DNA from: Pseudomonadota bacterium
GTDB lineage: Bacteria; SAR324; NAC60-12
Reading direction: 5' to 3'
NCBI GenBank assembly: GCA_004213175.1
Contig: SHAT01000006.1
Coordinates: 1-59,212 of the forward strand
Length of the DNA stretch: 59,212 nucleotides
The notes under the pieces were generated by a model. That model worked only from the letters and a program-made list of their open reading frames with translations, was not told the DNA's origin and made no database searches. Shown here piece by piece: positions 1 to 59,212 of this stretch (its first letter is position 1; the number at the start of each line of letters is the position of its first letter). The position numbers and the translations under genes were made by a program.

Positions 1-1470
1 GGCTTGAGTGCAGAAGTGCTAAAACGCCTCGGAAGTATACAGGGGCAATTGTGGGAGTCGTGGGACGAATTGCTGAATGCAGTTAATGTTTCTCCTCAGG
101 AAGTCTCTGTGGATGCATTGAGGGAACTGCTCCGCAAACATGCTTTGGGTAACCCTCAAATTTTACGGGATGATGAATTTGGAAAAATCTGGTTTCAGCA
201 GGATTATCGATTTGAGACTCCAAAGGCACAGATGATGTTCAGGATAAATTCAACTGAAGTTTATTCTTCACCGCGTAATGCAGTCTTGTCACAACTTTAT
301 ACTGACGCCATTCGTGAAGGTTTCAATGAATTTGGCTATCCAGTTAGACTTGCAGGTTTGGAATACGGGATCAACGTTGATAAGGAAGGAATAAATCTGA
401 CTTTCAGCGGATACTCCGATAGAATCCCGGAACTGGTAAAAACTGTTGCGGATAGATTGAAAAAAATATCAATTGACCAAAAAACCTTCAAAACACTAAA
501 AGAAATTCGTCTACGACGTTACCAAAATTTTCATTTCCGCCAACCCTATCAGCAGGCATTTTATTTTCGTAATTTGTTTCTGGAAGGTAGGAAATTTTCA
601 ATTTTCGATTATGAAAAAGAAATTAAGAAAATAAAACTGAAAGATTTAAAAAAATTTGCGAATAAACTTTACAGTAGAATTTATATTGAAGGATTGGGAT
701 ACGGGAATCTCCGTGCTGAAACTGTGAGTGAGGCTGCGGAAGTGCTGCGGATAAAATTATCAGCCAAACCATTAGCTAAATCAAAACGTTTTAAAAACAC
801 AGTTCGTCAAGTAAATGCAGGAGCTTCATATACTTTCACCCGTAAAATGAAGGTTGAAAATTCTGCCGTGGTAACTGACATTCAAGTTGGACAGAGAAGT
901 CCTGAATTGCAGACTATATTAATGGTAATAGAAACCTTGATGCAGCCTCAGTTTTATAATGATCTGCGCACCAGTCAACAACTGGGTTATATTGTTAATT
1001 CTGGTATGAGCGTACTCGAAAAAACTTTAGGTCTGGTCTTTATTATTCAGTCAGGTGAATACAATACAGAAACGTTGGAGCAGCGGATTGGTGTATTTCT
1101 CGAAAAATTCAATGATTCTTTAAGGGGAATGACTGATGCAGAACTTAACAGGATAAAAAAATCAGTTCTAAATAGTAAATTACAGAAAACAAATAGCGTA
1201 ACAGCAGAAGCAGGAAGGTTATTCAATCTTGCCTTTGAACAAAATGCGGAATTTGATGTCAACAGTCGAGAAATAAGAGCTCTTGAAAAACTTACCCGCG
1301 AAGACATTCTGGATTTTGTAAATAGTTATCTGCTTACATCAAAGCAGCGAAAATTGATTTTAAGGATGAGTGGTAAAGATCATGAAGCTGGAAATTCTGC
1401 AGGTGAACTTATTTCTTCAACTGCAAAATTTAAAAAACTTTATGCCTGCCCTCAGCATTGTTTGCCGTGA
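1..1470 (+). CDS. M16 (insulinase/pitrilysin) metallopeptidase, C-terminal part, 5' truncated
   Basis: The reading frame is open to the left edge, so the gene starts upstream and only about 488 C-terminal residues are present. The HxxEH zinc motif belongs to the N-terminal half of this family and is not in the window. What is visible matches the non-catalytic half of insulysin/pitrilysin enzymes, including RTSQQLGYIV near residue 322, the equivalent of the RxxxQLGYxV signature of insulin-degrading enzyme. The family cleaves peptides inside a clamshell chamber, usually in the periplasm in bacteria. The TTG at position 4 should not be taken as the true start. The family call is firm; the substrate is unknown. 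Confidence 0.85.
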   Translation, partial: GLSAEVLKRLGSIQGQLWESWDELLNAVNVSPQEVSVDALRELLRKHALGNPQILRDDEFGKIWFQQDYRFETPKAQMMFRINSTEVYSSPRNAVLSQLYTDAIREGFNEFGYPVRLAGLEYGINVDKEGINLTFSGYSDRIPELVKTVADRLKKISIDQKTFKTLKEIRLRRYQNFHFRQPYQQAFYFRNLFLEGRKFSIFDYEKEIKKIKLKDLKKFANKLYSRIYIEGLGYGNLRAETVSEAAEVLRIKLSAKPLAKSKRFKNTVRQVNAGASYTFTRKMKVENSAVVTDIQVGQRSPELQTILMVIETLMQPQFYNDLRTSQQLGYIVNSGMSVLEKTLGLVFIIQSGEYNTETLEQRIGVFLEKFNDSLRGMTDAELNRIKKSVLNSKLQKTNSVTAEAGRLFNLAFEQNAEFDVNSREIRALEKLTREDILDFVNSYLLTSKQRKLILRMSGKDHEAGNSAGELISSTAKFKKLYACPQHCLP

Positions 1471-1587
1471 TTTTTGCAAATAAAAATTTTGGTAAAGAAT
1501 CAAATCTAGAAAAAAATCAGGGTTGTGGTATGAAGTTTGCGAGAGTTTATTATGAGTCCTTTAATTATTAACTAACTCAATATTAAA

Positions 1588-1863
1588 ATGCTTAATGAAA
1601 AAGGTGTCAGCCTAAGAGTAGATTCACACAAACGTATTGGTGTTACTGACGTTATAAATATGCTGAAAGGATTGCGCAGTGAAACCGTAATTGAGATAGT
1701 CCAAAACTCTGAATCGACTGAAAATAAATATGACATTGAACAGACGCAATCGTCGTTTTCCCCGACAGTCATGAGTGAAAACTCTTCTTTTGTAAAAGGA
1801 AATACTGATTTGCCTCAGATTCGTGAACTAAATGAAATAGCTGCTATGCTGAGGAGCATGTAG
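1588..1863 (+). CDS. hypothetical small protein, 91 aa
   Basis: This short forward ORF lies between the M16 peptidase gene and a convergent HTH gene. The product is hydrophilic, with a predicted helical N-terminus and C-terminus and a Ser/Glu-rich middle, and has no signal peptide or membrane segment. No clear Shine-Dalgarno sequence precedes the ATG. I do not recognise a family. The antisense ORF over the same bases (1572-1772) has a less natural composition, so the forward reading is preferred. Confidence 0.45.
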   Translation: MLNEKGVSLRVDSHKRIGVTDVINMLKGLRSETVIEIVQNSESTENKYDIEQTQSSFSPTVMSENSSFVKGNTDLPQIRELNEIAAMLRSM

Positions 1864-1886
1864 GTCCAGTAAACCAAGTTTGTTTA

Positions 1887-2510
1887 CTAAATTAAATCCA
1901 GTAATTTAAGTCTCTTCCTGTAAGATCTCACAGCACTCTCCGGAATATCAAGGCCTACTTTTTTGGCGATTTCACACAAAATTCTATCGGATGCACTCGG
2001 ACGTTCCCTTAGCAGTTCAAACAAGTAACTCAGTGTTTCAACATCAAGCATGCTGTGTAGCGGTTCTTGCAGTTCTTTAAATGCGTCACGGCTTATGTTA
2101 TAGGCTTTTGCAATCTCCGTCTGATCGTGTTCTTCTAGTAATTCCCTGATTTCATACTGTTCAGTAAGATTTATCTGCTCTATATTTCTGGGAACACTAA
2201 CTCCATGTTTTTTACACCAACGCCGAACTGTGCTTTCTTTAATTCCTGCTTCCACGGCAATGTCTTCCAAAGATTCTCCAATTGCTAATCTTTCGACAAG
2301 TAATGTCTGTTCTGCTTCTGTAAACCGTCTTGTTTTTATTTTTTTTTTGATCGGGATTTCATCTCTACAAATTTTTTTAACAGCTTTTACAAAGGCAGTT
2401 GTAACCCCAAAATTATCCGCTACCTCAGACACACTTTTCCCCTGATCCAACTCAATGGCAAGTTCTATCTTCAAAAGATCTACTTCTGGTTGACTATTGG
2501 AATCAGTCAT
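1887..2510 (-). CDS. Protein with four serial helix-turn-helix segments (putative DNA-binding regulator)
   Basis: The 207-residue product appears to be built from consecutive helix-turn-helix units: SVSEVADNFGVTTAFVKAVK, SLEDIAVEAGIKESTVRRWC, DQTEIAKAYNISRDAFKEL, and a degenerate C-terminal unit around CEIAKKVGLDIPESAVRSYR. Each has the IA..xGV/I spacing typical of transposase-like or sigma-like HTHs. No effector or catalytic domain is visible. The start is supported by an AGAGGA sequence just upstream on the minus strand. It probably binds DNA, but the target is unknown, and it could descend from a domesticated transposase HTH region. Confidence 0.6.
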   Translation of the reverse strand: MTDSNSQPEVDLLKIELAIELDQGKSVSEVADNFGVTTAFVKAVKKICRDEIPIKKKIKTRRFTEAEQTLLVERLAIGESLEDIAVEAGIKESTVRRWCKKHGVSVPRNIEQINLTEQYEIRELLEEHDQTEIAKAYNISRDAFKELQEPLHSMLDVETLSYLFELLRERPSASDRILCEIAKKVGLDIPESAVRSYRKRLKLLDLI

Positions 2511-2750
2511 GAATTATCCTCTTTTAAAATTTAGGAGGAAATATTTGTAGTAAAAATATCTTTTGAAAAAATCATTTTTTCATACATCATCAAGACATTC
2601 TTGACAAGATGCTCACCCTTTGAGATGCTGTGAGCAGGAGATGTAGGTTAGTTATATGATTTTTCAGTTTATTTAAAATGAAAAAGTCATTATGCTAAGG
2701 ATTTTTCACAATATAAAGTTGTTTGCGCATTTTTTCAAGGAGTAAGACAT

Positions 2751-2897
2751 ATGGATGAAACAATAAATTCAATCGCAGAATATCGGTTAATTCCAGAATA
2801 TCTTGAAAAAATAAGTGAAGAAGGAAAAATCTGGCTAGCACGCGCTATGGTGAGTATTTTAATTGTTGACAAACAACTCGTCAATGAAGAAAAATGA
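2751..2897 (+). CDS. TerB-like protein, N-terminal fragment before an in-frame TGA (48 aa)
   Basis: ATG at 2751 is preceded by AAGGAG at 2737-2742, an ideal Shine-Dalgarno sequence. The 48-residue product ends at TGA 2895-2897, but the same frame continues open through six codons into the 107-residue ORF at 2916. Its end, LARAMVSILIVDKQLVNEE, has the helix/aDg-x-v-x-x-E pattern of TerB-like domains, which recurs in the downstream ORF. The simplest reading is one protein of about 162 residues interrupted by a nonsense codon. Readthrough or a sequence error are alternatives. Confidence 0.5.
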   Translation: MDETINSIAEYRLIPEYLEKISEEGKIWLARAMVSILIVDKQLVNEEK

Positions 2898-2915
2898 TTT
2901 TTCAAAGATGCAATA

Positions 2916-3239
2916 ATGATGATCGAAAATGATCAGATTCGCGTTGAGTTAATTGAATCAATTAAAAAACTCGAAATTGTAGAATTAGGGGAACTGACTA
3001 CAGACCGTGAGTATGCTGGTCATTTCTATTTTTTACTTGCGATGGTAGTTGCTGCTGACGGGAAAGTCAAAAACTCTGAAGTTAATCTGCTGAACTCTAT
3101 TTGCGGAAAACTAGGTTTCCCTACAGAAACCGCGAAACAAGTTTTGCAATGGGTGACTGATTTGATAAAACTTAATAAGGATAGAAATCAGATGACAGAA
3201 CTGCTGAAAGATATAAAACCTGTGTTTGTATTAAAATAA
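2916..3239 (+). CDS. TerB-like domain protein, C-terminal part (107 aa)
   Basis: This ORF contains LLAMVVAADGKVKNSEVNLL, close to the AxDGxVxxxE signature of the tellurite-resistance TerB-like alpha-helical fold. It is in the same frame as the 48-residue ORF at 2751-2897, which has the good ribosome-binding site, and is separated from it by one TGA. No comparable Shine-Dalgarno sequence precedes 2916, so this part is probably translated only if the TGA is bypassed or if the gene is intact in relatives. TerB-like domains are found in many stress-response and membrane-associated contexts; the specific role is unknown. Confidence 0.6.
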   Translation: MMIENDQIRVELIESIKKLEIVELGELTTDREYAGHFYFLLAMVVAADGKVKNSEVNLLNSICGKLGFPTETAKQVLQWVTDLIKLNKDRNQMTELLKDIKPVFVLK

Positions 3240-3287
3240 ATCTCTCCGATAATCTTCTGAATTAAATTATTTTAAACTGAACGCTAC

Positions 3288-4220
3288 ATGACGTTGCTGA
3301 TAAGTCTACCGGAATCAATGGCTCCTCGAGCTTTGAGCTCTGCACTCCTGTCTCTTGAGCCTGGTTTAAAAATTGTTACCGGACACGATAATGTACAAAA
3401 TACGAATGAAGTAGAGTTTGCTGTTGTATGGAATAATTATCCGGAAGGTTTATTACTGAATTATCCTAATTTGAAAGCCATTTCTTCTTATGGTCACGGA
3501 GTGGACGGATTGCTGGCCGATAGGAAACTTCCTGAAGGTGTTCCGCTTGTACGTTTAAAAGATGATACAATGGCTGGGTGGATGAGTGAATATCTGCTGG
3601 CGGTGGTACTTTTACATAGGCGGCAATTGTTAAGGCATGCGGAAAATTCGGATTTCATTGAATGGGGTATCGCTTCGCGTTATCACGGGAATCAACTAAG
3701 CATTCTTGGTTTGGGTTATTTGGGACAGGCTGCTGCGAAAGTGTTTTTAAAAATGAGATTTGATGTATCCGGCTGGAGCAGAACACTTAAAAAAATAGAA
3801 GGTGTGAGAAGTTTTTCTGGAAATGATGGGCTAAATGAAATGTTGAAAAATACGAATTATCTTGTCAATTTACTTCCACTTACACTTGAAACCACAGATT
3901 TGCTAAATACGGAGACACTTTCAAAACTCAAACGTGGGGCATATCTTATTAATGTAGGTCGCGGAGAGACACTTGTGGAGGAAAATCTCATTCCTTTATT
4001 GGATGAGGGGCAATTGTCAGGTGCCTGTCTGGATGTTTTCCGTACTGAGCCACTTCCGGAAGAGCATCCTTTTCGAAAACACAAAAAAATTTTGATTACT
4101 CCTCACAATTCCAGTTCCACTCCTGCGGATTCGGTTGCACCACAAATTCTCGAAAATTACAAACGTGCCGTTTCTGGACGACAACTTCTTAACCTGGTTG
4201 ACTTAGAACGTGGCTATTGA
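3288..4220 (+). CDS. ghrA: D-isomer-specific 2-hydroxyacid dehydrogenase (glyoxylate/hydroxypyruvate reductase A type)
   Basis: The 310-residue protein matches the NAD(P)-dependent D-2-hydroxyacid dehydrogenase family in length and motifs. It has a Rossmann GLGYLG at 141-146, catalytic Arg225 in INVGRGETLVEE, Glu254 in DVFRTEPLPEE and His273 in ITPHNSS. The short N-terminal domain and the PLPEEHPF stretch are closest to GhrA, which reduces glyoxylate and hydroxypyruvate to glycolate and glycerate. It starts a tight forward gene run; the next ATG lies 3 bases after its stop. The family is firm; the exact substrate is inferred. Confidence 0.8.
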   Translation: MTLLISLPESMAPRALSSALLSLEPGLKIVTGHDNVQNTNEVEFAVVWNNYPEGLLLNYPNLKAISSYGHGVDGLLADRKLPEGVPLVRLKDDTMAGWMSEYLLAVVLLHRRQLLRHAENSDFIEWGIASRYHGNQLSILGLGYLGQAAAKVFLKMRFDVSGWSRTLKKIEGVRSFSGNDGLNEMLKNTNYLVNLLPLTLETTDLLNTETLSKLKRGAYLINVGRGETLVEENLIPLLDEGQLSGACLDVFRTEPLPEEHPFRKHKKILITPHNSSSTPADSVAPQILENYKRAVSGRQLLNLVDLERGY

Positions 4221-4223
4221 TCA

Positions 4224-5360
4224 ATGAATTTCCTCGGCTACTATTTTTCCTGGAATTTATTCATCCTATACTTGCTAGCTAGTTCCTTATGGTTGGCCTC
4301 TTGCGGTTTAAGGACTGCACCTCGAAATCTTCCGGAAGTAGAACAGAAAACAACATTAAGTGATTTTAAAGTTCAACAGCGTGGTAAGAGTCTGCGTTTC
4401 TCCTGGGCTATCAATGAAAATGAAAGGAATGCAGCTTTAAAAAAATTTACTAAAGTTCCAGGAATAAATGATTATTTTCTGCTTAAAGAGTCACAAATAC
4501 AACTCGGATGCTCTACTTGTGATTTTGTGGAGTTGCCAGACATACGTATAATTTTTTCAAGTAATTCGATTAAACGGGAAGGGGATCATTTGTATTATTA
4601 TTCGGTACTGCCAGACAATTATTTTAATTTACATCAATTCGAACTAAGTCATGTCGGTCCTGATGATGAGCTCTTGTCTAGTCCTAAAACATTTAATTTC
4701 AGATATAATAAGTTGTTCCCAAAAGCACCTGCTCCGAATTTGAAAATAATCCAAATTGAGGATGAAAAACAAATTCTAAGGTATGCTTTTGGGAAAGTGG
4801 TTTTGACAAGGAAAAATTTTTTTGACAAAGATAAAGTTAAACTTAAGTCTCAGAATGAAAAAAAGGTTGATAGTTCAGAGCAAAATTCGCCTGACAAACA
4901 ACCTCAAACAAGCACTAGGGTTTTTATAATAAGACTCTCTTGGCCACAAATTACAGATAAAGGTTATAAACGTTTTCAGGGAGAAGGAAGTTATTTTGGA
5001 ACACAGCAAAAATTTAAGGTTAATCTCTACCGTATGCGCAAGGGGGACAAATGGCCGGAAACACCAATTAACCTCAAAAATAGTCAAAATGACTACTACC
5101 TTGACAAACTTAAATTGCAGATTAATCAAGATAGTCGACATCAATTGAAAGACGTACAGGAGGACAATACATATGAGGAACCCTCGTTTTATATTGATTT
5201 GCGAGGCCAAAATGGAGATACTTGGTTATATCAATCTAGATTGGTTGATCGTTTTGGAAACGAGAGTTCAGCATCTGAAACAATCACCGTTCATTTGCCT
5301 AAAGTTAAAATTAATGGCCAAAGTTTAAGTAAAAATACTGATGTATCTTCCATGGATTGA
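4224..5360 (+). CDS. Hypothetical lipoprotein, 378 aa
   Basis: A long N-terminal hydrophobic stretch ends in the lipobox WLASC at about residues 23-27, predicting SPII processing and membrane anchoring. The mature part is polar, Lys/Asn-rich and mostly beta-like, with two segments that could be fibronectin-type folds (a DFKVQQRGKSLRFSW start and a FGNESSASETITV end), but I cannot assign a family. It sits 3 bases after ghrA and 3 bases before the TPR lipoprotein, so co-transcription and translational coupling are likely. Confidence 0.6.
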   Translation: MNFLGYYFSWNLFILYLLASSLWLASCGLRTAPRNLPEVEQKTTLSDFKVQQRGKSLRFSWAINENERNAALKKFTKVPGINDYFLLKESQIQLGCSTCDFVELPDIRIIFSSNSIKREGDHLYYYSVLPDNYFNLHQFELSHVGPDDELLSSPKTFNFRYNKLFPKAPAPNLKIIQIEDEKQILRYAFGKVVLTRKNFFDKDKVKLKSQNEKKVDSSEQNSPDKQPQTSTRVFIIRLSWPQITDKGYKRFQGEGSYFGTQQKFKVNLYRMRKGDKWPETPINLKNSQNDYYLDKLKLQINQDSRHQLKDVQEDNTYEEPSFYIDLRGQNGDTWLYQSRLVDRFGNESSASETITVHLPKVKINGQSLSKNTDVSSMD

Positions 5361-5363
5361 CCT

Positions 5364-7271
5364 GTGAGTTTTTTTAATTTCCACTTATTATTTCTGTTAA
5401 TTCTTTTTCTTGTTTCTGCATGTACTGGAAATGGCGATTACAATCTGCAATTGCTGCTCACTAATAATAATGTTAACAGTTATATTGAAGAGCAAAAGGC
5501 AATTCTAGAAAATGATGAGGAAAATTTTGATGTGCATTATAATTTAGCCAGATCCTATTATTTTATCAAAAATTATGAATTAGCAGAAAAACATGCAAGG
5601 CGTGCCACCCGTTTTGATCCTTTTAATGCAGGTTATTATGAGTTGTTAGGCAGTATTGCATTTGCGCTTGAACGTTACGGAGATGCGATTACAGAATTGG
5701 CTATTGCAGTCAGGATTGAACCAGAACGCGTCTCAGTCTATATGAAATTGGCAGCAACCTATGAGAAAATAGATGATGATGGAAGAGCTATTTCTTCATT
5801 GGAACAGGCACTTAAACTTGATCGGCTTTATGTAGAAGCGCTTTACCATCTTGCACGGATTTATTTGCGTCAGCGTGAATTTGAAGGATCCATCCGTACT
5901 CTTGATACTTTATTGAAACTTGAGCCTAAGAATAAAGAGGCTCTGCTCATGAGAGTTCAATCATTTTCATTGCAGGGCAGTTTCTATTATGCCAAGATTC
6001 TTGCTGAGGAAATGCTAGTCCAGTTCCCTGACTATGCGCCGATTCGTCGTGAATTACTCAGGATACAATTTGCACAACAGCAATGGCCCGAAGCACAGGC
6101 TCTTCTAGATCAATTGAAAGCCAAATATTCGTTTTCTATAGAAGATCAACTTATTGAAGCATATTTACTTTTACATCAGCAACAAGAAAAAGAAGCACGT
6201 TTGCTTTTTGAAAATATACTTGAAAAGCAGCCGGAAAATGTGGATGCGATCATGGGGTTGGCTATACAGTTGTTCAGAAAGGGTTTTTTGGAGGACTCGC
6301 TTAGCTGGTTAACACGAGGACTGGAAATTAACCCACGTCTTGCTAGGGCGAATTATCTCCGCTCCTCAATTTTGTTTCGACAAGGTGATTTTCTACAGGG
6401 AGATTTAGCAATTGGAAGAGCACTGGAACTAGACCCGGCTAATCTTTCTTATCAGCTCCTATTCTTAAGAAGACAGTTGATGAAAGGTAAGTTATCTGTT
6501 GTTGAAAAGCAGTTAAATCTTATACAAGAAAAACATCCGTTGAATACTGAAGCTCTCCAGTTGCAGGCGGATTTGTATAATAGTCTTGGCAATTCTATAG
6601 AAGCAGAAGAACTTTTGCGTCAGGCCATTTTAGTTCATGACTCGCCCTCTATACATTTTTCCCTTGCTAGGGTATTGTATCAACAAAGCAAGTTTCGTTC
6701 TGCCTTAGAAGTAACGACACCACTGTTGGAAGAACTTTCAGGGAATTGGGAAGTTGTTTACCTCCACGCTTTGACTTTAAGCCGCATTGGAATGTTTCAA
6801 GAGGCACTGAAAATTAGTCAGCCATATCTTGAACGTAAAGAAAGCCAAGGTTATGCCCATCGTCTTGTCGGAGATCTTTTGCGTTACAAAAGTAAAGAGG
6901 AAGAAGCCCAGAAAATTCTCCGGCAGGGATTGGTTATGTTTCCTGGGCACCTTTTTCTAGTAGACGGTTTAAGTGCATCATTGCTAATGACCGAAGACTG
7001 GGAGGAAGTCCGGGAATTGTTGGAAACAACACTTGAACAAAGCCAGCATCTTACTGGAAATCCGCCGATGCAGCTTTTATTTTTGGAGCGTTTGGTGGTT
7101 ACTTACCAACGTTTGAAAAAACATGAAAAAAAATTGAAAATTTTACGTAAATATCATCAACAAAACGATCCTTTAACCTCTGCACAATTACATTCTTTGG
7201 ATGAGCAGTTCTTGTTTCCGATTTCGTTACCTTCTCTAGATAAAGCACTGTCACCGTTATTATTACAGTAA
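5364..7271 (+). CDS. TPR-repeat lipoprotein, 635 aa
   Basis: The GTG start at 5364 follows the previous stop by 3 bases. The signal sequence ends with lipobox LVSAC, so this is a predicted lipoprotein. The rest is a solenoid of tetratricopeptide repeats over nearly the full length, for example FDVHYNLARSYYFIKNYELA and VEALYHLARIYLRQREFEGS, with the usual A8, G/A20 and P32 positions. Such proteins scaffold envelope complexes or polysaccharide/protein secretion; the partner is not evident. The neighbouring 378-residue lipoprotein may act with it. Confidence 0.75.
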   Translation: MSFFNFHLLFLLILFLVSACTGNGDYNLQLLLTNNNVNSYIEEQKAILENDEENFDVHYNLARSYYFIKNYELAEKHARRATRFDPFNAGYYELLGSIAFALERYGDAITELAIAVRIEPERVSVYMKLAATYEKIDDDGRAISSLEQALKLDRLYVEALYHLARIYLRQREFEGSIRTLDTLLKLEPKNKEALLMRVQSFSLQGSFYYAKILAEEMLVQFPDYAPIRRELLRIQFAQQQWPEAQALLDQLKAKYSFSIEDQLIEAYLLLHQQQEKEARLLFENILEKQPENVDAIMGLAIQLFRKGFLEDSLSWLTRGLEINPRLARANYLRSSILFRQGDFLQGDLAIGRALELDPANLSYQLLFLRRQLMKGKLSVVEKQLNLIQEKHPLNTEALQLQADLYNSLGNSIEAEELLRQAILVHDSPSIHFSLARVLYQQSKFRSALEVTTPLLEELSGNWEVVYLHALTLSRIGMFQEALKISQPYLERKESQGYAHRLVGDLLRYKSKEEEAQKILRQGLVMFPGHLFLVDGLSASLLMTEDWEEVRELLETTLEQSQHLTGNPPMQLLFLERLVVTYQRLKKHEKKLKILRKYHQQNDPLTSAQLHSLDEQFLFPISLPSLDKALSPLLLQ

Positions 7272-7309
7272 AATTTTAACCTATATATTTCACAAAATAT
7301 TTTATTCAT

Positions 7310-10300
7310 ATGGGCTCAAACATTAAAAAAACTGGCAAATATAAATCGGCGTTTCATGCTGCTGAAGTGATGTCACACGATCTTTCACTTCTCCGTGGAA
7401 AGAAACAACCTGTTTTTTTTGATGATTCAGAAATCCTTGGGCTACTATCGAACGAAGAGATTCAGAAAGAAGTTCAGCAACTTAAAAAAGTAGATGTTGA
7501 CTCATATATTCATCGCGTGGTTAACCCATCTGAATCAAAAAAACGTCCCAGTGCTTCTGAAGTAATTAAACAGTTGGGCGGAAAAATGATTTCGGATGAA
7601 ATTGAAGGACCGCTTTATGCTGCAGAAATTGAATTTTTAATTTCAGGGCAAATGCGAAGGGTGGGATTTATTGCCCAGAATCACAAAATCCAAAATGGAG
7701 TCTGGGGACCTATTCATCATCGTAAAGCAGCGGAGAAGGTTCGCTTTTTCGCTTCGCACAGTATCCCTCTTGTAACTTTCATGGATACGCCAGGTGCAGC
7801 AGCAGATGCAGAGGCGAATCTTGATAACCAGTCACATAGTATTTCATTCCTTATCAGTGAGATGGCAAATCTGCAGTTGCCTGTTATCGGTATTGTTTAT
7901 GGAGGTGGTTATAGTGGGGGAGCAATCCCTCTGGCAACTTCCAATATCTTGCTTTCCGTCAGGCAGGGTGTATTCAACACTATACATCCAAAAGGTTTGA
8001 GCAACATTGCGCGGAAATATGATTTATCTTGGCAGGAGTCTGCCAAACACATCGGTGTTTCTGCATATGAGTTACAGTCACAAGGATATTTTGACGGCAT
8101 CATAGATTATGAATATGACCACCCTCATCAGGTAAAAAATATCAAGGAAGCAATCGTCAGTTCTATTGAAGCAACTGAAAATAACGCATGCAAATTCTTA
8201 ATTGAAAATGATTTTTTCTTTGACCATTATCGTGACAGTATCAATCATTACCTCAACCCTTCAAAACTCTTGATAGAAAGTAACAGGGTTACGGACCGTT
8301 CTCCAACGGGTACGTTGAATGTTTTTGGTGATGTATACCGGTTTATGCGATACCTAAAATTACGCCAGCGTATTGTCAGCCGTTCCATCGATAGTTATGC
8401 CAGACTCAGTTCTCGTAAAACTCCCCTAGGGAAATTGCGGGAACGTCTTAAAAACGAACGTCAGGAAAAACTACAACAGTGGTATAAGGCTCCGCTCGAG
8501 GTACGCTTTCACGAAAAGCTGAACAAACGTTTTGAACAGTTTGTCAGCTCCCGTGATGATCGAGAAAAAGAGCGCGGACGTCTAGTTGCCTTTTTCATCG
8601 GTGATCCACGCGAGAATTATAAAAAAGCGGTTGATGACCTGACTCTGGAAATTCTACTTTACCTCTATAATTACTGGAAAGACAGTACATCAGAAAACCT
8701 GATTGAACTATACGAACAACTTGGAGAATTCACTCTTAAAGACCGTCCTCCAAAGAATCCCAATTTATTGGATTTGTTAAAAACGACTGTTGTTAATCAA
8801 AGTTTTAAGGAAAATTTCCAGAACATACTCTTGTTTGATTTACTCTACAATCAAGTCATAGAAGCTCTTCCCACGATTGCAGATGAACTGAAGGGGACAA
8901 ATCAGATTTCCCAAAAATCTGTTGAACAGTTGTTTGAACAGACGGTGGAAGGGGCAATGAAGGAATTTGAAAAAAATTCTCTACAACTTGAAAGTAATTC
9001 AGTCCGAACACACTTTTTTAAGTGGCTGGCAAATTTCATTGATCACAAAGATTGTGATCATGTACTTGGTACAATCAGCGAATGGAAAAGGATTGTCTTC
9101 CCAAGAATGAGTCCTCCGCTGTTTGGGTTAGTACGCTATTATTTTTCCGGACTACTGCCGTCACTTTATGAGGCACAGCAGAACAAAGGCCGTTTTCACG
9201 GAAAAATAACTCCACGCAATATAGGAATTAAAGATTTTTGGAACCGCCTCGATCAGTCTTACAAAGATTTACTGATTCAGAATTTGCTTCGTGGATACAA
9301 AAACTCTGTTATCAGTTCAACTAAAGTCATTGAACATTATTTCAAAGATTTTAAGGAACTGTATGCAGACAGGATAACTTCAAACCCTGTTAAATTTCCT
9401 GGATTCCGGGACGCTATTGAGAATGCATTGGATAATGGTGTTACGCCGTGCGGTGTTGTGACCGGGCTGGGAACATTTACCAATGGCGTGAACAGAGAAT
9501 CAGCCGCGGAGAAAAAAACTGGTTCTAAAAAACAAAAAACGTCTTACCGTGTAGGCCTGGTGGTCAGTAACGCAGAGTTTCAGGCCGGTGCTTTTGATAT
9601 GGCGAGTTGCGAAAAAGTTTGCCGCTTACTTGATGATTGTGCACGTTTAAAATTGCCGGTGATTTTTTTCATCACTTCCGCAGGTATGCAAACCAAGGAA
9701 GGCGGAGGATCGTTATTCTCGATGGCCATCATCAATGAACGGATAACGAGATTTGTAAAAGATATGGACCTTCCAGTATTATGTTTTGGTTTTCGTGACT
9801 GTACTGGGGGTGCACAAGCCAGTTTCGTGACACATTTACTTGTGCGGACTTACTATTTCTCTGGTTCACAGATGCCCTTTGCAGGTCAATTGGTTGTAGA
9901 GAGCCACTTACCGGCTCATTCAACTTTGTCGAACTATCTTTCTACAAATCCGGGAACAATGGACGGTCTTGTTAAAAATCCTTTTGATGTCGATATAGAT
10001 CAAAAACTTTTGGAAATCGACCCACAGATTCCTGTAGCCAAATATTCAGTCGAGGAGATTATTTCACGAGTACTTTCGGGTGAATATCAGTTGTCTGTTG
10101 GCGATGAAGTACAGACTTATTCTACTCAGGAAAATTTGCACACAGGTAAGCTTAAACGTGTGCTGATTCACGCACGCGGCTGCACTGCGGCACGTTTGAT
10201 ACGAGGAACGCAGGATGCAGGAATGGAAGTGGTTTTAGTTGCCTCGGATCCTGATATGGAAAGTTACCCTGTAACTTTGCTGTGTGAAAAAGATCGTCTG

Positions 10301-11893
10301 GTATGCATTGGAGGCAATACACCTCAGGATAGTTATTTGAACGGAATGAGTGTAATCAGAATTGCGGAACAGGAGGAAGTTGACGCAATTCATCCAGGAA
10401 TTGGATTTTTATCGGAGTCTCCTCATTATGCAAGAATTTGCCGGGAACACGGATTTAATTTTGTTGGACCGCGTGCTGCTAACATGGATAGAATGGGCAA
10501 TAAATCAAATGCCATTACGACTGCCCAGAATTTAAAAATTCCTGTTGTTCCAGGCAGTGAAGGTGCATTGATGGAACCTGAACATGCCTTAGTTGTTGCA
10601 GTCGAGATTGGATTCCCAGTGCTAATAAAGGCAGCACATGGTGGAGGCGGAAAAGGGATTGAAATAGTCAGAGAAGCAGGGCGTTTCAAATCAATTTTTT
10701 CTCGGATGTTTCAAGAAGCCTTGAGTGCTTTTGGCAACGGTGATTTGTATCTAGAGAAATTCATTGGTTCGATGCGTCACCTTGAAGTACAAGTAGTCCG
10801 AGACATACACGGTAATTCAAAATTATTTGGTATACGTGATTGTTCGGTTCAGCGCAATTATCAAAAACTGATTGAGGAAACTGCTTCTGGAATTCCTAAA
10901 AATATAAGGGATCAGCTTTTTAATTATGCAGGTAAATTGATTAATGAAATAAATTATATAGGCGCAGGTACTGTTGAGTTTATTTATGACCTTGATCAAA
11001 AATGCGTTTATTTTATGGAAATGAATACACGATTGCAGGTTGAACATCCTGTTTCTGAAATGGTATCCAGAACAGATTTGGTGAAATTGCAACTGGAAGT
11101 TGCTCAAGGTGGTGATATTAGTGAATTGGATGTTAAGCTCAATGGTCATGCGATAGAATTACGATTGATTGCAGAAAAAATAGAACTCGACGATGAAGGT
11201 GAACTGCGTTTTATACCTGATCCGGGAGAGGTATCGGAAGTGTATTTCCCTCAAGAAGCACATGTGCGTGTCATTCAAACCGTTGCTTCTGGTTCTGTAG
11301 TATCACCATTTTATGACAGTCTGATTGCGCAAATAATCTGCTGGGGAAAATCTCGTAAGGAAGCAATAAGCAGATTACTCGAATATTTGAAGGGAGTTAA
11401 AATTCATGGTGTGTCCACCAACTTGGCTTTGAATCGTCTAATATTGAAGGATGAAAAATTTCAAAAGGGCAGTTTCAGTACCAGATATCTGGTCGATTTG
11501 CTTGATCGAATTGACGAGAAAAAACTTTTGAGAGAATCCAAAAAAGATTCAGGGTCTGCTAAAAATACCGTTGATCAGAAAGCTATTTTGCTGGATGGTT
11601 CAGATGAATTGAAGGTCCTCTCCCCACAGATGGGGGGTTTTTATGTGGCTGCCTCAAGTGAGGATGAGCCTTTTGTAAGTGAAGGACAGATCGTTGACGT
11701 AAATCATACCCTGTGTCTGTTGGAATCAATGAAAGTCTATACGGAATTATCATTGTCAGACTACAAAAGTCCTGATGGAGAATCCTTATATTTAAATGAT
11801 GTGAAGTACAAAGTTACTCGGATTATTGCTGAAGACCAGAACACAGTAAACCAGGGTGATTTGTTGTTTGTGATGCAACCTATAGATGCCTGA
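7310..11893 (+). CDS. Single-chain acetyl-CoA carboxylase (carboxyltransferase alpha-like and beta-like, biotin carboxylase, BCCP)
   Basis: This 1527-residue protein carries all acetyl-CoA carboxylase activities. An AccA-like carboxyltransferase region lies at about 95-270 (MDTPGAAAD, VYGGGYSGGAIPL). A second crotonase-like AccD-type region lies at about 700-940 (GVVTGLGTFTNG, CTGGAQASF) without an obvious zinc finger. Biotin carboxylase spans about 947-1400 (GGGGKGIEIV, EMNTRLQVEHPVSEM). A BCCP domain at about 1425-1525 has biotinyl Lys1475 in ESMK, where EAMK is usual. The product, malonyl-CoA, starts fatty-acid synthesis. The order CT-CT-BC-BCCP is unlike the split bacterial genes. Propionyl-CoA or another acyl-CoA substrate cannot be excluded. 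The linker at 270-700 is unassigned. Confidence 0.85.
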   Translation: MGSNIKKTGKYKSAFHAAEVMSHDLSLLRGKKQPVFFDDSEILGLLSNEEIQKEVQQLKKVDVDSYIHRVVNPSESKKRPSASEVIKQLGGKMISDEIEGPLYAAEIEFLISGQMRRVGFIAQNHKIQNGVWGPIHHRKAAEKVRFFASHSIPLVTFMDTPGAAADAEANLDNQSHSISFLISEMANLQLPVIGIVYGGGYSGGAIPLATSNILLSVRQGVFNTIHPKGLSNIARKYDLSWQESAKHIGVSAYELQSQGYFDGIIDYEYDHPHQVKNIKEAIVSSIEATENNACKFLIENDFFFDHYRDSINHYLNPSKLLIESNRVTDRSPTGTLNVFGDVYRFMRYLKLRQRIVSRSIDSYARLSSRKTPLGKLRERLKNERQEKLQQWYKAPLEVRFHEKLNKRFEQFVSSRDDREKERGRLVAFFIGDPRENYKKAVDDLTLEILLYLYNYWKDSTSENLIELYEQLGEFTLKDRPPKNPNLLDLLKTTVVNQSFKENFQNILLFDLLYNQVIEALPTIADELKGTNQISQKSVEQLFEQTVEGAMKEFEKNSLQLESNSVRTHFFKWLANFIDHKDCDHVLGTISEWKRIVFPRMSPPLFGLVRYYFSGLLPSLYEAQQNKGRFHGKITPRNIGIKDFWNRLDQSYKDLLIQNLLRGYKNSVISSTKVIEHYFKDFKELYADRITSNPVKFPGFRDAIENALDNGVTPCGVVTGLGTFTNGVNRESAAEKKTGSKKQKTSYRVGLVVSNAEFQAGAFDMASCEKVCRLLDDCARLKLPVIFFITSAGMQTKEGGGSLFSMAIINERITRFVKDMDLPVLCFGFRDCTGGAQASFVTHLLVRTYYFSGSQMPFAGQLVVESHLPAHSTLSNYLSTNPGTMDGLVKNPFDVDIDQKLLEIDPQIPVAKYSVEEIISRVLSGEYQLSVGDEVQTYSTQENLHTGKLKRVLIHARGCTAARLIRGTQDAGMEVVLVASDPDMESYPVTLLCEKDRLVCIGGNTPQDSYLNGMSVIRIAEQEEVDAIHPGIGFLSESPHYARICREHGFNFVGPRAANMDRMGNKSNAITTAQNLKIPVVPGSEGALMEPEHALVVAVEIGFPVLIKAAHGGGGKGIEIVREAGRFKSIFSRMFQEALSAFGNGDLYLEKFIGSMRHLEVQVVRDIHGNSKLFGIRDCSVQRNYQKLIEETASGIPKNIRDQLFNYAGKLINEINYIGAGTVEFIYDLDQKCVYFMEMNTRLQVEHPVSEMVSRTDLVKLQLEVAQGGDISELDVKLNGHAIELRLIAEKIELDDEGELRFIPDPGEVSEVYFPQEAHVRVIQTVASGSVVSPFYDSLIAQIICWGKSRKEAISRLLEYLKGVKIHGVSTNLALNRLILKDEKFQKGSFSTRYLVDLLDRIDEKKLLRESKKDSGSAKNTVDQKAILLDGSDELKVLSPQMGGFYVAASSEDEPFVSEGQIVDVNHTLCLLESMKVYTELSLSDYKSPDGESLYLNDVKYKVTRIIAEDQNTVNQGDLLFVMQPIDA

Positions 11894-12926
11894 TTATGTT
11901 AATGCTCTCATGGACGTACCTTTAACAAAAAATGCTGCCACGATAACCGCCCAGCCTGTCAGTTTAGAAGACATTCTAAAAGTAATTTCCTCAGATATTG
12001 AGTCTCTCGAGTCAAAAATTTTAGGTGATGTAAAAACAGATATTCCTTTACTCAATAATGTGGCAGATCATATTCTTAGTTCAGGAGGTAAAAGGCTACG
12101 GCCTGCGCTGTTAATTTTAGGTGCAGAAATGTTTACTGGTGTAAATAATCAAGTTATGCAGGCAGCTCAGGTAATTGAGTATTTACACACTGCAACTTTA
12201 CTGCATGATGATGTGGTTGATGGAGCTGAAACACGCAGGAACGAGCTAGCCGTTTGCAGGATTTGGGGTAATGAAGCTAGTGTCCTTTCTGGAGATTATT
12301 TACTTTCGATGGCATTTAACCTCCTAACGAAATTGCGCAACCTGGAAGTTTTAGAACTGATGTCAGAAACGACAACTATGATGGCAAGAGGTGAATTATT
12401 GCAGTTAACAAGTTCTTTTGAGACTGCAAACGAGGAAGAATATCTTGAACTTATTATCAACAAAACAGCTTGTCTTTTTGCAACAGCAATCAAAACAGGA
12501 GCTATACTTGCAGGTGCGTCAGGCGAATCCGCAAACCAATTGTATGATTACGGAATGGCACTGGGTATATCATTTCAAATTGTTGATGATGCTCTTGATT
12601 ATACAGATGAAAAAAAAACGGGGAAACCTGTTGGAGGTGATTTTCAAGAGCGTAAAATAACCCTTCCTTTAAGTCACTTGTTAGGCATGGCAAATGTTGC
12701 AGACAGAAAGCGCCTTGATTCGATTCTCTTAATGCAGGAAATAGAAAAAAAACATATAGATGAGGTTATCGATTTGATGAATTGCTACGGTTCCATCAAT
12801 TATGCTTTAGAAATATCCAAAAAACATTCCATTACGGCAAAAAGTAGTATAGCAAATTTTGCTGAAACAAAGCTCAAAAAATCCCTGATAGATATTGCAG
12901 ATTTTGTCGTTTCACGTCAACTTTGA
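11886..12926 (+). CDS. ispB: Polyprenyl diphosphate synthase (octaprenyl diphosphate synthase family)
   Basis: The trans-prenyltransferase has both aspartate-rich motifs: DDVVD at 108-112 and DDALDYTDEKKTGKPVGGD near residue 237, plus the substrate-binding GGKRLRP at 67-73. It elongates farnesyl diphosphate with isopentenyl diphosphate to make the side chain of ubiquinone or menaquinone. The start overlaps the end of the carboxylase gene by 8 bases. An alternative ATG 24 bases downstream would remove an unconserved N-terminal tail. Chain length cannot be read with certainty. Confidence 0.85.
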   Translation: MPDYVNALMDVPLTKNAATITAQPVSLEDILKVISSDIESLESKILGDVKTDIPLLNNVADHILSSGGKRLRPALLILGAEMFTGVNNQVMQAAQVIEYLHTATLLHDDVVDGAETRRNELAVCRIWGNEASVLSGDYLLSMAFNLLTKLRNLEVLELMSETTTMMARGELLQLTSSFETANEEEYLELIINKTACLFATAIKTGAILAGASGESANQLYDYGMALGISFQIVDDALDYTDEKKTGKPVGGDFQERKITLPLSHLLGMANVADRKRLDSILLMQEIEKKHIDEVIDLMNCYGSINYALEISKKHSITAKSSIANFAETKLKKSLIDIADFVVSRQL

Positions 12927-13064
12927 AGGATCCTTAAAATCAAAACATTCTAAGGCTTAAGAGACTCTGGTATTTATTAGTTCAGTCCTACTGCTTTATC
13001 TGGGGGATGAATTAAAACTTCTGATTATCATCTCCATTAGCTCTGTCTTAGAAAAAATATCATC

Positions 13065-13499
13065 CTATTTTTCTTGCGGGGACAATGAGTGGCGGTTGTA
13101 TAGGTAACTCCATCGTGCTGCACGGCGTGCTGCTTCTCCAAGCGAAATTAGGATGTCTTCAATTTTGAGTGGTTTTTCGAAAAAATCATAAGCACCTCCC
13201 TGCATACATTGAATAACATGCGGCAATGTGCTGTGTGATGTCATGATAAAAATCTGCATCAGCGAATTCATTTCCTTGATCTTAATCAATAATTCCACCC
13301 CGCTCATCTCCGCCATCATGATATCTGTTATCACAACGTTGAAAAAACTGCGTTGAAGTGTTTTCAAAGCCTCTTCTGCGCTTTTAGCAGTACTTACGTG
13401 ATATCCCTCTTTTTCCAGAGACTGGTGGAGAACCATACGGATACTTTCTTCATCATCCACCACCAAAATGCTTAATTCTGAATTAGTTGTTTTTTTCAT
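13065..13499 (-). CDS. Single-domain response regulator (CheY-like)
   Basis: Starting at ATG 13499 gives a 144-residue receiver domain with acidic pocket Asp15-Asp16, phosphoacceptor Asp59 (VVITDIMM), Thr87 and Lys109 (FFEKPLK). No output domain follows. A longer in-frame version reaching 13658 would overlap trpC by about 150 bases and add residues that are not receiver-like, so it was rejected. It lies 11 bases after trpC and is probably co-transcribed. The cognate kinase is not in the window. The Pro-Leu after Lys109 is typical of NtrC/PilG-type receivers. Confidence 0.8.
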   Translation of the reverse strand: MKKTTNSELSILVVDDEESIRMVLHQSLEKEGYHVSTAKSAEEALKTLQRSFFNVVITDIMMAEMSGVELLIKIKEMNSLMQIFIMTSHSTLPHVIQCMQGGAYDFFEKPLKIEDILISLGEAARRAARWSYLYNRHSLSPQEK

Positions 13500-13510
13500 G
13501 TAATATTTCT

Positions 13511-14368
13511 TTAAGAATTTAAATATTCTTTTGCTGTTATACTTAGTGAACGTATAAAAGCGGAACGGTCCGGTGCCACCATAGCGGCATTGCCAATAAG
13601 TGCAGCATCGCAGGGAATCTTCAGTAAGCTTTGGATATCCTTTGGAGAATTGACACAACTGGCGCTGATCAAAAGTTTCCCGGGCTGTTTTTTCCAGCTC
13701 CTTAATTCCGGATTACGTTCCCACCACGATGATATCACATCCACACTGCCCAGATTATATGTTTTAATCGGTTCTTCAGGAATTGCGGCAATTGCTCTAT
13801 TGTTGATCATTAAAATGTCCGGATTAACTTCAAGTACCCTAGACAGTTCATTTTCCAACGAACATTCTATAACTGCCTCCAGTCCTATTGTTTTAACTTC
13901 ATTAATTATTTCACATAGTTCTGCCTGCTGAAAATAATAGGCGAGAATTAAGGCTGCGCTTGCACCGCGGACACGTCCTTCCAGCAGTTGATATGGAGTT
14001 ATTATGAACTCTTTATGCAACAAAGGAAGAATAGTAGTTTCACGTACAATTTCGAGAGTTTCAAGGGAGCCTCCGAACCAGTTATTATCAGTAAGTACTG
14101 AAATAGCTTTTGCGCCTCCGGATTCATAATCACGCACAACTGCTTCAGGATCAAGATTCTCAACATTTTTGCGCCCGGGTGCTTTTGATTTTACTTCAGC
14201 AATTAAAGATATTGGTTCGTCAGGAGCTCTTAATAAAGCAGTGCGAAAATCCGTTGCATTTCCGAGTGCTTCTGCCTGGCTGCGTAAATTATTTTCAGAA
14301 ATAATTTTCCGGCGTTGATCAACTTCTTTTAATTTAATATCGTGTAATTTATCTAAAAATGTTCTCAT
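13511..14368 (-). CDS. trpC: Indole-3-glycerol-phosphate synthase
   Basis: The 285-residue TIM barrel has the TrpC signatures LIAEVKSKAPGR (canonical IAEVKKASPS), YESGGAKAISVLTD, NNWFGGSLETL, LLHKEFIITPYQL, NNRAI and the C-terminal AALIGNAAM phosphate site. It closes the indole ring of indole-3-glycerol phosphate in tryptophan biosynthesis. Several strongly conserved stretches are altered (NNRAI for NNRDL, ISASCVN for SESGI), so it is a divergent member. No other trp genes are adjacent. The start ATG at 14368 gives the usual N-terminus. Confidence 0.75.
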   Translation of the reverse strand: MRTFLDKLHDIKLKEVDQRRKIISENNLRSQAEALGNATDFRTALLRAPDEPISLIAEVKSKAPGRKNVENLDPEAVVRDYESGGAKAISVLTDNNWFGGSLETLEIVRETTILPLLHKEFIITPYQLLEGRVRGASAALILAYYFQQAELCEIINEVKTIGLEAVIECSLENELSRVLEVNPDILMINNRAIAAIPEEPIKTYNLGSVDVISSWWERNPELRSWKKQPGKLLISASCVNSPKDIQSLLKIPCDAALIGNAAMVAPDRSAFIRSLSITAKEYLNS

Positions 14369-14510
14369 TGTTATGCAGCTTCAAAAAGTGGGTAACCTTG
14401 ATTTAGAAATAATCAAAGCCAGCAACAGAAGTTATACAATCGCTATGCCTTTTTCCTTCAGCCATTTCACAATATCAATTACCTTTTACAATAAACTAAA
14501 TTAACATTTC

Positions 14511-15350
14511 ATGTCCTTATTTGTCTTAACTTTAGTCCTATTTTCTGCGTTCATGCACGCTGGCTGGAATTTGTTTCTTAAAAAAAGCCAGGATCGTCTG
14601 GTAACAATGGCAACATTGCATCTTGTCAGTGGTGTTATCGGAATTGCTGCAGTACCGTTTCTTCCGACTCCATACCCAGAAAGCTGGCCCTATATTTTTG
14701 CTTCTGTGGTATTGCATTTAGGATACCAGCTTTTTCTGGTTAAAGCATATATTTATGGAGATCTTGGGCAAGTATATCCAATTGCAAGAGGACTCTCACC
14801 ACTCTTATTAGTTTTCGTTTCAGTGTTTTGGATTGGCGAAGAACTTAGCACAAAAATGATGATTGCTATTGGTCTGATCACTATGGGGATATTCAGTCTG
14901 ATTTTTCGTGGGAAAATATTTTTTGACCATTCTTTCCGTGCTGTTTTTTATGCTTTATTAACAGGAAGTTTCATTGCCGCTTACACACTTGCAGATGGAC
15001 TAGGAGTTCGTTTTTCCGGAAATGCTGTTTCATATGTGCTTTGGTTAATGGCATTAGAGTGCTGGCCTTTGTTAGTAATAACTTTTTTCCGGCGTAAACA
15101 GGCTCTACTGGGTTCTCTCCGGCAGAATTGGAAATTTGCTGTGCCAGGAGGAATTTTGTCAGTTTCTGCATATTCAATTGTGGTCTGGGCCATGCAACAT
15201 TCTCCTATTGCTCTTGTATCGGCACTCAGGGAAAGCAGTGTGGTAATTGCGGCTTTGTTGAGTATCTGGATTTTGAAAGAGGAAACTACAGCAAAACATC
15301 TAATTGCGGTTATGATGGTTGCCGCGGGAGTGATAATGACTCGTATATGA
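14511..15350 (+). CDS. EamA/DMT-family membrane transporter, 279 aa
   Basis: The protein is strongly hydrophobic, with about ten membrane segments arranged as two EamA repeats. The second repeat ends in an ALRESSVVIAALLSIWILKE stretch, which is the family signature (E.....L....LGE). DMT transporters export amino acids, metabolites or drugs across the inner membrane; the substrate cannot be read here. It stands alone, divergent from trpC. Confidence 0.8.
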   Translation: MSLFVLTLVLFSAFMHAGWNLFLKKSQDRLVTMATLHLVSGVIGIAAVPFLPTPYPESWPYIFASVVLHLGYQLFLVKAYIYGDLGQVYPIARGLSPLLLVFVSVFWIGEELSTKMMIAIGLITMGIFSLIFRGKIFFDHSFRAVFYALLTGSFIAAYTLADGLGVRFSGNAVSYVLWLMALECWPLLVITFFRRKQALLGSLRQNWKFAVPGGILSVSAYSIVVWAMQHSPIALVSALRESSVVIAALLSIWILKEETTAKHLIAVMMVAAGVIMTRI

Positions 15351-15636
15351 TCTCCATATAATTTCTTAGAGTCCTAAAAGAAATAAATCGACTATTTGAA
15401 ATTTAGGGGGATATGGAGAAATATTAATGATGTTAAAGTTTTTCCTTTGTAAAGTGTTCCCGCTGCGCTCAAAATAATACGGTTTAATGACCTTTTACAA
15501 TCTCATCATTTTTCCCAAAATTTATAAATTAATTCTTGTGGTCTGTATATTGCAGATTATCATATAACACCTCATTATTATTAATTGACAAAAGAAGGTG
15601 ATTAACATATATATCAATAATTTAGAAGGAGATGTT
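15351..15636. other. Intergenic region upstream of the microproteins, no gene seen
   Basis: The 286-base AT-rich interval has no supported ORF. Its 3' end carries AGAAGGAG at 15624-15631, a strong ribosome-binding site for the 57-residue microprotein. No convincing promoter or terminator was found. Confidence 0.4.
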
Positions 15637-15810
15637 ATGAGTATTTCACGTGATCAAATCAATGAAGCAATGTCTAGATTTATGGGCTGCGGAGGCTCAA
15701 TTAGACGTTTTGAAAAAGTAGTCGGCGAGCCTATTTTGGGAAGTGATATTTGGTTGACAGAGGACACTTTGGAACTTGTGGAGACACATGATTTTGATTT
15801 GCTGGTATAA
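15637..15810 (+). CDS. Microprotein A, 57 aa, paralogous to the next gene
   Basis: ATG 15637 is chosen over an in-frame ATT/ATG at 15598 because AGAAGGAG lies just upstream with good spacing. The product begins MSISRDQINEAMSRFM, has a CGGS turn, an FEKVVGEPILGSD segment and an acidic C-terminus. It aligns with the 53-residue product at 15898 across most of its length (S.DQ.NEAM..F, [FY]E[KR][IV]VG, TLE...T.D). No signal peptide or membrane helix is visible. The function is unknown; it could be a peptide precursor, an antitoxin-like protein or a small regulator. Confidence 0.6.
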   Translation: MSISRDQINEAMSRFMGCGGSIRRFEKVVGEPILGSDIWLTEDTLELVETHDFDLLV

Positions 15811-15897
15811 GCGCCCGCAATGATTATTATTAAATGAGTGGGTGTACGGTAAACCAAATCAAAAGTATAAAGGAAATATTAATTATTTAGGAAAATT

Positions 15898-16059
15898 ATG
15901 ATTATTTCGAGTGATCAACACAACGAAGCAATGGTCAAATTTTTGGTCAGCCGATATGAACGGATTGTTGGTGTTACTGTTGTAGACAATGAATTTTACC
16001 AAAATTACAGTAATACATTAGAGCGTATTCAAACACAAGATTCTGCTTTTTTTAGATAG
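15898..16059 (+). CDS. Microprotein B, 53 aa, paralogous to the previous gene
   Basis: This short ORF starts at ATG 15898 after a weak TAGGAAAA ribosome site and encodes MIISSDQHNEAMVKFLVSR and on to a ..SAFFR C-terminus. It shares the SxDQxNEAMxxF start, the YERIVG/FEKVVG core and the TLExxxTxD end with the upstream 57-residue protein. It lacks the CGGS insertion. The two genes look like a tandem duplication. It ends 37 bases before the MTA phosphorylase gene. No known family is recognised. Confidence 0.55.
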   Translation: MIISSDQHNEAMVKFLVSRYERIVGVTVVDNEFYQNYSNTLERIQTQDSAFFR

Positions 16060-16096
16060 TACTCTTAATTAACAAAGACAATCTCTTTCATATTGT

Positions 16097-16873
16097 ATGA
16101 AATCACAATACGCGATCATAGGAGGTACAGGTGTTTATGAAAGCCTTTTTACCTCTGAAAAGATTTGCGTGGAAACTGAATTTGGTGATATCGAATTAGA
16201 TATTTCTGATGTTCAAGGTAATTCTATTGTTTTCATTGCTCGTCATGGTAAACAACATGCTGTCCCTCCCCATCGTATAAACTACCGTGCAAATTTAAAA
16301 GCACTACAGAAGCTAGGTGTTAAGCATATTTTTGCAACTGCTGCTGTTGGTTCCTTAAATCCGGAGTACCCTTCAGGATCACTGGTTTTACTTACTGATT
16401 TTTTGGACATGACAAAACAACGTCATCTTACATTTTTTGATGGAAGTGCCGATGGAGTAAAGCACGTCAATATGGATGATCCTTACTGCAGAAATTTACG
16501 TAAATTGTTTAGAATGAAAGCAAATAAGAATAATGTTAATTTCAAAGGAGATGCAGTTTATGTATGTACAGATGGTCCGCGTTTTGAAACTGAAGCTGAA
16601 ATAAAGATGATGAGACTTTTGGGGGCAGACGTTGTTGGGATGACAAGCGTCCCTGAGGTTGTTTTGGCGAAAGAACTTGGGATGTGTTATGCGTCAGTCG
16701 GGATTGTGGTTAATATGGCAACCGGAATGGAAAGTGGTCCTATTCAATTGGAAGAAATTGATGAGATGTTATCGCAGAAAAAAGAAACAATTAATCGGAT
16801 GTTTTTAGAAATTTTTTCACAAAAACCGGATCAGCGAAAATGCTTCTGTGCCGATTCAATTGTCAGTTTGTAG
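16097..16873 (+). CDS. mtnP: S-methyl-5'-thioadenosine (or inosine) phosphorylase
   Basis: The 258-residue nucleoside phosphorylase has the MTAP-type signatures IGGTGVY at the N-terminus, FIARHGKQHAVPPHRINYRAN (phosphate/ribose site), ATAAVGSLN, YVCTDGPRFETEAEI and GMTSVPEVVLAKE. It cleaves methylthioadenosine (from polyamine synthesis or autoinducer chemistry) to adenine and methylthioribose-1-phosphate. The substrate could be methylthioinosine, as in some proteobacteria. Base preference is not decidable by eye. Confidence 0.85.
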   Translation: MKSQYAIIGGTGVYESLFTSEKICVETEFGDIELDISDVQGNSIVFIARHGKQHAVPPHRINYRANLKALQKLGVKHIFATAAVGSLNPEYPSGSLVLLTDFLDMTKQRHLTFFDGSADGVKHVNMDDPYCRNLRKLFRMKANKNNVNFKGDAVYVCTDGPRFETEAEIKMMRLLGADVVGMTSVPEVVLAKELGMCYASVGIVVNMATGMESGPIQLEEIDEMLSQKKETINRMFLEIFSQKPDQRKCFCADSIVSL

Positions 16874-16894
16874 GAAGAAGAAAAGTCTCCAATT

Positions 16895-19132
16895 CTATTT
16901 TCGTTTCTCATTCTGTTCCATCATTTTCCAACGTATAATCGGAATATTCTTCATAATATCAACGTCTGTTATTTTGTAGATATCGGCTTGAGTGATGGCC
17001 CTTACCTCCATGTATTTTGAAGTATTTGAGATTATTTTTTCTCCGCCCCAAAAATCTCCTTGTCCTACTTTATACCGACTCTCTTTTTTATCAGTTCCAA
17101 GGCTGATAAGTTCCACTTTACCTTTTTTGACTAGCATCAGTCCTTCGCATTCTATCTTTTCACCTTTATTGTAACTTTTGAGTGTAATGTTTTGGGCAAT
17201 CTGGCTTTGAATGGGTGAAGAAATAGATTCTCCGAATAACCATGTCTGCTGTAAAAACTTAATAGTCTCTTGAGTACTTTGAATTTGATTTAAAAGATGA
17301 TTGCGGGATACAAATTCATTGAACAAAATAGCCGGTATTTTGAGGGTTTCAATATGACTTAATGTTCGGTAAGTTCCTGTGCTTTTCTGACCAAAAATGA
17401 CATCTAGTTCACCAATTAGAGTCCCGCTTGATAAAGGATAACTTGTTTTTTCGCGAGGAGAAAGTAACTCTGCTACTCCTGTAAGCACTAGTCTGACATG
17501 TTTCGGTATTTCCTTATCGCGGAGCAAAATGGTACCTGCATTTATAGATTCCCGTTCGCAATTGAGCAGCATGTGAATTTCACCGATCTCGACGTTTGGA
17601 TAATATCCACGTAAGTATTCTGCACCAAATTCAAGTGTATAATCTTCATGACCTTCTATCAGTGTATCTGTGCTTCCAAAGCTAACACCACAACCAATTA
17701 CTTTTTCTACCTGGGTAAGTTTTTGGGCAGTATGTGCCAGAATAATTTTGTCTGATTTATCAATCTTGAAATCAATCGCTTTCCCATGGATCAATCCACC
17801 TCCAATATCAATCTTCTTAACGTTAACAGGCTGGATATATTCACCCCATACCTTTTTTAGCTTCTCTGAACTTATGCCTGGTAACTGGGGATTTTCTTCA
17901 ACCATTTTTTTCAACACTTTATGAGAAGAAATGTCTGCTAAATGAGCATAAGTTGAATATCCATCTTCCCAAAGTGTTCTGAAAAACAATATATTTGTTT
18001 CAACGGGATGTGGGGAATAAACTGGTTTTACTTCAAGACCTTCGATGTTGTTCCAGACATCAAGTTCTAGGTCACAAACTTCAAAAAAATCTTTAAATGA
18101 ATCCTCACTGATTGACATCAAAGCAGATAGTTTTTTCGTAACAGATGCCCTTACAATCGGCGTTGTATAATATTTGATACGATGATTTGCACGGATTAGT
18201 GTAGTAAGACCAGCAAAATGATCATCATGGGCATGTGTGTGAAAAATGCCTTCAACCTCATTAACATCAACACCAATTGAGTTCAGTGTGTGTGCGATGT
18301 TGGGGCCAACATCAATCAAAAAAACTTTCCCCTGAAAACTTATTACACTGGCCATGCATGGGCGGTTAATATCCCAGCCATCACCTTCACCAGTATGAAC
18401 TACTGAGAAATATTCCCGTTTGAAATTATGATTCTCAAGTTCATAAGGTGTCATATAACGTTCTGTTTTATCCAGATTAAGATTAACTTCTAGGCTTTCA
18501 TTTAGATAAGTAAATTTGTAATGATTCACATTTATCCTTTGTACAGTTACACCATTTAGTACTTCTACAGGTTTATGTTCAACAATTCGAGGTTCGAGTA
18601 AATCAGTACTTGAACGAATATTTCCAAAAGCAAAATACAGTTTTATTCGCATCATTTCTTCTGCGATATCTTGAGAAATCCCTGTTTCAAGAATTTCCTC
18701 CAAACTGGTCAGACCGTAATTACCTCTGTAAATGTACTCCATTTGGGCATTTACTACATTTCTTTGACCAATGAGCAGTGGTTTTGCTCCAGTATTGTTG
18801 GGGTGGTCTGGGAGAATCATACCTTGACGATAAAGCATCTGCAGCACAGGGAACTCTGCTAAATTGGCAAAATCTCCATTTTGAACACTTAAATCCGAAA
18901 GAAGAATTGCATTCGGTCCTGTTTCGCTTGTTACTGGACCGTGAGGATGGTGAAATGATGCGGAACCTGGTTCTAATGAGCCGACTTTTCGATCAAAAAT
19001 ATTGATTTTACCTGCTTTCATCAAATGCTTTACACTATCAGCAGGACAACCGCAAAGGACATATAATTCAGCTTCTGGAACTTCAAGCCAGAATATACCC
19101 GCAGAAATTTGAATTTTAGAAATTTTTGACAT
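16895..19132 (-). CDS. Metallo-beta-lactamase-fold hydrolase fused to two cyclic-nucleotide-binding-like domains
   Basis: The 745-residue protein has an N-terminal domain of unknown role (about 1-235, with CGCPADSVKHLMKAG at 27-41). A metallo-beta-lactamase core follows at about 240-500 with the metal motif HAHDDH at 300-305. Two cNMP-binding-type beta-barrels lie at about 525-615 (GTILLRDKEIP, SGTLIGELDVIFG) and 645-740 (YNKGEKIECEGLMLVKKGKVELISL). The combination predicts a cytoplasmic hydrolase, possibly a phosphodiesterase, controlled by a cyclic nucleotide. It is the last gene of the pheT-dgkA-moaD reverse run. The substrate is unknown. Confidence 0.7.
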   Translation of the reverse strand: MSKISKIQISAGIFWLEVPEAELYVLCGCPADSVKHLMKAGKINIFDRKVGSLEPGSASFHHPHGPVTSETGPNAILLSDLSVQNGDFANLAEFPVLQMLYRQGMILPDHPNNTGAKPLLIGQRNVVNAQMEYIYRGNYGLTSLEEILETGISQDIAEEMMRIKLYFAFGNIRSSTDLLEPRIVEHKPVEVLNGVTVQRINVNHYKFTYLNESLEVNLNLDKTERYMTPYELENHNFKREYFSVVHTGEGDGWDINRPCMASVISFQGKVFLIDVGPNIAHTLNSIGVDVNEVEGIFHTHAHDDHFAGLTTLIRANHRIKYYTTPIVRASVTKKLSALMSISEDSFKDFFEVCDLELDVWNNIEGLEVKPVYSPHPVETNILFFRTLWEDGYSTYAHLADISSHKVLKKMVEENPQLPGISSEKLKKVWGEYIQPVNVKKIDIGGGLIHGKAIDFKIDKSDKIILAHTAQKLTQVEKVIGCGVSFGSTDTLIEGHEDYTLEFGAEYLRGYYPNVEIGEIHMLLNCERESINAGTILLRDKEIPKHVRLVLTGVAELLSPREKTSYPLSSGTLIGELDVIFGQKSTGTYRTLSHIETLKIPAILFNEFVSRNHLLNQIQSTQETIKFLQQTWLFGESISSPIQSQIAQNITLKSYNKGEKIECEGLMLVKKGKVELISLGTDKKESRYKVGQGDFWGGEKIISNTSKYMEVRAITQADIYKITDVDIMKNIPIIRWKMMEQNEKRK

Positions 19133-19175
19133 TCATGTTCTATTAAACAAAGTTCATTGAGTTTAGTATAAAAAA

Positions 19176-19421
19176 TTATCCACCGCTTACAGGAGGGATT
19201 AAACAATATTCCTCACCGTCTGTGAGAACAGACATTTTGCTGACGTACTCTTCTTCATGGGCTAATCTAGTTGACTTTAAGATAGATGCAGCCTTAGGAT
19301 ATTTTTTTGAAAGTATAGCAATTGCCTCTTCGGCTGTACAACCTTTTTTTACTTCAAGTAAAAGTGGTTCTGTTGAGATTATTTCCTCAAGTACAGCGTA
19401 AAAAATCAAATTAATCTTCAC
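19176..19421 (-). CDS. moaD: MoaD/ThiS-family sulfur carrier protein
   Basis: The 81-residue beta-grasp protein ends in PPVSGG, the C-terminal Gly-Gly tail that is adenylated and thiocarboxylated in MoaD and ThiS. KMSVLTDGEEYCLIPPVSGG matches the MoaD end pattern (DGDEVALLPPVSGG). It would donate sulfur to molybdopterin synthase. No other moa genes are adjacent, so a related sulfur-carrier role is possible. It starts 4 bases after dgkA. Confidence 0.75.
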   Translation of the reverse strand: MKINLIFYAVLEEIISTEPLLLEVKKGCTAEEAIAILSKKYPKAASILKSTRLAHEEEYVSKMSVLTDGEEYCLIPPVSGG

Positions 19422-19425
19422 AAAT

Positions 19426-19791
19426 CTATGTATTATTAAAAATTAAGTCAAATAAAATAAAACACCAGACGGCAGTCATGTTTACTGCAGACATAAAAAC
19501 AGCGGCGCTTCCTGCATCCTTGGCTCTGCCTGATAATTTATGATGTTCTGTTGAGATGCGATTTATAACTGCTTCAATTCCTGTGTTGAGTAATTCTACT
19601 ATTAGCAGCAACAAAACTGAACTGATCAACATAATTCTAAAAATTAACGAAACAGGTAAAAGCAGAGCAGTTGGGATTAAAAACGCTGCTAATGTTAGTT
19701 CAATCCGGAAAGCCATTTCATGATGCAATGTATCACGCAAACCTTGCATGCTATAGCCAAAGGCGTTCCATATATGACGCAAAGCTTTCAT
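19426..19791 (-). CDS. dgkA: Diacylglycerol kinase (prokaryotic DgkA family)
   Basis: The 121-residue integral membrane enzyme has about three transmembrane helices and the active-site motif VELLNTGIEAVINR followed by KDAGSAAVFMSA, both diagnostic of DgkA. It phosphorylates diacylglycerol or undecaprenol at the inner membrane to recycle lipids. It lies 14 bases after pheT and just before moaD. Confidence 0.85.
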   Translation of the reverse strand: MKALRHIWNAFGYSMQGLRDTLHHEMAFRIELTLAAFLIPTALLLPVSLIFRIMLISSVLLLLIVELLNTGIEAVINRISTEHHKLSGRAKDAGSAAVFMSAVNMTAVWCFILFDLIFNNT

Positions 19792-19805
19792 ACTCTAGCC
19801 AATCA

Positions 19806-22283
19806 TCAAGTCCTTAAAGTTGCTTGAAATTCATGTTCCAGACGTTTCATAATTTTTTTGCGCATTTTCTCAACCTCTTTGTCGTTCAGAGTCCTATCTG
19901 TTGCTTGAAAAGTTAGGGAATATGCTAAACTACGTTTTCCTTTGTCCACTTGTTCACCTTCATAAACATCAAAGAGCATTGCACTTCGAAGTAGTGGCTT
20001 TCCACTTTGAAGAATTAATGGAGTAACATGTTCAACTGGGATACTTGATTCTAACACAAATGCAAGATCTTCAAAAATTGGTGTGAAGTTGGAAATAAAA
20101 TCCATTTGGTGATTGTTGGTAGAAAGTTTAATGATCAAGTCCAAATCAAGTTCGGCAATACAAACTGGCTGTTCAGGTAGCTCAAAGGAATTGCGAATTT
20201 TTGGATGTAATTCTCCTACAAATCCTAAAACATTTCCTTTTACTAATATCTGGGCACAACGTCCGGGATGACATGGTAGATCACTTGATTTCCTCCACTC
20301 AATTTCGTCAAGATGCAATGTTTGAAAAAATTGTTCCAAAACACCTTTCAGGTCAAAAAAATCATAGTTATCTCCTGCCTTTTCCAACCATGACTGACTA
20401 TCACGACTACCGCTCATTAATAGTGATAGACGCTGAAGCTCATCTGGGAGTTTGTTACCTTTATGGGGATGAAATACATTGCCGACCTCAAATGTTACTA
20501 CTTTAGCTAAAAAACGCAAATTAGAGCGTGCAGTATTTAATGCACCTGGGAGAAGTGAACATCGCATGTGACTTCTATCCTGAGAAAGTGGGTTCTTCAA
20601 AGGTACAAATTTGACTAGATCGATGTCTTCCTCCAATCGTAGACGTGCCTCATCCATTGGGTTCATCATTGAATAGGTTATAATCTCATCCATCCCTGAA
20701 GCAACGAGGGTATCTCTTATACGTTCAGTAGTGTCCAGTTTTTGATTGAGATGCTGCGGAGGTAGAACATCATTGAGTAAAGTTAAAGGCAAATTTTCAT
20801 ATCCGTAAATCCTTACAATTTCTTCAACTAAATCCGCTGGAATATTGATGTCCATTCTGTGGCTCGGGACCTCAATCTGTAAAATTTTTTCTCCTGAAAC
20901 TTTAAATTCCAGTGAACTCAAAATATCTGTAATTTGTGTGGAAGAAATTTTTATTCCCAGTAGACGTCCTACATAATCCGGATCAAGTTCAATTGATTTT
21001 TTATCTTTAGTTTCTGGATATAAATCACCGGCAATCGGTTCTAGAATACCAGAAGCATGTTCAACCATCAATTGCGCAGCCCTCAAAGCTGCCTGTAATG
21101 TACCTTCTGGGTCAACCTGTTTGCCGAATCTCTCGCTTGCCTCGGTTTTCAATTTTAGTACCTGTGAGGTACGTCTATTATTAAGGAATTCGAAATTTGC
21201 AGATTCAAGCAAAATATTTGTAGTAGTTTCTGAGACCTCGGAGTCACTTCCGCCCATCACTCCGGCAATTGCTATCAGTCCAGAATTGTCTGTAATCATG
21301 AGCATTTCCTCATCTAATTTTCGTTCAACTTTATCCAGGGTTAGCAGGGTTTCACCTTTTTTGGCACGCCGTATTATGATTTTTGGCGTTTTTCCCTTTG
21401 AGCGTAAAATTAGTTTGTCGAGGTCAAAAGCATGAAGGGGTTGTCCCATTTCCACCATTACGTAGTTAGTGATGTCTACAATGTTGTTGATCGGGCGCAT
21501 CCCAATTCGCAATAGACGCTGTTGCATCCAGAACGGTGATGGACCGATTTTTACATTTCGGATTAACAATGTAGAATATCGTTGACAGATTTCAGGATTT
21601 TTTATTTCCAATTCAACAAACGGTGGTTTTGAAACAATTTCAAGATTAGAGACATTCGGCAAAAGGTTTTTAACTAGCTTTTTTCCTGTAAGTGCAGATA
21701 TTTCACGGGCCACACCTAATATTGAAAGCAGATGGCTGAAGCCTCCTTTGATATCAAAGTGTAGAGTTGTGTCACCTAGATATTCCACAAGCAGCTTGCC
21801 GACGGGAGCATCTTCAGGAAGAATCAGGATACCTTCATGATTTTCACTGATTCCTAATTCCAACTCTGAGCAGAGCATTCCTTCAGAAGAAATTCCCCGG
21901 ATTTTTGCGGGTTTGAGTTTTTTTAATGGATGATCTTCGTGGTAGGCATCTACCAGCATTGCACCCGTGAGGGCTAGGGCAACTTTTGGAGCAGGTTTCG
22001 GGAAATTTTCTGCCATTTCCTGTATGTTTGGTGCCCCGGAAATAAGTGTAATCGGTTTGTCCGCTCCGAAATCTACATCAACTAAATTTAAAGTATCTGC
22101 GTTTGGATGCTTGTGTATTTCTAAAACCTGTCCTACAACACAATATTCTCCCCAGGATTCACCTATATTTTCAATTAGTTCAACCTCAAGTCCTGCGGTC
22201 GTAAGGCGCTCAGCAAGCTCGTTGGGGTCCATGTTCAGATCAACAAAATCTTGCAGCCAGCTAAGAGGCGTTTGCAATGCCAT
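19806..22283 (-). CDS. pheT: Phenylalanyl-tRNA synthetase beta subunit
   Basis: The 825-residue protein has the full PheT layout: an EMAP-type tRNA-binding domain at about 40-155, a B3/B4 editing domain at about 210-380, a B5 domain at about 405-475, a catalytic-like core with EVGNVFHP, and a C-terminal FDX-ACB domain at about 735-825. It charges tRNA-Phe together with PheS. pheS is not in the window, which is less usual because pheST is commonly an operon. The start ATG 22283 gives the standard MxxPLSWLQDFVDL N-terminus. Confidence 0.93.
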   Translation of the reverse strand: MALQTPLSWLQDFVDLNMDPNELAERLTTAGLEVELIENIGESWGEYCVVGQVLEIHKHPNADTLNLVDVDFGADKPITLISGAPNIQEMAENFPKPAPKVALALTGAMLVDAYHEDHPLKKLKPAKIRGISSEGMLCSELELGISENHEGILILPEDAPVGKLLVEYLGDTTLHFDIKGGFSHLLSILGVAREISALTGKKLVKNLLPNVSNLEIVSKPPFVELEIKNPEICQRYSTLLIRNVKIGPSPFWMQQRLLRIGMRPINNIVDITNYVMVEMGQPLHAFDLDKLILRSKGKTPKIIIRRAKKGETLLTLDKVERKLDEEMLMITDNSGLIAIAGVMGGSDSEVSETTTNILLESANFEFLNNRRTSQVLKLKTEASERFGKQVDPEGTLQAALRAAQLMVEHASGILEPIAGDLYPETKDKKSIELDPDYVGRLLGIKISSTQITDILSSLEFKVSGEKILQIEVPSHRMDINIPADLVEEIVRIYGYENLPLTLLNDVLPPQHLNQKLDTTERIRDTLVASGMDEIITYSMMNPMDEARLRLEEDIDLVKFVPLKNPLSQDRSHMRCSLLPGALNTARSNLRFLAKVVTFEVGNVFHPHKGNKLPDELQRLSLLMSGSRDSQSWLEKAGDNYDFFDLKGVLEQFFQTLHLDEIEWRKSSDLPCHPGRCAQILVKGNVLGFVGELHPKIRNSFELPEQPVCIAELDLDLIIKLSTNNHQMDFISNFTPIFEDLAFVLESSIPVEHVTPLILQSGKPLLRSAMLFDVYEGEQVDKGKRSLAYSLTFQATDRTLNDKEVEKMRKKIMKRLEHEFQATLRT

Positions 22284-22436
22284 AAAGATCTTTTTAAATA
22301 TGTTATAGAAATAGGAGGAAAAATGTCTGAAATGATGTAAATAAATTCTTGCCTCATTCCCTATGAAACAAAAATTAACAACACAATATTCTCAGTAGAA
22401 ACGAGGGGAAATGCAAGTCAGATTAGCAAAATCAGC

Positions 22437-22859
22437 TTATTTGCACTTATGTCTCAATACTTTGAATTTGGTGGAATTTCTAATCTTGATGTTTTTTGCA
22501 CTCAAATTGTTACTGTAGACACCTTTTTCTTTGAGCTTTCTCAGCTGAGCTTTTTCACCGGGGCTGAGGGGTAGTTTAACTCTTAACTTAGACCAGATAT
22601 TTTGATTAAGTAAGGCTTCCTGCTCAAGTGTCATTACTCGGATTTTTTTTAAATTGTTGATCTTTTTTTCTACCAGATTACGACATTTAGATTTGTTGAA
22701 TTCTTTCATGAACAATCGGTCAGTTGCATATTCTTGGGCCCTAGGAGCACTTGCTGTTGCCAAAATAAACAAAAAAATACATGATTGTTTTGCAATGATA
22801 AAGAAAGGAGTGCGTATTTGTTTAATCAAAATATTATTGTGAAAACACTGGATGATCAT
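22437..22859 (-). CDS. Hypothetical secreted basic protein, 140 aa
   Basis: An N-terminal hydrophobic stretch (IFLFILATASAPRAQ) predicts a signal peptide with cleavage near APRA-QE. The mature part is Lys-rich and helical, with a MTLEQEALLNQNIWSKLRVKL segment and two Cys residues. The long N-region before the hydrophobic core suggests the true start may be a later codon. It stands alone between pheT and the 74-residue gene. I recognise no family. Confidence 0.45.
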   Translation of the reverse strand: MIIQCFHNNILIKQIRTPFFIIAKQSCIFLFILATASAPRAQEYATDRLFMKEFNKSKCRNLVEKKINNLKKIRVMTLEQEALLNQNIWSKLRVKLPLSPGEKAQLRKLKEKGVYSNNLSAKNIKIRNSTKFKVLRHKCK

Positions 22860-23070
22860 TAAAATATTTTTCTTAAATTATTTCCTCAAGTATTTTTGCA
22901 TATCTACCGATATACAGAGTAGATTGAGAGTTGATTTTTGTACTCCTCTCAGTTCAAGCAAATTTAACACCCTGTGCCTCAGATTAAACAAATCTCAAGG
23001 TTATAACTAGATTAGGTTCATATGGCGCGTGGTATTTCTTAGTTTAACAAATAAGTGAAAAAAGCGAAAA

Positions 23071-23295
23071 ATGACTCAAACAGAAGAAAAAATAGAAAAT
23101 TTTACCCAGGCCGTAGGTGTAGATCTTAGTAATCAATTTGAGAAGCGGGTCTCAAGAACTATCACCGAATTGGTTGATTCATTAGAACATCTGTTAATCG
23201 ATGACGAAACTAAGGTTGATTATGCTACTCACGTTTTTGCCAAAGCACTTGACGAAATGGTTGATTCTTTAGAAACTCCAAAATTGCTCAACTGA
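23071..23295 (+). CDS. Hypothetical small acidic helical protein, 74 aa
   Basis: This short forward ORF encodes an acidic, largely helical protein with a duplicated VDSLE motif (ELVDSLEHLL and EMVDSLETPK). It has no signal peptide or membrane segment. The upstream GTGAAAAAAGCGAAAA stretch offers only a weak ribosome site. It precedes the long leader of the repeat-protein gene, so a link to the secretion locus is possible but unproven. Confidence 0.45.
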   Translation: MTQTEEKIENFTQAVGVDLSNQFEKRVSRTITELVDSLEHLLIDDETKVDYATHVFAKALDEMVDSLETPKLLN

Positions 23296-24052
23296 GATAC
23301 ATTAACTTGAGGTGAACTTGTTCTCGAATTGATTACAACAGATGTTGAGGGGCAATTTGATAAAGTATTAACCTTGAAATTATTATTCTATCAGAATTTT
23401 TCTTCTCTCTGAAAAAGAGATTAACCTTAAAACATGCTAAAAATAATTACCTCACGATCGCAAGTCTATGTTAGATGATCAATTTCTTAAAGTGCTTACA
23501 AATAATATCTTTTAATCTTTGGGATTGCTCAGTAAAGACGATTAATTTACCAATGAAGAATTTCCTCCCTGTGTAAGTCTTGGTATTCTAAATTGTTTAT
23601 TCCAAATATTTCTAAATCCTTCCCACACTTTGAATTCTGCTGATAATTTGAAAACTTTTTGAAAAATAATTTAACCCTTACCCTGCATTTTTTGCAAATT
23701 AAAAGATCAATTATTTTTTTTTGTTTAAAGTGTTGCCATAAATGTTAATTTCTGATAACTTTACGTTCATGTGGATATAAGCCACGAGATGTCAGTTGAT
23801 AATTGGGAGGCTTTCAACTGATTAAAAGATGAAACTCCTCAGAAAATGGTCCATTATTCTCTTATCTTAGGACCTAACTTAATAAGGGATACCAGAGAAT
23901 TATTTACACGGTATTTTTAAAAATGGGGTGTTTAGTTTTATAACAATATACAAAAACTTAACTCGCATTAAAGTAGTAATACTTGGAAAAAATTCAGGAT
24001 GTAGTTTCAGGTCTGAAATGTTTTTCTTAACCTTTATATAGAAGGAGACAAG
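23296..24052. other. 757-base non-coding leader upstream of the heptad-repeat gene
   Basis: No supported ORF is present on either strand. The interval is very AT-rich and ends in GAAGGAG at 24041-24047, a strong ribosome site for the repeat protein at 24053. Its length suggests a long 5' untranslated region or a multi-promoter control region. I could not identify a riboswitch or operator. Confidence 0.4.
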
Positions 24053-25420
24053 ATGTCTAATACAATGTTCCCAAATGATTTTCCTCCAATGCCGCAAGAG
24101 TTTATGGATGCTGTTATGGCAGATCCAGGAGCATTTGCTGGTGCAATGGGAGAAGGAATGGAAGCTTTTGGAAGTGCAATGGAAGGTGGCGCCGACATGG
24201 GTGCTGCATTTGAGGCAATGGGTGATGTAATGGGACCCATGTGCGCAGATATGGGGATTTCTCCCGAAGCATTTGATGCTGCTGGTGATGCATTTATGGC
24301 AGTTGCAGGGCCTGCAATGCAGGGCATGCCCCCAGACGCGGGACCTGCTGAAATGGGAGAATGTATTATGGACTGTGCAGAGGTCGCTATGGGAGGACCA
24401 CCTCCTGCTGAATTTGGTGATATGGCTGCAGATATGGCTCAGGGTATGGCAGACATGCCTATGTCTGATGGCGGCTGTCCTCATCACGATGTAGGCGCAG
24501 AAATGGGGCCTCCAATGCCTGATGGTTTCGAACAGGGAAATCCGGAAACTATGCCTCCAGGCGATTTTGGTCCAGGTCCTATGCCTCCTATGGAAGGCGA
24601 TATGGGTGGCTGTACTGGAGATATGGACATGTGTGGTGGTGATATGACAGGTGTAACTGGTGATGTTACCGGATGCATGGGTGATATGACAGGCTGCGAA
24701 GGTGATGTTTCAGCTGTGACAGGTAATATGGGACCAGCAACAGGAGATATGACTGGTTGTGAAGGTAATATGACTGGTTGTGCTGGTGATATGAGTCCTG
24801 TAACAGGTGACGTTTCAGGATGCCATGGCGATATGACTGGTTGTGAAGGTGATATGGGTCCCGTAATGGGAGACTGTTCTCATGTCGAAGGTGACATGAC
24901 TGGCTGCTCCGGTGACATGACTGGTTGCCAAGGTGATATGGGACCAATGTCAGGTGATGTTTCTGGTTGCCAAGGTGACATGACAGGTTGTACTGGTGAC
25001 ATGACTGGTTGCCAGGGTGACATGGGACCTATAATGGGCGACTGCACCAATGTCGAAGGTGATATGACTGGCTGCTCCGGTGACATGACTGGTTGTCAAG
25101 GAGACATGGGACCATATGCTGGTGATATGACTGGCGTTCAAGGTACTCCTCCACCAGATATGATGGGGCCACCTCCAGGTGATATGGATGGTGGTATGGA
25201 TGCCATGGATGATGCTTTCGGTGGTCCTGGATCAGATATGGCTCCTCCACCGGATGATCCAATGGGTGCTGCACTTGACGATTCTGCAGCAACCAGTGAC
25301 GCTGGTGCTGCCGGAGGACAAGGTCCTGGACCAGATCCTATGGCTCCTCAATCTGACCCAGGAATGGATCCAGGAATGGAAAAACCTGAAGACGACGACC
25401 AGGGTGGTGCTATAGGTTAA
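24053..25420 (+). CDS. Acidic Cys/Met-rich protein with 26 Gly-Asp-x-x-Gly/Pro-x-x heptads (putative type I secretion substrate)
   Basis: The 455-residue protein contains no Arg, a single Lys (444), a single Leu (408) and 21 Cys. Residues 1-135 are Ala/Gly/Met-rich and helical-looking, with Cys64, 104 and 108. Residues 182-363 form 26 gapless heptads, mostly GDMTGCx, GDMGPxx, GDVSGCx and GDCxxVE. Residues 364-455 are Pro/Gly/Asp-rich. It has no classical signal peptide. A terminator follows, then an ABC exporter and an HlyD adaptor, so it is probably their exported substrate. The regular Gly-Asp spacing suggests a beta-solenoid or metal-binding array (inference). The frame is supported by GAAGGAG before the ATG and by the perfect repeat phase. 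Confidence 0.85.
   Translation: MSNTMFPNDFPPMPQEFMDAVMADPGAFAGAMGEGMEAFGSAMEGGADMGAAFEAMGDVMGPMCADMGISPEAFDAAGDAFMAVAGPAMQGMPPDAGPAEMGECIMDCAEVAMGGPPPAEFGDMAADMAQGMADMPMSDGGCPHHDVGAEMGPPMPDGFEQGNPETMPPGDFGPGPMPPMEGDMGGCTGDMDMCGGDMTGVTGDVTGCMGDMTGCEGDVSAVTGNMGPATGDMTGCEGNMTGCAGDMSPVTGDVSGCHGDMTGCEGDMGPVMGDCSHVEGDMTGCSGDMTGCQGDMGPMSGDVSGCQGDMTGCTGDMTGCQGDMGPIMGDCTNVEGDMTGCSGDMTGCQGDMGPYAGDMTGVQGTPPPDMMGPPPGDMDGGMDAMDDAFGGPGSDMAPPPDDPMGAALDDSAATSDAGAAGGQGPGPDPMAPQSDPGMDPGMEKPEDDDQGGAIG
24596..25141 (+). repeat. 26 tandem 21-bp units encoding heptads, with a 168-bp higher-order repeat
   Basis: The bases encode residues 182-363 as 26 units of seven codons without a gap. Fifteen units have Cys at position 6 and two have Cys at position 3. 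Units 12-17 (24827-24952) and 20-25 (24995-25120) have the same order of variants, giving an eight-unit, 168-bp super-period. Synonymous codons differ between units, so the repeat is kept at the protein level and is not only a recent DNA slip. Confidence 0.9.
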
Positions 25421-25436
25421 TACCATCTAAGACTAT

Positions 25437-25473
25437 AAAAGTGGTGCACTGAATTTGTTGTGCACCACTTTTT
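25437..25473 (+). terminator. Rho-independent terminator after the repeat-protein gene
   Basis: AAAAGTGGTGCAC (25437-25449) pairs with GTGCACCACTTTT (25460-25472), a 13-bp stem with a 10-base loop followed by T residues. It lies 17 bases after the stop codon and before the exporter genes. Such placement commonly lets the substrate gene be transcribed far above its transporter. Confidence 0.85.
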
Positions 25474-25587
25474 AGACTATTTGTTTATAATTAAAGGTGA
25501 CAAGGTATCTGTCCCGTTAGTTTGAGGCACATCTTCTTTATTCTTCACAAGAACTAATCACAAAACCTTTCTAATAATAGATCAGCT

Positions 25588-27813
25588 ATGTTTGGCAAGA
25601 AAAAAAATGACATTCTTGTTGACCACAGGCTGGCTTACTCTGTCTCCTTAACTACCAGGAGGCATGGAGTATATATAAATCGTGAAGAGGTTGATAAAAA
25701 ATTTCCGGAAAGTGATCCTCCACAAACTATTCGAGAACTAAACAGGTTTCTTGCAGATAAAAAACTTGAAGCAAATCCAATTAATATTTCAATAGATGAT
25801 TTTAAGGACAAAAATTTTGTTTTCCCTTGTGCAGTACCATTCAATAATGGTGAGTCAATAATAGCATTAAGCGTTTTTAAGAAAGAAGATCTTTATTTTA
25901 TTAAGTTTCTTGACCCTTTAGATCCGCAGGCGAGGCAACAGGAAGTCGAAATAAATGAATTTGAGAAGCTTTGGAAAAATATTGTCATTTCAGTAAATGC
26001 ACTTAGAGGTATTGAAAGTAAAGAAAGGCCCTTTGACGTAAAATGGTTCCTTCCTGAATTGTGGAAATGCAGGTACATGCTTCTCTGCGCTTTCATAATT
26101 TCTATCCTACTGAATATATTATCATTTACTCCTATAATTTTCATACAGATTTCCTTAGATAAAGTAGTAGGGTATAAAGCTGTATCCACTTTATATGTTC
26201 TTACAGCAGGAGTTGTTGTTGCACTATTATTTAATGCAATAATGGGTTTTGTTCGTGATTATATTTTTAACTATATTGGAGATATGCTGGAGTCCAGAAT
26301 TGCAACTGATATCTTTGATAAATTATTGGGATTACCATTGATACAAGTTCAAGGGGACAATATTACAAAATTCAATGGCTCAATGCAATCAATTACAGCA
26401 TTAAGGAATACTATCGTCATGAGAGTGTTTAAGGTAGTTTTTGATTTGACTGCTGTTCTTGTTTTTGTCCCAGTCATGTTTGCTTATAATTTACTTATGG
26501 GCATTATAGTGCTTGGATTTGCATTATTGATGGGTTTTAACAAAATCATTTTTAACAATATTGCGAACAAATCACCAGAAATTCTTAACGGAGTTGAAAA
26601 TAGTAAAAACAGCCTGATTCGTGAAACTTTGCATGGAATGACAATGTTAAAGGAGTTTGAAGAGGAAGAATCAGAGAGGAAAAATTGGAGAAAATCTGCT
26701 GCGGCTTCAATTATACTAAGATCAAAGAAAAATCAGTCAAACAGTACATCTACAGAGATTAATGGTTTCCTTCAACAAGCCATGACAATTACAATTATCT
26801 TCACTGGGGTACAATTGGTTTTTGCTGAGCAACTTTCTGCTGGTTCAATCATTGCGATTAATATGGTCGCTGGGAAATTAACATCACCGATTATTGCAGC
26901 GATTACTTTATATGGTGAAAGAAGCCAATTTTTAACCCTCATGTCTCGTATAAGTGACATTTGGGACAAGGGGAGTGAACAGATGGGGGCAGGAGTTCAC
27001 TCAACTATAAGTGGGAAATATATTTTTGAAAATGTTTCAATGAGTTTTGGGGATGTAAAAGCATTAAACGGATTATCTTTTGAACTTACCCCCAAATCCA
27101 AAGTTGCAGTAGTAGGTCCTACGGGGGCGGGTAAAAGTACATTGCTAAATATGATTGCAGGAACGTATCGTCCTACAGAGGGAAAAATGGAAATTGATGG
27201 AGTAGGATTCAATCAATATGATTTGTCATATTATCGTTCACAGGTAATGCTTTTGGATAAAAACCCCATTTTTTTTAAAGGTACAATTGAAGATAATATG
27301 TCTCGGGTCACACATAACATCGGCAAAAATGAACTTGCACACATTTTTGCTTTAACAGGATTTGATGAACACCTTCAAAAACTACCTGAAGGTATTCATA
27401 CAGAAATCGATGAAACAGCCACCCAATTAGCTGGAGGGGCAGCTAGCCTGCTGGCACTATCTAGGGCTTTGCTTGCAAATCCTAAGGTATTGCTTTTGGA
27501 TGAGTTTGCGGATTCACTGGATATTGATACTAGAATTAAATTACAAGATAACTTTTCTTCTATAACTACTGATAGGGCGGTAGTGGATGCTCAAAATGTT
27601 ATTAGCCATGAATTAGATTCAATTTCGAATTACGATAAGATTATTGTATTGGATGGAGGGAAAGTGGTTGGCCAAGGTAAGCATGATCGCTTACTTATTG
27701 ATTGTGAAGTTTATAGGCAAATGTTGGAAAAAGAAAAAAAATTAAGTGAAATTGGAGATTCAAAAACTGCAATGTCAAAGGATCTATCTCACATAGAAAA
27801 AGATAATTTTTAG
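25588..27813 (+). CDS. ABC exporter with degenerate C39-like domain (type I secretion ATPase)
   Basis: The 741-residue HlyB/LapB-type exporter has an N-terminal C39-like region (about 1-140, ending FLDPLDP..EINEFEKLW) without a catalytic Cys near its start, so it should bind rather than cut substrate. A transmembrane domain spans about 160-445 and an ATPase domain about 478-715. Walker A is GPTGAGKST (510-518), Walker B LLLDEF (635-640) and the switch His is His674. The signature is LAGGA (614-618) where LSGGQ is usual, and the Q-loop Gln is Lys558. It would export the upstream repeat protein with the HlyD partner; TolC is not encoded here. ATPase activity may be atypical. Confidence 0.85.
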   Translation: MFGKKKNDILVDHRLAYSVSLTTRRHGVYINREEVDKKFPESDPPQTIRELNRFLADKKLEANPINISIDDFKDKNFVFPCAVPFNNGESIIALSVFKKEDLYFIKFLDPLDPQARQQEVEINEFEKLWKNIVISVNALRGIESKERPFDVKWFLPELWKCRYMLLCAFIISILLNILSFTPIIFIQISLDKVVGYKAVSTLYVLTAGVVVALLFNAIMGFVRDYIFNYIGDMLESRIATDIFDKLLGLPLIQVQGDNITKFNGSMQSITALRNTIVMRVFKVVFDLTAVLVFVPVMFAYNLLMGIIVLGFALLMGFNKIIFNNIANKSPEILNGVENSKNSLIRETLHGMTMLKEFEEEESERKNWRKSAAASIILRSKKNQSNSTSTEINGFLQQAMTITIIFTGVQLVFAEQLSAGSIIAINMVAGKLTSPIIAAITLYGERSQFLTLMSRISDIWDKGSEQMGAGVHSTISGKYIFENVSMSFGDVKALNGLSFELTPKSKVAVVGPTGAGKSTLLNMIAGTYRPTEGKMEIDGVGFNQYDLSYYRSQVMLLDKNPIFFKGTIEDNMSRVTHNIGKNELAHIFALTGFDEHLQKLPEGIHTEIDETATQLAGGAASLLALSRALLANPKVLLLDEFADSLDIDTRIKLQDNFSSITTDRAVVDAQNVISHELDSISNYDKIIVLDGGKVVGQGKHDRLLIDCEVYRQMLEKEKKLSEIGDSKTAMSKDLSHIEKDNF

Positions 27814-27829
27814 TTTTGGAAATTCTTAA

Positions 27830-29578
27830 ATGGTTGTAGCAACAAACACACTGAAACCTCAATTATTAGTGGTGAAAAAAGGTGAGTATGTCTTTGAGGA
27901 AGGAGACGAAGCAGTATTTGCCTATGTCCTTACTGAAGGTGTAATTGAGATTGTTGCGATTATGAAGGGAGAAGAACAGGTTCTTGGGAAAGTAGAAAAA
28001 GGAACCGTTTTTGGAGAAATGGCAATAATTGATGGCTTCCCAAGAAGTGCATCTGCTCGCGCTGAAGTTGATTGTAAAGTACAAGAAGTGGGGCACAAAG
28101 AATTTCTTAATTATATCTCTAAAAAACCAGATGCTGCGTTCATGATAATGACTAGATTGTCTGGTTTTGTCCGGTCTGCTGATAAAAAAGCAAGTGAAAG
28201 TTTTTTACTTCGTAAAACAGGTTCTAATGATCAAAATAATGATCAAAATAATGATCAAACAGACATTGCCGCTGTACATAATTTTGAAGACACGGAATCT
28301 ATTTATGCAAGGCCTCCTTCAAAACCAGTAATCATAACTGCTGCCGGCCTACTAATATTCACTTTGTGCATGGTGTTATGGTCATCTTTTTCTTTTGTTG
28401 ATAAGACAGTCTCTGCACGTGGTAAATTCACTAATACTGCACCAAATATTGAAATTCAATCTACCGGAAGTTCAATTATTGAGGAATTAAATTTAGATCG
28501 AGGTCAATTCATAAAAAAAGGTGAAACAGTAGCAGTACTTGATGGTACTGTGGTGAACGCCAATCTCAAAATTACTAGAGACAAAATATACGCTGTAAAA
28601 AATAAAATATTACGACTGGAACTTCAAAAAAATTCAATCTTAAATAAATCTTTAAATAAGGATTTGTCTGGCCAACTAGACCGTATTAATGAAGAAATAC
28701 TTTATAAAAATTTTGATGAGTTTATGATTAAAATGAAAACATTTTCTTCTGATCTATTGCGCTTGGAATCGGAAATTGTTTCAATTAATGCAGATAAAGA
28801 ATTAATACGTGACCAACTGGATATAAAAATTAAAATTGAAGAAGGTAAAAAGAAATTGTTTGAGAAAAATGTTGGCACCTTAATGGATACGTTAAGTTCA
28901 ACCGATCAAAGAATTTCTGTAAACCGTCAATTATTGACAACAACTGGAAGTATCGAAAAGTTGAAATCGGAAAAAATATCAATTATGGATAAGAAATCTT
29001 CTTATTTGACGGGTGAATTAGTCAAAATAGCACAGGAGCTTTCTTCTTTTAATGATCAATTACTTCAATTGAACGAGGAATTAATTAAAAATGAATTAGA
29101 GAGGAGTAATTTATTTGTTAAATCTCCAGTTGAAGGTGTAGTATTAAATTTACCGACTGTGACTATCGGGTCTCTTATTAATAAAGGTGAACCAATAGTT
29201 ACACTAGTTAGAACAGGGCTACCTCTTGTTTTGGAGATTGATGTAGACCCAAAAGATGCCAGTGATTTGTATAATGGTAATCCTGTTTCTGTCAAAATTG
29301 ATGCGTTACCATTTCAACAGTTTGGAGACTTGGCTGGAACCTTAACATATATATCAGATGACACTGTAGAAGAGTCTCTTCAGGGAGAATCTGGAGCTTT
29401 TTATCGTGGTCGTGTTAATGTAGAAGAATCTGAGCTTGTTGGATTGCCTGAAGAATTTGATTTAACGCCAGGTATGCTTGCAAGTGCAGATTTAAAAGTT
29501 GGCAAAAGAAGATTGATTACATATTTTACAAATCCAATTTTAAAATCTCTATCAAGTGCAATGCGTGAGCCCGATTGA
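27830..29578 (+). CDS. HlyD-family membrane fusion protein with N-terminal cyclic-nucleotide-binding domain
   Basis: The 582-residue protein begins with a CRP-type cNMP-binding domain (about 10-115) carrying the phosphate-binding cassette FGEMAIIDGFPRSASA at 61-76. A linker with NDQN repeats leads to one membrane helix (about 167-189). Then follow an HlyD barrel/lipoyl region (GSSIIEELNLDRGQFIKKGE), a long coiled coil, and the closing FVKSPVEGVVLNLPTVTIGS barrel. The topology places the cNMP domain in the cytoplasm and the adaptor in the periplasm. It lies 16 bases after the ABC gene, so the two form an operon. The fusion suggests that export responds to cAMP or cGMP. Confidence 0.88.
   Translation: MVVATNTLKPQLLVVKKGEYVFEEGDEAVFAYVLTEGVIEIVAIMKGEEQVLGKVEKGTVFGEMAIIDGFPRSASARAEVDCKVQEVGHKEFLNYISKKPDAAFMIMTRLSGFVRSADKKASESFLLRKTGSNDQNNDQNNDQTDIAAVHNFEDTESIYARPPSKPVIITAAGLLIFTLCMVLWSSFSFVDKTVSARGKFTNTAPNIEIQSTGSSIIEELNLDRGQFIKKGETVAVLDGTVVNANLKITRDKIYAVKNKILRLELQKNSILNKSLNKDLSGQLDRINEEILYKNFDEFMIKMKTFSSDLLRLESEIVSINADKELIRDQLDIKIKIEEGKKKLFEKNVGTLMDTLSSTDQRISVNRQLLTTTGSIEKLKSEKISIMDKKSSYLTGELVKIAQELSSFNDQLLQLNEELIKNELERSNLFVKSPVEGVVLNLPTVTIGSLINKGEPIVTLVRTGLPLVLEIDVDPKDASDLYNGNPVSVKIDALPFQQFGDLAGTLTYISDDTVEESLQGESGAFYRGRVNVEESELVGLPEEFDLTPGMLASADLKVGKRRLITYFTNPILKSLSSAMREPD
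28226..28259 (+). repeat. 12-bp tandem repeat in the linker of the cNMP-HlyD gene
   Basis: AATGATCAAAAT occurs twice in full and a third time in part, encoding N-D-Q-N units at residues 133-143 between the cNMP domain and the membrane helix. The unit is a multiple of three, so copy-number changes would alter linker length without breaking the frame. Confidence 0.8.
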
Positions 29579-29944
29579 TACTATGCTAACGCTACTTCGA
29601 CTATAGTAACATTAGAAAGTGTGAACCTCTCCGGCTAGGTATTTAACTCCAAAAACTAACACTATTTTTTTCAAAGTCAGAAACCTCAGAGTAAAATCAA
29701 CACTTACTTACCAATATATGATTGTATATATTTAATCACAATTAAGAATCCTTCCCTGTAGACTAACGTTGTTAAATTAAATAAAAGATGTTATGTTTTT
29801 TTCTTTTCATTTATCGAATTCGTTGGTAATTCAGAGCAGGGATATGGCCGTCTTTTTTAGAAAAATAATAAAAAATAGCTTTAAAAAATACAAAAGATAA
29901 ATTTCAAATTTTTATAACAAAATACTCTGAATTAGAATGTTCCT
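29579..29944. other. Intergenic region after the secretion operon, no gene seen
   Basis: The 366-base AT-rich interval has no supported ORF and no convincing terminator. A weak inverted repeat (TACTAT...ATAGTA) lies just after the HlyD stop but lacks a T tract. Confidence 0.4.
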
Positions 29945-30346
29945 ATGAACAAATTACTAATTTTAGTTAAAGTCTTGTTTATAGTATTTTTATCCGGATG
30001 TATTTATCAAGCAGAATATGTAGGATAACTGGAAAACGGCAAACCCCATGGTAAAGGAAGCATTACCTATGAAAATGGGGAAATATATGAAGGAGAATGG
30101 AAGGAGGGACTAAAAGAAGGTCTAGGGTCTCTAACTTCACCTAACGGAAGTAAATATGAAGGTGAGTGGAAGAATGACAAAATGGAAGGTCAGGGCAACT
30201 ATACTTGGCCTAATGGGAAAAAATATGAAGGTGAATGGAAGGATGGGAAAAAGGATGGAAAGGGTGTCATATTATATGAAGATGGAAGTAAAATGGAAGG
30301 TGTGTTTAGAGATGACAGACCCTGGCAAACTATGCTTTCAGACTAA
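29945..30346 (+). pseudogene. MORN-repeat lipoprotein gene broken by an in-frame TAA
   Basis: ATG 29945 starts a signal peptide with lipobox FLSGC. Translation stops at TAA 30026-30028 after 27 codons, but the same frame continues with MORN repeats such as YEGEWKEGLKEGLGS, YEGEWKNDKMEGQGN and YEGEWKDGKKDGKGV to TAA 30344. Restoring one sense codon (for example GAA for TAA) would give a lipoprotein of about 133 residues. More MORN-like debris in shifted frames follows to about 30508 (TYSNGEKYVSEWKG). MORN proteins bind lipids or act as scaffolds; this copy is probably inactive. Confidence 0.7.
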
Positions 30347-30651
30347 AAATATTTTTAAGATACCAAAATGATCAAGGTGCTCACACTTATTCCAATGGGG
30401 AGAAATATGTGAGTGAATGGAAGGGTGAGGTGCCTTGGATTTAGGAAATACAACAAAAATGGAGAAATGTTAAGCATCTGGACAAACGGAAACTTCCAGT
30501 AAAATTTTAAACTGAAATAAGCCACATCATCTCCTCTAAGTTTGTTTCTAACAAATAACACAAAACTCAATAAAATCAAATGAAATGGTTTTACTTTCTA
30601 ACTACTTTCTAACAAAATAAACTAGTAAAAACAGTATTTAAAAGATAAAAT
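30347..30651. other. Degenerate MORN remnant and intergenic sequence
   Basis: 30361-30508 encodes MORN-like fragments (TYSNGEKYVSEWKG, then KYNKNGEMLSIWTNGNF in another frame), consistent with frameshift decay of the upstream MORN gene. The remainder up to the convergent guaA gene shows nothing else that I can support. Confidence 0.45.
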
Positions 30652-32463
30652 CTACTCCCACCCAAATGTGCCTGGAGGTTTGTGAGTGATGTCGTAAAAC
30701 ACTGTTTCAATTCCAGAAAGAGAGAGAATTGATTCAACCAATGGATCAAGCAAATGCCAATCGATACGAGCAAATTGGGCAGTCATAACATCTTCAGAAA
30801 CAACCGGCCGTAAAACGATACTGTCTTCTTTTCCATTTTTGGAAATCGGTAGTAAGATTACTAGCAGCTGGAATATTTCTCGCATTAGAGAATTTTTTTT
30901 CAGCATTTGCGTTGCAAAAAAATCTACCTCTCTAAGAAGATCGAGTCGATCACTATTGCAAAATGCTTTTCGAACTAAAAAAGGTGCATTACTATCTTTA
31001 AAGTTTGATCCCAGTTGAACAACAACCCGATTAATTCCACGGACTTCATTTGTTAAAAGTGTTGCCTCCTTTTCAAGCCAGCACCAATCACGTGGAGCAT
31101 TTCTGAGTGCTGCCGGAAGTTTGTAAGTACGCTTATCCCCTTGTACTCCGACCGAACGTACGGGAAGTATTTGACTATCACAATTACTATTCTTCAAACA
31201 TTTTGAAACTAACTCAGCTGTTTTTTCGAGTTCTGTAAAACCTTCTTTGCCATTAGAACATAAAATATTGATTGAAAGTCCTGGGCCCGGAAACGGATGC
31301 CTTAAGACAATTGAGTCAGGTAGACCCAATAGTGTCCCAACCTGACGAACTTCATCCTTGTAAAGATCTTTGAGCGGTTCTACAACTTTGCCAGAACTCA
31401 TCAAATCTAGAACGTCTTGCACACGATTGTGATGTGATTTAATTACTTCCGCGTGTTCCGTTCCTCCAGATTCGATAATATCAGGATAGAGAGTTCCCTG
31501 TCCTAACATCCATTCAGTTTCAGGCAAGTTTAATTCGGTCAATAATCTTTCCCGCATCTGAATGAAAGTTGCTCCAATTTTATGCCTTTTAATTTGTGGA
31601 TCAACCTCTTCAGACACAGCGTCCAGAAAGAAAGTACTGTAATCTCTTGATTCAATATTGTAATATCCCAAGTTTTGGTAACGATCGATAATTTCAGTGC
31701 TTTCATCTTTTCTCATGAAACCGTTATCGATGTAAAGCCCCAAAATATTTTCTTTGCCAAGGACTTTATTTAACAAGGCAAAAGCCACAGATGAATCAAC
31801 TCCCCCACTGATAAACATCAAAATTTTACGATTACCGACCTCCTGCCGCAGCCGCCAAGTAGTTTCTTCAATAAAATTATCCATTGACCAATGACCACTC
31901 AAATCACAAATGTTGACGAAATTTTCTAACATTGTCAGTCCCTGTTCTGAGTCATTTACTTCCGGATGGAACTGTAAGGTATATATTGGAAGAATACAGT
32001 GATTCATAGCAGCAATACATCCTGACGTAGTGACTCCTGTTACTTTAAAATCTGGGGGACATTCTGTGACGCTGTCTTGGTGACTCATCCATACCTGATT
32101 TGGAAAACTAACATTTTTCCAAAGTTTAAAATCTGCAGTCTGAGTTAAGGTTGCTTTGCCGAATTCCCCTTTGCCAGTATTGGTAATTGTTCCGCCAAAT
32201 TCTTTAGCAATCAACTGATGACCATAACATAAACCTAGGACAGGAAGATTTAATTTAAATATTTTTGAATTAAAATTTGGAATTCCTGAAGAGTAAACTG
32301 AGGAGGGGCCCCCGGAAAGAATTATACCTTTTGCCTGCGAAAGTAATTCTTCATTTGCGGATGGAGAAAATATTTGGGTGTAGGCACCTAAATGTCGTAC
32401 ACGTTTTGCGATAAGATGTGCGTATTGACTTCCAAAATCAAGCACGGCTATGAAGTCCTGCAT
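30652..32463 (-). CDS. guaA: GMP synthase (glutamine-hydrolysing), long form
   Basis: Starting at ATG 32463 gives 603 residues beginning MQDFIAVLDFGSQYAHLIAK, the standard GuaA start; the upstream in-frame extension to 32538 is unconserved. The class I amidotransferase domain has Cys79 (LGLCYGHQ) and His-Glu in LQFHPEV. The ATP pyrophosphatase domain has the PP-loop SGGVDSS. The C-terminus ends DITHKPPGTFGWE. The protein is about 80 residues longer than the common 510-525-residue bacterial enzyme because of an insertion in the C-terminal dimerisation region, similar to the eukaryotic arrangement. It converts XMP to GMP. Confidence 0.92.
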   Translation of the reverse strand: MQDFIAVLDFGSQYAHLIAKRVRHLGAYTQIFSPSANEELLSQAKGIILSGGPSSVYSSGIPNFNSKIFKLNLPVLGLCYGHQLIAKEFGGTITNTGKGEFGKATLTQTADFKLWKNVSFPNQVWMSHQDSVTECPPDFKVTGVTTSGCIAAMNHCILPIYTLQFHPEVNDSEQGLTMLENFVNICDLSGHWSMDNFIEETTWRLRQEVGNRKILMFISGGVDSSVAFALLNKVLGKENILGLYIDNGFMRKDESTEIIDRYQNLGYYNIESRDYSTFFLDAVSEEVDPQIKRHKIGATFIQMRERLLTELNLPETEWMLGQGTLYPDIIESGGTEHAEVIKSHHNRVQDVLDLMSSGKVVEPLKDLYKDEVRQVGTLLGLPDSIVLRHPFPGPGLSINILCSNGKEGFTELEKTAELVSKCLKNSNCDSQILPVRSVGVQGDKRTYKLPAALRNAPRDWCWLEKEATLLTNEVRGINRVVVQLGSNFKDSNAPFLVRKAFCNSDRLDLLREVDFFATQMLKKNSLMREIFQLLVILLPISKNGKEDSIVLRPVVSEDVMTAQFARIDWHLLDPLVESILSLSGIETVFYDITHKPPGTFGWE

Positions 32464-32493
32464 TGCTTTTCCTTTAATAGCAAGATAATCTAT

Positions 32494-32521
32494 TAGACAA
32501 ATAATAATAGCATTATATAAA
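32494..32521 (+). promoter_or_regulatory. Candidate sigma-70 promoter for tatB
   Basis: TAGACA (32494-32499) and TATAAA (32516-32521) are separated by 16 bases in the 86-base gap between divergent guaA and tatB. An AAGGAG ribosome site follows at 32537-32542. The match is by eye only. Confidence 0.35.
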
Positions 32522-32549
32522 AATTTGCACAATCTCAAGGAGCTTTCTC

Positions 32550-33032
32550 ATGTTTGGAATCGGGCTTCCCGAAATTATTGTCATTGCTGCAGTCGCACTT
32601 GTTTTTATTGGTCCGGACAAACTCCCTGGAGTTTTGCGTTCCCTTGGGAAGGGCCTGGTTGAGCTTAAGCGTGCAACAAGTGATGTTCGAACGACTGTTC
32701 AGGATGAAATGCATAAAATTGAAGAAGAGATTGAGCTTAATGAAGTTCGCAAAAACGCCGAAGATTTTAGTAATGAACTTGGAGGAGTTGCAAATAAGAT
32801 GGATCCCTTGTCCCTCTCAAAAATGAGTTCCGACACACAACTTGAAAAAATTGCTGACGCAATCGAAAATACTGAGATTGGCGAATCAGTGTCTTTGAAG
32901 AATGGTGATATAACATCAAAATTGTCAAAATCGACAGGCATTCAAGCCGGTGACTTCTCTGTCCCACAGACTTCGGATAAAAACACAAAAAAATTGGCAA
33001 CTGTTGAAAAATCAAATGCTGAAAAAAGTTGA
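32550..33032 (+). CDS. tatB: Sec-independent translocase protein TatB
   Basis: The 160-residue protein starts MFGIGLPEIIVIAAVALVFI with the short membrane helix, the GPDKLPG hinge and the amphipathic helix LRSLGKGLVELKRA, followed by a long charged tail. The Glu at position 8 and the long C-terminal region favour TatB over TatA. It acts in the inner membrane in export of folded proteins. tatA and tatC are not adjacent. AAGGAG lies 7 bases upstream of the start. Confidence 0.75.
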   Translation: MFGIGLPEIIVIAAVALVFIGPDKLPGVLRSLGKGLVELKRATSDVRTTVQDEMHKIEEEIELNEVRKNAEDFSNELGGVANKMDPLSLSKMSSDTQLEKIADAIENTEIGESVSLKNGDITSKLSKSTGIQAGDFSVPQTSDKNTKKLATVEKSNAEKS

Positions 33033-33223
33033 TGTTGTTCAATCTTTCCTGCTGAAAAGGAGAAATTGATATGTATAAAAAGCTTGGCGTGGATTTTTAT
33101 GTGTGTTAGTGTCTTGGCTCAGTGGATAATTGTATAATCTGCAGAATTGCTGTAAAAAAAGTGTGCCATTTTAAAAAAGGGTTTTTAATAATTAACTTAT
33201 AATTGAATTTGAAAGGTTAGAGT

Positions 33224-33469
33224 ATGAGTAGCCAGGAAGAGTTGGTGAGTGAATATAAAGCCTCAACTAATGAAGATTTAAGGAAACGTCAAAAGAGCAT
33301 CGACGAAGGAGAAGCACTTGATAAGGAAATTAACCAGCGTATGGATTCAGGGGAAATAGGTGTTTCGCATGGCACTGACAACCATGTAGGAATCATCATG
33401 CTCGGCCTGGCAGGAGTATTTACACTTTTTTGCCTGTATCTTATTTTTAGTATTAGTCCAGCTCATTAA
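33224..33469 (+). CDS. Small single-span membrane protein, 81 aa
   Basis: A Glu/Lys-rich N-terminal half (about 1-52, helical) is followed by one hydrophobic helix (VGIIMLGLAGVFTLFCLYLI) and a short tail. A plausible GAAAGG ribosome site precedes ATG 33224. I do not recognise the family. It lies between tatB and the convergent kdsB. Confidence 0.55.
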   Translation: MSSQEELVSEYKASTNEDLRKRQKSIDEGEALDKEINQRMDSGEIGVSHGTDNHVGIIMLGLAGVFTLFCLYLIFSISPAH

Positions 33470-33522
33470 ACGGATTAATTAAAGAATCAAAACTAAAAAA
33501 TAGAAATTGCCGGCCTTCAAAA

Positions 33523-34287
33523 TCAGGCTTTTTTAGAATTTTGTCTCTTGAGCATCATTTCCGCATATTCTATGTCTAGGGGGACATCTACTCCCACACT
33601 GTCATTTTCTGCTTCCACGCAGAGCAGTGTTTCACCATTTTCCAGAATTCTCAATTGTTCCAATTGTTCAGTATGTTCAAGAGCAGACTGGGGCCATTGT
33701 TGAAATTGCAGTAGAAAATCCAGTTGAAACAAATAAACACCCAGATGGCGCCAAATTGAAAATTTTTCCCATTGTGCGGAACGTGTAAATGGAATCAGAG
33801 AACGTGAAAAATAGAGTGCCTCACTTTTTTTGTTTAAAACTACTTTAACCACATTAGGATCATGCAACATTTTCTTATCAGTGATTTTATAAATAAGGGT
33901 TGCTCCTTTTGTACCTTCCGTGTTTTGTGCCTGCAGGATAAGCCTTTCTATGTCAGAAGATAGAAGCAGCGGTTCGTCTCCCTGAATATTCAATACCCAT
34001 TCACAGGAAAGTCCGGAAATCGCTTCAACTATACGGTCAGTGCCTGTTTTGTGTTTCTGGTTTGTCAAAATGCCTTTGCCTCCAAATTTTTCTACTGCAG
34101 TCAAAATACGCTGATCGTCTGTTGCAACCAGGACATCGTCAATTGCCTTAGTCTGCATGGCACTTTCCCATACATGCTGAATCATTGATTTTCCGGCAAT
34201 TTCTACCAAAGGTTTCCCGGGAAATCTACTGGACGCATAACGTGCAGGAATAACCGCTAATGTTTTTATTGCACCGGAAAAGTTCAC
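33523..34287 (-). CDS. kdsB: 3-deoxy-manno-octulosonate cytidylyltransferase (CMP-KDO synthetase)
   Basis: The 254-residue nucleotidyltransferase has VIPARYASSRFPGKPL (nucleotide-binding loop), DDVLVATDD, KHKTGTDRI and VLNIQGDEPL, all diagnostic of KdsB. It activates KDO with CTP for lipopolysaccharide assembly, so the host makes a KDO-containing outer membrane. The length is normal. Confidence 0.92.
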   Translation of the reverse strand: MNFSGAIKTLAVIPARYASSRFPGKPLVEIAGKSMIQHVWESAMQTKAIDDVLVATDDQRILTAVEKFGGKGILTNQKHKTGTDRIVEAISGLSCEWVLNIQGDEPLLLSSDIERLILQAQNTEGTKGATLIYKITDKKMLHDPNVVKVVLNKKSEALYFSRSLIPFTRSAQWEKFSIWRHLGVYLFQLDFLLQFQQWPQSALEHTEQLEQLRILENGETLLCVEAENDSVGVDVPLDIEYAEMMLKRQNSKKA

Positions 34288-34454
34288 AAATACTTGTACA
34301 GAAGGTGATTAATAATTGATGAATCTTTATAAAATTTTGAATATAGGTTATCTCGAGCGGAGCGAGGACCCTTCTCTCAGTCACCACTATATATCATTTT
34401 CTTTCTGTTCGATGATATCTAGAGAATTTAATCCATTTTAAGACGGCATCATAC

Positions 34455-35108
34455 TTAATATTTTTCCAATTGATAAACACGTTCCAGGATTCCGTCTAGG
34501 CCTTTGTTTCGCAGTCTTATATCGAGAATATCAGTAGTTTCAAATAGTTCCAGTCTGCCGTATTGAGAAAAAAGCATTTCTATTTCCTTATCAGGAACGC
34601 TGAAAGGAGGGCCACTCATTTGATCCTGCTCATACTCTAGTGTAATGAGTAAAAGACGTCCTCCTGGAACAAGAAATGACAAAAGATGTTCTGCATACTT
34701 TTGCCGCTCCGGACTATCAAGGGCAACTATCGAACCTCGATCAAAAATTGCTTCAAAAAAACCTGTATGCTCCTGAGTTAAGTCAAAGAAGTCACCATTG
34801 AAAATATCAATTGAATCACTCCTGAAGAGTTGTAATTTGCCTGCGGATTGAATTGAATGAAATATTTTGTTTTCAGTAAAAAATTCTTCAACTGCCTTAC
34901 TCACCAATTCAACACCGACAACTTTTTTCGCTCTGTTTGCCAGCCAGGGCAAATCTAGAGTTTTCCCACAAAGCGGAACAAAAACGTTTTCTGGTGACTT
35001 CTTTAAAAACTCTCCGTAATGGCGAATCAAATATGGATTCACCTCAGGAAGATGAAAACCGATTCGTCCTTCCTGCCAGCGCGATTCCCATGGATTCATA
35101 AACTGCAT
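34455..35108 (-). CDS. tpm: Thiopurine S-methyltransferase-like SAM methyltransferase
   Basis: The 217-residue protein matches bacterial Tpm: WESRWQEGRIGFHLPEVNPYL at the start, VFVPLCGKTLDLPWLA (SAM motif), VVGVELVSKAVEEFF, and FDRGSIVALDSPERQKYAEH. Family members methylate sulfur, selenium or tellurium compounds. The true start may be the Met three codons later (MNPWESRW). Confidence 0.85.
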   Translation of the reverse strand: MQFMNPWESRWQEGRIGFHLPEVNPYLIRHYGEFLKKSPENVFVPLCGKTLDLPWLANRAKKVVGVELVSKAVEEFFTENKIFHSIQSAGKLQLFRSDSIDIFNGDFFDLTQEHTGFFEAIFDRGSIVALDSPERQKYAEHLLSFLVPGGRLLLITLEYEQDQMSGPPFSVPDKEIEMLFSQYGRLELFETTDILDIRLRNKGLDGILERVYQLEKY

Positions 35109-35129
35109 CTGTATAAAAAAAGTTAAAAA

Positions 35130-35834
35130 CTAAATCCCTATTTCGGCACGGTTAATTCTTGCCGAAGCAGGCTGCAGATGCTCATAACGCCAGCGATGCC
35201 ACGGTACGATGAATCCGGCAGCAAACTCATCTACTATTTCTGTTGTAAGTTTTACTGCTAATGCATTGTATGATTCACTTGTTTTTTCATCTTCTGCAAG
35301 TACATACTGTTTTCTTACACGAAAAATCAAATTACCACTATGCGCTTCTATCAGTTTTAAACGGATTACCCATTGTTCATTGGAAGAACAATCCTTTGTG
35401 CAGGGGAAAGAAGCGAAATCTAGCAGCAAAAAAAATGAACTTTGTAGTTCTTTTTCTAGTTTACTGGCAATATCTTTATCTGATATTCCGGTTAGAATCA
35501 ACGTACTGAGGTAAGTTCTGAAATGTGATCGAAGTTTAGGATTGTTCGCGAATTTCCGCTTTTGCTCCTTGATTCCTGTCACTTTACCCAAAGAAGGCAG
35601 CTCACGCAAACGCTGCTCAATTAGCTCTATCATTTGAGGCCAAACAGTTTCCAGATTTTTTGGTGACTTAACAGTCAGAAATGCCACTGGTTTTTGCATA
35701 TAAGGCAAAAGATCAGCTCTGTCCTTGATGTCGATTGTTTTACAAGCAGACAGGAAGGATTGTATCCCTATGAAGTATGCCAGAAGAACAGGTAGAGAAA
35801 ATGGTTTGTAATTAATGATAAATTCTAGTTTCAT
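35130..35834 (-). CDS. Hypothetical lipoprotein, 234 aa
   Basis: The N-terminal hydrophobic segment ends in lipobox FLSAC near residue 31. The mature part has an alternating pattern reminiscent of lipoproteins such as the LptE or GNA1162/LpoB-like groups (AFLTVKSPKNLETVWPQMIE, WVIRLKLIEAHSGNLIFRVR), but I cannot assign it. It ends 21 bases before the tpm start and may be co-transcribed with it. Confidence 0.55.
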   Translation of the reverse strand: MKLEFIINYKPFSLPVLLAYFIGIQSFLSACKTIDIKDRADLLPYMQKPVAFLTVKSPKNLETVWPQMIELIEQRLRELPSLGKVTGIKEQKRKFANNPKLRSHFRTYLSTLILTGISDKDIASKLEKELQSSFFLLLDFASFPCTKDCSSNEQWVIRLKLIEAHSGNLIFRVRKQYVLAEDEKTSESYNALAVKLTTEIVDEFAAGFIVPWHRWRYEHLQPASARINRAEIGI

Positions 35835-35984
35835 TTAAATTCCATTTCAAAAAAAATGTTTCACCCAACCACCTTACTGACACATAGATTAAACACAAGC
35901 GTTTAAGATTTCAACTTGTTATTTTGGCGTAAAAACTATATTCTTGATGTTTAATTTTACCTTAATTTAAAAGGATTTGATCCA

Positions 35985-37095
35985 ATGTTGAGTGAGGAAA
36001 TAAGTACTAAGATTGATAGTCTAACTCAGAGACTGGACGATTTAGAAGGGTTTCTTTGAAGTTCCTATTAAGCAAAAACAGGTAGAGGATTTAGAGCAGC
36101 AAACTTCCCATGACGGATTTTGGGAGTTACCTCAGGGTGAGCGGACTGCATTACTGAAAAACATTTCACGTTTAAGTGATTCAATTCAAGATTGGCGTGC
36201 CCTTGATTCCTTGCATGACGATTTAAAAGCTGCGGCTGATTTGTACCGTGAAGAAGAGGATTCTGATTTATTGAAAGAGATTCTTGCTTCATGCACTAAA
36301 CTTAATAATGATCTTGAATCCCTTGAAATAACAGGATTGTTTAACGGTGACGCAGATGACAGGAATGCCATCGTCTCGATTCATCCAGGAGCAGGAGGGA
36401 CAGAATCCACAGACTGGGTATCAATGCTTTATGAAATGTACCGCAGATGGCTTTCCGAGGAAGGATATAAATTCCAATTGCTTGACTACCTCCCCGGAGA
36501 TGAAGCCGGAATTAAGTCAGTTACTTTTTCAGTAGCAGGTTCATATGCTTATGGTAAACTAAAAACTGAAATTGGAGTTCATAGACTGGTCCGCATTTCT
36601 CCGTTTGATTCACAAAAAAGACGTCATACATCTTTTGCGTCTGTCTTTGTTTATGCGGAAATTGATGATGATGTCGAAGTTGAAATAAACACTGACGATA
36701 TTCGTATTGATACTTATCGGGCGAGCGGTGCCGGAGGGCAGCATGTAAATACTACTGACTCTGCGGTACGTATAACACATTCTCCGAGTGGTATTGTGGT
36801 GCAGTGTCAAAATGAACGTTCCCAGCACAAAAACAAAGCCACCGCGATGAAAATGCTCAAAGCACAGTTGTTTGATTTACAACAGAAAGAACTGAATAAA
36901 GAGAAGGAATTAGAAAACAGCAAAAAACAGGAAAATGCTTGGGGGAGTCAAATCAGGAGCTACGTTCTGCACCCCTATCAAATGGTAAAAGATCATCGAA
37001 CAAACTGGGAAGCAGGAAACACTCGAGCCGTTTTGAACGGTGATATAAACGGTTTCATCAAGGCCGCACTTTCACAAAAAGTGTGTAATTATTAG
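35985..37095 (+). CDS. prfB: Peptide chain release factor 2 with programmed +1 frameshift
   Basis: Frame 0 runs from ATG 35985 for 24 codons to TGA 36057-36059. Translation resumes in +1 from 36058 to 37095, giving about 369 residues. RF2 features include HPGAGGTESTDWVSMLYEM, the SPF anticodon-like motif (RISPFDSQKRRH) and the catalytic GGQ (ASGAGGQHVNTTDSAVRI). RF2 terminates at UGA and UAA. The slip site and GAAGGG stimulator are as in other bacteria. An ATG at 36211 in the second frame is internal, not the real start. Confidence 0.93.
36045..36060 (+). promoter_or_regulatory. prfB autoregulatory frameshift site
   Basis: GAAGGG (36045-36050) acts as an internal Shine-Dalgarno sequence 3 bases before CTT TGA A (36054-36060), matching the conserved AGGGGG-TAT-CTT-TGA-C arrangement. 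When RF2 is scarce the ribosome slips +1 and full-length RF2 is made. Confidence 0.88.
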
Positions 37096-37124
37096 CGAAA
37101 AAAACCTTTAACCAAAACTCTAAA

Positions 37125-37610
37125 ATGGCTTCATTTGATATTGTCTGCGAAATTGACACCCAGGAAGTAAGCAACGCGGTTGATCAGGCCCGAAGGGAAA
37201 TTAAAAACCGTTATGATTTCAAAGGTTCAAGTTGTGAAATTGATTTTGATAAAACCAAATCTGTATTGATGATAACTGCCGATGATGAAATGAAAATGCA
37301 AATTACGATCGACATTATGCTGACTAAATTGATCAAACGTTCCGTCCCAGTAAAATCGCTGGTATATGGTAAGACTGAGCCAAGCGGGAGAGTGCAAAAA
37401 AAAGAGATTACTGTGCAGCAGGGATTGAGCAAAGAGCAGTGCAAAAAAATCAATCAATTTATCAAATCAAGCAAAATCAAAGTTCAGCCGCAAACCCAGA
37501 GCGATTCGGTACGTGTCAGCAGTAAAAAAAAGGATGACCTGCAGGCCGTAATGCAGGCGATCAAAAAGCATGAATTTGACTTTGACGTACAGTTTGCGAA
37601 TTTTCGTTAA
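37125..37610 (+). CDS. yajQ: YajQ family nucleotide-binding protein (UPF0234)
   Basis: The 161-residue protein begins MASFDIVCEIDTQEVSNAVD and contains RREIKNRYDFKGS, the YajQ signature. Some family members bind cyclic di-GMP and affect transcription or virulence. It follows prfB by 29 bases and may be co-transcribed. The length matches the family. Confidence 0.9.
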   Translation: MASFDIVCEIDTQEVSNAVDQARREIKNRYDFKGSSCEIDFDKTKSVLMITADDEMKMQITIDIMLTKLIKRSVPVKSLVYGKTEPSGRVQKKEITVQQGLSKEQCKKINQFIKSSKIKVQPQTQSDSVRVSSKKKDDLQAVMQAIKKHEFDFDVQFANFR

Positions 37611-37637
37611 GCAGCAGACATTATTTCCGTCTCACAT

Positions 37638-40385
37638 TCATTGTCTTTGTAAAATCCTCAATCTGCGTTCTGATCTAAATCCGTATCGGTTTCGAGAAAA
37701 AACGGAGATTTGATTTATTCCAGGAACCAGCTCGAGTACAGTGCTAAACAGAAAATCATCATTATCAGATCGCTGAAACGGATTGTCTTCAGGCGATTTT
37801 AAGTTAGAAGAATAAAACACCTTTTCATGATTTAAATGCACAAATACATCTCTCACATTAGCCTCGTTGCTTACTTTTCCACTTAAAACCAGTGACTGCA
37901 AATCAGTTTCTCCCAGCACTGTGTTTCCTTCAATATCTTGCCATTTCAAATCGATAAACTTAGGTGTCTTCACCATTTTATTCGAAAGCGAATTCTGCAA
38001 ATTCCAGTGGTGAACTATCTTTGGTGTGCCAGATTTGGTATCAATCATTTCCAAATTTATTTTTCCTAAAGACACTTTATTTTTCAAAGTTTTAAACAGA
38101 AAATAATCTTTTTGCTCATGATCAGGTTCAAGATTTTTTAGCATTAATTTACCACGATTAACCCTGAATGAACCTTCTGTTCCCCTAATTCTCAGTAACA
38201 ATTCCGGTACAGTTTCCCTGCCCTTATTCACCAGCTTGAAAGCTAAGGCGATAATTTCACCGGATTGAACTTTTCCGTCACCATTGCCTTGACTGCCAAG
38301 TTCTCCATCGTCATGTATTTTCATTGCCATCTGAAACGAAGGAATTCTTTTCGGTAAAAAATGTAGCTGCAGATTTAAAGATTTTAATTTCTTAAAATTA
38401 TGGTCAAAAAGCACAAGTTCAATCGGTTCAATTTCCTGCATCATTCCAGCGAAATATTTAACCTTAAGTGTATGTTCAGCTTCTTCATCCGCCTCAATCA
38501 GGCCTAATGGAAATTCTAAACCGTCAAGTAAAACATTGCCAGCCTTTGTAACAGCAAGCAATCGCTGGCCAGCAAGCTTGCCTTTATTACTGAGTTTAAC
38601 TTTTAGCTGAATTTGATTCGCAGATATTTCCTCCGCAAACCAGCTCAAATTGAGTTTTTCTACCACAGGTGTATTTAAAAAAGGGTTTAAACTCCAGTCA
38701 ATTCGGTGTCTCTCAAGTGCTTTGGTTATTTTGTCACTTTCCTGTTGAGAAACTTTTCTCGAAATTTGGTGTAGCCTGGAATTTATATCTTCTTTGTTCC
38801 AAGTCAGCAAAATTTGTTTAGCTGTTTTTACAAAAATATCTGTATTTAAATTTTCTATAATGTCAACGTTTTCAATTAATTCAGTTTCATCAAAAAAATC
38901 GTCTTTGGCTGACAAATAACGTATTTCAAACATCTCAGAATCAGCACTAACATTGTGCTTATTTTGTTCAATCAAAAGATGGAACCGTTTCTGAGTAAAT
39001 GATTCTTTCTGTATATCCACTACTTGCCGATTATTTGCCGGTGGAACAGTAACTGGAATTAATCTCAATGTAGGCATTACTCCGATATTGTGGATCGAGT
39101 GTCCGGATGGTGTTAAATATTCTCCTATTGTTAATTTCAGCCCTGAACCGTCTTTCAAATCCCAAAGAGTTTGAACTGTACCTTTACCGAAACTTTGCTC
39201 TCCAATCACAATTGCGCGTTGATTCTGTTTTAAAGCAGCAGCAACAATCTCTGAAGCAGAAGCACTTCCGCGGTTTATTATCACAACCAACGGAATATCC
39301 TTTAAAAGGGTGTTGGTAAACAACTGTTTTGAATTATGAGTATTTGAAACCGAATGACCTACTGTACTGACTATTCGCTGCTTTCCAGTTAAAAATAAAT
39401 CACTAACCTTCACTGCTTCTTCCAGTAATCCTCCAGGATTGTTTCTCAAATCAAGCACCACTCCTTTGACATTAGCTAAGTCAGCAAGTTTGTTTTTAAG
39501 TTCTTGTGAAGTAGCGATTTGAAAATTTTTTATTCTTACATAACGAACAGTTTGAGCTCCGCTTTGTAAATCAAAAGTTTCAACGCTTTCTAGCTTAATT
39601 TCTTCACGTAAAAGTTCAAAACTTAAGGCTTTTGCATGGCCTTTTCTGAGGACACTGATAGTAACCGTCGTTCCTATATCGCCGCGTAAACGATGAAGAA
39701 TTTCGTCGAGTGTCAAGTGTTCTGTTTTCTCATCATCAACTGCAACTATTATGTCAAGTGGTTTCATACCAGCCTGTGCGGCAGGGCTACCATCCATCGG
39801 TGTAATCACAGTCAGTTGATCATCACGTGTGCCTACAACCAGTCCTACTCCAGCAAATTGACCTCCGATATTGATGTTGAATTCCTGAAAAATATCATTC
39901 GACAATAATACTGAGTATGCGTCCAAGCAATTCAGGATTCCACGAGCAAACAATTGCTCAATTTTTAATTGCGCTAGCTGGGGGTTTTTTTGCAAAAGAT
40001 GTTTCATCAATTTCTGCAAAGTGATATGCAAATCATAAAGCCCGTTCAATTTTTCAACAGAGATGTAGGAAGATTCTTTCTCAAGCCTGACTAGTAATCT
40101 CGTTCCCTGACCATTTTTCCCAAATTCTGGTAAAACCCAAACTTCTGGAACCATCCGACCAAGTTCAGTTAAAGCACCTTGAAGTAATTTCTCCGGTTCC
40201 AGTTTTTTTGGATGTACATAATCCAGTTGCAGATGCATTATCACTTCCGCAAGCAAAGGTGCTTCCGGTGCGGCAATTGAAGTAGAAAGGTAATCCGAAC
40301 TTGTTTTTCCCAGAAACCTGCAACTTGATAAAACAAGTGGGAACAGTACTATGAAAAAAAGTGTTAATAATCGTTTCAGTTTCAT
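37638..40385 (-). CDS. S41 carboxyl-terminal processing protease (lipoprotein) with long C-terminal extension
   Basis: The 915-residue protein has lipobox VLSSC at the N-terminus, a PDZ domain around 170-250 (GMKPLDIIVAVDDEKTEHL), and an S41 core with DLRNNPGGLLEEAV, the nucleophile region GSASASEIVAAAL and the Lys base in EQSFGKGTVQ. About 450 residues follow the protease core, including beta-sandwich-like segments with DDGELGSQGNGDGKVQSGE (possibly a calcium-binding loop). CtpA/Prc enzymes trim proteins in the periplasm. The extension is unusual and may bind substrate or the cell wall. Confidence 0.85.
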   Translation of the reverse strand: MKLKRLLTLFFIVLFPLVLSSCRFLGKTSSDYLSTSIAAPEAPLLAEVIMHLQLDYVHPKKLEPEKLLQGALTELGRMVPEVWVLPEFGKNGQGTRLLVRLEKESSYISVEKLNGLYDLHITLQKLMKHLLQKNPQLAQLKIEQLFARGILNCLDAYSVLLSNDIFQEFNINIGGQFAGVGLVVGTRDDQLTVITPMDGSPAAQAGMKPLDIIVAVDDEKTEHLTLDEILHRLRGDIGTTVTISVLRKGHAKALSFELLREEIKLESVETFDLQSGAQTVRYVRIKNFQIATSQELKNKLADLANVKGVVLDLRNNPGGLLEEAVKVSDLFLTGKQRIVSTVGHSVSNTHNSKQLFTNTLLKDIPLVVIINRGSASASEIVAAALKQNQRAIVIGEQSFGKGTVQTLWDLKDGSGLKLTIGEYLTPSGHSIHNIGVMPTLRLIPVTVPPANNRQVVDIQKESFTQKRFHLLIEQNKHNVSADSEMFEIRYLSAKDDFFDETELIENVDIIENLNTDIFVKTAKQILLTWNKEDINSRLHQISRKVSQQESDKITKALERHRIDWSLNPFLNTPVVEKLNLSWFAEEISANQIQLKVKLSNKGKLAGQRLLAVTKAGNVLLDGLEFPLGLIEADEEAEHTLKVKYFAGMMQEIEPIELVLFDHNFKKLKSLNLQLHFLPKRIPSFQMAMKIHDDGELGSQGNGDGKVQSGEIIALAFKLVNKGRETVPELLLRIRGTEGSFRVNRGKLMLKNLEPDHEQKDYFLFKTLKNKVSLGKINLEMIDTKSGTPKIVHHWNLQNSLSNKMVKTPKFIDLKWQDIEGNTVLGETDLQSLVLSGKVSNEANVRDVFVHLNHEKVFYSSNLKSPEDNPFQRSDNDDFLFSTVLELVPGINQISVFSRNRYGFRSERRLRILQRQ

Positions 40386-40690
40386 TTTTTTGGTCAGTGG
40401 ATTTGCTTTAAACTAAAATATTTTTATTATCAACTATTCTAATTTCGTTATAAGTAATTTTTATTATAAAATAAGTTAGGTAGAACTTTTATCTATTCAC
40501 TAAATTAAACTTTGAAGACTTGTCATTTTCAAAGTTTAATTATTTTCCGCAAAAATATATTCTCTTTCTGATTGAAATTACTCATTGATGATTCCAGCTT
40601 TTGCTTGAAAAATCAAAACGTCTGTGGTATCTATCACCTCATTCCAAATTAATTAGTAATGGAGCATTCAACTAAAAATAATAACAAAAC
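40386..40690. other. Intergenic region between divergent genes, no gene seen
   Basis: The 305-base AT-rich gap separates the start of the S41 protease gene from the start of the acyl-CoA synthetase gene, so it should hold both promoters. I see no confident promoter or RNA element. Confidence 0.4.
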
Positions 40691-42217
40691 ATGAACATCG
40701 GTTCCCTCTTACCTAGACATGCCCGTTATCGTCCGGAAAACCTTGCTTTTGTAGTTGGGAAAGAGCGTTTAAACTTTTTTGAATTAAATGAGCGTGTGAA
40801 TCGACTGGCAAATGCACTGTTGGATTCCGGAATTCGCAAAGGTCAAAAAATGGCAACTGTTCTGCCAAATTGCGAAGAGTTGATGCTGCTCTACTGGGCG
40901 GCCGCAAAAACAGGTATCGTGATTGTACCGGGAAGTCCTTTGCTGCAAGGTTCCGGATTGGCAACGCTGCTTAGGGACTCTGATACTGTAGTTGTCTTTG
41001 CAGATGCAGAATCTGCAGAACGACTGGATAAAATTAAAAATGAGCTTCCTGCAATTCAAAATAATCATTGGATAATGCTGGGAGAAAGCAAAATGATTCG
41101 TGGCTTTAAATCTTATCCTGATTTTATCGCGGGAGCCTCTACTGAAGAACCTCCGGATGCTCAACTGTGTGATGATGATGTCTACAACATTATGTATTCT
41201 AGCGGAACCACTGGGGCTCCAAAAGGTATTGTTCACACGCATGATGTTCGGGCTAATTACTGTACGCACTTTGCTTCCGCATGGCGTATGACTCCAGAAA
41301 GTATTGTGCTACATGCAGGATCAATAGTTTTCAACGGGGCTATGCTGGATTTAATGCCTTGGATGTTTCTAGGGGCGACTTACATTCTACACCACTACTT
41401 TGACCCGGGTGCGGTATTGGCTGCAGTTGAAAAAGAAAAAGTGACTCACATAGTTATGGTGCCTGCACAGATTTCCGCACTGCTCAATCATCCTGACTTT
41501 GAACCAAAAAAACTGTGTTCGTTGGAAATGCTCCAAAATGTCGGTGCACCACTACTGCTGGAATACAAACACAAATTAAATGAAGTATTACCCGGAATAT
41601 TTTATGAATTATATGGAGTTACAGAAGGATTCTTTTCACATTTGGATCGTGATGATGCTCTTCGTAAAGTAGGTTCTGTTGGCGCAGCACCTCCATTTTT
41701 TGACATAAAAATTTTACGGGAAGACGGTGAAGAATGTGAAGCGGGTGAGGTTGGAGAAATTTGCGGTCGTGGTCCAATGATGATGAACGGTTATTATAAA
41801 CAGCCTGAATTAACCAAAAAAACTATAGTTAAAGGTTGGTTACATTCAGGCGATTTAGGATACCTTGATGATGATGGGTTTTTGTTTCTCGTGGACCGTG
41901 TTAAAGACATGATTATCAGTGGCGGAGTTAATGTGTACCCAAAAGATATTGAAGAAGTTATTATTCAGCATCCAGCGGTTGCAGAAGTTTCAGTGTTTGG
42001 AGCTCCCGACAAAAAATGGGGAGAATCACCTATTGCAGCTATAATTTTTCACGATGGTCAAAGCCTATGTCCAGACGAATTGATTACATGGACCAATGAA
42101 CGTGTAGACGCAAAATTTCAGCGAATTTCAGCTGTCCAAATTTACAAATCTTTTCCACGCAATGTCGCAGGGAAGACTCTCAAACGTGCAATGCGTGAAT
42201 CTTACATCAACAAATGA
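40691..42217 (+). CDS. AMP-forming acyl-CoA synthetase / AMP-dependent ligase
   Basis: The 508-residue ANL-superfamily enzyme has the P-loop MYSSGTTGAPKG, the ELYGVTEG adenine site, GWLHSGDLGYLDDDGFLFLVDRVKD and the C-terminal Lys in NVAGKTLKRAM. It activates a carboxylic acid as acyl-adenylate and transfers it to CoA. The overall pattern is like medium/long-chain fatty acid or aromatic acid ligases; the substrate cannot be read. It stands alone. Confidence 0.88.
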   Translation: MNIGSLLPRHARYRPENLAFVVGKERLNFFELNERVNRLANALLDSGIRKGQKMATVLPNCEELMLLYWAAAKTGIVIVPGSPLLQGSGLATLLRDSDTVVVFADAESAERLDKIKNELPAIQNNHWIMLGESKMIRGFKSYPDFIAGASTEEPPDAQLCDDDVYNIMYSSGTTGAPKGIVHTHDVRANYCTHFASAWRMTPESIVLHAGSIVFNGAMLDLMPWMFLGATYILHHYFDPGAVLAAVEKEKVTHIVMVPAQISALLNHPDFEPKKLCSLEMLQNVGAPLLLEYKHKLNEVLPGIFYELYGVTEGFFSHLDRDDALRKVGSVGAAPPFFDIKILREDGEECEAGEVGEICGRGPMMMNGYYKQPELTKKTIVKGWLHSGDLGYLDDDGFLFLVDRVKDMIISGGVNVYPKDIEEVIIQHPAVAEVSVFGAPDKKWGESPIAAIIFHDGQSLCPDELITWTNERVDAKFQRISAVQIYKSFPRNVAGKTLKRAMRESYINK

Positions 42218-42387
42218 AAACAGGAAACCAAGTCGAGATAATAGACAGTTTGAAAAGGGATTCAATTCCGGAGCTGATTTTGGCTAATTGTGATTGTTAT
42301 TACACATTTTAGATTTTACATTCAACTGCTTTTTTGATACAATTTTTGCGCAAATACATCAAGGTTTGAATCAAATCCCTAAGTTGC

Positions 42388-43695
42388 ATGGACGAGAATA
42401 GATTATTCAATAATTGGAAAAATGCTTTAATTGTTTCCCTACAGCTGCCCAATAGATCAAACGCAGAAGTCAAGCGTTCACTAAAAGAAATGTCTTCACT
42501 CGTCTATTCCCTAGGCGGAGTAGTGACAAGACAAATTGTGCAGGTGCGCACACAAATACATCCTGCATATTTTTTTGGCAAAGGTAAGTTAGATGAGATT
42601 AAATTAACGCTTAAAAATGAAGCCGTTGATGCACTGCTGGTGGATAATCAACTTAGCCCTAAACAGACCCAGAATTTAGAGAGGATATTAGAATGTGCCG
42701 TTCTGGATCGTACTCAAGTAATTTTAGAAATTTTTGCAAAAAATGCCCGTACCCGTGAATCAAAACTGCAGATCGGTTTAGCGCAGGCTGAATATTTATT
42801 GCCTCGTTTAGTAGGATTGTGGAAACACCTTGACCGGGAGCGCGGTGGAATTGGTGCTTCACGTGGTACAGGTGAAAAGCAGATTGAAAAAGACAGACAA
42901 TTTTTGCGACGTCGAATAATACGCCTCAAAGCTCACTTAGAACGAGTCGAAAAGGAACGTAACACTCAAAAAAAACGGCGTTCAAATTGCCTGCGGGTGA
43001 CCCTCATAGGTTATACAAATGCAGGTAAATCTACAATAATGAATGCTTTGACAAATTCAGAGCTTTTAGTGGAGGATCGATTATTTGCCACACTTGATTC
43101 GACAACACGTCTTTTAGGAGATGATACACGACCTAAAGTTCTGTTATCTGATACAGTTGGTTTCATTAGTAATCTGCCCCATGAAGTGGTTGCGGCATTC
43201 CGTTCAACTCTCTCAACTGTCAAAGATGCAGATTTACTGCTTCAGATTGTAGACGCTAGTGACAACGTCGATGAACATTTACAAACGTCTGCATATGTTT
43301 TGGAAGACCTGGATGCTCTCTGTATTCCTATTCTTACAGTATTTAACAAAATAGACAGGATTTCATCTACGCGTTTATTAATGTTGGAAAAAATGTATCC
43401 TGATGCAGTTTTTGTTTCTGTTGTAAATACCGAAGAAAGCGGACTCATTAACAGTTCAACTTTAGTAGATAAAATAAGAAAAAAGATCCTGCTATTTTTT
43501 GATGAACGTATGAAAACTGTGACAATTCGTCTCGATTATCTGCACTCACAGCAGTTGTCAAATATTTACGAATGGAGCAGGGTAGATAACATTGATTATC
43601 AAGAGGAGGGTATCATGATGACATTGACCACAATTCCCGGCAATTTGGAAAGACTGCGTCATCACTTAGGCTCAGTTTTCACGGAAATGGGTTAA
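42388..43695 (+). CDS. hflX: GTPase HflX
   Basis: The 435-residue protein has the HflX N-terminal domain (THPAYFFGKGKLDEI-like, GRT/LLVDNQLSPKQTQNLE), the Gly-rich linker LDRERGGIGASRGTGEKQIE, and a GTPase domain with G1 GYTNAGKST, G3 DTVGFI and G4 NKID. HflX rescues stalled ribosomes under stress. The length matches the family. Confidence 0.92.
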   Translation: MDENRLFNNWKNALIVSLQLPNRSNAEVKRSLKEMSSLVYSLGGVVTRQIVQVRTQIHPAYFFGKGKLDEIKLTLKNEAVDALLVDNQLSPKQTQNLERILECAVLDRTQVILEIFAKNARTRESKLQIGLAQAEYLLPRLVGLWKHLDRERGGIGASRGTGEKQIEKDRQFLRRRIIRLKAHLERVEKERNTQKKRRSNCLRVTLIGYTNAGKSTIMNALTNSELLVEDRLFATLDSTTRLLGDDTRPKVLLSDTVGFISNLPHEVVAAFRSTLSTVKDADLLLQIVDASDNVDEHLQTSAYVLEDLDALCIPILTVFNKIDRISSTRLLMLEKMYPDAVFVSVVNTEESGLINSSTLVDKIRKKILLFFDERMKTVTIRLDYLHSQQLSNIYEWSRVDNIDYQEEGIMMTLTTIPGNLERLRHHLGSVFTEMG

Positions 43696-43840
43696 TAAAT
43701 TATAAGCATGCTGTTTCGACTGCTTTAACCTAATTTAAGGCATAACTTTATAATACATGCAATGACATTACTGCTAACGAAAACAATATTTTCTGGCAAC
43801 TAAGTCATTCAGCATAATTTTAATTAGAAGAAAAAAATAA

Positions 43841-45127
43841 ATGCAAAAATTTATTGTGGAGGGAGGATTTCCTCTTTCTGGAAGCATCACACCATCAGGC
43901 AATAAAAACGAAGCTCTGCCTGTACTTGCAGCATCATTACTAGCACATGAACCTGTTACTATACGCAATGTCCCTGACATTTTGGACATTGCGATCATGC
44001 GGAACTTACTTGTTAGTCTTGGCGTTAAAATTAAGCAAATTGATAAGCATTCTTTTCGAATTGATTCAAACCATCTGCGTGCTACAATTTTGGAATCAGA
44101 ACAAGCAAAATTGATAAGAGGCTCTTTCCTGTTGGCGGGCCCCCTTTTAGCCCGAAGAAAATCGATAGATCTGCCTGCACCGGGAGGTGACCGTATAGGT
44201 TTAAGGCCGGTTCACACTCATCTTGAAGCCCTTGAAAAACTTGGCGCCGAAATAACTTTAAATGAGAATGGCCTTTATCAAATGCGTTCAAATGGCTTTA
44301 AAGGTACAGCGATTTACCTTGATGAAGCAAGTGTGATGGCTACAGAGAATGCTGTTATGGCCGCAGTTACCGCGGAAGGTAAAACTAGTATTTATAACGC
44401 AGCATGTGAACCGCATGTTCAGGGGCTTTGTCATTTTTTGGTTATATTAGGTGCATCAATCCAAGGTATCGGCAGCAATTTACTTATCATTGAAGGTGTA
44501 CAAAAACTGAGAGGAGGAGAATACACTATTCAGTCTGATCATACTGAAGTTGGATCTTTTATAGGATTAGCGGCTGTTACAGGTAGTGAATTACGGATCA
44601 AAAACGCAGGTGTCAAATATTTACGGATGACGCGTTTAATGTTTGAAAAACTTGGTGTAGAAATTAAAATTGAAGGCAACGATTTGTTGATTCCGAAAAA
44701 ACAAAAACTTACAGTTAAAAAAGATATTACAGGGGGAATCCCAAAAATTGATGATTCTCCATGGCCGGGATTCCCCGCAGATTTAACCAGTATCATCACA
44801 GTGGTTGCCACTCAGTGTTCTGGTGCTGTATTAATTTTTGAAAAAATGTTTGAAAGCCGTTTATTTTGGGTGGATAAACTAATTGAAATGGGGGCACAAA
44901 TAATTCTTTGTGACCCACACCGAGCAGTAGTTTCTGGACCAACTCAACTCAAAGGAGCAAGAGTCTCATCTCCCGATATTAGGGCAGGCATGGCTTTGCT
45001 GATTGCTGCACTTGGAGCAAAAGGTACAACTGAAATACAGAATATTGATCAGATAGATAGAGGATATGAAAATATTGAGCAGAGATTAAATGATTTGGGT
45101 GCAAAAATTCAAAGAGTGATAGAATAA
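43841..45127 (+). CDS. murA: UDP-N-acetylglucosamine 1-carboxyvinyltransferase, Asp variant
   Basis: The 428-residue EPSP-synthase-fold enzyme begins [22 protein letters not shown] with Lys22-Asn23-Glu24. The catalytic loop reads [13 protein letters not shown] with Asp117 at the position of the E. coli Cys115 nucleophile, the form seen in naturally fosfomycin-resistant MurA. It makes the first committed step of peptidoglycan synthesis. The helicase gene follows 8 bases later. Confidence 0.9.
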
Positions 45128-45135
45128 CAAATAGA

Positions 45136-47577
45136 ATGGATGTTAGGGTGGAATTATCTGCAGAACAAACAAAAGTATTGGAGGAGGAACAACTACTCTT
45201 GCTCCAAGTAAAACAAGGTTTGATTATCCTTGCGGCAGAAGATAAAAAAAATAATTTAAGCAATCTCCAACTTGAGGGCATCATCGAACTGAGAGATTCA
45301 CTTGCGGAAACTCTGCCTGAAGATGTTCCTGCAGTAATGGCGCAAATGGAACGGATGGTTTTGCTTCACTCTCAGCAGAATTCGCACAATCCTTCTAACG
45401 GATATAATCTAGACACGCCCTATTTTGCTCACATTGTATTAAGTGAAAATAATCGTGTACGTAATCTATTGATAGGGAACCAGAATTGCTTTTCAACACA
45501 CTTGCCTTGCCCAATTGTCGATTGGAAAAATGCACCAATTAGTAAAATCTTTTACCGGTATCGTGAAGGAGACGAGTATGTTGAAGATATTGGAGAGAAG
45601 GAACTTGAAGGTGAATTAATCAAGCGGAGGATGTTGTTAATCGAAAATGGCAATTTGATGCGTATAAACTGGCCGGGTGGGATTCTCGAAGACTTGTCAT
45701 CCGAACAAGGTGGAAGTAATAATTGGCGTTTAGTCAGTCAAAAAACACCACGATTAGAGAGTGGACATGGTAAAACTCTTGAAGAAATTAAAGTAACAGG
45801 AAAATCATCATTGAACGCAGGGGGAAAAACAGACCTCAGTTTTTCTGGATACAGAGTGGACAAACATCTCCGTCAAATAACCGCTCTTGTTGATCCTCAG
45901 CAATTTGAAATAATTACGCATTCAGATTATGGAATAATTTTGATTCAAGGTGGAGCTGGATCCGGCAAAACCACAGTTGCGTTGCATAGACTTGCTTATT
46001 TAATGACAAAAAAACCTCAATATTTTAAACCAAAAACTGTTCTGCCGATAGTTTTTGGCCATGCCTTAGCAAACTATATGTCCAGAGTACTACCTGCTTT
46101 GGGAGTAAAAGGTGTAGTTCCGCAAATTTACCATAAATGGATCTCTGGTCTTAGACAACGTATTCTGCCAGATCTACCCGGGAATTATGCAGAAAATACT
46201 CCAATGGATGTTATTGAACTGAAACGTCATCCATTGTGGTTGAAATACTATCTTGAAGAAACAAAAAAGCGTACCTTAAAGTTTAGGGAATTGTTTGAAG
46301 TCAGACTTGCTAAAGTGGAGGGATTAAATTTGTTACTTGAAGAATGGGGAATTACGACAGGCTTGCCCTTGATTCCACGTCTGTTGAGTCTGCTGCGCTG
46401 GTCAAAAGGTGAATTTGCTATCAAAAAAATGACAAATCATGAAAGTAGAAGAATGGAGAAAAAACTTCACAATGTTCTGGAACAAAGTTTCCCTGAGATA
46501 TTTGAAGCACCCCATTTGTTAATTTCTCAAATTTGGAATGATTGTCTTGTCAACAAGGAATTGCTGTTTGAAACAGTGGAAAGGCTTGCGCCGGGAGAAT
46601 TCAGCGAAACTCAACTTACTAGTTCCTGGAACTGGGCAGTTAGACAATATCAGAAACGTATAGCTGCAGGCGAAACAATAGAATCTGATCGTGTTTCTCT
46701 CGTTGATCAAGTTGAATTTTATGGCAATAAAAAGTTTAATTTTGAAGATGATAGGTGTTCGTTGGATGAAGAGGATGATTCACTTTTGCTGATACTTTAT
46801 CAAATGCTAATGGGGCCTATAAAAAGTAAAAACGGCAAGATTTTGAGTTATAGTCATTTGATGCTAGATGAAGCTCAGGATTTTGGTCCACTTGAGTTTC
46901 AAGTTCTAGTAAGTTTAACACCAGAAAAACATCCGAGTGTGACTTTAGCAGGAGATATGGATCAGCGGATAATGCTTGGACGAAAACATGAAACATGGGA
47001 CGAATCGTTATCCTATCTGACATTGCCGGATGGTTCAAAACCAGATGTAACAGCCTTATCTCCTTTACAGATTGGTTACCGTTCAACCGACGAAATAATG
47101 AAAGCTGCTAAAAAAGTCATTGGTGAACATAGCGTAAATACTACCTGGCACTCAACACGTCAAGGTGCTCCAGTAAATGTTTTTCGTTTCCAGGAAAGTG
47201 GAGCTATGGTAGCATTTCTTGCTGATACGCTGGAAGATTTATGTGTCCGTGAACCGCTTGCCAGTATCGCTGTTTTGACGCGTACTAATGAAGCAGCACT
47301 AAAACTCTATGAAGGATTGCAAAGAACCGATCTCGCTAATATGCGTATAATCAGAAATCAGGAATTTTCGTTCACTCCAGGAATTGACGTGACAGATATT
47401 TCACAGACTAAAGGTTTGGAATTTGATACAGTTATCATTGCAGATGCAGATGCCTCTACTTATGGTCCTGATATGCTATCGAGACAATTGTTGTATGTAG
47501 GTTTGACTAGAGCAGCCCATCAACTTTGGCTACTTCATTGTGGTAATCCATCCAAGCTGATTAATGATTTAATTTAA
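45136..47577 (+). CDS. HelD/UvrD-like superfamily 1 helicase
   Basis: The 813-residue protein has an N-terminal helical coil (about 1-90), then a split ATPase with Walker A IQGGAGSGKTTVALHR, Walker B HLMLDEAQDFGPLE, AGDMDQRI and the C-terminal SF1 motifs IGYRSTDEI and TKGLEFDTVIIADAD. The coil before the motor domain and the GLEFDTVI pattern resemble HelD, which clears RNA polymerase from DNA, rather than UvrD repair helicases. It starts 8 bases after murA, so it is probably co-transcribed. Confidence 0.75.
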   Translation: MDVRVELSAEQTKVLEEEQLLLLQVKQGLIILAAEDKKNNLSNLQLEGIIELRDSLAETLPEDVPAVMAQMERMVLLHSQQNSHNPSNGYNLDTPYFAHIVLSENNRVRNLLIGNQNCFSTHLPCPIVDWKNAPISKIFYRYREGDEYVEDIGEKELEGELIKRRMLLIENGNLMRINWPGGILEDLSSEQGGSNNWRLVSQKTPRLESGHGKTLEEIKVTGKSSLNAGGKTDLSFSGYRVDKHLRQITALVDPQQFEIITHSDYGIILIQGGAGSGKTTVALHRLAYLMTKKPQYFKPKTVLPIVFGHALANYMSRVLPALGVKGVVPQIYHKWISGLRQRILPDLPGNYAENTPMDVIELKRHPLWLKYYLEETKKRTLKFRELFEVRLAKVEGLNLLLEEWGITTGLPLIPRLLSLLRWSKGEFAIKKMTNHESRRMEKKLHNVLEQSFPEIFEAPHLLISQIWNDCLVNKELLFETVERLAPGEFSETQLTSSWNWAVRQYQKRIAAGETIESDRVSLVDQVEFYGNKKFNFEDDRCSLDEEDDSLLLILYQMLMGPIKSKNGKILSYSHLMLDEAQDFGPLEFQVLVSLTPEKHPSVTLAGDMDQRIMLGRKHETWDESLSYLTLPDGSKPDVTALSPLQIGYRSTDEIMKAAKKVIGEHSVNTTWHSTRQGAPVNVFRFQESGAMVAFLADTLEDLCVREPLASIAVLTRTNEAALKLYEGLQRTDLANMRIIRNQEFSFTPGIDVTDISQTKGLEFDTVIIADADASTYGPDMLSRQLLYVGLTRAAHQLWLLHCGNPSKLINDLI

Positions 47578-47781
47578 AAGTCTCAATCAATTTGTGACGA
47601 ATAGGCATCCTTAAAAAATTTTCCCAGAGTCAAAGGTATCAGCAAAGTCGAAGGAATTATGTGGGATGGATTAAGATTTCGCCTCCACTCCCCTACTTTA
47701 ACATTTAGCGAAAGTGTTAATTATTTTATATTTGTTTGAAAAAGAGTATTTATAGATTGGCAATAATTGTAGAGATATTTA

Positions 47782-49047
47782 ATGCAGCCTATTATAAACA
47801 ATCAAATTAGTAATTTAAAAGAATCCTCAACTTTATATATTAATCAGCTTGCGCTAAAATTACGTAATGAAGGACATGACATATGTCACCTTGGTTTTGG
47901 TGAATCACCATTTCCTGTCCCGGAATTAATGCAGGCAGCTTTGCGGGAAAATGTTGGGCGTAAACAGTATATTTCAGGATGCGGATTGCCAGACTTGCGG
48001 CAAGCGGTTGAGATTTTTTGCAAAAAAAATTTTGGTTACAATTATTCTTGTGAAAATATTATCATAGGTCCGGGAAGTAAAGAGCTAATATTCCAACTTC
48101 TTTACCTATTGGAAGGACCGCTTATGGTGCCTGCTCCAAGTTGGGTCAGTTATGGACCACAAGCAAAAATACGTTCAAAAAATTTCATTCCAATTACTAC
48201 AAACATCAAAAACGGCTATCGTTTACAGGCGGAAGAATTAAACAAAATCTGTTCCATACAGAAAAGTCAGCAAAAAATTCTGATTCTTAATAATCCTTGT
48301 AATCCAACTGGGAGTGTCTATTCTTCTAATGAATTAAGAGCATTGGCGGAAGTATGTCGAAAACAAGGAGTTATTGTAATCTCAGATGAAATTTATGCTC
48401 TGATAAATTTTGGGGAACTTCCTTTTCAGGGAATCGCAAGCTTTTATCCGGAAGGAACTATAACCACAGGTGGCGTCTCAAAAGCATTATCTGCAGGCGG
48501 TTGGCGGCTTGGCTATGCAATGATTCCAGATGAGCTAAGTGAAATTACACGATCACTAGCAGCATTTGTGAGCGAAACTTTCAGTTGTGTTAGTGCCCCA
48601 ATTCAGTATGCAGTTTTAGCGGGATTTGAAAATTTTGGGTCAATAAGAAATTACGTTGAACTCTGCAATAATATACACAAAGAAGCTGGTAAATTTTTAC
48701 ATCAGAGATTTATTGAAATTCACTTGAATTGTCCTGAACCTCAAGGTGCTTTTTATCTGTTTCCTGATTTTGAAAATTTTAAAGCCCTTATTACTTCAAG
48801 AGGTATAAAAAGTAGTGAGGAATTGAGCAAAAGACTTTTGGAAGATATTGGAGTAGCACTTCTTCCTGGGTCAGATTTTTATATGCCGGATGAATTTCTG
48901 GGAGTTCGTGTTACAAGTGTTGACTATGATGGAGCTAAGCTGATGCATGATTTCTCTATTACTGGAAAGGAAAAACCTCTAATGTACACGAGCCTCTTCC
49001 CAAGATTAGCAGAAGCATGTGAACGTCTTGAGAAGTGGCTTCGGTGA
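47782..49047 (+). CDS. PLP-dependent class I/II aminotransferase
   Basis: The 421-residue fold type I enzyme has GFGESPFPVPELM, the NNPCNPTGSVYS substrate site, ISDEIYALI (PLP Asp/Tyr) and the Schiff-base Lys in GGVSKALSAGGWRLGY. This resembles aspartate or aromatic aminotransferases of the Ib group. The exact amino acid is not determinable. It stands alone after a 204-base gap. Confidence 0.85.
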   Translation: MQPIINNQISNLKESSTLYINQLALKLRNEGHDICHLGFGESPFPVPELMQAALRENVGRKQYISGCGLPDLRQAVEIFCKKNFGYNYSCENIIIGPGSKELIFQLLYLLEGPLMVPAPSWVSYGPQAKIRSKNFIPITTNIKNGYRLQAEELNKICSIQKSQQKILILNNPCNPTGSVYSSNELRALAEVCRKQGVIVISDEIYALINFGELPFQGIASFYPEGTITTGGVSKALSAGGWRLGYAMIPDELSEITRSLAAFVSETFSCVSAPIQYAVLAGFENFGSIRNYVELCNNIHKEAGKFLHQRFIEIHLNCPEPQGAFYLFPDFENFKALITSRGIKSSEELSKRLLEDIGVALLPGSDFYMPDEFLGVRVTSVDYDGAKLMHDFSITGKEKPLMYTSLFPRLAEACERLEKWLR

Positions 49048-49118
49048 ATTAAATCAGCTTAAGATTAAATAATAAATCTGTTCTTCAGTATTATAATAGC
49101 ATAGAAAAAGGTCAAAGA

Positions 49119-49451
49119 ATGAAACTCGTAAATGGTTATTTAGGTCAGGATTTACAACTTGAAGGAAGCATTTCAAGTAAAGATAGTATTCGAATTGATG
49201 GAAGTTATGTTGGCAGTATTACCAGTAAACATATGGTAATCGTTGGCACTTCAGGAAAAGTGAAAGGTCAGATAGATGCGCCTGTGATTCAGGTTGATGG
49301 TTGGGTTGAAGGCGATTTAAAAGCTACAAAACTGGTGGAAGTTTTGAGTAAGGCGAGAGTTAAAGGAAAAATTATTACTCCGGTAGGGGGAATAAAATTA
49401 AAAATTGGGAGTGTTTTTATAGGGTCATTCATCATGAAAAAGATAGTCTGA
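49119..49451 (+). CDS. Bactofilin
   Basis: The 110-residue protein is a bactofilin/DUF583 beta-helix: LVNGYLGQDLQLEGSISSKD, RIDGSYVGSI, GTSGKVKGQIDAPVIQVDGW, VEGDLKATKLVEVLSKARVKG. Bactofilins polymerise into filaments that shape the cell or localise other proteins. It is short but has the whole core domain. AGAAAAAGG-type sequence precedes the ATG. Confidence 0.85.
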   Translation: MKLVNGYLGQDLQLEGSISSKDSIRIDGSYVGSITSKHMVIVGTSGKVKGQIDAPVIQVDGWVEGDLKATKLVEVLSKARVKGKIITPVGGIKLKIGSVFIGSFIMKKIV

Positions 49452-49487
49452 TTTTGAGTTCAACAATTTACTTTTTGAAGAAGTATT

Positions 49488-50117
49488 TTAAACAGTTATC
49501 TTCGTCACTCCAGAATTTTTAATGTTTGCTAAGTTTTCTCCGGTTGTCGGTTTACTAGCAAGGATCGGTTTTTCATTAACTTTAGGAATATCCAAAATAT
49601 TGATCGGAGATGATACCGTTGTAACTGATGGCTGTGCAGAATTTGCTGTATATATTTGTGGAGCAGGTTTACTGTCCGTTCGCATTAAATCGGCAAATTT
49701 CGGATGGCGCAGTAACCTGAGCAATGTCGGCGTTTTACTTTGATCCCTGATTTCATTTTTGATTAACACAGGTAGATCATGCACATTGTTCAATGTAAGT
49801 TTAACTGCTTCCGGTAGTTTTAATAGCATTTGTCTGTCTGATTCAGTGATTGCTTCAAGTTGTTTTTTAACCGCCCCTACGAAACCCTCAATTGCTGCAT
49901 CCGGTAACTTTTTCTGGATGAGTAAGTTTTCAATTCTTGTGAGAACTTTTAAATATTGTGACGTCTCGTTGCGCTCAGCACCGTTCGCATCTACAAAATT
50001 TTCATTTGTTTTTACAGCTTGAGCCTTCGATTTTGCTATAGCTGTTTTTTCTTTATTCTGTATTTGATGCTCGAGCCCAGTTTGTTTATCTGGAATATTT
50101 TTAGCAGTAACCTGCAT
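49488..50117 (-). CDS. Hypothetical protein, 209 aa
   Basis: The protein is hydrophilic, with a Lys/Gln-rich N-terminus, a central helical region (about 65-150, LPDAAIEGFVGAVKKQLEAI) and a disordered Ser/Pro/Thr-rich tail. It has no signal peptide or membrane helix and no recognised family. It is convergent with the bactofilin gene. A scaffold or FliK-like role is only a guess. Confidence 0.5.
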   Translation of the reverse strand: MQVTAKNIPDKQTGLEHQIQNKEKTAIAKSKAQAVKTNENFVDANGAERNETSQYLKVLTRIENLLIQKKLPDAAIEGFVGAVKKQLEAITESDRQMLLKLPEAVKLTLNNVHDLPVLIKNEIRDQSKTPTLLRLLRHPKFADLMRTDSKPAPQIYTANSAQPSVTTVSSPINILDIPKVNEKPILASKPTTGENLANIKNSGVTKITV

Positions 50118-50336
50118 AATTTACTGAGAATGATGCGGAATGTAATGTTAGATGAATTGAAATGATTAATCGACAACAGTTTAGACATTCAATATTTAAG
50201 CCATTTTATTAAGTTTTAATCCAGCATTCTAACTTGATTTCGTGACCGAATTACTGAATCATTTAGTATAAAGTATAATAATATCAATCTTATCACTCTC
50301 AGAAAGAACTATCATTCAAAAAAAGATTAATAATTT

Positions 50337-51056
50337 ATGTTGCTGATTCCCGCAATAGATTTAAAAGACGGACGCTGCGTCAGACTACTCCAGGGAGAGG
50401 CTGACGCTCAAACTATTTATTCAAATGACCCTGTTGAAATGGCCATCTCATTCGAAGATGCTGGAGCAAAACGTTTACATTTAGTAGACTTGGACGGAGC
50501 ATTTCGGGGAAAAGGTGCAAATATGGCCAGTATTCGTTCAATTCTAAAAAACATTTCAATACCGGTCCAGTTGGGCGGAGGATTACGCAACGCGGAAAAT
50601 ATTGAACAAATGTTTGAATTAGGTGTTTCATCAGTTATAGTGAGTACGATGGCGGTAAAGAATAGCGAGGTTCTGGAAGAAATCATTCTACGATATTCGG
50701 GAAAGAGAATTTTTCTGGGTGTTGACTCACGTAACCGAAAAGTTTCTATAGAGGGCTGGCAGGAGGGAACTGAAATTGATGATGTCGAGCTTGCTCTTCT
50801 CTGGAAAAAGCATGGTATTCAAAGAATCGTTTTTACAGATATTGCCCGTGATGGTATGTTAAGTGGACCAAATTTGGAAGCACTCGGTGATTTTGCTCGG
50901 CGCACCGGCTTAAAAATTGTTGCATCCGGTGGGGTTTCTTCGATGGAGGATCTCGAACTACTTAAAACTCTTGAAAAGGACGGTGTAGACCAGGTAATTA
51001 GCGGAAAAGCAATTTACGAAGGAAAACTTAATTTAAAGGAGATATTCAAATTTTAG
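50337..51056 (+). CDS. hisA: Phosphoribosylformimino-5-aminoimidazole carboxamide ribotide isomerase
   Basis: The 239-residue TIM barrel has LIPAIDLKDGRCVRLLQGE with catalytic Asp8, VQLGGGLRN, FLGVDSRN, FTDIARDGML and ASGGVSS, matching HisA and distinct from HisF by the IPAIDLKDG start. It performs the fourth step of histidine synthesis. The stop overlaps the hisF start by 7 bases. Confidence 0.92.
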   Translation: MLLIPAIDLKDGRCVRLLQGEADAQTIYSNDPVEMAISFEDAGAKRLHLVDLDGAFRGKGANMASIRSILKNISIPVQLGGGLRNAENIEQMFELGVSSVIVSTMAVKNSEVLEEIILRYSGKRIFLGVDSRNRKVSIEGWQEGTEIDDVELALLWKKHGIQRIVFTDIARDGMLSGPNLEALGDFARRTGLKIVASGGVSSMEDLELLKTLEKDGVDQVISGKAIYEGKLNLKEIFKF

Positions 51057-51841
51057 CCCGTCGTATAATTCCATGTCTTGATATAAAATCAGGTCGTGTT
51101 GTAAAAGGGACCAGTTTTGCCAGATTAAGAGATGCTGGAGATCCTTTAGAGCTTGCACAGCGCTACAATGAACAGTCTGCAGACGAGCTTGTTTTTCTTG
51201 ACATTGCTGCTTCCATTGAAAATAGAGAGACAACGATTGAACTTGCAACTAGATTGGCACGTGAATTGTTTATACCTTTTACTATAGGCGGTGGAATTTC
51301 AACGCTAAACGAAATTTACTCTCTTGTAAAAGCAGGTGCAGACAAGATAACAATTAATTCTTCCGCAATCCGTAACCCAAACCTCATTACAGAAGGTGCA
51401 GAGCGTTTCGGTTCACAATGTATAGTCGTGGCAATTGATGCTAGAAAACGAAATTTGAAATCACAACATCAAATTTCTGACAATTTTTCTAAATGGGAAG
51501 TCTTCAGTCACGGTGGAAGTCACTCTACTGGTCTGGATGCAGTAGCATGGGCCAAGGAAATAGAGTCACGTGGTGCAGGGGAAATATTATTAACCAGTAT
51601 GGATGCAGACGGCCATCAGGACGGGTTTGAACTTGAATTAACTGCAACAATAAGTGGTAGCCTTAATATTCCTGTAATTGCATCAGGTGGTGGTGGAACT
51701 TTTGAACATTTTAGGGATGCGTTGACCATTGGCAAGGCTGATGCTGTTTTAGCAGCTTCTGTTTTTCACTATGAAAAATATACTGTTTCGGAAGTCAAAG
51801 AATATCTCAGTGAAAATTCAATACCAGTCAGAAAAGTATAA
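51050..51841 (+). CDS. hisF: Imidazole glycerol phosphate synthase cyclase subunit, apparent AUU start
   Basis: The conserved N-terminus (M)[19 protein letters not shown] requires translation from the ATT at 51050, which puts catalytic Asp at residue 11 as in other HisF. No ATG, GTG, TTG or CTG is in frame between the upstream stop (51029-51031) and Asp11. The ribosome site AAAGGAG ends 8 bases before the ATT. The rest ([46 protein letters not shown]) is intact over 263 residues. It works with HisH. The ATT could be a mutated ATG. Confidence 0.85.
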
Positions 51842-51864
51842 TATACTCTTAATTTTTCAAAATT

Positions 51865-52449
51865 ATGTCTTTAATTATTGACAATTTACGATTTGCGATT
51901 TTGACCTATTTTACTTTACTTGCTCTTGTTTTCAGCAACGTCAATTCTGTATCGGCATTCGAGGAAAATGAGGTACGTAGAGAAAACAAACGCGTTTGGT
52001 CAATTATTAAGGGAAAAGTAAAACTAGACAAATCTGCTTATACTGTAAAGAGAGTTCGTATTTTAACTCCAAAAGTAGAGCTGATAAAACCACCTCAACT
52101 TGATGAAAAAAAGAGAATCTCAGCCAGCAAACTTTACAGTATGTCACGTTCTTATGCTGATTACATGACACAAAAGTCAGAAAAAAATAAAAAACGCACC
52201 CCATATTCAGGGAACTTAAAGGGTAGTGCAAAATCCTTTCATGAAAATGAAATAGAGAGGAAAAAATTTTGTAATACCGCTATTAGCTCTTCTTATTGCT
52301 TACTTGAATCCGAATCCAAATATTATTACTTTGGTAATACTCCAAAAAAACATAAACGTAAAAGAAATTATAGTGATAGAAACGTATCATTTAGAATTCG
52401 TGAATCAATCAAATTAGTTGATAAATTAGTGAAGCAGTCAAAAAACTGA
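51865..52449 (+). CDS. Hypothetical exported basic protein, 194 aa
   Basis: The N-terminus has a hydrophobic segment (FAILTYFTLLALVFSNV) and an AXA-type site near VSA-FEE, predicting signal peptidase I cleavage. The mature part is Lys/Arg/Ser-rich with paired Cys (FCNTAISSSYC) and no recognised domain. It lies between hisF and the NAD(P)HX repair gene, 23 and 6 bases away, so it belongs to that transcription unit. Confidence 0.5.
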   Translation: MSLIIDNLRFAILTYFTLLALVFSNVNSVSAFEENEVRRENKRVWSIIKGKVKLDKSAYTVKRVRILTPKVELIKPPQLDEKKRISASKLYSMSRSYADYMTQKSEKNKKRTPYSGNLKGSAKSFHENEIERKKFCNTAISSSYCLLESESKYYYFGNTPKKHKRKRNYSDRNVSFRIRESIKLVDKLVKQSKN

Positions 52450-52455
52450 CAGCAG

Positions 52456-54048
52456 ATGGATGCAAAATTTCACAAGTTGATCAGACTGGCGGATACAATT
52501 TCAATGCGTGAAATGGAAAAACACGCTATCGAAGATTTGGGGATTCATGGATTAGTATTAATGGAAAACGCGGCACGTAGTGTCGCGGATTGGCTGACAG
52601 AAAACAAATTAAAAAATAACCCAGGTGCCCGCGTAGTTATTTGCTGTGGAAAAGGTAATAACGGAGGAGACGGATTTGCAACTGCGAGGCTGCTGGCAAA
52701 CCGTGGTTATGACATCCAGGTCGTAGATGCAGGTGAAGTTAAAAAAGGAGATTCCCGAAAAAATCAGTTATTGTGGGAGAAATTTGGAGAAAGTACAACT
52801 TTTCCGGATGTAAATGCCTCACTAATGATTAAAGAAGCAGATGTCCTTATTGATGCTATTTTTGGAATAGGCATAGAGCAGTCAATCGAAGGTGCATATC
52901 GTGAATGGATAGAAATTTTTAACTCAAATAAGACTGCATTACGTGTTGCCGTTGACATACCTTCCGGAGTTTCTACTGACGAGAGTAAAATTTTAGGTGT
53001 TGCAGCACTTTGTCAGCACACCATTACTTTTCAAACAGGCAAGCCAGGTTGTTATCAACATCCAGGTGTTATTTATTCTGGTAAAGTACATATAGCGGAT
53101 ATCTCAATTCCGGAAATATACTCTGGGAGACTTCCTGTAAAAAATACTGACTCAGAATCTTCTAAAAATATTTCTACCCTCTGTACTTATTTGTTAACAC
53201 CAGAGTTTGTAACTGAATTGATTCCTGAGCGACTTCCAGATGCGCACAAGGGCTCTTCTGGACATTTACTTGCAGTCTGTGGTTCAAGAGGCATGGGCGG
53301 AGCGGCAAGTCTATCTTCTACGGCCGCCTTAAATAGCGGAGCCGGTTTGGTCAATGCCTGCGTTCCCGGCCATCTTTGTGATCAACTCCCTGGACAGTCG
53401 GCTGAAGTAATGACAGTCAGTCCACATAATGCTCCAGAATATTTTTCAGAAGAGCATACAAATTTTGTCGAACAGCTAGCTTCAGTTCATGATGCAGTAC
53501 TACTAGGTTGCGGCCTAGGAGTTCATTCTCAAACAGCAGTGTTTGTGAAGCTGTTGACAAAACATTTGCAGGTTCCACTGCTAATTGATGCAGATGGACT
53601 TAATAATATAGATGAATCAGATTTGCAGGAAAGACTTAATAATACTATCGTAACTCCACATCCTCGAGAGTTGTCTAGACTTTGCGGCAAGAGTGTTACT
53701 GAAATTCAGGAAAATAGAATCTCAACTGTACGTCGATTAGCCCAGGATTGGAATGTGGTACTGCTGCTCAAAGGAGCTAATACAGTTATCGGCAGTCCTG
53801 ACGGACAAATATTTATCAATCCCACTGGAAATTCTGCGCTTGCCACAGCCGGTTCTGGTGATGTACTAAGTGGTTTTATCGGAGGTTTTCTCGTACAAGG
53901 TCTGTCACCTCTCAACGCAACTATAACAGGAGCCTACATGCACGGCCTCGCTGCGGAGTGTTTCACCCAAAAAACAAATTCCAAGTACATGCTGGCTAGT
54001 GATCTTTTTGAAGGCTTGCTGCTGGCAAGAAATATGCTCAAAGTTTAG
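52456..54048 (+). CDS. nnr: Bifunctional NAD(P)HX epimerase/dehydratase
   Basis: The 530-residue protein joins a YjeF N-terminal epimerase domain (about 1-230, GKGNNGGDGFATARLL, VAVDIPSGVSTD) to an ADP-dependent NAD(P)HX dehydratase (about 260-530, GLGVHSQTAV, VTPHPREL, LLKGANTVI, ATAGSGDVLSGFIGG). It repairs hydrated nicotinamide cofactors. It follows the 194-residue gene by 6 bases. Confidence 0.92.
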   Translation: MDAKFHKLIRLADTISMREMEKHAIEDLGIHGLVLMENAARSVADWLTENKLKNNPGARVVICCGKGNNGGDGFATARLLANRGYDIQVVDAGEVKKGDSRKNQLLWEKFGESTTFPDVNASLMIKEADVLIDAIFGIGIEQSIEGAYREWIEIFNSNKTALRVAVDIPSGVSTDESKILGVAALCQHTITFQTGKPGCYQHPGVIYSGKVHIADISIPEIYSGRLPVKNTDSESSKNISTLCTYLLTPEFVTELIPERLPDAHKGSSGHLLAVCGSRGMGGAASLSSTAALNSGAGLVNACVPGHLCDQLPGQSAEVMTVSPHNAPEYFSEEHTNFVEQLASVHDAVLLGCGLGVHSQTAVFVKLLTKHLQVPLLIDADGLNNIDESDLQERLNNTIVTPHPRELSRLCGKSVTEIQENRISTVRRLAQDWNVVLLLKGANTVIGSPDGQIFINPTGNSALATAGSGDVLSGFIGGFLVQGLSPLNATITGAYMHGLAAECFTQKTNSKYMLASDLFEGLLLARNMLKV

Positions 54049-54450
54049 TCAAGTCCAGTTGCATAAGCATGTGAAAAAAATCCATATTTTCTATTTACAC
54101 TCCGCTATAAAAAAATTGCTCTGCATAATATTTAGAGTGATGCTTTCCATAAAATATAATAGTATGTAAATAATTAAGTTTTTACATTTTAATCTGTGAG
54201 AGTCATAATTCTATCAATTTTAAAAAAGTGCACCGTACAATCAAAAAATGAAAGATGAACTTTCGATCCCCTAATTCTTTTTATAATCATACTCTGACAA
54301 TAGTAGCATTAGCCTTGAAGAATGAACTAATTTTGAGTATCAAATTTCTAACTGCCACTATAAAGAGAAACGCAAACTGAAATCTATACATTTAAGCACC
54401 AAATAATCAAAATCATAAAGCAGGCTATAACTTGTAACATCAAACACATT
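54049..54450. other. Intergenic region, no gene seen
   Basis: The 402-base AT-rich gap before the aminotransferase gene has no supported ORF. No terminator, riboswitch or repeat was found by eye. Confidence 0.4.
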
Positions 54451-55821
54451 ATGAATATTCAAGAAAGCACCACAGAACTTCAACACTTGGATGGACAACA
54501 TCATGTACACCCTTTTACAGATCCTAAAGCAATTCAAAAAGACGGATCTCGAGTGATTACCCGTGCAGAAGGGATATATCTATGGGACTCAAACGGTGAA
54601 AAAATACTTGACGGTATGGCTGGACTGTGGTGTGTCAATGTGGGTTATGGACGTGAAAACCTCGCAAAGGCAGCCTATGAACAATTACAAGTATTACCTT
54701 ATTACAATACATTTTTCAAAACAACAACTCCTCCTGCTATATCTCTAGCAAAAAAACTTGCCGAGATAACCCCTGAAGGATTCAACCACGTATTTTTCAC
54801 CAACTCAGGTTCTGAGGCTAATGACACAGTAATTAGGACAGTCAGGCGTTATTGGCGGGTACTCGCGAAACCTGAGAAACGTTACATCATCAGCCGTAAA
54901 GAAGCTTATCATGGCAGTACAGTTGCTGCTGCAAGTTTGGGGGGACAAAGTTATGCCCATGAAATGGATGGATTGCCTATTCCCGAAATTGTTCACATTG
55001 ACCATCCATACTGGTATGGGAAAGGTGGAAAATTGTCACCAGATGATTTTGGACTTAAAACCGCACAATGTCTGGAAACTAAAATTAAGGAAATCGGTTC
55101 GGAAAAAGTAGCGGCATTTATTGGCGAGCCTATCCAAGGTGCTGGCGGGTTAGTTGTTCCTCCTGATACTTATTGGCCTGAAATTCAAAGAATTTGTAAA
55201 AAATACGGAATACTATTGATTGCAGATGAAGTCATCTGCGGATTCGGTCGTACAGGAAACTGGTTTGGAAGTGAAACCTTTGACATCAAAGCCGATCTGA
55301 TGCCAATTGCAAAAGGTCTTTCTTCAGGATATTTGCCAATAGGTGGAGTTATGATGCACGATCGCGTTATGGATGTATTGATAGAAAAAGGTGGTGATTT
55401 TGATCACGGGTTCACATATTCAGGTCACCCAGTTGCGTGTGCTGTTGCTCTTGAAAATATTAAAATTCTTGAGGAAGAAAAACTTGTTGAAAAAGTAGCC
55501 AACGAAACTGGTCCATACCTAAAAAAATGCTGGAAGGAATTTGAAAGCCATCCAATTGTTGGCGAAGTCCGCAATGTCGGATTGCTTGGAGCTATTGAGC
55601 TGGTGAAAAATAAAGACAAAAGACAATTTTTCCCTAGCGATAAAAAGGTTGGTGATGCCTGCAGAAACTTTTGTTTTGAGAACAACCTAGTAATGCGTGC
55701 TCTTCGTGATACGATGATAGTTTCTCCGCCATTGACAATGACAGTGGAGCAAATTGACGAAATGGCAGATTTGGTTAAACATTGTCTTGATCTGACTGCA
55801 GATAGGTTTGGGATAAAATAG
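54451..55821 (+). CDS. Class III (omega) aminotransferase
   Basis: The 456-residue enzyme starts with QHHVHPFTDPKAI and has GLWCVNVGYGRE, FFTNSGSEANDTVIRTVRRYW, EPIQGAGGLVVPP, IADEVICGFGRTG and the PLP Lys in IAKGLSSGYLPIGGVM. These are typical of omega-amino acid:pyruvate or polyamine aminotransferases (SpuC/TauT-like groups). The donor is not determinable. It has a free-standing start. Confidence 0.9.
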   Translation: MNIQESTTELQHLDGQHHVHPFTDPKAIQKDGSRVITRAEGIYLWDSNGEKILDGMAGLWCVNVGYGRENLAKAAYEQLQVLPYYNTFFKTTTPPAISLAKKLAEITPEGFNHVFFTNSGSEANDTVIRTVRRYWRVLAKPEKRYIISRKEAYHGSTVAAASLGGQSYAHEMDGLPIPEIVHIDHPYWYGKGGKLSPDDFGLKTAQCLETKIKEIGSEKVAAFIGEPIQGAGGLVVPPDTYWPEIQRICKKYGILLIADEVICGFGRTGNWFGSETFDIKADLMPIAKGLSSGYLPIGGVMMHDRVMDVLIEKGGDFDHGFTYSGHPVACAVALENIKILEEEKLVEKVANETGPYLKKCWKEFESHPIVGEVRNVGLLGAIELVKNKDKRQFFPSDKKVGDACRNFCFENNLVMRALRDTMIVSPPLTMTVEQIDEMADLVKHCLDLTADRFGIK

Positions 55822-56152
55822 GAATTTGTTTAAACAAGAAATCAATATTGTAGTCGATAGAAACAACCTTAAAACTATTAAGATTTTTATACCACTGTGT
55901 TTCATATTGGGTACCCAATTATTAATTTTTTTAATTAATAATTGCCAGTTTTTTTGGGGTTCAAGACTAGAGAGGATTTAACCTATGGAAGTAATTGAAC
56001 TTTATGGTTTTTTGCTCAAGGATAATTATATTCTCAATCAAATGTAGAAAGGCCAACCAGAAAAAATGTTTTACTGAATACTATAACCAAAAGTGTGGCA
56101 AAGCCAACAAATTCAAAATCGTCTTTATCTGAATTAGCAACTAAATGTGGAT
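55822..56152. other. Intergenic region, no supported gene
   Basis: The 331-base interval contains only a 20-codon ORF at 55985 that I do not consider supported. The base composition is AT-rich with no clear terminator. Confidence 0.4.
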
Positions 56153-56287
56153 CTATTTCCAGCAATGACAATCCTCATTAGGTGCACATTTTTTGAGGTC
56201 TCCTTCACATAACTCTGTTGTTTTGCTAGAACAACCAATAAATACTAAAACTATTAACATTAAACATAACTGATTAAAAAATTTCAT
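56153..56287 (-). CDS. Small lipoprotein, 44 aa
   Basis: Using the Met at 56287 gives a compact lipoprotein MKFFNQLCLMLIVLVFIGCS with a lipobox FIGC and a short tail containing four further Cys (..ELCEGDLKKCAPNEDCHC). Longer in-frame versions from 56353 add a poor N-region. The CxxxxxxxCxxxxxCxC pattern suggests disulfides or metal binding. No family is recognised. Confidence 0.5.
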   Translation of the reverse strand: MKFFNQLCLMLIVLVFIGCSSKTTELCEGDLKKCAPNEDCHCWK

Positions 56288-56630
56288 AATCATTTTCTCA
56301 CTAGTAATTAATATTAAGGAATTATAATAGCCTTGAGATAAAATTTTTTTCATGGCTAACTTGCAAGTGGAGTAATTCTACTAATTCTAAGAGTATACTC
56401 ATCACCTAAAGGATATGCAAGGTCTATCAAAGTATATTCTATATCATTAGATTAACCAAAAATTAGAGACATGGCAACATTAGAACTTTAGGATTCTCAC
56501 CCTACCATGAAGAATGTATTTATCTATTTGAAGATCGTTTTATTATAAAGAATCTGACTTTAAAGAATTTAGTGTATGTTTTTCAAAGTAGAAAATAACT
56601 GACATTTAAGAGTTTTGAAAAATACATAAT
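56288..56630. other. Intergenic region, no supported gene
   Basis: The 343-base gap has only short, uneven ORFs on both strands and no recognisable RNA or repeat. It may hold a decayed gene, but I cannot support one. Confidence 0.35.
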
Positions 56631-57737
56631 TCAACAATCCATCATTGTTTCTTCAGACAATTGATCCACAACTGCTTCAAGGCTATCCGTTTTTTCGTAA
56701 CATGAAAGCTGTCTATCAGCACTTGAACCTTCTTTGAGTAGGGTGAATAAGTATTCGACTTCCTTTCTGGTTCCAAGTGGATCAAGAACATCGTCAACCA
56801 GCTCAATCAACTCCATCGTCAATTCACTCGTCAAGATCTCACTCTGCTTGCCAAAATCAATGAGTTTACCTTTAACACCATCTTTGATAGCTCGCCATTT
56901 GTTTTCAGCAATCATGGAACTCCTGTATGGACGCCATGATTGATTCATCAGCCTGAGCTTGATGAGTTTAGCCACTAATGACTGAATTAAGGCTGCAATG
57001 GCAATGACTTCATTGACCTTAGTAGTACAATCGCATATTCGAAATTCGAGTGTAGGGAATTTTGGATGAGGGCGGATATCCCACCAGATTTTTGTTGCTT
57101 CATCTATGCAACCGCACTTAATAAGAGTATCGATGTACTGATCATATTCTACGGATGAATTGAACAACTCTGGAATGCCGGTACGTGGAAGATCTTCAAA
57201 AACTATGCTGCGATATGATTTAAAACCTGTTTTTTGCCCCCACCAGAATGGTGAAGAAGTTGAGAGAGATAAAATATGAGGCACAAAATACCTCATTTGG
57301 TTCATGATATCGATGCGCAGGTCAGGATCCTTGATGCCAATATGTACATGCATCCCGAAAATCAGTAAACGTTTTGCTACAATCTGCATGGAATCAAGTA
57401 ATCCCATGTAACGCTCATTGTTGGTTACAAGCTGATCTTCCCATTTCGAAAATGGATGTGTTCCAGCGGCGATGATTTGACATTTGTTTTTAGCAGCAAT
57501 ATCTGAAACCAAGTTTCTCAATCGACAGATTTCATTTCTTGCTTCCTGGATGTCTTTACACACACTACTACCCACTTCGATCTGCGACTGCAAAAATTCA
57601 GGTTTTACATTTTCATTGAACAGAATTGCACCTTGTTCCATGAATTCTGTAATAAAAGAAGTCAATTCTCTGGATTCGGTATCAATTATTTGATACTCCT
57701 CTTCAATTCCAATCGTCAATTCATCAAAAATTTGCAT
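56631..57737 (-). CDS. GCS2-type carboxylate-amine ligase (YbdK family)
   Basis: The 368-residue protein has LTIGIEEEYQIIDTES at the start, AAGTHPFSKWEDQ and GMHVHIGIKDPDLR, the signatures of the GCS2/YbdK group. Members form gamma-glutamyl or other carboxylate-amine amides using ATP. The physiological substrate is uncertain because YbdK has weak glutamate-cysteine ligase activity. Confidence 0.88.
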   Translation of the reverse strand: MQIFDELTIGIEEEYQIIDTESRELTSFITEFMEQGAILFNENVKPEFLQSQIEVGSSVCKDIQEARNEICRLRNLVSDIAAKNKCQIIAAGTHPFSKWEDQLVTNNERYMGLLDSMQIVAKRLLIFGMHVHIGIKDPDLRIDIMNQMRYFVPHILSLSTSSPFWWGQKTGFKSYRSIVFEDLPRTGIPELFNSSVEYDQYIDTLIKCGCIDEATKIWWDIRPHPKFPTLEFRICDCTTKVNEVIAIAALIQSLVAKLIKLRLMNQSWRPYRSSMIAENKWRAIKDGVKGKLIDFGKQSEILTSELTMELIELVDDVLDPLGTRKEVEYLFTLLKEGSSADRQLSCYEKTDSLEAVVDQLSEETMMDC

Positions 57738-58160
57738 GGAATGAATCTCAGGATTTAGTTAAGTATGATTACGTCAATTAAACAGAACATATACCAACTT
57801 AAAATACAAATTCTTTATTTATATCCTGCAATTTATTTTTAAATATATACCTCCAATACTAATTGATCTTGTAATAATTTTAGTGGAAAAAGTGGGAAAC
57901 TATTTACTTATAGGATTAAATAGTAAATAAAGCCAGAATGTTAGAAAGTTGGTAGGAGATTGCTAACTATAAAATAGAATCAATAACTAATAATATTAGT
58001 CACTGATTTTATGTATTTTTTGGGTATACGGCGAGGTGGGCGGGACTTGAATCCATAGTTCTCTAGTAATATCAGTAATTTAACCCTGAAATCGATGCAG
58101 ACAAAAATGTAGACAAATGGGGTATCGCTTTCGCAAAGCCATGCAAATGCTGTGTTTGCG
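57738..58160. other. Non-coding region next to tRNA-Asp with a duplicated tRNA 3' end
   Basis: No gene is supported. The interval holds a degenerate copy of the tRNA-Asp 3' end (58029-58054) and two spaced direct repeats TGCAGACAAA (58096-58105) and TGTAGACAAA (58108-58117), of the kind seen beside integrase attachment sites. Confidence 0.5.
58029..58054 (-). repeat. Degenerate duplicate of the tRNA-Asp 3' end (att-like)
   Basis: On the plus strand 58029-58054 matches 58161-58186 (the T-arm/acceptor end of tRNA-Asp) at 21 of 26 positions, at a spacing of 132 bases. The rest of a tRNA is missing. Such partial tRNA copies arise when an integrating element recreates the tRNA end. Confidence 0.6.
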
Positions 58161-58237
<77 letters not shown>

Positions 58238-58252
58238 GGTAACCGAGGAATT

Positions 58253-58328
58253 TGGTGGGCGATACAAGGTTCGAACTTGTGACCTACGGCTTGTAAGGCC
58301 GTTGCTCTCCCAGCTGAGCTAATCGCCC
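58253..58328 (-). tRNA. tRNA-Val (TAC)
   Basis: On the minus strand the 76-base gene begins GGGCGAT, pairs with ATCGCCC and ends ACCA with the CCA encoded. The anticodon loop CTTACAA gives TAC. The D-loop (AGCTCAGCTGGGAGAGC) and T-arm (TTCGAAC) are standard. It lies 15 bases upstream of tRNA-Asp, so both form one transcript. Confidence 0.95.
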
Positions 58329-58329
58329 T

Positions 58330-58578
58330 AAACAGCCACACCAATGATTTAAGAAAAAAGAATGATAGTAAAAAATCATGCTGTACTTTTATTACCTCAC
58401 CTTCATCATAATACTTATTTTTTGAAATAGTGCCAGTCCTTTCTTCATTACTCTCATCTAGGAATGTATAGATTTTAGTAGTCACCATATTCTTGTGCCC
58501 AACTAAAGTAAGAATATTTAATTGTCCATCCCTTGCCATGGCTAGATTTGAACAGCGAGTATGCCTCCAGTTTATGGA
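58330..58578 (-). pseudogene. Tyrosine recombinase (integrase) C-terminal remnant
   Basis: Reading from 58578 on the minus strand gives NWRHTRCSNLAMARDGQ, then LTLVGHKNMVTTKIYTFLDE. This matches the box II region (HxLRHTxxxxLxxxG and LGHxxxxTTxxYxH) with the Tyr nucleophile in IYT. The N-terminal part is absent; a stop lies at 58579-58581. The first His of box II is lost and the frame runs on toward tRNA-Val. It sits directly upstream of two tRNA genes, so it marks an old integration site. Confidence 0.6.
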
Positions 58579-58874
58579 TTAGAAAGTTGGGAATTTAATC
58601 ATGTTTCAACGCATTATACCATTCTTTTTTGGGGCTGATGACTCCCGGTTGGCGTGACCAGAAACTATCTGATTATTTTGTGCGTATACTAATATAACTT
58701 CTCAAAATATTAAAGATAGTGTACGAGAAATTTTTCTCATGCAGTAATTTCAATAAAATTTTATAGTCAGACATCCTTTAATTGAAATTTATATATCTTG
58801 AAAACAATAATATTTTATAATAGAATCTTCGGTGCTGTAACAAGTAATTATTTTACTTTATTTTGAGTTCCAAA

Positions 58875-59212
58875 ATGTATAAGTTTGTTTACATAATTAT
58901 CATACTCATTTTTAGCGTTACCACATTATCGTGTTCCAAAAAAGAGAGTGCAGACATCGATGACAGTTCTCCCACTGACAATTCTTCCACTGACAACTCT
59001 TCTTCTACTACAACTGAAGACATTTCGATTTCAAGTTCTGCTGATAATTCAACTGTTGTTTTTGGCCAAACATATCAGTATGACCCTTCCACAAGCGGCA
59101 GTTATTCAGGTACACTCACATATTCACTGAGTAATGCGCCTGATGGTATGACCATCTCATCTTCAGGTCTTGTCGAATGGACTCCTAATAAAGCCTCAGA
59201 AATTAAAACGTA
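58875..59212 (+). CDS. Lipoprotein with putative Ig-like (He_PIG) domain, 3' truncated by window end
   Basis: ATG 58875 begins MYKFVYIIIILIFSVTTLSC with lipobox TLSC, then a Ser/Thr/Asp-rich linker with SPTDNSSTDNSS repeats. From about residue 60 the sequence GTLTYSLSNAPDGMTISS and SGLVEWTPN matches the putative Ig/cadherin-like He_PIG pattern. The frame is open at the window end. It would be a surface-anchored adhesin-like protein. The longer ORF in another frame (58948) is a shadow. Confidence 0.75.
   Translation, partial: MYKFVYIIIILIFSVTTLSCSKKESADIDDSSPTDNSSTDNSSSTTTEDISISSSADNSTVVFGQTYQYDPSTSGSYSGTLTYSLSNAPDGMTISSSGLVEWTPNKASEIKT

What the first reader, a model, noticed from the sequence alone, without database searches (positions are those of the whole stretch)
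24053..29578. Dedicated secretion locus for a heptad-repeat Cys/Met/Asp-rich protein
The three adjacent genes encode a protein with 26 gapless heptads (consensus Gly-Asp-Met-Thr-Gly-Cys-X), an ABC exporter and an HlyD-type adaptor. Seen in the sequence: exact repeat phase, 21 Cys, no Arg, one Lys, one Leu, a strong terminator after gene 1 and tight spacing of genes 2-3. Inference: this is a type I secretion system for a repeat protein that could form a beta-solenoid (three heptads per turn would be 21 residues) or a thiol/metal-binding surface polymer. I recognise no named family with this heptad.
Basis: partly seen in the sequence, partly recalled or inferred. Interest (0 to 1): 0.85.

Follow-up and report, generated by a model that had tools for sequence, protein, structure and literature searches.

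The report
Marine bacterial exporter with repeat-protein cargo
In an uncultured ocean bacterium (SAR324), three neighbouring genes encode what looks like a one-step export pump whose adaptor carries a built-in cyclic-nucleotide sensor, plus its likely cargo: an almost Lys/Arg-free protein whose 26 seven-residue repeats are predicted to wind into a thin beta-solenoid. The same pump and a related cargo recur in an unrelated marine group.

Summary
In detail: a 455-aa protein (24053-25420) with 26 gapless heptads, an ABC exporter (25588-27813) and an HlyD-type adaptor (27830-29578). The type I secretion reading is well supported. The cassette recurs in several SAR324 genomes and, with rearranged gene order, in one family of marine beta-proteobacteria, with a Lys/Arg-poor acidic protein alongside. 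That cargo shares an unnamed ~80-aa helical module across the two lineages; the heptads are a SAR324 elaboration. New here: (1) the adaptor has an N-terminal cyclic-nucleotide-binding domain with the ligand-contacting Glu and Arg kept; (2) the exporter has a non-catalytic C39-like domain and a degenerate ATPase signature and Q-loop; (3) heptad positions 3 and 6 are hydrophobic in 92/93 and 93/93 repeats, with Cys swapping with Val/Ala/Ile, so Cys and Met look like core residues rather than a metal-binding surface; (4) structure prediction gives a regular beta-solenoid, more likely two heptads (14 residues) per turn than three; (5) the same heptad type (GDCTGLx) exists in phage contigs. Best view: a regulated T1SS variant exporting an extracellular, rod-like acidic protein. 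Its role outside the cell is inferred, not shown.

The parts
24053..25420 (+). Putative exported cargo protein, 455 aa, acidic, one Lys, no Arg
   Evidence: ORF with AGAAGGAGA ribosome-binding site; composition; dN/dS 0.06-0.16; homologues beside ABC/HlyD in other genomes
24092..24388 (+). N-terminal helical module, about residues 14-112 (A..AF..A.EGG....AF.A), shared with the beta-proteobacterial cargo proteins; no Pfam family
   Evidence: AF2 pLDDT about 90; profile from SAR324 finds all five beta cargos at 97-134 bits against at most 29.7 in 180 shuffles
24596..25141 (+). 26 gapless heptads G-D-[M/V]-[T/S]-G-[C/V]-x, predicted parallel beta-solenoid
   Evidence: Direct reading; AF2 pLDDT 82.7, pTM 0.72; Foldseek hits to parallel beta-helices
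25142..25417 (+). Acidic Pro/Gly/Asp/Met-rich C-terminal tail, likely disordered; candidate uncleaved secretion signal (inferred)
   Evidence: Kept in SAR324 homologues L004-L007 and L052, including those lacking the helical module; similarity to beta-lineage tails only marginal (34-59 bits against up to 48 in shuffles)
25440..25475 (+). Hairpin terminator after the cargo gene
   Evidence: -20.0 kcal/mol, 13-bp stem, U-run; a hairpin-forming sequence at the same place in L004-L007
25588..27813 (+). ABC exporter, 741 aa, HlyB/LssB-like, with N-terminal C39-like domain lacking the catalytic Cys; degenerate signature (LAGGA) and Q-loop
   Evidence: PF00664, PF00005; TIGR03375 E 1.7e-106 but 357 bits, below its 693-bit cut-off; HlyB closest in PDB; motif alignment
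27830..29578 (+). HlyD-family periplasmic adaptor, 582 aa, with N-terminal cyclic-nucleotide-binding domain
   Evidence: TIGR01843 254.7 bits, above its 208.65 cut-off; PF00027 E 2.3e-19, residues 14-98; HlyD (8dck) closest in PDB
27869..28123 (+). cNMP-binding domain of the adaptor; motif FGEMAIIDGFPRSASARA keeps the Glu and Arg that contact the ligand
   Evidence: PF00027; Glu and Arg conserved in all nine SAR324 and beta adaptors aligned

Best explanation
The locus is a self-contained variant type I secretion cassette. The ABC exporter (C39-like docking domain, no leader cleavage) and the HlyD adaptor, with a TolC supplied from elsewhere in the genome, move the neighbouring acidic protein out of the cell in one step. 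The adaptor's cytosolic cyclic-nucleotide-binding domain gates or tunes the pump (inferred by analogy with HetC). The cargo is unfolded inside the cell. Outside, it folds into an N-terminal helical head, a thin beta-solenoid rod of about 13 turns with two heptads per turn, and a flexible acidic tail. Position 3 (Met/Val) and position 6 (Cys/Val) of each heptad pack the core; Thr/Ser, Asp and the variable residue face solvent. The most likely role is an extracellular structural or surface-display protein whose middle section is a swappable spacer. Shown by computation: domains, gene linkage, shared helical module, purifying selection, core pattern. Inferred: export, solenoid turn size and handedness, gating, extracellular role.
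For: Gene linkage kept in SAR324 L004, L005, L006, L007, L008 and in beta genomes L009, L010, L012, L054; in the betas the cargo gene lies just after hlyD rather than before the ABC gene, so linkage survives rearrangement. In a search by HlyD, 8 of 16 other SAR324 genomes of the genus have a match and none of the genomes outside the genus; the CNBD-HlyD N-terminus is absent from all 24 genomes of the same order outside the genus; 5 of 26 genomes of the beta family have the cargo. HlyB and HlyD are the closest solved relatives; CLD without catalytic Cys. One OEP/TolC gene elsewhere in the genome. Almost no Lys/Arg across cargos. Helical-module homology. Heptad core: position 3 hydrophobic 92/93, position 6 93/93. 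AF2 heptad model pLDDT 82.7, pTM 0.72. Repeat autocorrelation at lag 4 (z 3.5) in the window and lag 2 (z 3.0) in L052, no lag-3 peak in these. Eight class III nucleotidyl cyclase matches in the genome. Precedent: HetC, a C39 exporter with an N-terminal cNMP domain that binds ppGpp and is needed in vivo (PMC10986499).
Against: Export is not shown. The ABC signature and Q-loop are degenerate, so ATPase activity may be weak or need a partner. Three of five AF2 models of the heptads were poor (about 47-51), the alignment for that run contained overlapping pieces of the window itself, and the full-length run was below 50 for most of the repeats. Foldseek TM-scores are low (0.14-0.45). The tail is not demonstrably a signal: its similarity between lineages is marginal. 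L006 lacks heptads and the helical module, L005 lacks the helical module and the beta cargos lack heptads, so neither part is universal.
Confidence: 0.62

Rival explanations
1. The repeat protein is a secreted thiol/metal-binding polymer, with Cys and Met chelating metals on the repeat face.
For: 17 of the 21 Cys lie in the heptads, and Met makes up 14% of the protein.
Against: Cys and Met occupy the two hydrophobic positions and interchange with Val, Ala, Ile and Leu between repeats and homologues. L052 has 3 Cys in 17 heptads; L006 and L010 cargos have 0-1 Cys.
Confidence: 0.08
2. The Asp of each heptad makes a calcium-dependent solenoid, functionally like an RTX beta-roll: unfolded inside the cell, folding in the calcium of sea water. 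This is a refinement of the best explanation and partly overlaps it.
For: Asp at position 2 in 87/93 heptads; acidic, Lys/Arg-free composition; HlyB/HlyD-like pump.
Against: No RTX family hit. Phage heptads of the same type can use Asn more than Asp (L063: 12 Asn, 4 Asp), so the fold need not depend on the carboxylate.
Confidence: 0.2
3. The cargo is a signalling or antagonistic (bacteriocin-like) protein, secreted under cyclic-nucleotide control.
For: Sub-threshold matches of the exporter and adaptor to NHLP and bacteriocin systems; HetC precedent; patchy distribution and an apparent deletion remnant in L013.
Against: No catalytic C39 Cys; no immunity or processing gene seen beside it; low-complexity repeats are unlike known bacteriocins.
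Confidence: 0.12
4. The solenoid is an ice-binding or ice-recrystallisation-inhibiting beta-roll, convergent with grass antifreeze protein.
For: Weak LbR_Ice_bind match in L007 (E 0.043, below cut-off); small turn size and an outward Thr/Ser row.
Against: The window protein itself has no match; SAR324 is mainly pelagic (own knowledge); the beta cargos lack heptads.
Confidence: 0.03
5. The neighbouring protein is not the substrate of this pump; the linkage is incidental.
For: A terminator separates gene 1 from genes 2-3; the transporter substrate is unproven.
Against: Linkage persists in two lineages with different gene order.
Confidence: 0.07

Closest known systems
HlyB/HlyD/TolC type I secretion system
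   Same: ABC exporter with non-catalytic C39-like domain, HlyD-family adaptor, TolC unlinked, substrate gene adjacent
   Different: Adaptor carries an N-terminal cNMP-binding domain; ABC signature and Q-loop are degenerate; substrate has no RTX nonapeptides
HetC of Nostoc (C39 exporter with N-terminal cNMP-binding domain; PMC10986499)
   Same: Export pump with a cytosolic cNMP-binding domain
   Different: In HetC the domain is on the ABC protein with an active C39 peptidase; here it is on the adaptor and the peptidase site is lost
GDCTGLx heptad proteins of phage contigs (L059, L062-L067)
   Same: Heptad G-[D/N]-[C/V]-[T/S]-[G/S]-[L/V]-x in gapless arrays
   Different: Short, Lys/Arg-containing, secretion genes not looked for in detail, function unknown
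RTX beta-roll proteins
   Same: Acidic, repeat-rich, type I exported, parallel beta-roll
   Different: RTX repeat is a calcium-binding nonapeptide, 18 residues per turn (own knowledge); here heptads, about 14 residues per turn (inferred)
Grass ice-binding beta-roll (PF21300)
   Same: Short-turn solenoid from a repeated unit with hydrophobic core positions
   Different: Only a sub-threshold match in one homologue; no evidence of ice binding

Membership tests
Type I secretion system (HlyB/HlyD type) | ABC exporter with ABC_membrane and ABC_tran domains | tested here: met
   PF00664 E 2.3e-24, PF00005 E 8.3e-25; HlyB closest in PDB
Type I secretion system (HlyB/HlyD type) | HlyD-family adaptor | tested here: met
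   TIGR01843 254.7 bits over cut-off 208.65
Type I secretion system (HlyB/HlyD type) | TolC-type outer membrane factor available | tested here: met
   One OEP gene on contig C40
Type I secretion system (HlyB/HlyD type) | Canonical ABC signature LSGGQ and Q-loop Gln (typical of ABC exporters, not part of the T1SS definition) | tested here: not met
   LAGGA in SAR324, LPSSY/LPNSY in betas; Q-loop Gln replaced by Lys or Ala
Type I secretion system (HlyB/HlyD type) | Substrate carries an uncleaved C-terminal signal | tested here: inconclusive
   Tail kept within SAR324, marginal between lineages
Type I secretion system (HlyB/HlyD type) | Substrate found outside the cell in a pump-dependent way | not testable with these tools
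   Needs an experiment
RTX protein | GGxGxDxUx nonapeptide repeats | tested here: not met
   No RTX/HemolysinCabind match in Pfam; repeats are heptads
Peptidase-containing ABC transporter (PCAT) | Catalytic Cys in the C39 domain | tested here: not met
   No conserved Cys at the N-terminal catalytic position in the 11 exporters aligned (Cys 18 in some SAR324 members is Ser in the window and in the betas); PF03412 17.1 bits, below cut-off 22
cNMP-binding domain proteins | PF00027 fold with Glu and Arg of the phosphate-binding cassette | tested here: met
   PF00027 69.6 bits over 27.5; motif conserved in nine adaptors
cNMP-binding domain proteins | Binds a nucleotide | not testable with these tools
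   Needs a binding assay
Parallel beta-solenoid | Regular short strands at repeat period, parallel coil | tested here: inconclusive
   AF2 (pLDDT 82.7, two of five models good) and Foldseek matches at low TM-score; prediction only
LbR_Ice_bind (PF21300) | Match above gathering score | tested here: not met
   14.4 bits against 30 in L007; none for the window protein

The most novel reading that the evidence does not exclude
A new subtype of type I secretion in which export is gated by a cyclic nucleotide bound to the adaptor's cytosolic domain and driven by an ABC protein with degenerate catalytic motifs, dedicated to nearly Lys/Arg-free proteins that, in SAR324, fold outside the cell into a 14-residue-per-turn beta-solenoid not previously solved. 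The subtype has been exchanged between SAR324 and a beta-proteobacterial family.
Probability: 0.35. Interest if true: 0.75.

Novelty: new variant of a known kind. Interest (0 to 1): 0.55.

Why it matters
If export is gated through the adaptor, it would be a direct link from a cyclic-nucleotide signal to a one-step secretion pump, which the T1SS review read here does not mention ('cyclic nucleotide' has no occurrence in the part of PMC8277102 held). The heptad is a simple repeat with no Pfam family, predicted to form a thin coil, and is open to structure determination. SAR324 is widespread in the ocean and uncultured (own knowledge), and its secreted proteins are little described.

Tried and rejected
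phrog_19577 'minor head protein' match (E 4.7e-17): the Bacillus phage proteins are TDVSTLK-type heptads that look like coiled coils, so I treat this as shared seven-residue periodicity, not homology. RiPP_TigB match (E 0.017, cut-off not met): compositional. Plasmid hits in Burkholderia and Cupriavidus: low-complexity DNA or unrelated repeats. Cytoplasmic repeat family: no named family in Pfam, NCBIfam or PDB sequence searches. Helical module in PDB or in 369 genomes of the class of the beta host: nothing beyond the query genome. Viral-contig scans with the window heptads and with the helical module: nothing. C-terminal tail as a cross-lineage homologous signal: only marginally above shuffles. 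Literature on SAR324 with T1SS, on cNMP domains fused to HlyD, and on the heptad: no relevant paper found.
Full report
WHAT IS THERE. The three ORFs exist at the stated coordinates. The first encodes 455 residues with one Lys, no Arg, one Leu, 21 Cys, 64 Met, 60 Asp and 97 Gly. Twenty-six heptads follow one another without a gap from residue 182 to 363 (window 24596-25141). The window belongs to a 2.27-Mb, 83%-complete genome; its closest named relatives are SAR324 cluster MAGs.

THE PUMP. Gene 2 is an ABC exporter whose nearest solved relative is HlyB and whose best NCBIfam model is the LssB T1SS subfamily, though far below that model's cut-off (357 against 693 bits). Its N-terminal domain resembles C39 peptidase below threshold and lacks the catalytic Cys, like the CLD of HlyB described in PMC8277102. 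Its signature motif reads LAGGA where HlyB has LSGGQ, and the Q-loop Gln is Lys; the beta homologues read LPSSY or LPNSY and Ala. Walker A, the Walker B Glu and the H-loop His are kept. Gene 3 is a HlyD-family adaptor above its curated cut-off with an N-terminal cyclic-nucleotide-binding domain (PF00027, E 2.3e-19), whose Glu and Arg are conserved in all nine adaptors aligned. The genome has one TolC-type gene elsewhere and eight class III nucleotidyl cyclase matches.

DISTRIBUTION AND LINKAGE. Within SAR324 the cassette is in about half of the genomes of one genus and was not found in the 24 other genomes of the order. Many of these genomes are incomplete, so absence is not proof. A homologous cassette is in 5 of 26 genomes of one marine beta-proteobacterial family when searched by cargo. 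There an AraC-type gene precedes the ABC gene and the cargo gene follows hlyD, by 35 to 91 bases in the three loci examined. The cargo is adjacent to the pump wherever both lie on one contig; in G001 (L052/L003) the contigs end between cargo and pump. In L013 the same genomic site as the window carries only the last quarter of hlyD, apparently a natural deletion.

THE CARGO FAMILY. A profile of the SAR324 helical module finds the five beta cargos at E 1e-16 to 1e-24 among 280 ORFs and no composition-shuffled copy; with the composition correction off, 97-134 bits against at most 29.7. In the betas the module occurs twice. L005 and L006 lack it, and L006 and the betas lack heptads. So the cargo is modular: head, swappable middle, acidic tail. 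The tail is conserved within SAR324; between lineages its similarity barely exceeds shuffles. Purifying selection is seen in all three genes.

THE REPEAT. Over 93 heptads of five SAR324 proteins, position 1 is always Gly, position 2 Asp (87) or Asn (5), position 3 hydrophobic in 92 (Met, Val, Cys), position 4 Thr/Ser in 77, position 6 hydrophobic in all 93 (Cys 44, Val 32), position 7 polar in most. Phage-contig proteins with the same pattern have Cys at position 3 and Leu at position 6. This is a core pattern, and Cys is one of several interchangeable core residues. AF2 on the repeat region gives pLDDT 82.7 and pTM 0.72 with a seven-residue strand period, though only two of five models reach such confidence. 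Foldseek places it among parallel beta-helices and pentapeptide solenoids with low TM. The gapped alignments to targets of roughly 24 residues per turn span about 330 columns for 196 residues, which fits 14 turns of 14 residues (inference; I had no coordinates to measure). Heptad autocorrelation peaks at lag 4 and 8 in the window and at lag 2 in L052, not at 3, although recent duplications could contribute and other homologues show other peaks. I therefore prefer two heptads per turn, with moderate confidence.

HOW IT LIKELY WORKS. Inference: the cargo is made in quantity (strong ribosome-binding site, own terminator), docks on the C39-like domain, and is passed through ABC, HlyD and TolC. The adaptor's nucleotide-binding domain senses a cyclic nucleotide or ppGpp, as HetC does in Nostoc (PMC10986499). 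Outside, the chain folds into head, rod and tail and serves as an extracellular or surface structural protein. Calcium may help folding in sea water, but the Asn-rich versions in phages suggest that Asp is not essential to the repeat.

VERDICT. The metal-polymer and three-heptads-per-turn readings are not. The finding is a new variant of a known kind, with an unusual adaptor fusion, an unusual ATPase, and a repeat with no named family.

Noticed in passing
L013:3363-3862 (site matches window 23295 and 29171-29585): A SAR324 relative keeps only the last part of hlyD at the same site; cargo, ABC and the rest of hlyD are missing, an apparent natural deletion (or assembly loss).
   Followed up: partly
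L008:3959-7644: Two tandem cargo genes precede the pump in FRAM18_bin343; many frameshifts suggest sequencing errors or decay.
   Followed up: no
L059:1417-1818, L062, L063, L065, L067: Phage contigs encode gapless GDCTGLx / GDVTGLx heptad proteins of unknown function.
   Followed up: partly
L009, L010, L012, L054: A gene directly upstream of the ABC gene in the beta-proteobacterial cassettes (AraC-type regulator by Pfam in L009 and L010); none seen beside the SAR324 cassettes.
   Followed up: partly
L005:5058-7587, L052:1556-4202: In other SAR324 genomes the cassette follows a gene that looks like the site-2 protease rseP, whereas in the window it lies near pheT; the cassette's location differs between species.
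   Followed up: partly
L027 and L029 (G099): One beta genome carries two CNBD-HlyD adaptors on separate contigs.
   Followed up: no
L006:6622-7598: Cargo gene with PPPGGEPGPEAG repeats in place of heptads, apparently frameshifted within the repeats.
   Followed up: no
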